The notes under the pieces are model-generated. The model saw only the letters and a program-made list of their open reading frames with translations. It did no database searches and had not been told where the DNA came from. Below, one piece after another: positions 1 to 28,585 of a DNA stretch of 28,585 nt. Source of the stretch: a virus; the IMG/VR virus record IMGVR_UViG_3300018481_001305, positions 1 to 28,585 of that record; one strand, 5' to 3'. The stretch's first letter is position 1. Every line of letters begins with the position of its first letter. A program made the translations under genes and the position numbers.

Positions 1-249
1 CGCGACCTAAAGCCTCAGGTCGTCGCCGTCCCGGAGAGCACCGGCGAACCAGTCTTCGAGAGAGTGCCGATGAAAGGGGCCTCGCTCTCGGCCTACCTGA
101 AAGCCATGACGGCACTGATGGTCTCCGAGGGTGATCGTCGGCGGGCGGGCCTGGAGCTGGAACGACCGGACCCGAGCGACGAAGGCGAGGCCAAGGACAG
201 CGACAAAGTCGTCGCGATGGAGAAGTACCGCCAGGCCGCAAAGGGGTAG
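1..249 (+). CDS. Probable terminase small subunit, C-terminal part (5' end outside window)
   Basis: The reading frame is open from base 1 to the TAG at 247-249 and shows 82 residues, so the gene almost certainly begins upstream of the window. A GTG at 64 is an internal start candidate but has no clear ribosome binding site. The visible part is charged, with a helix-like stretch (SLSAYLKAMTALM) followed by an Arg/Glu/Asp-rich tail and no catalytic motif. The gene ends 6 bases before the large terminase gene. Position directly upstream of terL is the usual place for the small terminase subunit, which binds the packaging site and stimulates the motor. The assignment rests mainly on position; a small head-module protein of unknown function is the alternative. 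Confidence 0.55.
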   Translation, partial: RDLKPQVVAVPESTGEPVFERVPMKGASLSAYLKAMTALMVSEGDRRRAGLELERPDPSDEGEAKDSDKVVAMEKYRQAAKG

Positions 250-255
250 CGCCCC

Positions 256-1908
256 ATGACACCGACCGCCGAGCTCGGGGTGCCGGTCTCGCTCGGACCA
301 ACCTGGAGAAAACTAGAGGGCGGTGACTGGGATCTCCCCGCTGAGAATCGGACTCTTGGCTGGCAAGTTCTCGCCTGGACCTTCGAGTATCTGAGACTGC
401 CCGATGGCCCTGGAGCCGGCGACCCTTGGGTCTACACGGATGAGCAAATGCGCTTCATCCTGCACTGGTTCGCGGTCGATGACCAGGGGCGCTGGGTCTA
501 CCGCGACGGGATGCTGCGCCGGGTCAAGGGATGGGGCAAGGATCCGGTTGGCGCCACCTTGTGCGCCGTCGAGTTCGTCGGGCCCTGCCGCTTCGACGGC
601 TGGGATGCGAACGGCGATCCGGTCGCAGCTCCCCATCCAGCGTCCTGGGTTCTGACTGCGGCGGTCTCCCAGGATCAGACGCGGAACACGATGACGCTGT
701 TCCCCTCGCTGCTCTCCTCGGCACTGATCGACGAGGAGTCGATCGACATCGGCAAAGAGGTCATCTACGCCAACCGCGGCCGACGTCGACTCGACGCCGT
801 TACCTCCTCGCCCCGCGCGCTTGAGGGACCGCGCTCGACGTTCACTCTCAAGAACGAGACGCAGCACTGGCTTGCGGCGAACGAGGGCCACAAGATGGCT
901 GAGGTCATCAACCGCAACCTCGTCAAGGCCCGTGGTGGTTCGGCGCGGTCGCTGGCTATCTCCAACGCTCACATGCCCGGCGAGGACTCCGATGCCGAGC
1001 ACGACTGGGAAGCCTGGCAGCAGATCGAACAGGGCCGGACGAAAGCGAAGGGCTTTCTCTACGACTCGCTAGAGGCGCCGGCGGGGACCGACCTCGCAGA
1101 CGAGGAGCAGTTGCGGGCTGGTCTGCAGGCAGCCCGGGGCGACTCGCACTGGCTCGACGAGGACCGGCATGTCGAGGAGATTTACGACCCTCGCAACAGT
1201 CCGAGCACGTCTCGCCGCTTCTACCTCAACCAGATCGTCGCCGCCGAGGACGCTTGGATTGACCCCTTCCAGTACGACGCCCTTGGCCCGCAGGGAGACG
1301 AGACGGCAGAGCCGCTTGAGGACGGCGACGAAATCGCGCTCGGGCTCGACCCTTCGAAGTCCGACGACCACACGGTCTTGACGGCCGTTCGAATCGAGGA
1401 TGGCTACACGGTCACGCTCCGGGCTTGGGACCCGACGAAGCACGGCGGCGAAATTCCTCGCGACCAGCTTGACGAGGCAGTCGACGCCGCCCACGAGAAA
1501 TACCGGGTCGTCGGCTTCCGCTCCGACCTTCACCCGCTGGAGTCCTATGTCGACAAGTGGGCCGAGAAGTACGGCCGCAGCTACGTGGTCAAGGCGTCTC
1601 CGAAGCACGCGATCGCTTGGGACATGCGGGCGCTGAAGAAGGAGACGACGATCGAGGTCGAGCGTCTCTACGACGAGATTGTCGAGGGCGCATTCCGCCA
1701 CGACGGGCACCCGCTGGTTCGCCAGCACTTCCACAACGCCCGCCGGCGACCCGACCAGTGGGGCGTCTCTGTGGGCAAGGAGCACCGAGAGTCGGCCCGC
1801 AAGGTCGACGGAGTCTTTTCGACCGTCCTGGCGAGAAGCGCTCGCCGAGCGGTGCTGATGAAACGCGGGCGCCGCGGCAAGGCGAAGGTGACCGTCCACG
1901 CTGGTTGA
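256..1908 (+). CDS. terL: Terminase large subunit (DNA packaging ATPase/nuclease)
   Basis: This 550-residue protein has the length and order of an actinophage-type TerL. The N-terminal ATPase part carries a degenerate Walker A loop around residues 88-97 (RRVKGWGKDP), in which the usual Lys-Ser/Thr end is Lys-Asp, and a Walker-B-like acidic segment ETQHW at 201-205 after a beta-strand-like TFTLKN. The C-terminal nuclease part begins with ALGLDPSKSDDHT near residue 361, where the Asp is a likely metal ligand, and ends with a conserved-looking HDGHPLVRQH segment and the KVDG motif. It would translocate DNA into the prohead at the portal and cut concatemers. The start is ATG at 256; an upstream in-frame alternative was not needed. 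It lies between the small terminase candidate and the portal gene, as expected. Confidence 0.92.
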   Translation: MTPTAELGVPVSLGPTWRKLEGGDWDLPAENRTLGWQVLAWTFEYLRLPDGPGAGDPWVYTDEQMRFILHWFAVDDQGRWVYRDGMLRRVKGWGKDPVGATLCAVEFVGPCRFDGWDANGDPVAAPHPASWVLTAAVSQDQTRNTMTLFPSLLSSALIDEESIDIGKEVIYANRGRRRLDAVTSSPRALEGPRSTFTLKNETQHWLAANEGHKMAEVINRNLVKARGGSARSLAISNAHMPGEDSDAEHDWEAWQQIEQGRTKAKGFLYDSLEAPAGTDLADEEQLRAGLQAARGDSHWLDEDRHVEEIYDPRNSPSTSRRFYLNQIVAAEDAWIDPFQYDALGPQGDETAEPLEDGDEIALGLDPSKSDDHTVLTAVRIEDGYTVTLRAWDPTKHGGEIPRDQLDEAVDAAHEKYRVVGFRSDLHPLESYVDKWAEKYGRSYVVKASPKHAIAWDMRALKKETTIEVERLYDEIVEGAFRHDGHPLVRQHFHNARRRPDQWGVSVGKEHRESARKVDGVFSTVLARSARRAVLMKRGRRGKAKVTVHAG

Positions 1909-1909
1909 G

Positions 1910-1918
1910 AGGAGGTGA
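1910..1918 (+). promoter_or_regulatory. Strong ribosome binding site of the portal gene
   Basis: AGGAGGTGA lies just after the terL stop and 4 bases before TTG at 1923. It is a near-full match to the 16S rRNA 3' end and is what fixes TTG 1923 as the portal start, although the same frame stays open several hundred bases upstream inside terL. Confidence 0.85.
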
Positions 1919-1922
1919 CGAA

Positions 1923-3284
1923 TTGGCGCAAGGCAAGCTGCTGAAGTCAGGGCAGGCCGTGGACCAGGTGAAGGAGTTGCACGGGCTGCACCTGGCTGAG
2001 CGCCAAGACCTCGACCACCTCCGTCGCTATTGGAAGGGCCGCCAGAAACTCCCCGCTGTGATCCCCGTCGGGACGCCCGGCGAGGTGAAGGTGATGGCCC
2101 GCAGCTCGCGGGTCAACATCATGTCGATCGTCATCAACTCGCTCGTACAGGCCACGTACGTGGACGGCTACCGAGCGAAGGGCGATGCTGAGAACCAGGC
2201 TGTCTGGAACGCCTGGCAGGCGAACCGGATGGACGCCCGTCAGTCTGCGATCCACCGCGCCGCGTACGCATACGGAGTCTCCTATGCGGTGGTGCTGCCG
2301 GGCGATCCCGAGCCAATCATCCGGGGAGTCTCGCCCCGCACCGGCACCGCCATCTACGGCGAGGACCCCGACTGGCCGATGTGGTTCCTCGAGAAGGCTG
2401 ACAACGGGCTGTGGAAGCTGTTGGATGACAAGGCCACGTACTTCGTGCAGTACGAGCCCGACCAGTCGAAGCCCGCCGAGTTCATCGAAGCGCGGGAGCA
2501 CAATCTCGGCGTCACGCCGGTTATCCGCTACCTCGATGAGCATGACCTGGATGACGAAGATGAGATCTCGCCGGAAGACGGAGAGCGCTACGCGCTGACT
2601 CGCGGGCAGGTTGCGCCGCTCATGCCGCTGCAGGACCAGATCGACCTCACCACCTTCGCCCTCCAGATCGCGCAGCACTACTCCGGCTTCCGCCAGCGCT
2701 ACATCATCGGCTGGACCGCCGACAACGAGGCGGAAACGCTCAAGGTGGGAGCGGCCCGGGTGATGGCCCTCAAAAGCGAGGATCCTGAGGGCAACAAGGA
2801 CATCAAGGTTGGGGACTTCGCCCAGACTGACCTTCGCGGCTTCATCGAATCGCGAGAGGCGACGATGCGCCACGTCGCCACGCTCTCGCAGACGCCGGTC
2901 CACGAGGTGATCGGGGACCTGGCGAATCCGCCGGCTGCCGAGGCTTTGGTCGCCATCGACGGCAGCCGCAACCGCAAGGTCGGAGAACGGCACAGCAGCC
3001 TTGGGGAGAGTCATGAGCAGACGTTTTCACTGGTCGCTCGCGCGAAGAACATCAGCGTCTCCGACGATGCCGAGGTCAAATGGCGGGACACGTCCGCTCG
3101 TGCCTTCACGTCGACCATCGAGGGCCTAGCGATGGTTGCCGAAAAACTGCAGGTTCCGGCCGACCAACTTTGGGAGCGCATCCCCGACGTCACCAAACCG
3201 GAGCTCGACCGCTGGAGGGAGTCGGCGCAGCAGGAGTCCGCCTTCGATCGCCTCACCGCAGCACTCGACCGCCAGGGGGCGTAG
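1923..3284 (+). CDS. Portal protein (SPP1 gp6-like family)
   Basis: The product is 453 residues from the TTG at 1923. The frame continues open upstream but that part is antiphase to terL and has no ribosome site. The early region contains the segment SRVNIMSIVINSLVQATYV (about residues 62-80) followed by W-x-A-N-R-M-D and a helix ending YGVSYAVVLPGD (about 95-127), a pattern typical of Gp6-like portals of actinophages. A central part with PLQDQIDLTTF (about residue 240) and a C-terminal acidic helical region follow. The portal forms the dodecameric ring at one capsid vertex through which DNA is packaged, and it is the nucleus of head assembly. The next gene starts on the base after its stop codon, so the two are translationally coupled. 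Confidence 0.9.
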   Translation: MAQGKLLKSGQAVDQVKELHGLHLAERQDLDHLRRYWKGRQKLPAVIPVGTPGEVKVMARSSRVNIMSIVINSLVQATYVDGYRAKGDAENQAVWNAWQANRMDARQSAIHRAAYAYGVSYAVVLPGDPEPIIRGVSPRTGTAIYGEDPDWPMWFLEKADNGLWKLLDDKATYFVQYEPDQSKPAEFIEAREHNLGVTPVIRYLDEHDLDDEDEISPEDGERYALTRGQVAPLMPLQDQIDLTTFALQIAQHYSGFRQRYIIGWTADNEAETLKVGAARVMALKSEDPEGNKDIKVGDFAQTDLRGFIESREATMRHVATLSQTPVHEVIGDLANPPAAEALVAIDGSRNRKVGERHSSLGESHEQTFSLVARAKNISVSDDAEVKWRDTSARAFTSTIEGLAMVAEKLQVPADQLWERIPDVTKPELDRWRESAQQESAFDRLTAALDRQGA

Positions 3285-4049
3285 GTGGCGAGCTCGGAGG
3301 CCGGGCGCCTGCTCACCGAGCGCCACAGGCAGGCCCAGCTTCAGGTCCGCGCTCGTGCTCTTCGGGACTACGTTCGTCTCTGGCCGATCTGGGAAGGTGA
3401 CGAGGATTCCTTCGCCCAGATGGTTGCGGCGTCGCTCGTGATCGTCCGCGGTTACAGCGCCCTTTCTGCGACCTTGGCCGGCAGTTACTTCACGAGCTAC
3501 CGCTTGGCCGAGGGGGTTCGCGGAGAGGCAGTCCCACGACTCGCCGGTCCAATCGACGAGGGGAAGGTGACCGCTGGTCTGATCGTCACGGGACGCGATG
3601 CGGTCGCTGGTGCCCTCGATGCCGGTCGGCCAGCTGACGAGGCGCGGGAGACCGCACTGGTTCGTACCTCTGGCAGCATCACCCGCCAGGTCCTCAATGG
3701 GGGCCGTGAGACGGTCCTGCGTTCTGTCGTCGAGGACAAAGAGGCCCTGGGTTGGGGTCGCGTCACCGATGGGGATCCCTGCGCCTTTTGCGCCATGCTC
3801 GCTGGCCGCGGTCCCGTCTACGAAGAGGACACCGTCGACTTCGAGGCTCACGACGAATGCGGCTGCGGCGCCGAGCCCGTGTATTTCCGAGACGCCCCCT
3901 GGCCAGGTCGCGCCCGCGAGTTCCACGACATGTACGACGAAGCCCTGATGCAGGCCCGCCAGGACGGCACGATGGCCACTGGGACCAGCAACAACCTGCT
4001 CAACACCTTCCGCCGGCACTACGACCGTCAGCGCGCAGCGCAGCGGTAG
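3285..4049 (+). CDS. MuF-like minor head protein (VG15-type)
   Basis: This is a 254-residue protein starting at GTG 3285, directly after the portal stop. The N-terminal two thirds are helical. Around residues 155-200 there is the cysteine motif of this actinophage family: GW-x-R-V-x-D-G-D-P-C-A-F-C-A-M-L (C166, C169), then GPVY, then H189, C192 and C194 in AHDECGCGAEPVY. Known relatives sit next to the portal and are injected or internal head proteins; some annotations call them capsid maturation proteases, but no protease active site is evident here. The Cys/His cluster could bind a metal ion (inference). Position after the portal and before the scaffold supports the assignment. Confidence 0.85.
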   Translation: MASSEAGRLLTERHRQAQLQVRARALRDYVRLWPIWEGDEDSFAQMVAASLVIVRGYSALSATLAGSYFTSYRLAEGVRGEAVPRLAGPIDEGKVTAGLIVTGRDAVAGALDAGRPADEARETALVRTSGSITRQVLNGGRETVLRSVVEDKEALGWGRVTDGDPCAFCAMLAGRGPVYEEDTVDFEAHDECGCGAEPVYFRDAPWPGRAREFHDMYDEALMQARQDGTMATGTSNNLLNTFRRHYDRQRAAQR

Positions 4050-4061
4050 CCGGCTTCGACT

Positions 4062-4078
4062 TCGCGCAGAACGCGCGA
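4062..4078 (+). other. Small inverted repeat between minor head and scaffold genes
   Basis: TCGCGC (4062-4067) and GCGCGA (4073-4078) form a 6-bp GC-rich stem with a 5-base loop, 13 bases after the MuF-like stop codon and ahead of the scaffold ribosome site. The rest of the 108-base gap contains further weak GC-rich inverted repeats. It has no T-run. It may be a weak terminator or an mRNA-stability element; there is no direct evidence for either. Confidence 0.35.
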
Positions 4079-4157
4079 GTCCGTAGCGCATCGACCCGAA
4101 CGGGACGGAGCGCGAACCCGTGCACCCGAAGGGGCGCACCCAATCGAAGGAGGCCGA

Positions 4158-4736
4158 ATGGCCGAGGAAGAGACCACGACCGAGGAGACCACCGAGGTCG
4201 AGGAGACCGAGGAGGCGACTGAAGAGTCGACTACCGAGGAGACCGAGGAGGAGTCCGACGAGGTCACGGCTGACGATGACTGGAAGGCCAAATCTCGGAA
4301 GAACGAGAGCAAGGCCGAGAAGGCACTGAAGCGGGCCGAAAAGGCCGAGGCCGAAGTCAAAAAACACCAAGACGCCAAGAAATCGGAGAGCGAGAAACTC
4401 ACCGATCGAGCCACGATCGCAGAGAAGGAGGCGGCCGCGGCGAAAGCCGAGGCAGCGAAGCTCCGCGTGGCGATCAAGTACGACCTCAGCGAGGAGGATC
4501 TCGACTTCCTCGGCAGTGGCGATGAGGAGGAAATCGAGGAGCGGGCGGAGCGGCTTTCAAAGCGCCTGAGCCCCAAGAAGGCCGATGAGGAGACCGAGGA
4601 GGAGTCCGACGAGGACAAGCCCGAGGTCAGGCGTCGGCCCACCGAGAGAACGAAGCGCACCGGCGCGACGTCTCGCAAGGAGCCTGACGAGATGGACCCG
4701 GACAAGTTGGCCGGTTCCGTCCCGCGGAGCTTCTAA
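4158..4736 (+). CDS. Capsid scaffolding protein
   Basis: This 192-residue protein is extremely acidic at its N-terminus (residues 1-38, mostly Glu, Thr and Asp). A Lys/Glu/Ala-rich helix that should form a coiled coil follows (about residues 45-110), then a second acidic patch, and the C-terminus is basic then ends VPRSF. Acidic and coiled-coil composition, size and position between the minor head gene and the capsid gene match phage scaffolds, which direct capsid protein assembly and then leave. GAAGGAGG at 4146-4153 precedes ATG 4158. The acidic motif EETEEESDE is encoded twice by an exact 28-base repeat. No protease gene is nearby, so the scaffold may be expelled intact as in P22-like assembly (inference). 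Confidence 0.85.
   Translation: MAEEETTTEETTEVEETEEATEESTTEETEEESDEVTADDDWKAKSRKNESKAEKALKRAEKAEAEVKKHQDAKKSESEKLTDRATIAEKEAAAAKAEAAKLRVAIKYDLSEEDLDFLGSGDEEEIEERAERLSKRLSPKKADEETEEESDEDKPEVRRRPTERTKRTGATSRKEPDEMDPDKLAGSVPRSF
4236..4263 (+). repeat. Exact 28-bp direct repeat, copy 1 (scaffold gene)
   Basis: This copy is identical to 4587-4614 and in the same reading frame, encoding EETEEESDE. It lies in the N-terminal acidic part of the scaffold gene. Confidence 0.9.
4587..4614 (+). repeat. Exact 28-bp direct repeat, copy 2 (scaffold gene)
   Basis: Second copy of the 4236-4263 sequence, 351 bases downstream, encoding the same acidic peptide near the C-terminal end of the scaffold. The spacing is a multiple of three, so recombination between copies would delete 117 codons and keep the frame. 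Confidence 0.9.
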
Positions 4737-4787
4737 ATCCTCTCGCAGTCGGCCCTAGTGGTGGTCGCAGCGAGCACGTCCTACCTG

Positions 4788-4795
4788 AAAAGGAG
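4788..4795 (+). promoter_or_regulatory. Ribosome binding site of the capsid gene
   Basis: AAAAGGAG lies 8 bases before ATG 4804 in a 67-base gap. This is among the better sites in the window, which fits the high expression expected for the capsid protein. Confidence 0.75.
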
Positions 4796-4803
4796 ATCAC
4801 CAC

Positions 4804-5766
4804 ATGGCCAATGAATTCCTCAAGGGCAAGAAGATCGTGTCTCAGGGGCTCGGGCTCCTGAGACGCGAGCTTCTGCTCCCTCGCCTTGTCGTCCGCAAAG
4901 GTCTTGCGGACTTCCAGGGCGCGGAAGACGACACGATCAACATCCGCATTCCCTCGATCCTGAAAGGGCGCGAGTACGAGTGGCGGACGCGGAACGCGAA
5001 AATCGTGACCGACATGCTCAAAGAACTGTCGATTCCGATCACGCTCAACAAACATCCCTACAACGCGGTCGGTATCACCGACGAGGAGGCGACGCTTGAT
5101 ATCGCCTCCTGGGGTGAGCAGGTGGCTCGCCCGCAGATCGAAGCTGTGGCGGAAAAGCTGGAGTCCTACATCGCGGTCGCGATGGAGGAAGCCAACTACC
5201 GTCACGAAGTCACCTTCGAGGCGCCGGACCCGGAAGACGAGAACAGCTTCGCCTTCTACAACGCGGTGGTCGACGCACGTCAGCACCTGAATCAGGAGAA
5301 CGTTCCCCCGCAGGGGCGCAAGATCCTGCTCGGGGCGAACGTCGAGGCAGCGGCGCTGCGCTCGAAGCACCTGGTCAAGGCGGACGAGTCGGGCACCGAC
5401 GACACGCTGCGTGAAGCCAAGATCGGCCGGATCCTCGGGTTCGACGTGATCGGCAACTGCAACTCGGTCGATCCGGACTTCGCTGTCGCGATGTCCCCGA
5501 CCGCGTTTGCACTCGGCAACGTGGCCCCGGTCGTTCCCGGCGGGGCGAAAGACGGGGCGACGATGGTCCACGATTCGCTCGCGATGCGCTGGATTCGGGA
5601 CTACGACTCCGACTACCTGCGCGATCGTTCGGTCTACTCGGCCTTCGCCGGGGCGACCAGCGTCGAGGACGGTCGCATCCTCGACGTGGAGAGCGAAGAC
5701 TTCGGTGAGCTGACCGAAGAGAACGTGCGCGCGGTGAAGATCGACTTCACCGGGGTGGGCTCCTAA
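4804..5766 (+). CDS. Major capsid protein (HK97 fold, P22-coat-like group)
   Basis: The product has 320 residues and starts at ATG 4804. The N-terminus lacks the long delta domain seen in self-scaffolding HK97-type capsid proteins, which fits the separate scaffold gene upstream. The segment DDTINIRIPSILKGREYEW (about residues 40-60) and the following KELSIPITLNKHPYNAVGITDEEATLDI strand region resemble the P22 coat-like capsid proteins of actinophages. A long helix with Q-V-A-R-P-Q-I-E-A-V-A-E-K-L-E follows (about residues 108-122). Downstream, GRKILLGANVEAAAL, then GFDVIGNCNSVDPDFAVAMSPTAFAL, match the A-domain order. The gene is followed within 16 bases by a strong hairpin terminator, typical for a highly expressed head gene. 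Confidence 0.9.
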   Translation: MANEFLKGKKIVSQGLGLLRRELLLPRLVVRKGLADFQGAEDDTINIRIPSILKGREYEWRTRNAKIVTDMLKELSIPITLNKHPYNAVGITDEEATLDIASWGEQVARPQIEAVAEKLESYIAVAMEEANYRHEVTFEAPDPEDENSFAFYNAVVDARQHLNQENVPPQGRKILLGANVEAAALRSKHLVKADESGTDDTLREAKIGRILGFDVIGNCNSVDPDFAVAMSPTAFALGNVAPVVPGGAKDGATMVHDSLAMRWIRDYDSDYLRDRSVYSAFAGATSVEDGRILDVESEDFGELTEENVRAVKIDFTGVGS

Positions 5767-5781
5767 CCGGAGCTGAGGAAT

Positions 5782-5813
5782 CGGGGGCTGGTCGCCAAGG
5801 CGGTCGGCCCCCG
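5782..5813 (+). terminator. Strong hairpin terminator after the capsid gene
   Basis: CGGGGGC (5782-5788) pairs with GCCCCCG (5807-5813). The 18 bases between them continue the helix by about seven further pairs, three of them G-U, leaving a four-base loop CAAG. The stem is therefore about 14 bp. It is followed by CTTTCG rather than a full U-run, as is common in high-GC bacteria. Its likely role is to limit read-through from the capsid gene into the connector genes. It also lies where the next gene would have its ribosome site. Confidence 0.75.
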
Positions 5814-5825
5814 CTTTCGCCTGCC

Positions 5826-6269
5826 ATGGCACTCGCGACCAAAGAGGACTTCGAGCTTCGCCACGGGCCTGTGCTCGAGGACGAAGAGAAACGGGTGGCG
5901 GCGCTTCTCGATGACGCCACCGCACTGATCGAAGCGGAGCTTGCTGGGCTGGACGTCGATTGGCTCGGCGAGGAACCTGAGGACGACCCGCCGGCCGCAG
6001 TCAAGGCGGTTTGCATCCAGGTTGCCTACCGAGTCTGGAGCAACCCTGACAGCGTTGCGCGGGAGCAACTGGGGGAGGTCGCACGGACTTATCGCGGCAC
6101 CGACCAGGCGGATGCACTCTGGCTGACCTTCAACGAGGCGCGGCTTGTTCGGAAAGCCGCCGGCGCGGGATCAACGCTCCAGTCGCTCACGGTCGAAACG
6201 CCCTATTCGGGGGACCCGGACGAGCCTCACCCGATGGACTTCTGGCCGCTGGAAGAAGAGGGTTCGTGA
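5826..6269 (+). CDS. Head-to-tail adaptor (Gp19/Gp15 / HK97 gp6-like connector)
   Basis: This is a 147-residue acidic protein. The N-terminal MALATKEDFELRHG, a helix with RVAALLDDATALIEAELAGL, the helix PPAAVKAVCIQVAYRVWSNP and the short beta-like tail match the small helical head-tail connectors that form a ring under the portal. No Shine-Dalgarno sequence is visible ahead of ATG 5826; the 12 preceding bases follow directly on the terminator stem. The stop codon overlaps the start of the first glycosyltransferase gene by 4 bases (GTGA), so the structural operon and the sugar cassette are translated as one unit. Confidence 0.8.
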   Translation: MALATKEDFELRHGPVLEDEEKRVAALLDDATALIEAELAGLDVDWLGEEPEDDPPAAVKAVCIQVAYRVWSNPDSVAREQLGEVARTYRGTDQADALWLTFNEARLVRKAAGAGSTLQSLTVETPYSGDPDEPHPMDFWPLEEEGS

Positions 6270-6937
6270 CCGTCGCGATCCTGATCCCGACCCTCGGCCG
6301 TGCCGATGTGCTCGCTCCGCTCGTGGAGAGCTTCCGGGTCACGACCCCACCGGACTTCTACCGGCTCTACTTCGTGGTCGATCGAGACGACGCGGCGACC
6401 CACCAGTCACTTGCGGAGTTCGAGGGCGATCCTGACGTTCAGGTCGACGTTTGTGATGGCACGTACCCCGTCAAGATCTACGCCGGGTGTTGGTTGAGCG
6501 CGGGTGAGGATCTTGTTCTCCCGACCGCCGATGACATCGTGCCTCACCTTGGCTGGTACGAGGCCGCGCTGAAGCACTTCGAGGCCGGCGCGGACGTGGT
6601 CGGCACCAATGACCTGTCGCCTGCTACGCGGGAGGGGCGGATGGTCACGATGCCGATCGTCCGGCGCTCCTACACCGAAGATCCGGGGGCCGCTTGGGAC
6701 GAACACCGATCAGTCTTCCATCGCGGCTACCACCACAACTTTGTCGATCGAGAGCTTTGGGAGCTCGCCTGCCACCGCGGCGTCGCAGTCTTCGAGCCGG
6801 AGTCGGTCATTGAGCACCGCCACCACGGCTGGGGGACTCGGGAGGCTGACGAGACCGACGCCAAGGGGAACCAGCAGGGTTGGGAGCAGGACAAGGCTCT
6901 GTTCGAGAAGCGGAAGGCCCAATGGCTCGCGTCGTAG
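6266..6937 (+). CDS. Glycosyltransferase, GT-A fold (cassette gene 1)
   Basis: This 223-residue protein starts at GTG 6266, overlapping the adaptor stop by 4 bases. The N-terminus VAILIPTLGRADVLAPLVESF is a typical GT2-type nucleotide-binding beta-alpha unit. LPTADDI with D89-D90 stands in the place of the DxD metal and nucleotide-sugar motif. A later GYHHNFVDRELWELA and the segment VIEHRHHGWG match the acceptor-side motifs of phage-encoded GT-A enzymes. It should transfer a sugar from a nucleotide donor to an acceptor in the cytoplasm. The acceptor is unknown: virion protein glycosylation is suggested by its place between head-tail connector genes, while modification of host wall glycan is the alternative. 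It is the first of four overlapping or abutting genes. Confidence 0.8.
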   Translation: MTVAILIPTLGRADVLAPLVESFRVTTPPDFYRLYFVVDRDDAATHQSLAEFEGDPDVQVDVCDGTYPVKIYAGCWLSAGEDLVLPTADDIVPHLGWYEAALKHFEAGADVVGTNDLSPATREGRMVTMPIVRRSYTEDPGAAWDEHRSVFHRGYHHNFVDRELWELACHRGVAVFEPESVIEHRHHGWGTREADETDAKGNQQGWEQDKALFEKRKAQWLAS

Positions 6938-7608
6938 TCCTCGTCCCTCGTCGCCCGGAGCCTTGGCGGGACCAGCTGTGGCGCTATGTCCAACAGGAGA
7001 TAGAGACCGAACTCGACTGGCCGATCTTTGAGGGGGTCGACGCGGGCCAGCAGCCGATGAACCGAGCCGCTGCCAGAAACCGTGCTGCTGGGCAAGCCGG
7101 GGACTGGGAGGTTGCGGTCTTCCTCGACGCCGACACGGTCCCGGACTTCTCGAACCTTCAACGGGCCGTTGAGCTTGTGGGTGAGACCGGGAAGCTGGTC
7201 TGCGCACAGACCGAGTTTCGCTCGCTGAGCCGCGCAGGAACCGAGTTGGTGCTCGCTGGTCAGTGCGACCCGGAGTCGGCGCCAGTGCGGTGGGTCTATC
7301 CGAACCCGAAGTCCTCGTGCATCGCCATCGGTCGAGAGCTCTGGGATCTGGTCGGCGGTTACGACGAGCGCTTCGACGGGTGGGGCTGGGAGGACAGTTC
7401 GATCTTCCACGCTTGCCAGGCGCTGGCCGGCGTCGGGCGCCTGCCGGGCACCTGCCACCACCTATGGCATCCACGGAGCCCGGAGAAGAATCCGGGTCGA
7501 GATGCCTACCGGCGCAATGAGGCGCTCGGCGCCCGCTACAAGGCTGCTCGCAAGGATCCGGATGCGATGCGGGCGATCCTGGCGGAGCCGGGCGGGCAAC
7601 TCGCATGA
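6922..7608 (+). CDS. Glycosyltransferase with galactosyltransferase-like C-terminal motif (cassette gene 2)
   Basis: The product has 228 residues. ATG 6922 is chosen because MARVVVLVPRRPEPW begins the Rossmann-like domain; the gene overlaps its upstream neighbour by 16 bases. D69-A70-D71 (FLDADTVPDF) is a textbook DxD motif. Residues 145-158, GGYDERFDGWGWED, match the signature of the galactosyltransferase C-terminal domain (Glyco_transf_7C type), which binds the acceptor in beta-galactosyl- and N-acetylgalactosaminyl-transferases. HHLWHP near 179-184 is also typical. A hexose or hexosamine transfer is therefore likely, with donor and acceptor unknown. Confidence 0.85.
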   Translation: MARVVVLVPRRPEPWRDQLWRYVQQEIETELDWPIFEGVDAGQQPMNRAAARNRAAGQAGDWEVAVFLDADTVPDFSNLQRAVELVGETGKLVCAQTEFRSLSRAGTELVLAGQCDPESAPVRWVYPNPKSSCIAIGRELWDLVGGYDERFDGWGWEDSSIFHACQALAGVGRLPGTCHHLWHPRSPEKNPGRDAYRRNEALGARYKAARKDPDAMRAILAEPGGQLA

Positions 7609-8285
7609 TCCTTCTCGCCATCACCACGGACGGGCGGGGTGAGCTGCTCGAGCAGACCGTCGCCTCATTCGAAGAGCGCGTGTCCGGGGTCGACGGACCA
7701 CGGCTGATCTTCGACGACTCGGGAGACGCCGCCTACCAGGCCTGGCTGCACCGGACCTTCGATCACAAGGGGTACGCAGTGGTTGGCCGGGATTTCCGGG
7801 TGGGCCAAGGAAGGGCGCTGGCGGCGGCTTGGGCTCACCTTGCGAGGGACGAGTTCGCCGAGCACCCGTGGGTCTTCTGGCTGGAGGACGACTTCCTCTT
7901 TGAGCGCGATGTCGACCTCGACGCGATACGGGCGGTCCTTGACGAACGTCCCTATCTGCGGCAGATGGCGCTGCTTCGGCAGCCCTGGTTTCCGGGAGAG
8001 GTCAGGGCAGGGGGGATCGTCGAGCGGGACCCGGACGAGTACACGCGCCACATCCAGGGAGATGCGGAATGGCTCGAGCATCGCCTTTGGTTCACCCTGA
8101 ACCCGAATCTCTTTCGCCGCGAGCTGTGCTCGGTCAAGCGGCCCGCTGGCAATCGCCACGAGTGGAACTTCAGCCGCCAGCTCTGCGAGGACGAGACCGT
8201 CCGATTCGGGATTTGGGGCGACGGGGATGGGGGCGAGCCCTGGGTCCGCCACATCGGCGATCAGCGCCTCGGAACGGGCTACTGA
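7605..8285 (+). CDS. Glycosyltransferase-like protein (cassette gene 3)
   Basis: This 226-residue protein starts at ATG 7605 inside an ATGA overlap with the preceding stop. The N-terminus MILLAITTDGRGELLEQTVASFEE has the GT-A pattern. FWLEDDFLFE (E94-D95-D96) replaces the classical DxD motif with EDD, a form common in phage glycosyltransferases. The C-terminal LWFTLNPNLFRREL, EWNFSRQL and WVRHIGDQRLGTGY segments resemble a conserved block in related phage enzymes, as I remember them. It probably adds a further sugar to the same glycan as its neighbours. The specific activity cannot be read from the sequence. Confidence 0.75.
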   Translation: MILLAITTDGRGELLEQTVASFEERVSGVDGPRLIFDDSGDAAYQAWLHRTFDHKGYAVVGRDFRVGQGRALAAAWAHLARDEFAEHPWVFWLEDDFLFERDVDLDAIRAVLDERPYLRQMALLRQPWFPGEVRAGGIVERDPDEYTRHIQGDAEWLEHRLWFTLNPNLFRRELCSVKRPAGNRHEWNFSRQLCEDETVRFGIWGDGDGGEPWVRHIGDQRLGTGY

Positions 8286-9284
8286 GTGCCCGTCGATCTT
8301 CTGAGCCGGGAGGCTCACCATCTCGATCACATCCTCCCGTCATGGCTCGCTCTTCCCGACGCCCTTCGAGGCACCGCCTTCCTGCATAAGGACCTGCTCC
8401 CAAAGGCGGTCGAACGGGGGGTGCAAGCAGTCGAAGTCAGCGAGGCGCCGGAGACGGGCCCGCTGACGCTGGTCGCCAGCTACCTGGATCTGAAGCTCGC
8501 CCGGAAGCTCGGGCGACTGGTCGTCTATTCCGAGCACGGCGCTGGTCAGGGCTACGCGCAGGCAGATGGCACGCCGATCGGCTCGGGCTCCTACGTGGGG
8601 GCGATCGACCGGGCCGGCGTCGTGGCGGTGCTGGTTCCTGGCCGTCTCTCGGCCGAGAGACACCGGCGCAGCCATCCGACTATCCCGGCCTTCGAGGTCG
8701 GGGTGCCCAAGCTGGATGAACTGCACAGAGAGCCCTCACGCAGGGTTGGCGACAAGCCGGTCGTCGCAGTCTCGTTCCACTGGGAGTGCCGAGTCTGCCC
8801 GGAGACGCGGAGCGCCTTCCGGCACTACCGCCAGGGCCTGAAAAGGCTCTCGCAGAGCTTCGAGTTGATCGGCCACGGCCACCCCCGCGGGATGGCCCAG
8901 TTCCGCCGCCATTACAAGCAGGTGGGGATCGAGGTCGTCGAGGACTTCAACGAGGTCATCGAGCGAGCCGACGTCTACTGCGTCGATAACTCCTCGACCC
9001 TCTACGAATGGGCGTCGCTGGGTCGGCCGGTGGTGGTGATGAACGCACCCTGGTACCGGAAGAAGCTCGAGCACGGCCTGCGATTCTGGTCCCACGCTGA
9101 TGTGGGGCCGCAGGTCAGCGGTCCAGGGCAGTTGGCCGCGGGGATTGAAGCGGCGATCGCCGATGCGCCCGGGGCAGCTGACCGCCGTCAGGAAATCGTC
9201 GCCGACGTCTACACGGCCTGCGACGGACGGGGAGTGAAGCGGGCATCTGCCGCTCTGGCCGAGATCGCAAAGGAGTGGGGATGA
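8286..9284 (+). CDS. CDP-glycerol glycerophosphotransferase-like enzyme, GT-B fold (cassette gene 4)
   Basis: This 332-residue protein starts at GTG 8286, directly after the preceding stop. YSEHGAGQGY (H84-G85) and the C-terminal block DNSSTLYEWASLGRPVVVMNAP (residues 234-255) match the TagB/TagF-type fold, where a conserved His-Gly and an Asp-x-Ser-Ser segment line the CDP-glycerol site. IGHGHP at 195-200 is a further typical active-site loop. Family members transfer glycerol phosphate (or ribitol phosphate) in teichoic acid synthesis; some phage homologues are of unknown role. No transmembrane segment or signal peptide is seen, so the protein is cytosolic. It overlaps the next connector gene by 4 bases. 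It could alternatively use another nucleotide-activated donor. Confidence 0.75.
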   Translation: MPVDLLSREAHHLDHILPSWLALPDALRGTAFLHKDLLPKAVERGVQAVEVSEAPETGPLTLVASYLDLKLARKLGRLVVYSEHGAGQGYAQADGTPIGSGSYVGAIDRAGVVAVLVPGRLSAERHRRSHPTIPAFEVGVPKLDELHREPSRRVGDKPVVAVSFHWECRVCPETRSAFRHYRQGLKRLSQSFELIGHGHPRGMAQFRRHYKQVGIEVVEDFNEVIERADVYCVDNSSTLYEWASLGRPVVVMNAPWYRKKLEHGLRFWSHADVGPQVSGPGQLAAGIEAAIADAPGAADRRQEIVADVYTACDGRGVKRASAALAEIAKEWG

Positions 9285-9637
9285 GTGCGACCAGGATGAT
9301 GCGGACGCCCTGCACGCTGCTGCTCCGCCAGGAGGGCGAAGAGGACGCGCTCGGCAACCCGATCCCCGGTGAGCCCGTTGAGGTCGAGACGCTCTGTGCG
9401 TTCCAGCAGAAGCGCCGAGACGAGCCGCCCGCCGAGGGGGAGACCTCTGTCACCGAGTGGGACCTGTTCCTGCCCTACGGGACGGAGATCAACACCGGAG
9501 ACGCGGTGCGGGTGAAGGGCCACGTCTACGAGCTGGTCGGTGATCCCTGGGAGGCCGACGAAGGCTCGCGGGCGCTCTGGCATGTGGCGGCGACCGGCAG
9601 GCGGGTCTCCGGGGCTGACGATGAGGTCGGTTCCTGA
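9281..9637 (+). CDS. Head closure (stopper) protein
   Basis: The product has 118 residues from ATG 9281, which overlaps the preceding stop (ATGA) and has AAAGGAG 5 bases upstream; a GTG six bases earlier lies on the ribosome site and is rejected. MRTPCTLLLRQEGEEDALGNP, a middle WDLFLPYGTEINTGDAVRVKG and the following YELVGDPWE are the beta-barrel pattern of SPP1 gp16 / HK97 gp9-like stoppers, which seal the portal channel after packaging. Its place after the adaptor gene, interrupted only by the sugar cassette, supports the call. Confidence 0.75.
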   Translation: MSATRMMRTPCTLLLRQEGEEDALGNPIPGEPVEVETLCAFQQKRRDEPPAEGETSVTEWDLFLPYGTEINTGDAVRVKGHVYELVGDPWEADEGSRALWHVAATGRRVSGADDEVGS

Positions 9638-10050
9638 TGCCGATCCCTTCGGCCCTGCAGGCCACGGTCACCTACCTGAAGACGGTCGACGCGGTTCAGG
9701 ACGCCGGCGCGGGGGCGCGTGTGTCGACTGGGACTCCTTCGAGTCGTAGCGCCCCGTGGATTCGCGTGGCGCTGATCGGCGACCCGCCGACTGATGGCGG
9801 CGTGCCCGACCATCACATCGAAGCGCACATGCAGATCGATGTCTTCGCTGGTGAGGCCGCGAACTCCGCCCTGGCCGTGGACAACCTGTCGATCGCAGTT
9901 CGGGACGCCCTGTCGAGGATGCACAAGTCCGAGCACGACGGCGCGGTCGTGACCGGGTCTGAGTCTTTCCGGAGCGGTCCCTATTCCGGCGAGGATGAGC
10001 CGGCGATGGAGTACTTCCGCGTCGACGCCACGGTCTGGATGCACGGATGA
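9637..10050 (+). CDS. Tail terminator / tail completion protein candidate
   Basis: This 137-residue protein starts at ATG 9637, sharing one base with the preceding stop (TGATG). The pattern of an N-terminal helix (ALQATVTYLKT), strands with WIRVALIGDPP and the central HHIEAHMQIDVFAGE, a helix NLSIAVRDALSRM, and a C-terminal strand EYFRVDATVWMHG matches tail terminator folds (lambda gpU / SPP1 gp17 types). These hexamers cap the tail tube and join it to the head. The call is by position and fold-like pattern, without a diagnostic motif. Confidence 0.6.
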   Translation: MPIPSALQATVTYLKTVDAVQDAGAGARVSTGTPSSRSAPWIRVALIGDPPTDGGVPDHHIEAHMQIDVFAGEAANSALAVDNLSIAVRDALSRMHKSEHDGAVVTGSESFRSGPYSGEDEPAMEYFRVDATVWMHG

Positions 10051-10349
10051 GCCGCGTTCACTACCGGCCCGAGCCGGGCTGGGAGGAGAAGCTGACCGCC
10101 CAGCCGCAGATGGCTAAGGGGATGCACGAGCGCGCGGAGGTCGTGGTCGGGATCGCGAAAAGCATCGCCCCGGTTGGCCCCACGCACCGCTACAAGCATC
10201 TTCTCCGGGCCGTGGGGAACGTCGTTCAGGCGCGGACCTCGCACTGGCACTGGGTGGAGTTCGGATCGGCGAACCAGTCCCCGCTCGCAGTCCTGCGCCG
10301 GGCCGTGATCGCCGCCGGACTTCGGTTCAAACCGAGCCCCAAGCCTTAA
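10047..10349 (+). CDS. HK97 gp10-like tail component (short form)
   Basis: This 100-residue protein starts at ATG 10047 in an ATGA overlap with the preceding gene. It shows an N-terminal helical region, then SIAPVGPTHRYKHLLRA and HWHWVEFGSANQSPLAVLRRAVIAAG. The latter resembles the VEFG...PFLRPA end of HK97 gp10-family proteins found between connector and tail tube genes. It is shorter than most family members. A minor tail or neck role is likely; whether it or the preceding gene is the terminator cannot be settled from sequence alone. Confidence 0.55.
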   Translation: MSRVHYRPEPGWEEKLTAQPQMAKGMHERAEVVVGIAKSIAPVGPTHRYKHLLRAVGNVVQARTSHWHWVEFGSANQSPLAVLRRAVIAAGLRFKPSPKP

Positions 10350-10409
10350 CCACTTACCCGCAGCGCCCCGCACTCGCCGAACGGCCTGACGCGGGTTCTC
10401 GCCGCTCCA

Positions 10410-10442
10410 GCAGGGCGGCTCATAAGCAACCAACCGCCCTGC
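10410..10442 (+). terminator. Inverted repeat ahead of the tail tube gene (possible terminator)
   Basis: GCAGGGCGG (10410-10418) and CCGCCCTGC (10434-10442) are perfect 9-bp arms with a 15-base loop in the 117-base gap between the connector operon and the tail tube gene. No T-run follows and the arm ends 11 bases before the ribosome site of the next gene. It may end the connector transcript, protect the tail mRNA from decay, or both. Confidence 0.5.
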
Positions 10443-10453
10443 AAGGGGCGACG

Positions 10454-10460
10454 AAGGAGG
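10454..10460 (+). promoter_or_regulatory. Ribosome binding site of the tail tube gene
   Basis: AAGGAGG lies 6 bases before TTG 10467 and fixes this unusual start codon for a highly expressed structural gene. Confidence 0.8.
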
Positions 10461-10466
10461 TCTGCC

Positions 10467-11045
10467 TTGTCGCAGAACGCCGAACAGATCAAGGTCGCCG
10501 CGAACGGCGGCCTCTACATCGCCCGGTTTGAAGACGAACCGACCCTTCCGACGAATCCCGAAGATCCGCTCGACGCGATCTTCAACGAAGTCGGGTTCTT
10601 CAGCGAGGACGGGGTCACGTTCAACAAGAGCGAAGAGAAAGAGGAGATCCGGGTCTGGCAGTCGCCCACGGCGGTCGACGAGATCGTCACCTCTCGCGAC
10701 TTCAGCGCCGGCGGCTCGCTCATGCAGTGGAACCGGGACACGGTCGCGATTGCCTTCGGCGGAGGCGAATGGTCCGAACCGGAGCCCGACGTCTATCGCT
10801 TCGACCCGCCGAATGACTACGACCCCCTCACCAAGTGGGTCGGCGTCCTGGAGACGATCGCGGGTGACCGCGTCGACCGCTGGGTGATCAAGCGCGGCAC
10901 GTTCACGGGGGACATCGAGACGCAGGCAGTTCGGAACGCAGCTATGGCGCTCCCGATCACGCTCTCGGCGCTCACCCCTACCGGCGACACTCGTCCCTGG
11001 TACTACCTGTCCAACGACCCGGCCTTCGCGGCCGTCGGTTCCTAG
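10467..11045 (+). CDS. Major tail tube protein
   Basis: This 192-residue protein starts at TTG 10467 behind AAGGAGG. ANGGLYIARFEDEPTLP, then GFFSEDGVTFNKSEEKEEIRVWQ, then DRWVIKRGTFTGDIETQAVRNAAMALPITLSAL are typical of actinophage major tail proteins, which form the stacked hexameric rings of the non-contractile tube. The position directly before the two tail assembly chaperones and the tape measure gene is the standard siphovirus order. The next gene begins one base after its stop. Confidence 0.88.
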   Translation: MSQNAEQIKVAANGGLYIARFEDEPTLPTNPEDPLDAIFNEVGFFSEDGVTFNKSEEKEEIRVWQSPTAVDEIVTSRDFSAGGSLMQWNRDTVAIAFGGGEWSEPEPDVYRFDPPNDYDPLTKWVGVLETIAGDRVDRWVIKRGTFTGDIETQAVRNAAMALPITLSALTPTGDTRPWYYLSNDPAFAAVGS

Positions 11046-11046
11046 G

Positions 11047-11394
11047 TTGGCCGCCACGAAAACTCGCGCGAAGAAAGCCGCCCCCCGTAAAAAGGGGGCG
11101 GCTGCTCGCGCTGAGAAGAAGAAAGAGGCGCCGACGGTTGAGTTCCGCGGCCTGAAGTTGGTGCTCCCGGAGAAGATCCCGGGGACCCTGCTGTTCGATC
11201 TGGCGGACCTCGACTCCGGTCGGGACCTGCAGGGCACGATGGGCCTGATCAAGTCGCTGATCGGCGAGGCGCAGTACCAGGCCGTCAGGGACAAGATCGG
11301 GGCCGACGGACTCGACCTGGAGGAGACCGAGACGGCGCTGGTCGGACTGCTCGAGCAGGCGTTCGACGCCTCAGGGGCCTCCCTGGGGGAATAG
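11047..11394 (+). CDS. Tail assembly chaperone 1 (gpG-like)
   Basis: The unshifted product is 115 residues from TTG 11047. The first 30 residues are unusually basic (Lys, Arg and Ala), followed by FRGLKLVLPEKIPGTLLFDLADLD and a helical region ending GASLGE. Siphovirus gpG-type proteins coat the tape measure during tail assembly, and most ribosomes make this short form. The basic start is not needed for that role and coincides with a strong RNA hairpin in the coding sequence. The gene overlaps a second open frame in -1 phase, which supplies the longer form. Confidence 0.8.
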   Translation: MAATKTRAKKAAPRKKGAAARAEKKKEAPTVEFRGLKLVLPEKIPGTLLFDLADLDSGRDLQGTMGLIKSLIGEAQYQAVRDKIGADGLDLEETETALVGLLEQAFDASGASLGE

Positions 11395-11777
11395 CGGGCC
11401 TCGCGCAGATCGTCACCGAGAGGTGGGATCTGCTCGAGGCGGACCTGGAGCGCTTCTACGGGCGAGATCTAGCCGAGGAGTTCGACCGGGCCGGTTGTCG
11501 CAAGCTCTGGGTCTGGGTCCACGGCCTTCCGCCTGAGGCGGCGGTGTGGCGAGTCGAGGGGCAGCAGTGGACGGTCCGCGACGAGCTCTTCGCGCAGCTG
11601 CTGGAGCGAGTTGACGCCTGGGGGCTGACCAACGCCCGGATCCAGCTCCCGAAAAAGCACCAGAAGTACCTCCCGGAGTCATCCATCCAGGTGCCACGGC
11701 CGGGAGACGTAGCGAACGACAGGGCCCGAGATCGCGTGATCACTGACGCGCGAGAGATCGCGGCCTTCTTCGGTTGA
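11047..11777 (+). CDS. Tail assembly chaperone 1-2 fusion (gpGT-like) made by -1 frameshift
   Basis: A second frame, in -1 phase to chaperone 1, is open across the end of that gene to a TGA at 11775-11777 and has no convincing start of its own near the junction. A -1 slip at the G-run at 11385-11389 would join the two: ASLG is followed by GIAGLAQIVTERWDLLEADL, giving about 243 residues. The extension WDLLEADLERFYGRDL followed by a W-rich segment is typical of actinophage gpT parts. In known phages the fusion is a minority product needed at a fixed ratio to gpG for tail assembly. The internal GTG at 11544 gives only 77 residues and is less likely. The stop overlaps the frame ahead of the tape measure gene. 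Confidence 0.8.
11076..11103 (+). promoter_or_regulatory. Perfect 10-bp hairpin inside the 5' coding part of chaperone 1
   Basis: AGCCGCCCCC (11076-11085) and GGGGGCGGCT (11094-11103) are exact complements with an 8-base loop of C, G, T and five A. The stem begins 29 bases after the start codon and encodes part of the basic tail. A stem this stable so close to the start could lower chaperone synthesis relative to the abundant tail tube protein, or stop part of the transcription. That is an inference from structure and position. Confidence 0.6.
11385..11391 (+). other. Predicted -1 ribosomal frameshift site (GGGGGAA)
   Basis: In the frame of chaperone 1 the bases read CTG GGG GAA TAG. The P-site GGG can re-pair perfectly one base back, and the A-site Glu codon would re-pair with GGA. 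The stop immediately after may favour pausing. A downstream stimulatory structure was not convincingly identified. The alternative is that the shift occurs elsewhere in the long double-open overlap. Confidence 0.65.
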
Positions 11778-11794
11778 GGAAAGGGGGTGAGCGC

Positions 11795-14700
11795 ATGGCA
11801 GCAGTCGCCGGAACGAAGGTCGGCACCGGATACGTCGATATCGAGCCCAATCTCGCGGGCTTCCAAGAGAAGGTCGGCAAACGACTGAATGATGCGCTCG
11901 CCCCCGCCTTCAAGAGGACGGGAAAACGGGCCAGTAGGGACATGGCGGCCGAGGCCGACCGGGACCTCAGCAAGTCGCTGGCCCCGCTTGCCAAGCGCTT
12001 CGAGAAGTTCGGCAGCGATGCCAGCGCCGCCATCTCCAAGGGGATGCGTAAGCGGGCAGGTAGGCGCAACGCCGGCACGATCGCCGACGGCCTTGGCCTG
12101 GGCGAGATGTCCGAGTTCTTCGACCGTGCCCGCCGTGACTCCCAGAAGTCGCTGCCGGTTATCGAGCGGCTCGCCACCCGCCTCCGCACTCGCCTGCGGG
12201 GGCTCGGCGGAGATTTCAAGGGCGTCGGCCGTGAAGTCAGCCAGTTCGCTGGGAAGCACCTTCGAGGGCTCGGGGGCGATCTGCGCAAGGTCGCGAGCGA
12301 GTTCCAGAGGACCGACCGAAGAGTCAGGGTCACCTCAAGTGGCTTCGGTGGCTTCGACGGGGTGATGTCCCGCGTCAACCGCAGCGCCCAGTTCTTCCGC
12401 AACGTTCTTCGCACGATCAAGTGGCCGGTGTTCATCGCCGGCGTCGGTCTAGCGGCGCAGGGGCTCTCGGCTTTCGCTGCAGGTCTGGTCGCGACGGCGT
12501 CAGCCCTCGGTCCGCTGACCGGGGGGCTGATTGCCATCCCGGCTCTGGCCTTGGCCGCGGCACAGGCGATCGGCACCTTGAAGCTGGCAACGGCCGGTGT
12601 GGGGGATGCGGTCAAGGCCGCTCTCGACGCCGAGGTCCAAGGCGGTACTCAGGCGGTCGACGTGCTGCGCCAGCAGGAAGACGCTGCCGAACGAGTCGCG
12701 GATGCCAAACGGAGCCTTGCCGATGCACAGCGACAGGCGACGTTCGCGACTGACGACTTCAAACGGGCCCAGGAAGAGGCTCGCCGCGAGCTCGAAGATC
12801 TGCGGTTCGCAGCTGACGAAGTCGACGAGTCCATCGAGGGCGCGGCGCTCGGCCTCCGCCGTGCCAAGCAGGAGCTCAATCGCACCCTGAGCGACCCCAA
12901 AGCCTCAGCCCTCGATGTGCGGGAGGCGGAACTGGGGATAGAGCAGGCCGAAAACGATCTCCGCCGTGTTCGGGCCGAGGCGAAGCGCACCCGCCAGGAC
13001 TACCGCGATGCCCAGGAGGCCGGCGTCAAGGGCATGCCGCAGGTCGTCGCTGCCAAACAGGCGGAAGCGGATGCAGAGCGGGCCGTGGTGGATGCCAAGC
13101 GCGACGTCAAACGCGCGACCGACGATGCCGCCGACTCGCTGAAAGAGCAAGGTTCGGCCGCCACCGCCCTGCAGCAGAAAATGGCGCAACTGCCGCCGGC
13201 GGCGCAGAAGTTCGTTCGCTTCCTGGTCGGAATGAAACCGCGCCTCGATGTCCTGCGCGATGCCGCGGCGGATGGGTTCTTCCCTGGGGCCGAAGACGGG
13301 CTGCGCGGGCTGATGGGGAACTTCAAGGAGGTTCGGTCTCTGGTCGGCAAGACCGCCGAGACGCTCGGCGGGGTTGCGGCGAAAGCGGGGAAGAAGTTCG
13401 GTTCAGCGGTCTGGGGTCGGGACCTGTCCCGGGTCGGGGAGCTGAACACGCGCATCCTCGAGCGCATGGGCGGCGCGGGACTGAACCTCGCCGACGCCCT
13501 GCGGCACGTGGTGGTCGCGGCGGAACCGTTCCTCGACTGGCTGAGTGGGAGCGCCTTGGGACTCACCAAGCTGGTGAAGGAAGAGGCAGCCGCCGGCCGG
13601 GAGACCGGGCGCCTCTCCGCTTTCTTCGACCGCACTCGGCAGACGATGGAACTGCTGAAGCCGATCCTGAAGGGCGTCGGGGGAGGTCTGCTCAACGTCA
13701 GCGACGCCGCAGACGACATGGGCAACGAAATCCTCGAAGCCCTCGGGAAATCGGCGGAAGGCTGGCGGAAATGGACCGATAGCACCGCCGGACAGAATCG
13801 GCTCAAGCGCTACTTCACCGAAACCAAACCGGCCGTCTTCGAGATGGGGCGACTCATTCGGGATGCCGGCAAGGCGTTCTTCGAACTTGGGCGACAGGAT
13901 GGCGTCGCGCATCTGCTGCGCCTGGTTCGGACCGAGTTGATCCCGGCGATGCGGGATCTCGTGGGGACCACCACGGGCTGGGCGAGCGGGTTCCTGAAGG
14001 ACTTCGGGCGGCTGCGCGCTCAGGGAGTCCCTGCCTTCGACGCCTTTGTGCAAGTCCTGGCTGAACATGCCGGCGAGGCCGGAGTGAAGATCGCCAAGGC
14101 GTTCGGGAGCGCGTTCCTCAACGCGAGCATCTGGGGCAAGCTGGCGATCGGCGGATTTCTGCTCACGAAGTTCGGCGGGAAAGGCAGGCTCGTGGCGGCG
14201 GGTGCTGCCATTGGGCGCTGGCTCGGGATCGGCATCGGTGCGGGTGCTGCCGCAGGCGCCGCGGGAGGGGCTGGAGCCGGTGCAGGAGGCGCCGCGGCGG
14301 GAGGAATCGCCGGTGGGCTCATGTCCAAGCTCAAAGCGATCAAATGGGCGCGAGTCGGTGCGCTCGGGATCGGCATCACCTTGGCCGACGAGGTGATGGG
14401 GTCCTTCAGCAGGCGCGCCCAGGAACGCTCGACCGATCTTGTCGACGCCCTTTCGGGCATCGCAGACTCAACCTCGATCTTCGATGCGGGACTCACCGAG
14501 AGTCGTAGTGACCTTCAACGGCGCGCGGGGCTGGCCTCAAATCTCAAGGCGCAGTTTGAAGAGATGGCCCGCAAGCGGCTTCAGCTTTCGGCCTCCACCG
14601 TCGCGAGCCTTCGGGGACAGGCCCGCGAGCTAGACCTGACGAAGCAGCAGCGAGTTCAGTTGGAACGGATGTTCGACGTTGCCCGGGCCGGCCGCCGGCT

Positions 14701-17700
14701 TGGAGCGAAAGTCGATCTTGGGATGGACCCGAAGAAGGTCCGCCAGATCACCCGCGAATTCGGGTTCTTGCGCAGCGGAGTCGGCGACAGCATGAAGGAC
14801 ATCAACCGGGTCTCCAAGAGGACCGGGAAGCTGATCGTCGCCACCTTCGGGCAGGGCACTACGGAGACGCGAGAGCTAACCGCTCGGAACATGCGGCTCA
14901 CCGCGACCGCGGTTGCTCAGCAGATGACGCGCTCGGGCAACGTCACCAAAGAGGGCCTCGAGCGCATCCAGCGGCTGATCCGAAATGCCCGTCTGATCGA
15001 GCCGACGCGAAAGCAGGCGCAGGGGTTCGGCGACGAGTGGGCCAAGGGCATGAACCGCACCAAAGAGGTCACCGCGAAGGGCATGAACGCGATGATCCGG
15101 GAGGCGCAGAAAATGCCCGCGCCGATGCGGAAGGTCGCGCTCGAAACGTGGTTCGAGCAAGTTCGCCAGGCGCGGAAGTCAGGCGACCTCACGGCAGAGG
15201 CCTTCCGCAAGCTCCGCTCTCGGATGTTCTCGGAGTTCGGGACCATCCAGCGCGACTCCAAGGCGTTCAATCGCGAATTCGCCAAGGGCTTCATCGACAT
15301 GGTGGATGAGTCGGGCGGGGCGATGGGCATCCTCATGTCCAACCTCTCCTCAGTCCTGAAAGCCGTTGGCGGTAAGGGCAAGCTCAACTACGCGATTAAG
15401 AAGGCGAGATCGCAGGGCGGTGAGCAGCGGCGACAGGACGGGGGCTTCATCGTTCCGGGCACGGGCCCGGGCGACAAGTTCCGCACCGCCCTGCGACCCG
15501 GCAGCTTCGTTCTGAACCGGGAAGCGACCGCCGTCAACGGATTCCAGCAGGGCGGGCTGATGCCCGTTGCGCTCGAGCCCGGCGAGCGTGTCTTCGGGCC
15601 TTCTGAAGTCGCGAAGGTCGGCGTCAAGCGGCTGACCGAAATGAACCGGGAGGTCCCGCGGTTTCAGAAGGGCGGTCGCCTTGGCCCGGAACCGCAACTG
15701 ACGGGCCCGATGGGATCGCTGCGGACCATCGGCCAGGCCGCGATCCAGAAGGTCTTCGAGGGCGCTAAAGGCATGCTCGACAAACAGCGTTTGAGTGGCG
15801 GCGCGATGACGGGTAGCGGCGACGTCGAATCCATCTTCGCTCGGGTCGCCAAGCGCCTGTCTCAGAGCAAAATCGCCTCGCTTGCCCTGGGGATGGCGGG
15901 CTTCGCTGAGTCGGGGATGCGCGACCTGGGCTACGGCGACTCGACTTCAGAGGGTGCCCTGCAGCTCCTCGCCTCAACCGCTGCTGGGTTGGGCATCGAT
16001 CCCCACGACGAGGGTGCGGTCGCCTCCCACTTCCTGCTCCGCGGCTTCTACGGCAGAGGGGGCGCCAACGCACTGGCTGCGAAGGGGCTGCCGGCGCACC
16101 TCGTCGCCCAGAACGTCCAGGGATCCGCCTTCTCCGACGGATCCAACTACCTCGCTCAGGAAGGTCCGGCGAAGGCGTGGATGAAGCGCTTCGGACTTCA
16201 GGCGGGCGGGCTACTGAAGGGATTTGCCAAGGGTGGCGCCGTGAAGGAGGCGCTGCAGCGTCTTGCGGCCGGGGGCATGGTCGATCCGAGCTGGGATCCG
16301 GGCGGGGAGACGATCGCCGGCTCCATCGCGCAGTTGATCGGTGAGTACGCGAGCCGCTACGACATCGACATCACCCAGGGGTATGGGCCGGGTGGGCCGT
16401 CCGTCTCGTTGGGTCATACGACCACGGGTACGGCCACCGATGTCGTTCCGAGATCAGGCAACTGGGGGGGGAAGTTTGCGGAGGGGCTGGAGCTGCTCAC
16501 CAGCCTTGGCTTCCAGGTCGGATACGACGGAAGCGTCCCCGGCACCGATGTCTGGGAGGGCCACGGCCGCGGCGATCACGCCCACATCAATTGGGTCGGC
16601 TACGCAGAGAACGAGACTGCGTCCGATGCTCGACAGCGGCTCCGGGAGTACTTCAGCGGTTCGGCCTCCTCAAAGGCAGGTGGTTCCGGGAGCGATCCCA
16701 AGGAGCCGCCGGAAGAGATCCCCGACCCCTACCACGGGGCGAGGACTAGCCAGCTCACGTTCGGCCCGATGCCAAAGACGGTCAAAGCTGCCGACACGGA
16801 GATCAAGAACCGGGAAGGCGAGTTGCGCAAGTACCGCAGCGCTCGCCAGGCGGCGGAAAAGAAAGAGCGCCCGGGTGTCGCCAAGGCGATCGGCCGGAAT
16901 GTCCACTTGCTGGAACAGCGCCTCAATGCCCTGCGGCACCTTCGTACGCAGCTCCGCCTGAAGGAGGCGAAACGCAAGATCACCAAAATGGTCACGGCGG
17001 GCCTCGGCCGATTCGCTGGCTACCAGACGCTGATCGAAGGCAAAGAGCGTGGCTTCAACATCGACTCGCAGACGGCCGAACAGATCGTCGGTCTTGAGCC
17101 CCAGCCGCCAGAACCGGCGATCCTCAAAGACAACGCGACCCCCAAGGAAGTCAAACAGGCCGAGGAGGCGCAGAGGGGCGCGGAAAAGGCATACGCCGCG
17201 AACTTCGGCAGCCACGTGGAGGGTCAGGAGCGCCCGGCGTTTGAGGGACTGCTGGCCAGGGCCACCGACTGGCGCAACACGATCTTGCGCGCCGAGATCT
17301 TCGGGTTTGGCAAGGACGAACCGTCCGTGCAGACGACCTCGACGCGCTGGGAAAACCGCGCCTTCAACGTGCGGAGTCGGATCGACCAGATCAACGAGTT
17401 CACCGCTGACGTGGCGAAGAAGGTCGCGAAGTACCGGCGTGGAGCTCGGGGAGACGACAAGGACGACAAGGGGCTGCCTGACTGGCTGGGGGCGCTGGTG
17501 AAGGTCCGGGACCGGATGCGTGAGGCACTGCCGGTGCTGCGTCTGGAAAACACCGACCTCACCGAGGCGGTCTCCCAAGCCCGCGGCTACTTCTACCCCG
17601 GCGGTGACTTCAGGATCAAGCCGCCCGCCAAACCGCTGGATGGATCCGGCTCGCTCGAGGAGAGCCTCGGAGCAGTCCAGGGCACCCACTGGCCCGATCA

Positions 17701-18301
17701 CCACGAACTGCTTGATTCGCTGCCGGGGAGTCGGACGGCGGGACGGTTCGGGGGTGTGATCTGGGACCTGCAGGGGACCATCGAAGGCCTTGGCCTGAAG
17801 ATCAGGGAAGCCGCAGGCAGCATCCAGACGACCACGCCCGACGACGATGAGCCCGACAACTCGGCTTATCTGGCTGCGCTCGAGGAGGTCGTGCGCCAGG
17901 GCAACCAGGAAAAACTGGTCCGGGCGATCGAGCAGAAAGTCTTCGGCGAACGCGAGAGCTTCCTGCAGATGGGCGGTCTGGTCAACCCGGACTTCCTCCC
18001 GAAGTTCCACGGCGGTGGCGTGGTGCGGCCTGGGCCCTTCGGTGGCGCAGAGACGCCCGTGATGGCCCTTGCCGGCGAGCGGATCCGCACGCCGGAGCAG
18101 GAGATCCAGATGGCCGAAGCGATCCGGGGGATCGGCGATAGCGGTCGATCGGGGAGTCCCCACGTCGAGGTGAACATCAACGAGCGGACGGGCGAGGTTG
18201 AGGTGAAGGTCGACGACCAGCAGATCGAAGCCGTGGTGACCAAGATGGAGCAGCGTGGCAGCAGGCGGGCGGGGCGGCGTCGCATGGCGGTGCCGCGTTA
18301 G
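11795..18301 (+). CDS. Tail tape measure protein with two cell-wall-hydrolase-like domains
   Basis: The product has 2168 residues from ATG 11795, preceded by GGGGGTGA at a 4-base distance. Order: hydrophobic segment about 210-265; long charged coiled coil about 288-455; a second hydrophobic, Gly/Ala-rich segment about 783-846; helical regions; GG-x-VPG-type motifs near 1216-1277 and 2070-2100, as is usual in tape measure proteins. Around E1372 (GFAESGMRDLGYGDSTSEGALQLLAS) there is a lysozyme-like or lytic transglycosylase pattern. From about 1500 there is a peptidase-M15-like domain with GHTTTGTATD (H1541, D1549) and GDHAHINW (H1595, H1597) as candidate zinc ligands. The protein sets tail length, roughly 0.15 nm per residue and so at most about 325 nm, and these domains could open peptidoglycan during DNA entry. 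The H-to-D spacing is one residue longer than in standard M15 enzymes, so activity is not assured. Confidence 0.93.
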   Translation: MAAVAGTKVGTGYVDIEPNLAGFQEKVGKRLNDALAPAFKRTGKRASRDMAAEADRDLSKSLAPLAKRFEKFGSDASAAISKGMRKRAGRRNAGTIADGLGLGEMSEFFDRARRDSQKSLPVIERLATRLRTRLRGLGGDFKGVGREVSQFAGKHLRGLGGDLRKVASEFQRTDRRVRVTSSGFGGFDGVMSRVNRSAQFFRNVLRTIKWPVFIAGVGLAAQGLSAFAAGLVATASALGPLTGGLIAIPALALAAAQAIGTLKLATAGVGDAVKAALDAEVQGGTQAVDVLRQQEDAAERVADAKRSLADAQRQATFATDDFKRAQEEARRELEDLRFAADEVDESIEGAALGLRRAKQELNRTLSDPKASALDVREAELGIEQAENDLRRVRAEAKRTRQDYRDAQEAGVKGMPQVVAAKQAEADAERAVVDAKRDVKRATDDAADSLKEQGSAATALQQKMAQLPPAAQKFVRFLVGMKPRLDVLRDAAADGFFPGAEDGLRGLMGNFKEVRSLVGKTAETLGGVAAKAGKKFGSAVWGRDLSRVGELNTRILERMGGAGLNLADALRHVVVAAEPFLDWLSGSALGLTKLVKEEAAAGRETGRLSAFFDRTRQTMELLKPILKGVGGGLLNVSDAADDMGNEILEALGKSAEGWRKWTDSTAGQNRLKRYFTETKPAVFEMGRLIRDAGKAFFELGRQDGVAHLLRLVRTELIPAMRDLVGTTTGWASGFLKDFGRLRAQGVPAFDAFVQVLAEHAGEAGVKIAKAFGSAFLNASIWGKLAIGGFLLTKFGGKGRLVAAGAAIGRWLGIGIGAGAAAGAAGGAGAGAGGAAAGGIAGGLMSKLKAIKWARVGALGIGITLADEVMGSFSRRAQERSTDLVDALSGIADSTSIFDAGLTESRSDLQRRAGLASNLKAQFEEMARKRLQLSASTVASLRGQARELDLTKQQRVQLERMFDVARAGRRLGAKVDLGMDPKKVRQITREFGFLRSGVGDSMKDINRVSKRTGKLIVATFGQGTTETRELTARNMRLTATAVAQQMTRSGNVTKEGLERIQRLIRNARLIEPTRKQAQGFGDEWAKGMNRTKEVTAKGMNAMIREAQKMPAPMRKVALETWFEQVRQARKSGDLTAEAFRKLRSRMFSEFGTIQRDSKAFNREFAKGFIDMVDESGGAMGILMSNLSSVLKAVGGKGKLNYAIKKARSQGGEQRRQDGGFIVPGTGPGDKFRTALRPGSFVLNREATAVNGFQQGGLMPVALEPGERVFGPSEVAKVGVKRLTEMNREVPRFQKGGRLGPEPQLTGPMGSLRTIGQAAIQKVFEGAKGMLDKQRLSGGAMTGSGDVESIFARVAKRLSQSKIASLALGMAGFAESGMRDLGYGDSTSEGALQLLASTAAGLGIDPHDEGAVASHFLLRGFYGRGGANALAAKGLPAHLVAQNVQGSAFSDGSNYLAQEGPAKAWMKRFGLQAGGLLKGFAKGGAVKEALQRLAAGGMVDPSWDPGGETIAGSIAQLIGEYASRYDIDITQGYGPGGPSVSLGHTTTGTATDVVPRSGNWGGKFAEGLELLTSLGFQVGYDGSVPGTDVWEGHGRGDHAHINWVGYAENETASDARQRLREYFSGSASSKAGGSGSDPKEPPEEIPDPYHGARTSQLTFGPMPKTVKAADTEIKNREGELRKYRSARQAAEKKERPGVAKAIGRNVHLLEQRLNALRHLRTQLRLKEAKRKITKMVTAGLGRFAGYQTLIEGKERGFNIDSQTAEQIVGLEPQPPEPAILKDNATPKEVKQAEEAQRGAEKAYAANFGSHVEGQERPAFEGLLARATDWRNTILRAEIFGFGKDEPSVQTTSTRWENRAFNVRSRIDQINEFTADVAKKVAKYRRGARGDDKDDKGLPDWLGALVKVRDRMREALPVLRLENTDLTEAVSQARGYFYPGGDFRIKPPAKPLDGSGSLEESLGAVQGTHWPDHHELLDSLPGSRTAGRFGGVIWDLQGTIEGLGLKIREAAGSIQTTTPDDDEPDNSAYLAALEEVVRQGNQEKLVRAIEQKVFGERESFLQMGGLVNPDFLPKFHGGGVVRPGPFGGAETPVMALAGERIRTPEQEIQMAEAIRGIGDSGRSGSPHVEVNINERTGEVEVKVDDQQIEAVVTKMEQRGSRRAGRRRMAVPR

Positions 18302-20350
18302 ATGCTCCGCAGAGAGCGCGTCATCCTCGACCCCTCCGAGGTCGCCATCCCAGGACGCCCTGAGATCAATATCCACGAGGAAGCGATCCTGGTCGGCAAA
18401 GACGGCCCGATCTGGGGTCCCTACGAGGTCGAGCAGTTCACGGCCAAGGGGAAGTTTGGTCAACGCCCGATCGACTCCGAGCTCTCGAACGACGTCTACA
18501 CGATCCCCCTCGTCATCGGCTCATCTGGGGACTTCGACGCGGCCCGCATCGCGCTTGAGGCGTGGGCGACGGAAGTCAATGACAACGGCGGCGGCTGGAT
18601 AAAGCGAGAACTGATCGGCGGCAGCTACGGCGAAGCCGGGAAGAAGCTCTTCGCCGACGTCATCAAGGCGACGCTGACCTTTAGCGACGACACGGCGGTT
18701 GCCTCCCACGGCGTGGATGCGAACGCGGAGTTGGTCTTGGAGACGCTTCCCGGTTGGTACGGGGAACGTGTCGACGAGGCCGCCTTCGAAGCCACGGCGG
18801 CCGGCTCGAAAACCTTCGTCGTCAAAGGCAACCTGCCTGCCAAATGCGAGATCACCGTCACCGATAAAAGCGGCAACAGCCAGATGGGACTGGCCTGGGC
18901 GGCTCGGTGCCGGAACTACTCGAGCGCAGGCACGGCCGCATGGGACCTGCAGGCGGAGGCTCTGACCCCGCTCGAAGCAGCTGCCGAAGCGGCTCTCACT
19001 GGCGCGTCAGGGAACACGATTCTGCACAGCAACCTCGCTACCGGCTGGACGCCGATCCACTCGACGAACCTCAAAGCGGGCACGTACCTGACCCACGAAG
19101 GGCTCTACGACGTTTGGGCGCGCGTGTACACGACCAGTCTCAATCCGCCGTGGCTTCGCCTCATCTACGACGTCGGTGATCTAGTCGCCCCCAGTGAGAA
19201 TCGCCAGGTTCGGGTGCCGGTCGCGAACAACTGGTTCCTCGTCCCGCTCGGGCAGGTCGACCTCCGACCGGGTCCCTACGGGACGCACCGCTGGCAAGGG
19301 GTTATTCAAGGCCGTGGGGAAGCGGGCGGCGAGACGGTTTACGTCGATCGCCTCTTCTTCCTCTGCGCCGATGAGACGTCGGGAGTTCTCAGCGCGCCCC
19401 CGATCTACGACGTGCCGCTGGCCGGCTACAAAGCCCGCGACGCCTATCTGCAGTCCCCTGGCAACCTCACCGGGAAGACCGCGGAAACGAGCGGCAAAGT
19501 CTACGCAGCGATCACCGGCTCCGATTCGACCGACTTTGCCGTCGCCTCTGGCAAGGCAACGCGCACCGCCACGACCGACACCGGCACCATCTCCTCAACG
19601 TTTCTCGGGCGGGCCGTGGGCCTCGCTCTTGGACTCACTGACCAGATGGCCGAGACGAAGTTCACGTTCTCCCGCTACGGCTCGTTCGTGGCCAACGGCG
19701 GGATGTTTGTGAAGGCATCGAACGCCAACAACTTCGTTCGGGTCTTCTACAGCGCGGACGGGAGCGCCGAATCCTCATCGGACAGCGGGGGGGTCGGAGT
19801 TGAAGTCGTGCGCGGCGGTGAACTCAAGGTCTTCGGCTGGGAAGAACTCGGGGCACGGCGCCTTACGGGAACCCTCACCGCAGGAGTGGTTGGGGACGAG
19901 CTCGTCGTGTTCCTCGACGGCGAGCGAGTGCCCTTGACCACGAACACGATGGCGGGCCTCTCGATGGCGACGGACAGACTCTCGCTACTTCCCGCCGGCG
20001 GCGTGTATCTGGCCGATGAATGTCAGGAAGCGGCGGCAATGACGCGGGAATATGACGACCTCAAGGTCTGGGTTCCGGAACGGGATGCCGTGACCTTCGC
20101 CAGTCGCTCCACGAAGCTAAGCGACCTCGGCATGTTCCGCCAGGACTCGACGGGCACCGCCTATGGACCCGTCGCTCGGCCTGGCAGCGACCTTCCCCGA
20201 CTCCCGGTCTCCGGGCCTGCCGAACGGCCCGTCGAGCTCTGCTTTAAGCCGAGTCGTGGTGATTTCGAATCGGTTGCCGACGCCGGGCTCGACAAAGCCC
20301 AGTACCAGCTCTCTTACTGGCCCCACTGGGCCTCTGTGCCGGGCCTGTAG
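18302..20350 (+). CDS. Distal tail protein (Dit-like), enlarged with beta-rich lectin-like regions
   Basis: This 682-residue protein starts at ATG 18302, directly after the tape measure stop. Residues 1 to about 230 look like the distal tail protein that starts the tail tip: ILVGKDGPIWGPYEVEQFT, then SNDVYTIPLVIGSSGDFDAAR, then a loop ending SHGVDANAELVLETLPGWYG. The rest is not needed for a minimal Dit. A beta-rich stretch follows at about 250-370 (ILHSNLATGWTPIHSTNL... through the VYVDRLFFLC strand). A concanavalin or LamG-like stretch follows at about 410-560, with DFAVASGKATR, FVANGGMFVKASN, VRVFYSADGS and VGDELVVFLDGERV. These could bind host glycans. The call as Dit is from position between tape measure and hub and from the N-terminal pattern. 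Confidence 0.75.
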   Translation: MLRRERVILDPSEVAIPGRPEINIHEEAILVGKDGPIWGPYEVEQFTAKGKFGQRPIDSELSNDVYTIPLVIGSSGDFDAARIALEAWATEVNDNGGGWIKRELIGGSYGEAGKKLFADVIKATLTFSDDTAVASHGVDANAELVLETLPGWYGERVDEAAFEATAAGSKTFVVKGNLPAKCEITVTDKSGNSQMGLAWAARCRNYSSAGTAAWDLQAEALTPLEAAAEAALTGASGNTILHSNLATGWTPIHSTNLKAGTYLTHEGLYDVWARVYTTSLNPPWLRLIYDVGDLVAPSENRQVRVPVANNWFLVPLGQVDLRPGPYGTHRWQGVIQGRGEAGGETVYVDRLFFLCADETSGVLSAPPIYDVPLAGYKARDAYLQSPGNLTGKTAETSGKVYAAITGSDSTDFAVASGKATRTATTDTGTISSTFLGRAVGLALGLTDQMAETKFTFSRYGSFVANGGMFVKASNANNFVRVFYSADGSAESSSDSGGVGVEVVRGGELKVFGWEELGARRLTGTLTAGVVGDELVVFLDGERVPLTTNTMAGLSMATDRLSLLPAGGVYLADECQEAAAMTREYDDLKVWVPERDAVTFASRSTKLSDLGMFRQDSTGTAYGPVARPGSDLPRLPVSGPAERPVELCFKPSRGDFESVADAGLDKAQYQLSYWPHWASVPGL

Positions 20351-20399
20351 CGCGCTCGCACCTCTGAATTGCCGACCCCTTCCACGGGAGGAATGACCC

Positions 20400-21269
20400 T
20401 TGGCGGACAACGTCAAACAGCAGGAAAACCAGCTGATCAGCACCGAGGAGATATCGACCCTCAACGGGGGGGCGGTTACTTCCCAACAGGTGCAGCGGTT
20501 TATCGCCTCCCTTCGCACCGCGGACGGGACCGCAGTCGACGTCGCGTCTGGGGCCCCTATGCCGGTTACCGATGCGGCAGTGCTAGCAAAGCTGGGGGAA
20601 ATTCTCACGGCGCTTGGGCTGACGATCAAAGTGGGCGACGGCACCGGCGCCCTGACGATCGACGGAACGGTCGGGATTTCCGGGGAACCGACTATCAAAG
20701 TCAACTCAGCGCTTCCTGCTGGCACGAACGCGATCGGCAAACTCGCGGCCAACTCCGGCGTCGACATCGGCGACGTGGACGTGACCAGCCTGACCGGAGG
20801 AACCGTCGCGCACGACGCAGCGGACTCCGGCAACCCGATCAAGGTTGGCGGCCGTGCGGTGACGGCTCTCATTGCCGCTGTGGCGAACAACGACCGGGTC
20901 GACGTGACCACGGACAAGTTCGCCCGTCAACTAGCCACGGTCGCCCCGCTGGACCAGCGGGTAAGCGCCACGCTCAACCGTACGAACGCGGAAGCGGGCC
21001 AGCTACTCGCTGCTGTTGGAAGCACGGCCTATGTCGTTACCGCTCTCTCGGTTGTCAACGGGCACGCATCGGTGGGCACGAAGGTCGAAATCCTCGACGG
21101 CGCCACCGTGAAGTGGAAAGGCTATGCAGGGCCCCTCGGCGGTGGAGCGGCGTTGGCCGATCCAAACGGTCTCTGGTTAGGGACGGCCAATACGAAACTC
21201 GAAGGTAAGTGCGTGACCACCGGAGCCGACGTGGACATCTTCATCTCCGGCTACAAGGTCCCGGCGTAG
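20400..21269 (+). CDS. Minor tail or decoration-type beta-sandwich protein
   Basis: This 289-residue protein starts at TTG 20400, with GGGAGG 8 bases upstream; no in-frame ATG near the start is better. The first 90 residues are helical with a segment AKLGEILTALGL. A Gly/Thr/Asp-rich middle part follows, and the last 90 residues form a beta-rich domain with STAYVVTALSVVNGHASVGTKVEILDGATVKW, WKGYAGPLGGG and the terminal VDIFISGYKVPA. The last domain resembles small beta-sandwich domains of phage minor tail or decoration proteins. No enzyme motif is present. It lies between Dit-like and hub-like genes, so a tail-tip accessory or receptor-binding role is likely. Confidence 0.6.
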   Translation: MADNVKQQENQLISTEEISTLNGGAVTSQQVQRFIASLRTADGTAVDVASGAPMPVTDAAVLAKLGEILTALGLTIKVGDGTGALTIDGTVGISGEPTIKVNSALPAGTNAIGKLAANSGVDIGDVDVTSLTGGTVAHDAADSGNPIKVGGRAVTALIAAVANNDRVDVTTDKFARQLATVAPLDQRVSATLNRTNAEAGQLLAAVGSTAYVVTALSVVNGHASVGTKVEILDGATVKWKGYAGPLGGGAALADPNGLWLGTANTKLEGKCVTTGADVDIFISGYKVPA

Positions 21270-21288
21270 GGGCGAGGCCCCAGCCGAT

Positions 21289-21954
21289 ATGGCCGCCCCG
21301 AAAGTCTCAGGCACGCGGGTCATCCTCGAAGGCTCGTACTCGACGACGGCCTCTCTCGCCGCGCCGACGCGGGAAGTAGGCAACGGCCTTCAGACCAGGC
21401 TCTGGTTGCAGAGCACCGCGCCCACGCCGGCGACGCCTTCGGGCTGGGTGCTACTGGCGGCCGTGCCGTGCGCGACCAAATTCAAGGAGTGGATCTACGC
21501 CCGTATCGGCGGTGCCGACGGGACTGCGACCGACAACTTCGCCACGTCCTGGACGGGGAGCACCTTCCGCTTCGCAGAAATGCGTCGCATCACCGGCAAC
21601 AGCACCAACGTGGGCGACTGGCTCGTCGGCACCCCGACCAGCGGCACCGGCACGACTGCGACCTTCACCGGCCTGAAAACGGTGAGCGCCGAGAACCTGC
21701 TGCTGGGTGACTGGAACACCGCCGAAAGCTCTTCGGTGAAATCGGTGACCGAAGGTTGGGTGCTCGACGGCGCGATCTGGACCCCCACGCACAGCAAGGA
21801 ACTCCTGATCGCCGGCGAAACGGGCGCCCTCGAAATCGTCTTCACGGGCGCCGAGGACTGGGCAGGCGTGATGATCGCCATCCCGCCGCCGCCTGCCGGG
21901 GCGCCGAGCACCCCTCGACCGGGCTCACTCGGCCTGCTGGGGGTCGGCCGATGA
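21289..21954 (+). CDS. Minor tail beta-sandwich protein
   Basis: This 221-residue protein starts at ATG 21289; only weak purine-rich sequence precedes it. It is rich in Thr, Ser, Gly and Trp, with alternating strands (SGWVLLAAVPC, KEWIYARIGGADGTATDNF, FRFAEMRRITGN, TATFTGLKTVSAENLLLGDW, ALEIVFTGAEDWAGVMIAI) and a Pro-rich C-terminus. The pattern resembles beta-sandwich modules in phage tail-tip proteins. It overlaps the hub-like gene by 4 bases (ATGA), which supports a shared structural role. No catalytic motif is visible; the exact role is unknown. Confidence 0.55.
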   Translation: MAAPKVSGTRVILEGSYSTTASLAAPTREVGNGLQTRLWLQSTAPTPATPSGWVLLAAVPCATKFKEWIYARIGGADGTATDNFATSWTGSTFRFAEMRRITGNSTNVGDWLVGTPTSGTGTTATFTGLKTVSAENLLLGDWNTAESSSVKSVTEGWVLDGAIWTPTHSKELLIAGETGALEIVFTGAEDWAGVMIAIPPPPAGAPSTPRPGSLGLLGVGR

Positions 21955-23738
21955 GCCTGCTGCTCCTACTGAAAGGGGGCAAAGGAGAAGAAGTATCGAC
22001 CGGCGATCACCGCAACCGCTTGCGCGTCAACGAGCGCCCGCCCCTGCGCCAGCGGTTCCTCGCTACCGCCCCCACCGGCCGAACCTACCGCTGGGGAGAG
22101 GACAGCCCGCACGCAGATCAGATCTTCGAAGACCTCACGCACTCCGACTCCGCCAACGGCGGCTATAAGGATCTGCAGGCCTCGTTGCCTCGCCTCCCCG
22201 GCGTGGACTACGCCGACATGCAGCGAGGCACGAAGATCGAGCTCTTCGGGGCAGGGCAACGGCTGGACTGGCTGGGTCGCCTTGAGCGCGCCCCGATCGT
22301 CACTGGCGACAAGGTCGTCATTTCGCCGAGCGCAGTGGGCTACGAAGCGGCGCTGACCGACGACTCCTCAGCCCAGGAGATCTACATCGGCGCGGACCTG
22401 GGGGAATGGGGAGAGCCGAGCGCTCGCCGCAAGGCCCTCAAAGCGATCGAAGCCTGGAAGCTGAACAACGGCGGGTCCTCCTCGCTTCTCCCGGCCGGTT
22501 CTCCCGATCCCGAAAACCCGACCTCATTCTCCCGCGTCCCTGCGATCGGCCATAGCTGGACGACGATCAACACCGACGGCGTCGCCGACCCCGATGTTGT
22601 GGAGAGCTGGTACTCGGGGGGCGGGGTCAAACTCGGCGCGATCGAACTCGAACTGCTCAACACCAAAGGCCCGGGCGGAGGGTCATGGCACAACTACGTC
22701 ATTGCATCGTCGGATGACGCTGCGACCGCGATCAAACTTCTGGGTGACTTCAAAGCCACGAGCGGTTCCACCGGGTTTGCTCTGGATGATGGGTTCTACT
22801 ACCTACTGCTGAGGAGCTTCTACGGGGCGCCGGCAGAAGAAGAAGCGCTCTGGGAACAGCAGTGGCGCAACATGCGTGTGTACGGCCGCTCCGGGGTTCC
22901 GATCTACGGCACCTTCCCATCTAGGGGTGTCCTCGCCTCAGATGTCGCTGCCAACGCACTCTCCCGATGGGCGAAGGAAATCCACTTCACCACGGGTCCC
23001 TACGGGTCGATCAAGCCGACTCAGTTCCTAATCCCGCACCTAGGCTTCAAGACGCCGACGACGGTCGCAGACATGGTCCAGCAGGCGACTCGCTTCGAGC
23101 TACCGGAGTACGGGGTCTGGGATGGTCCCCGTCGTTTGCCGACCTTCTTCATGAACCGCCGCGGCGAGCGGGAAGGGCGGAAACGCTGGCGGGTTCGGGC
23201 TCGCGATGCCCAACTCGAAGACACCGGCCAGCAGTTGGACCGCGTCTGGAACGGAGTTATCGTGCAGGGCACCGGGACGGATGGGTCGACGATCTATGTC
23301 GGGCCACCCGGCTCGGGAATGCAGATCACCAGCGCCCGGTGCATTGACCCAGACCCGCTCAACCCCGTCAATCAAATCCCCGGGAAAAATCGGTTCGCCA
23401 AGATCGAGATGCGAGGCGTCTGCACGATCGAAGGCATGGAAAAAGCGGCCGAAGTCTTCCTCGAACAGAGCAAGCTGCTGGACGGCTCTGGTCGAGCGAC
23501 CCTCACCGGCTACGTCGAAGACGAGCGCGGCCGCGAATGGCCCTACTCCTCCGTCCAGGGCGGAGACCTGATCGAATTCCTCGGCTCATCGATCCCCGGC
23601 TACCGCTACATCGTCAACGCCCCCAAGACCCGGTCAAACTTCTCGGTCTCGGTGGACATAGACGCTCCACCAGAGTCCTATGAGGCCCTGATGGAGCGAC
23701 TGAACGCCGAATTCATGGGGATTGGATTCGCCAGCTAG
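21951..23738 (+). CDS. Tail-associated hub / Tal-like minor tail protein
   Basis: This 595-residue protein starts at ATG 21951 in an ATGA overlap; the same frame is open upstream but antiphase to the preceding gene. A short basic leader precedes a region with VNERPPLRQRFLATAPTGRTYRWG, and a gp27-like first ring domain with GTKIELFGAGQRLDWLGRLERAPIVTGDKVVISPSAV (about 90-126), where an oil-rig arrangement of strands is usual. A central region contains a beta-rich sheet (SWHNYVIASSDDAATAIKLLGDF). The C-terminal half has RVWNGVIVQGTGTDGSTIYVG and the GDLIEFLGSSIPGYRYIVN strand block typical of the second hub domain. It would plug the tail tube under the Dit ring. Its stop shares CTAG with the stop of the reverse-strand gene downstream. 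Confidence 0.7.
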   Translation: MSLLLLLKGGKGEEVSTGDHRNRLRVNERPPLRQRFLATAPTGRTYRWGEDSPHADQIFEDLTHSDSANGGYKDLQASLPRLPGVDYADMQRGTKIELFGAGQRLDWLGRLERAPIVTGDKVVISPSAVGYEAALTDDSSAQEIYIGADLGEWGEPSARRKALKAIEAWKLNNGGSSSLLPAGSPDPENPTSFSRVPAIGHSWTTINTDGVADPDVVESWYSGGGVKLGAIELELLNTKGPGGGSWHNYVIASSDDAATAIKLLGDFKATSGSTGFALDDGFYYLLLRSFYGAPAEEEALWEQQWRNMRVYGRSGVPIYGTFPSRGVLASDVAANALSRWAKEIHFTTGPYGSIKPTQFLIPHLGFKTPTTVADMVQQATRFELPEYGVWDGPRRLPTFFMNRRGEREGRKRWRVRARDAQLEDTGQQLDRVWNGVIVQGTGTDGSTIYVGPPGSGMQITSARCIDPDPLNPVNQIPGKNRFAKIEMRGVCTIEGMEKAAEVFLEQSKLLDGSGRATLTGYVEDERGREWPYSSVQGGDLIEFLGSSIPGYRYIVNAPKTRSNFSVSVDIDAPPESYEALMERLNAEFMGIGFAS

Positions 23739-24502
23739 AGGATCTGCTCGCTGATGATGAACGTCTGGTCGATTCCGGCGGCCTCGGGGCCAACGGTGCA
23801 GGTTCCGCCTGCACTGGGGCTTGGTACCCGAGGACGAGCCCAAATTTCAATCTGGTGAGAGCCAACGCCGAGTCCAGGGAATAGCGCAGAGGCGGCGACA
23901 CTGGTCGCCGCAGAGGCGAACACTTCACCGCCGCTGCCGGATACAGGCTGCCCGTCGACTCGTAGCTGGAAGACACAGCCGTTCCCGGCCGCCGTCCCAA
24001 TCCAGTCGACCTGAAGCACCGACCCGGCATCCGTCTTCTCGTAGGCCCCGACCGGGTCGACGAGTTCGAAGTTGGCTACCTGTGGTTCACCAAAGATCCA
24101 GGACTTCGACGCCGCACCCTTCGCTTCGAGTTCCTGCGGCTCGGGCATATCAACATCCTGGGGCGTGACCTGGCCATTGCCGATCTCGCTCGAGGTCACC
24201 TGGCCCGTTCCGATCGCCTCTGAGTCGACTTGGCCAGCGCCGATATCGGAGGCGGCCACGGCGTCGTCTTTGATCTCTGAAGTTGAGACCGAGTTCGAGC
24301 CGATGTCACTGGCCCTCACTGCGTTCTTGTGGATGTCCTGGGTGAGGATTGACCCGTTCTTGATCTGCTTCGACGTGACGATCACGCCGCTCGCAACGGC
24401 TGCCGTCCCCGTGAGGGCAACGACGAGAGCGAGGGTCGCCATCACATTGGCGTAGTTGCGACTGATGAACCGCATGGGCCGCTTGTAGTCTCGGTGAGTC
24501 AT
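23735..24502 (-). CDS. Membrane-anchored or secreted protein with decapeptide repeats (cargo)
   Basis: This is a 255-residue product from the ATG at 24502, with AAGAAAGG upstream on the reverse strand; the frame extends further upstream but there is no better site. The N-terminus is basic and is followed by a hydrophobic segment (about 20-40, NVMATLALVVALTGTAAVASG), either a signal peptide or an anchor. Seven tandem ten-residue repeats fill 47-116 with the pattern I-x-x-x-x-[VI]-x-x-x-[DE] (for example IGTGQVTSSE). A beta-rich C-terminal domain follows, about 130-255. From memory, similar leader-plus-repeat proteins are common in Solirubrobacterales. The gene runs opposite to the tail operon and shows no structural-protein motif. 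A role in changing the host surface or in exclusion is a guess. Confidence 0.75.
   Translation of the reverse strand: MTHRDYKRPMRFISRNYANVMATLALVVALTGTAAVASGVIVTSKQIKNGSILTQDIHKNAVRASDIGSNSVSTSEIKDDAVAASDIGAGQVDSEAIGTGQVTSSEIGNGQVTPQDVDMPEPQELEAKGAASKSWIFGEPQVANFELVDPVGAYEKTDAGSVLQVDWIGTAAGNGCVFQLRVDGQPVSGSGGEVFASAATSVAASALFPGLGVGSHQIEIWARPRVPSPSAGGTCTVGPEAAGIDQTFIISEQIL
24155..24364 (-). repeat. Seven tandem 30-bp units coding for decapeptide repeats
   Basis: Each 30-base unit codes for one ten-residue repeat of the gene at 23735-24502. The units begin IKNGS, IHKNA, IGSNS, IKDDA, IGAGQ, IGTGQ and IGNGQ. The last three are the most alike, which suggests recent duplication there; the copies differ mostly by amino-acid substitutions, so slippage is not the only source of variation. 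Confidence 0.8.
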
Positions 24503-24532
24503 CGGGATATGCCTTTCTTTTCTCGATGGCCG

Positions 24533-24561
24533 GCCCCCGGCTGTTCGTGCAGCGCGGGGGC
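24533..24561 (-). terminator. Hairpin between two reverse-strand cargo genes
   Basis: GCCCCCG (24533-24539) and CGGGGGC (24555-24561) form a 7-bp stem. Inside it GCTG (24540-24543) pairs with CAGC (24550-24553) around a 6-base loop, leaving one bulged base. The whole 11-bp structure sits in the 88-base gap between the stop at 24591 and the start at 24502. It has no T-run on either strand. It may end the first cargo transcript or protect the second message. Confidence 0.55.
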
Positions 24562-24590
24562 ACTTGATTGATTGAAAGAGCTTAGCGCGG

Positions 24591-24983
24591 TCACCGCACC
24601 TGGATGACGTCGACGCAGTCCGAACCCTCCGGCAGCACATTCAGGCAGTAGTAGTCGGTTCGCCGGATCTTGTAGGAGTAGCGGATCAGGGGGAACCCGG
24701 TTTGGTTGCTGGTCCAGACCAGCGCGGAGCCGGCATATCCCGTATCACCTAGATACCAACTGACCGCGCATCGAATCCGCGCTGAGGAGAGGGGCTGGTC
24801 GCAGTTGACCTTACGGTCCTGCCCGATGTCAAAGCCCAACTCACCGTTTTTCGCCAGGGCCTCATGTAGTGCTCGCTTGGCTTCATTCGATCCCAACTGC
24901 CCCGCACTTGCCGCCGACGAAGAGGCATGCAGCGAAATGGACGCGACTATTAGAAGGGCGAGAAGACGGGCCAGTCTCAGCAT
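24591..24983 (-). CDS. Secreted Cys-containing protein of unknown function (cargo)
   Basis: This 130-residue product starts at ATG 24983. MLRLARLLALLIVASISLHASSSAASAGQ is a clear signal peptide with an Ala-rich cleavage region. The mature part contains KVNCDQPLSSARIRCAVSWYLGDTGYAG (two Cys), a strand-rich SYKIRRTDYYCLNVLPEGSDCVDVIQV (two more Cys) and no catalytic motif. The four Cys residues of the mature part could form two disulfides outside the cell. From memory it resembles small secreted domains common in Solirubrobacterales proteins. It overlaps the upstream gene by 7 bases (ATGCTGA) and has only weak ribosome-site sequence, so it is likely translated by coupling. An exclusion or surface role is possible but unproven. 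Confidence 0.7.
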   Translation of the reverse strand: MLRLARLLALLIVASISLHASSSAASAGQLGSNEAKRALHEALAKNGELGFDIGQDRKVNCDQPLSSARIRCAVSWYLGDTGYAGSALVWTSNQTGFPLIRYSYKIRRTDYYCLNVLPEGSDCVDVIQVR

Positions 24984-25687
24984 GGCGTGAAATCTTGCTC
25001 GTAGAGGTACCGCTTCCCAAAATGCCGGCCATATTTGACCGTCATGGATCGGAACCATTCACGTCCTTGGCATCTCTCGGGCAGGCCGAGCCGGATCTTG
25101 GCGGGCTTCGTGAAGCCCGGATAGGTATATCCGCCCAGTTCAACGAGCTTTCCGAATCCGAGAGCGGTCCGCTCGTCCCACGTCTGCCATCGGATTCCCT
25201 GTATCCAGGTGTGAGCGCCGGTAATCATTTTATGGGGGCGAACTCGACAACCATCCCTTATCTCCGCTGCGCACGGTCGCGGGTGGATTGGGTGGTGGTT
25301 GCACGGCACCAGCTCAAGTTCATCGCCAATTCGGTTCGACAGCCCGCTGAACCTGAGCTTGTTCCCGTAGCAGGCCTCGCTACCAATCTGCACGAGCGCC
25401 CAGTGACTGGCCTCCAGCCTGTAAATAGCCACAGCGTTCTGTGCCTGCCGTGGTGGAAGGTTGGGCCGGACGATGGCTGCCGCCCAAAAGCCGTCCGAAC
25501 TTATCCGAACGTCATTCAAACTGAAGCCGATTGGAGATGCCTGAGCCTCTTCGGTGGCGGCTGTGATTTCCGCCACCTCGTCGGGGGTCGGACTGCGGTG
25601 GACCGTCGCGGCAGATGGGATCGCCGAGCATGCGGCGGCGACAAGAACGCCTATGCAGGCGAGAGAGCGTAGCCGTCCGTTCCGCAT
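24977..25687 (-). CDS. Secreted two-domain protein of unknown function (cargo)
   Basis: This 236-residue product starts at ATG 25687, with GGGGGAGG 8 bases before the start on the reverse strand. MRNGRLRSLACIGVLVAAACSAIPSAATV is an export signal; C20 in VAAAC is at best a weak lipobox. The N-terminal part has NDVRISSDGFWAAAIVRP and a helix-strand end EASHWALVQIGSEACYG. The C-terminal part has GIRWQTWDERTALGFGKLVELGGYT, then KPAKIRLGLPERCQGREWF and a C-terminal Cys. Its C-terminal Arg/Trp/Tyr pattern resembles secreted proteins I associate with Solirubrobacterales. It is the first gene of a reverse-strand pair and is divergent from the membrane-protein operon at 25807. Confidence 0.7.
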   Translation of the reverse strand: MRNGRLRSLACIGVLVAAACSAIPSAATVHRSPTPDEVAEITAATEEAQASPIGFSLNDVRISSDGFWAAAIVRPNLPPRQAQNAVAIYRLEASHWALVQIGSEACYGNKLRFSGLSNRIGDELELVPCNHHPIHPRPCAAEIRDGCRVRPHKMITGAHTWIQGIRWQTWDERTALGFGKLVELGGYTYPGFTKPAKIRLGLPERCQGREWFRSMTVKYGRHFGKRYLYEQDFTPC

Positions 25688-25806
25688 CTGAATTGCCTCC
25701 CCCTTCGTTGAGCGTTGGACCTGCCAAGACCGGCCGGCACGTTAACCGATCCCGAGTAAACAGGCGAGTCTCTGCGGCTTGCCACGACCCGAGAGAGGCC
25801 AGTTGA
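25688..25806. promoter_or_regulatory. Divergent intergenic region between cargo and holin operons
   Basis: This 119-base gap separates two gene groups running away from each other, so promoters for both should lie here or within it. A TTGGAC at 25715-25720 resembles a -35 box but no correctly spaced -10 hexamer is seen on the forward strand. GAGAGAGG at 25791-25798 is a likely ribosome site for TTG 25807. I cannot define a promoter with confidence. Confidence 0.4.
25696..25703 (-). promoter_or_regulatory. Ribosome binding site of the reverse-strand gene at 25687
   Basis: On the reverse strand this reads GGGGGAGG, 8 bases before ATG 25687. It supports this start and the reality of the reverse-strand gene over long open frames on the forward strand. 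Confidence 0.75.
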
Positions 25807-26007
25807 TTGGCTCGCGACCCAAACCCCGAACGCAAGTCTCAGCCGCGGATCTCGGTGCTGATCACCGTGGTGCTCTTGGCTCTGACGGTGCAGGACCAGT
25901 TGAGCTCGGGCTCGATCGACACGCCCCTGCTCGGGGCCGACCTCTTCCTCGTCGCCTTCTGGATGGGGCAGGGGGGAGACGCACTGCTCTCGAAGTGGCT
26001 GCGTTGA
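25807..26007 (+). CDS. Small two-helix membrane protein, holin candidate
   Basis: This 66-residue protein starts at TTG 25807, the earliest possible start because the codon before it is TGA; GAGAGAGG lies 8 bases upstream. A charged N-terminus (RDPNPERKSQPR) is followed by a hydrophobic helix about 15-33 (ISVLITVVLLALTVQDQL), a short polar turn, a second hydrophobic segment about 41-60 (LLGADLFLVAFWMGQGGDALL) and a basic end. Size, two membrane segments and position ahead of the lysin genes fit class II holins, which form membrane pores for lysin release. No motif proves this. It overlaps the next gene by 4 bases (TTGA). Confidence 0.65.
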   Translation: MARDPNPERKSQPRISVLITVVLLALTVQDQLSSGSIDTPLLGADLFLVAFWMGQGGDALLSKWLR

Positions 26008-26096
26008 GCTGGTTCCTAGAGAACCCCGTCACGGCCGCAGCGATGGGGCTGGCACTCGCGGCCTCTCCCTTGATCGTGGAAGTGAGGGGCCTGTGA
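26004..26096 (+). CDS. Micro-gene: 30-residue membrane peptide
   Basis: The frame starts at TTG 26004 and ends at TGA 26094-26096, coding for 30 residues. It begins in a 4-base TTGA overlap with the stop of the upstream gene and ends in a 4-base GTGA overlap with the start of the next, exactly filling the space. The peptide has one hydrophobic segment (PVTAAAMGLALAASPLIVEV). The segment W-x-x-x-N-P-V-T-x-A-x-M is shared with the first 25 residues of the next protein, so the two are probably related. An antiholin-like or pore-modulating role is possible. There is no strong ribosome site, so it would depend on coupling, and a chance frame remains possible. Confidence 0.5.
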   Translation: MSWFLENPVTAAAMGLALAASPLIVEVRGL

Positions 26097-26854
26097 CTGA
26101 GCGCCTGAAGAACGGCTACGCCTGGATGCGACAGAACCCGGTCACGCTGGCCCTGATGATCGGGGTGCTCGCCGTCATCATCTCGCTCAACGCCGAACGT
26201 CGCAATGACGACCAAGGCAGGGACATCACGAAGGTAACCAAGAAGGTTGAGTCGGCCTGCGAAACGGGCGCCAACTCCAAGGAGTGTCAGAAGACCAAGC
26301 GCAGATCAGACCAGGCTCGCTCGAAACGAGACAGCTGCATCGCCTTCGAAAAGGTGGATCGGGGAGGCCAGCTGCTCGAGAAGACCGTCTGCCTTGAACT
26401 TCGCCGAGAGGCAGAGGCCCGCCCCGGCCCTGGATCCCTGCAGGGCGACCAGGATCAAGGCGGCGGCGGGGAGCGTCAGACGCCGGCCGGGGTAGCGCCA
26501 GCACCCAACGCAACCGGGCCCGGTCGCGGTTCCAATCCTGACTCCACGCCGTCGCCGAACGGACACGGCGGGGGAAGGGGAGGTGCTCAGCCTCAACCCG
26601 AGCCGTCCAGCGGCGAAGCTCAAACGCCGGCGGCGACCGTACCCACCTCAACGCCTGCGGCCGAAGCGCCTGCACCGCCCGGTCGACCCGTGACCGTGCC
26701 TCCACCGAATCCGCCCCCGGTCGTTCCACCACCGAAACCCACCCTCGTCCCCAAAGCCCTGGAAGTAGTCGGGGGGACCGTGGATGAAGTCGGGGGCTTG
26801 GTGGATCAGGCGGGGTGTGAAGTGACGGGGCTGTTGGTTCGTCCCTGTCGCTGA
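26093..26854 (+). CDS. Single-pass membrane protein with Pro-rich tail, lysis-region protein
   Basis: This 253-residue protein starts at GTG 26093 within a GTGA overlap, with GAGGGG 3 bases before the start, which is closer than usual. MTERLKNGYAWMRQNPVT is followed by a hydrophobic segment about 18-31 (LALMIGVLAVIISL), then an amphipathic charged stretch with Cys residues at 56, 64, 82 and 100. A long Gly/Pro/Ala-rich linker spans about 110-215 and the C-terminus contains VGGTVDEVGGLVDQAGCEVTGLL. With an N-in orientation, the linker and C-terminal part would lie outside the membrane and could cross the cell wall (inference). Spanin-like or holin-partner roles are possible, but the family is not recognised. 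A terminator follows. Confidence 0.6.
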   Translation: MTERLKNGYAWMRQNPVTLALMIGVLAVIISLNAERRNDDQGRDITKVTKKVESACETGANSKECQKTKRRSDQARSKRDSCIAFEKVDRGGQLLEKTVCLELRREAEARPGPGSLQGDQDQGGGGERQTPAGVAPAPNATGPGRGSNPDSTPSPNGHGGGRGGAQPQPEPSSGEAQTPAATVPTSTPAAEAPAPPGRPVTVPPPNPPPVVPPPKPTLVPKALEVVGGTVDEVGGLVDQAGCEVTGLLVRPCR

Positions 26855-26856
26855 AC

Positions 26857-26890
26857 GCAAACGACCCGCTGAAGCAGAGCGGGCCGTTGC
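26857..26890. terminator. Bidirectional hairpin terminator between convergent genes
   Basis: GCAAACGACCCGCT (26857-26870) pairs with AGCGGGCCGTTGC (26878-26890) around a 7-base loop, with a central six-pair CCCGCT/AGCGGG core, one mismatch and one bulge. It lies between the forward membrane-protein gene and the end of the reverse zinc-ribbon-like gene. A second 7-bp inverted repeat, AGCGGGC (26895-26901) with GCCCGCT (26915-26921), overlaps the reverse stop codon. Termination in both directions is likely. Confidence 0.7.
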
Positions 26891-26919
26891 GCAGAGCGGG
26901 CGAGCGGGAAGCTGGCCCG

Positions 26920-27303
26920 CTAAGTCTTCTTGGCTGCAGCCTCGGCGGCTCGCCGGTAGAACGTCTCCGCGTCCACGGGCTGGTCGTCAATGAAGTAGTT
27001 CCGCACGGTCGGGACAGTCATCACTCGCGGGCCGGGATGACGCATCCCCGGGGTCACGTGCTCGCCGCACTCGCGGCAGCGCCACTCCCCCTCCTCGTGC
27101 TCTTCGTTGTGCATCTCGCACCAGTAGCCGCCCGTCACCACCCACTCCAAGGTCGGCCAGCCCTTGTCCCAGTAGTGCTCGTGGCCGTGGCTATCAATCT
27201 CGCGCCAGTCCTTGTCGGCCTCTGGGCCAACGGTCGTGAACTCTTCGTAGTCCTGCTCGACGCGGAACGTCGAGCCTTCAGCCTGAAAAGTAGTTTCACT
27301 CAT
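26920..27303 (-). CDS. Small acidic protein with zinc-ribbon-like CxxH...CxxC motif
   Basis: This 127-residue product starts at ATG 27303, with GGAGGGG 9 bases upstream on the reverse strand; the longer frame upstream has no ribosome site and runs through the hairpin leader. The middle contains YWCEMHNEEHEEGEWRCRECG (C77, H80, C91 and C94 by my count), a possible metal-binding C-x2-H...C-x2-C arrangement. It also has several Glu/Asp/Trp-rich stretches and a C-terminal helical end rich in Ala and Lys. It lacks a signal peptide and membrane segment. Related small proteins are found in actinophages, with no known role. It runs opposite to the flanking lysis genes and may have its own control by the leader hairpins. 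Confidence 0.65.
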   Translation of the reverse strand: MSETTFQAEGSTFRVEQDYEEFTTVGPEADKDWREIDSHGHEHYWDKGWPTLEWVVTGGYWCEMHNEEHEEGEWRCRECGEHVTPGMRHPGPRVMTVPTVRNYFIDDQPVDAETFYRRAAEAAAKKT

Positions 27304-27333
27304 CTCGGGCTTCCCCTCCGAGTAGTGGATTGC

Positions 27334-27362
27334 AGTCCGGCCGAGCCGGACTCTCACCGGCT
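27334..27362 (-). promoter_or_regulatory. Mutually exclusive leader hairpins upstream of the zinc-ribbon-like gene
   Basis: Two alternative stems share 27344-27352. One pairs AGTCCGGC (27334-27341) with GCCGGACT (27345-27352) across a 3-base loop. The other pairs AGCCGG (27344-27349) with CCGGCT (27357-27362) across a 7-base loop. Read on the reverse strand, the second forms first and would block the first, the arrangement expected of an attenuator or antiterminator. The gene start is 31 bases downstream at 27303. Regulation is inferred. Confidence 0.5.
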
Positions 27363-27401
27363 GTGTCGGGTTTGACCCCGCCGTGTTGCTTCTGAGCCCG
27401 A

Positions 27402-27422
27402 CCCTCGGCATGACCCGGAGGG
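27402..27422 (-). other. Hairpin in the divergent region upstream of the lysin
   Basis: CCCTCGG (27402-27408) pairs with CCGGAGGG (27415-27422) with one bulge and a 6-base loop. It is part of a cluster of inverted repeats in the 227-base region between the divergent genes starting at 27303 and 27531. No credible promoter hexamers were found in this region. Confidence 0.4.
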
Positions 27423-27530
27423 CGCACCCGCGTCGTTACACCATCGGCCGCCCCTAACGGTACCACCCGCTTCCTACTGATCCTCGCCGCCTGAGCGCGG
27501 CTCCATACCCACCGAAAGGAAGGCCGCAGC

Positions 27531-28154
27531 ATGGCCGAAAACGGACGCCTGTCCGCCTCCGAACTCTCTCCGATCCCCGGAGGGCAACTCCGCGACGACG
27601 CTGCGGCGGCCTGGAATGCCCCGGGTGGGCCCGCTGATGCTGGCCTCGTTCCGACCGGATCTCGCTCCAGCTATCGCACGTTCGCTGAGCAGCAGCAGCT
27701 CTACGCCGAGCTCGGTGCGGGCATGGCGGCTTTTCCCGGCACCTCGAATCACGGCCTTGGCATCGCGATCGACCTCCCGTCCTCGTGGATGTGGGAGTGG
27801 ATGAAGCAGCACGGGGCGAAGTACGGCTGGCAGAAGACCGAAGCCTTCCACGAGCCCTGGCACTGGAACTTCGTTGGCGGCGTCAGCTTCCCGAGCTTCA
27901 AGACGCTGCGCCACGGGATGCGCGGTCCCCGGGTCGTCAAGTACACCCGGCGCCTCGCCTTCATCCGCAAGCGGACCGGCAAGCCCTACCTCGCCCGCCA
28001 GCACTGGAAGTACAAGGACGCGGTCGTCGACTCCGTTCGGACCTTCCAGAGGGCATGCAAGCTGGAGGTCGACGGAGAGATCGGGCCGCGCACCGCTGCC
28101 AAGATCAACGCCGTCTTCGAGCGCCAGTACGCGAAGCGGGGGAGGGGCCGATGA
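27531..28154 (+). CDS. Endolysin: M15-type peptidase with peptidoglycan-binding domain
   Basis: This 207-residue protein starts at ATG 27531, with GAAAGGAAGG 7 bases upstream. The N-terminal domain has the full M15 zinc peptidase signature: SNHGLGIAID (S72, H74, D81) and HEPWHWN (E108, H111), where H74, D81 and H111 would bind zinc and E108 would be catalytic. The usual activity is L-alanyl-D-glutamate or D-Ala-type cleavage of peptidoglycan peptides. About residues 125-200, LRHGMRGPRVVKYTRRLAFIR through RTFQRACKLEVDGEIGPRTAAKINAVF, form a PG_binding_1 domain. No signal peptide is present, so release needs a holin. The stop overlaps the next gene by 4 bases (ATGA). Confidence 0.92.
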   Translation: MAENGRLSASELSPIPGGQLRDDAAAAWNAPGGPADAGLVPTGSRSSYRTFAEQQQLYAELGAGMAAFPGTSNHGLGIAIDLPSSWMWEWMKQHGAKYGWQKTEAFHEPWHWNFVGGVSFPSFKTLRHGMRGPRVVKYTRRLAFIRKRTGKPYLARQHWKYKDAVVDSVRTFQRACKLEVDGEIGPRTAAKINAVFERQYAKRGRGR

Positions 28155-28585
28155 GCGAGCGCATCTACACCCGAGAGGACTTCGCCCGAGCGATGCTCCC
28201 GAAAGTCGGAGCCAGGGCGACCAAACGCAATCTCGTCGCCCTGGTTGCCTGGCAGCGAGCAGAGGGGATCGCTGGCAAATTCAACCCGCTCAACACCACG
28301 CAGGAGGCAGAGGGCGCGACCGACTTCAACTCGGTCGGCGTCAAGAACTACCGCAGCTTCCTGCAGGGGGTCGACGCGAGTGCGAAGACGCTCAACTACG
28401 GCGCCGATCGAAGCCTCTATGGCTACCGGGCGATCCGTAAGAGGCTTCGCGGCAACAGCTTCGCGTGGTTGACCCTGCGGGCAGTTGAGCGATCGGCATG
28501 GGGGACGGGCGGCCTTGCAGCCCGGGTCCGTCGAGACGTTCTCAGGAACTGGGACCGCGAGCGGAAGGTCGCGATCTCCCAGTAA
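28151..28585 (+). CDS. Second lysis enzyme, lysozyme-like domain (AEG...FNPLNTTQ family)
   Basis: This is a 144-residue protein from ATG 28151, with GGAGGGG a few bases upstream and a 4-base overlap with the endolysin stop. It shows an N-terminal helix FARAMLPKVGARATKRNLVALVAWQRAEG, with E38 as a candidate catalytic residue, then FNPLNTTQ (44-51) and ATDFNSVGVKNY (56-67), and ERSAWGTG near 113-120. This pattern recurs in actinophage lysins and tail enzymes with a lysozyme-like fold acting on glycan strands. No signal peptide is present. It would complement the M15 peptidase by cutting the sugar backbone. The window ends exactly at its TAA stop, so what follows is unknown. Confidence 0.72.
   Translation: MSERIYTREDFARAMLPKVGARATKRNLVALVAWQRAEGIAGKFNPLNTTQEAEGATDFNSVGVKNYRSFLQGVDASAKTLNYGADRSLYGYRAIRKRLRGNSFAWLTLRAVERSAWGTGGLAARVRRDVLRNWDRERKVAISQ

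What the first reader, a model, noticed from the sequence alone, without database searches (positions are those of the whole stretch)
6266..9284. Four-gene glycosylation cassette built into the head-tail connector operon
Three GT-A-type genes and one GT-B-type gene lie between the head-tail adaptor and the head-closure gene, where siphovirus connector genes are normally contiguous. Both edges are 4-base start/stop overlaps (GTGA at 6266-6269, ATGA at 9281-9284) and all internal junctions overlap or abut, so the cassette is transcribed and probably translated with the virion genes. That timing suggests glycosylation of capsid or tail proteins, which is known in some actinophages, rather than an early anti-host function. 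The gene combination is one I do not recall as a described set.
Basis: partly seen in the sequence, partly recalled or inferred. Interest (0 to 1): 0.75.

Follow-up and report, generated by a model that had tools for sequence, protein, structure and literature searches.

The report
Phage sugar-coating cassette and its acceptor tag
An uncultured tailed phage carries four sugar-transfer genes between its head and tail genes, and in it and many relatives the virion proteins end in the two residues Gly-Ser, probably the spot where the sugars are attached, which makes the rule for phage-particle glycosylation testable.

Summary
Four tightly coupled glycosyltransferase (GT) genes (6266-9284) lie between head-tail adaptor Ad1 and head-closure Hc1. 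A distant relative (L002) has the same four genes, order and place at 54-67% identity, although its virion proteins are only 26-44% identical and its capsid belongs to another family. At least 13 contigs place GTs between capsid/adaptor and neck/tail genes. GT2 is a homologue of Che8 gp109 and Idergollasper gp35 (phrog_1721), in phages whose type members have proven capsid and tail-tube glycosylation. So the reading "virion glycosylation" is well supported, but the kind is known (Freeman et al. 2023). New here: capsid, adaptor, head-closure and tail-tube proteins of this phage, mutually unrelated, all end in Gly-Ser, as do Che8's capsid and tail tube, the two proteins reported to be C-terminally glycosylated. 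Capsids end in Ser in 17/18 GT+ loci versus 9/43 GT- (p 8.5e-8, not phylogeny-corrected); other downstream genes end in GS in 13/72 versus 6/405 (p 1e-7). I propose that the C-terminal (G/A)S is the O-glycan acceptor tag. Whether Freeman et al. already noted this could not be checked. GT4, TagF/TarL-like, may add a different terminal group. No direct chemical evidence exists for this phage.

The parts
4804..5766 (+). major capsid protein (phrog_283), ends ...FTGVGS; predicted glycan acceptor
5758..5763 (+). C-terminal Gly-Ser codons of the capsid gene (GGC TCC)
5826..6269 (+). head-tail adaptor Ad1 (phrog_137), ends ...EEEGS; predicted glycan acceptor
6266..6937 (+). GT1: GT2-family-like GT-A glycosyltransferase (PTADD motif); close relatives found only in viral contigs
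6922..7608 (+). GT2: phrog_1721 galactosyltransferase-like GT-A; homologue of Che8 gp109 and Idergollasper gp35
7605..8285 (+). GT3: phrog_3047 GT with an EDD motif; fused to GT2 in one ORF in L003 and L004
8286..9284 (+). GT4: GT-B fold, related to TagF/TarL CDP-alditol phosphotransferases (EHG...DNSS motifs)
9281..9637 (+). head closure Hc1 (phrog_501), ends ...DEVGS; predicted glycan acceptor
10467..11045 (+). major tail (tube) protein (phrog_117), ends ...FAAVGS; predicted glycan acceptor
9637..10050 (+). tail terminator (phrog_123); ends WMHG, not a predicted acceptor

Best explanation
The cassette makes an O-linked glycan on the phage's own virion proteins. It is read with the head and neck genes, so the enzymes are present when capsid, adaptor, head-closure and tail-tube subunits are made. 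The acceptor is proposed to be the terminal serine of a C-terminal Gly-Ser (variants Ala-Ser, rarely Ser-Ser or Thr) exposed on these otherwise unrelated proteins. GT2 (galactosyltransferase-like, related to Che8 gp109) and GT3, fused in some relatives, act as a pair to start or extend the glycan, GT1 adds a further sugar, and GT4 adds a terminal sugar or polyol-phosphate. Shown: gene content, conserved order and place, homology of GT2 to enzymes of proven virion-glycosylation phage groups, and the GS signature with its statistical association with GT genes. Inferred: that this phage's virions are glycosylated, that the terminal Ser carries the glycan, the order of the enzymes, and what GT4 transfers. 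Likely benefit (inferred): shielding or altering the particle surface.
For: Same four genes, order and place in L002 at 54-67% identity against 26-44% for the flanking virion proteins, although the two capsids belong to different families (phrog_283 versus phrog_10; hhalign probability 0.1%) and both end in GS. In 13 or more contigs the GTs lie between capsid/adaptor and neck/tail genes. GT2-GT3 are fused in L003 and L004. In the window only 5 of 236 ORFs of at least 40 aa end in GS; four are capsid, Ad1, Hc1 and tail tube; P about 3e-6 for 4 of 8 head-tail proteins. Across cassette contigs: capsid 20/27 GS, tail tube 5/12, terminase 0/32, portal 0/27, protease 0/15, GTs 0/186. All four Gly codons and both Ser codon boxes are used, so selection is on the protein. 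Che8 capsid ends KTGS and tail tube SDGS; 14 other Che8 head/tail proteins checked do not end in GS. Capsid ends in Ser in 17/18 GT+ versus 9/43 GT- loci, p 8.5e-8. Other downstream genes end in GS in 13/72 versus 6/405, odds ratio 14.7, p 1e-7. Within the Che8 capsid family, GT+ Che8 and prophiGD57-2 end GS; Dubu, AGM1 and phiSASD1, with no GT annotated in the regions read, do not. Sephiroth (GT+): only the tail tube ends GS. Contractile GT+ phages Mangeria, Myrna and Phrappuccino share an invariant LAGGS end on the gene just upstream of the capsid gene. Literature: PMC12363180, PMC12619734, PMC11600133.
Against: No chemical evidence for this phage. GT state changes only about 5 times on the two capsid trees, so the Fisher p values overstate independence. 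Some capsids end in Ser with no GT seen, including on contigs of 30-90 kb. One GT+ capsid ends in Thr (L219). Capsid and tube of the contractile phages Myrna and Mangeria do not end in Ser. GT4 and GT1 have no counterpart in the proven-type cassettes examined, and GT3 matches Che8 gp110 only weakly. Some Hc1 labels in the C-terminus census come from an iterated profile that PHROGs did not confirm (L021).
Confidence: 0.75

Rival explanations
1. The cassette modifies a host surface polymer (teichoic-acid-like or capsular glycan) for superinfection exclusion or host takeover; its place among virion genes only sets late timing.
For: GT4 is related to wall-teichoic-acid polymerases TagF/TarL and capsule polymerase Cps3D; phage-encoded GTs that change host serotype exist (general knowledge).
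Against: Late, virion-operon placement; none of the four products has an obvious membrane segment (by reading the sequence, no tool run); no clear cellular relative of GT4 in the genome scan, whose only hit was a 3.4-kb MAG contig that may itself be phage; does not explain the C-terminal GS signature; GT2 belongs to the virion-glycosylation family.
Confidence: 0.12
2. The Gly-Ser ends are real but serve another role (assembly contact, another modification, or inherited chance), and the cassette acts on some other virion protein such as a tail fibre.
For: GS or AS ends also occur where no GT was detected; few independent origins on the capsid trees.
Against: GS recurs on unrelated proteins in one phage and tracks GT presence in two capsid families and among named phages; it coincides with the two Che8 proteins reported to carry C-terminal glycans.
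Confidence: 0.1
3. The enzymes glycosylate hypermodified bases of the phage DNA.
For: DNA-glycosylating phage GTs exist (Pyle et al. 2024, cited in PMC12619734).
Against: No hydroxymethyl-pyrimidine or base-modification gene was recognised in the window (it is a partial genome); GT2 family is linked to virion glycosylation; late structural placement.
Confidence: 0.03

Closest known systems
Mycobacteriophage Che8 virion glycosylation cassette (gp108-gp109-gp110; Freeman et al. 2023, known here through PMC12363180 and PMC12619734)
   Same: GT2 is homologous to gp109 (phrog_1721); Che8 capsid and tail tube, the proteins with reported C-terminal glycans, end in GS like four proteins of this phage.
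   Different: In Che8 the GTs are at the right end of the genome; Che8 has a GT-methyltransferase fusion (gp108) and a phrog_854 enzyme (gp110); it lacks GT1 and GT4 types. Here adaptor and head closure also end in GS.
Cluster O (Corndog-group) cassette, e.g. Idergollasper gp33-gp36
   Same: GT cassette inside the head operon with a phrog_1721 enzyme; capsid ends LVGS, tail tube ends GDS.
   Different: Lies between portal and protease; O-methyltransferase and phrog_4447/phrog_854 enzymes instead of GT1, GT3 and GT4.
Virus Rctr41k (KX853513)
   Same: A GT4 homologue (39% identity) two genes after the capsid/protease gene; capsid ends AEGS, tail protein PGS.
   Different: GT4 alone at that place; no GT1-GT3 found in the stretch read.
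TagF / TarL CDP-alditol phosphotransferases
   Same: GT-B fold and weak profile match to GT4 (Cps3D E 7e-4, TarL E 0.05; Foldseek hits to TagF and TarL).
   Different: GT4 is a single 332-aa unit; substrate unknown; equally similar in fold to UDP-GlcNAc 2-epimerases.

Membership tests
Phage virion glycosylation (Che8/Corndog type) | Phage-encoded glycosyltransferases including the phrog_1721 type | tested here: met
   GT2 phrog_1721 E 3e-27; GT2 profile finds Che8 gp109 E 2e-25 and Idergollasper gp35 E 1e-24; both are phrog_1721
Phage virion glycosylation (Che8/Corndog type) | Counterpart of the required GT Che8 gp110 / Corndog gp38 (phrog_854) | tested here: inconclusive
   GT3 shares an EDD motif, but the profile match to Che8 gp110 is weak (E 0.13; 0.004 with the iterated profile)
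Phage virion glycosylation (Che8/Corndog type) | Glycan covalently attached to the C terminus of capsid and tail tube | not testable with these tools
   needs mass spectrometry
Phage virion glycosylation (Che8/Corndog type) | C-terminal Gly-Ser on capsid and tail tube (signature proposed here) | tested here: met
   window MCP, Ad1, Hc1, MTP; Che8 MCP and MTP
CDP-alditol phosphotransferase (PF04464, TagB/TagF/TarL) | Pfam gathering score | tested here: not met
   21.9 bits against a cut-off of 22.1; related but not filed as a member
CDP-alditol phosphotransferase (PF04464, TagB/TagF/TarL) | GT-B fold close to TagF/TarL | tested here: inconclusive
   Foldseek E about 1e-8 to TarL and TagF, but the same or better to UDP-GlcNAc 2-epimerases
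Host-wall or serotype-converting phage GTs | Membrane anchoring or acceptor in the host envelope | not tested
   no membrane-topology tool run; no obvious hydrophobic segment by eye

The most novel reading that the evidence does not exclude
A C-terminal (Gly/Ala)-Ser is a general, portable acceptor tag for phage-encoded O-glycosylation of virion proteins, found on unrelated capsid, neck, tail-tube and head-associated proteins in siphoviruses and contractile phages. It travels with GT cassettes that include types not seen in the mycobacteriophage cassettes examined, such as a TagF-like enzyme that would put a polyol-phosphate on the particle.
Probability: 0.45. Interest if true: 0.85.

Novelty: new variant of a known kind. 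Interest (0 to 1): 0.72.

Why it matters
Virion glycosylation in phages is reported for a few mycobacteriophages, and the papers readable here state no acceptor rule. A two-residue C-terminal tag shared by unrelated virion proteins, tracking GT presence and matching the reported targets in Che8, would let glycosylated phages and their modified proteins be predicted from sequence. It would explain how one enzyme set modifies several different proteins, and it extends the phenomenon to uncultured phages with new enzyme types. It turns an open question into a simple experiment on a laboratory phage.

Tried and rejected
Shine-Dalgarno artefact for the GS ends: rejected, since GS uses all Gly codons and both Ser codon boxes, occurs on capsid genes with no close downstream start, and is absent from terminase, portal and protease genes of the same operons. 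Recent foreign insertion of the cassette: GC and GC3 equal the neighbours, so no sign of it. Host by prophage: the genome scan with the GT4 alignment gave one MAG contig only, so the host is not settled; terminase is closest to Streptomyces phages at 48-49%; no tRNAs. Single-sequence structure of GT4 was useless (pLDDT 38) and was repeated with 31 sequences. Several guessed accessions of classic mycobacteriophages were not in the collection. Freeman et al. 2023 is not held. A paper search for a C-terminal serine acceptor found nothing. The whole-contig PF00535 search rescued one apparent GT- capsid (L227), but missed some contigs already known to carry GTs (for example L184 and L231), so it under-detects.

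Full report
OBSERVATION. The window is a 28,585-base IMG/VR virus contig, 65% GC, holding a siphovirus late region: terminase, portal, protease, scaffold-like, capsid, Ad1, four GTs, Hc1, tail terminator, tail completion, tail tube, chaperone, tape measure, tail proteins, endolysin. The flanks are Ad1 (phrog_137) and Hc1 (phrog_501).

THE ENZYMES. GT1: weak Pfam GT2-family match, hits to chondroitin synthase and other GT-A enzymes, no relative in 50,697 named phage records at E 0.01, five viral contigs. GT2: phrog_1721, profile match to beta-1,4-galactosyltransferase 1 in both its N- and C-terminal parts. GT3: phrog_3047, EDD motif; relatives mostly in mycobacteriophages and Gordonia phages. 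GT2 and GT3 are one continuous ORF in L003 and L004. GT4: just under the PF04464 cut-off, 39% identical to one named phage protein (Rctr41k), 111 relatives in viral contigs, confident GT-B model resembling UDP-GlcNAc 2-epimerase, TagF and TarL.

CONSERVED PLACE. L002 carries the identical four-gene order between Ad1 and Hc1. The GTs are 54-67% identical, flanking virion proteins 26-44%; the capsids belong to different families. L003 has capsid, methyltransferase, GT2-GT3 fusion, GT; L005 has a GT/methyltransferase run ending at the adaptor. Cluster O phage Idergollasper has its cassette between portal and protease. GTs in the head operon therefore recur, but Che8 and others keep them elsewhere.

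LINK TO PROVEN SYSTEMS. Capsid and tail-tube glycosylation by phage GTs has been shown for Che8, Corndog and Myrna (PMC12363180, reporting Freeman et al. 2023), with glycans at the C termini of capsid and tail tube (PMC12619734). The GT2 profile finds Che8 gp109 and Idergollasper gp35 with E near 1e-25, and all three are phrog_1721. Che8 gp110 and Idergollasper gp36 (phrog_854) are at best very distant from GT3; GT1 and GT4 have no clear counterpart there.

THE C-TERMINAL SIGNATURE. In the window, capsid, Ad1, Hc1 and tail tube end in Gly-Ser; only one other ORF of 236 does, a small minus-strand ORF. In the cassette contigs GS ends 20 of 27 capsids, 5 of 12 tail tubes and 5 of 12 terminators, and none of 32 terminases, 27 portals, 15 proteases or 186 GTs. 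Che8 capsid and tail tube end in GS, while its terminase, portal, protease, scaffold, adaptor, stopper, terminator, tape measure and the minor tail proteins read do not. Among named GT+ phages: prophiGD57-2 capsid, tail tube and one minor tail protein; prophiGD91-2 capsid GS, tube AS; Brujita tube GS, capsid AS; Rctr41k capsid and tail protein; Idergollasper capsid GS, tube DS; Sephiroth tail tube only. Phages with no GT annotated in the regions read (TM4, Giles, Dubu, AGM1, phiSASD1): none, although three of them have capsids homologous to Che8's. In the contractile cluster C group the capsid and tube do not fit, but the gene immediately upstream of the capsid gene ends in an invariant LAGGS in Mangeria, Myrna and Phrappuccino.

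STATISTICS. Capsid relatives were collected without regard to GTs. Of 128 distinct capsids, those with at least 9 kb seen downstream, or with a GT, give Ser-ended 17/18 (GT+) against 9/43 (GT-), p 8.5e-8, and GS-ended 11/18 against 2/43, p 4.5e-6. The remaining GT+ capsid (L219) ends in Thr. Non-capsid, non-GT genes within 9 kb downstream end in GS in 13/72 against 6/405, p 1e-7. Both capsid families show the trend, but the trees allow only about five GT changes, so these p values are optimistic; the recurrence of GS on unrelated proteins within single genomes is the more independent support. L227 (ends AAS), GT- in its locus, proved to have a GT elsewhere in its contig.

MECHANISM. The simplest account is O-glycosylation of the terminal Ser of virion subunits by a cassette expressed with them. 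Shown: gene content, conservation, homology, signature and association. Inferred: chemistry, site, enzyme order, donor of GT4, benefit to the phage.

NOVELTY. The kind (phage virion glycosylation) is known; the enzyme set with GT4, its recurrent place at the head-tail connector, and the Gly-Ser acceptor proposal are new to the sources I could read. Freeman et al. 2023 was not available, so I cannot say whether the terminal residues were noted there.

Noticed in passing
window 23735-24640 (-): Minus-strand gene with an N-terminal membrane-like segment and a repeated 'SDIG/SEIG/GQV' pattern (SGVIVTSKQIKNGSILTQDIHKNAVRASDIGSNS...), no Pfam match; from memory such repeats are common in Thermoleophilia/Actinobacteria, a possible host hint.
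   Followed up: partly
window 24591-25687 (-): Two further minus-strand ORFs that look secreted (24591-25058 and 24977-25687), overlapping each other, without family match, inside an otherwise plus-strand late region.
   Followed up: partly
L294:6377-6922 (Myrna gp98), L297:5279-5821 (Mangeria gp98), L296:36656-37192 (Phrappuccino gp54): phrog_2783 (unknown function), the gene just upstream of the capsid gene, ends in invariant LAGGS in three GT-bearing contractile mycobacteriophages; candidate glycosylated head protein.
   Followed up: partly
L003:6860-8182 and L004:7275-8648: GT2 and GT3 homologues are fused in a single ORF, suggesting they act as a pair.
   Followed up: yes
L005:3375-8945: Run of GT-like genes and a methyltransferase ending directly at a head-tail adaptor gene whose product ends ...PSGS.
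   Followed up: partly
L169-L172, L160, L175, L177, L143: Group of capsid relatives ending AGS, AAS or HQS with no GT detected, some on contigs of 30-90 kb; either the GT type is undetected or Ser ends have another cause.
   Followed up: partly
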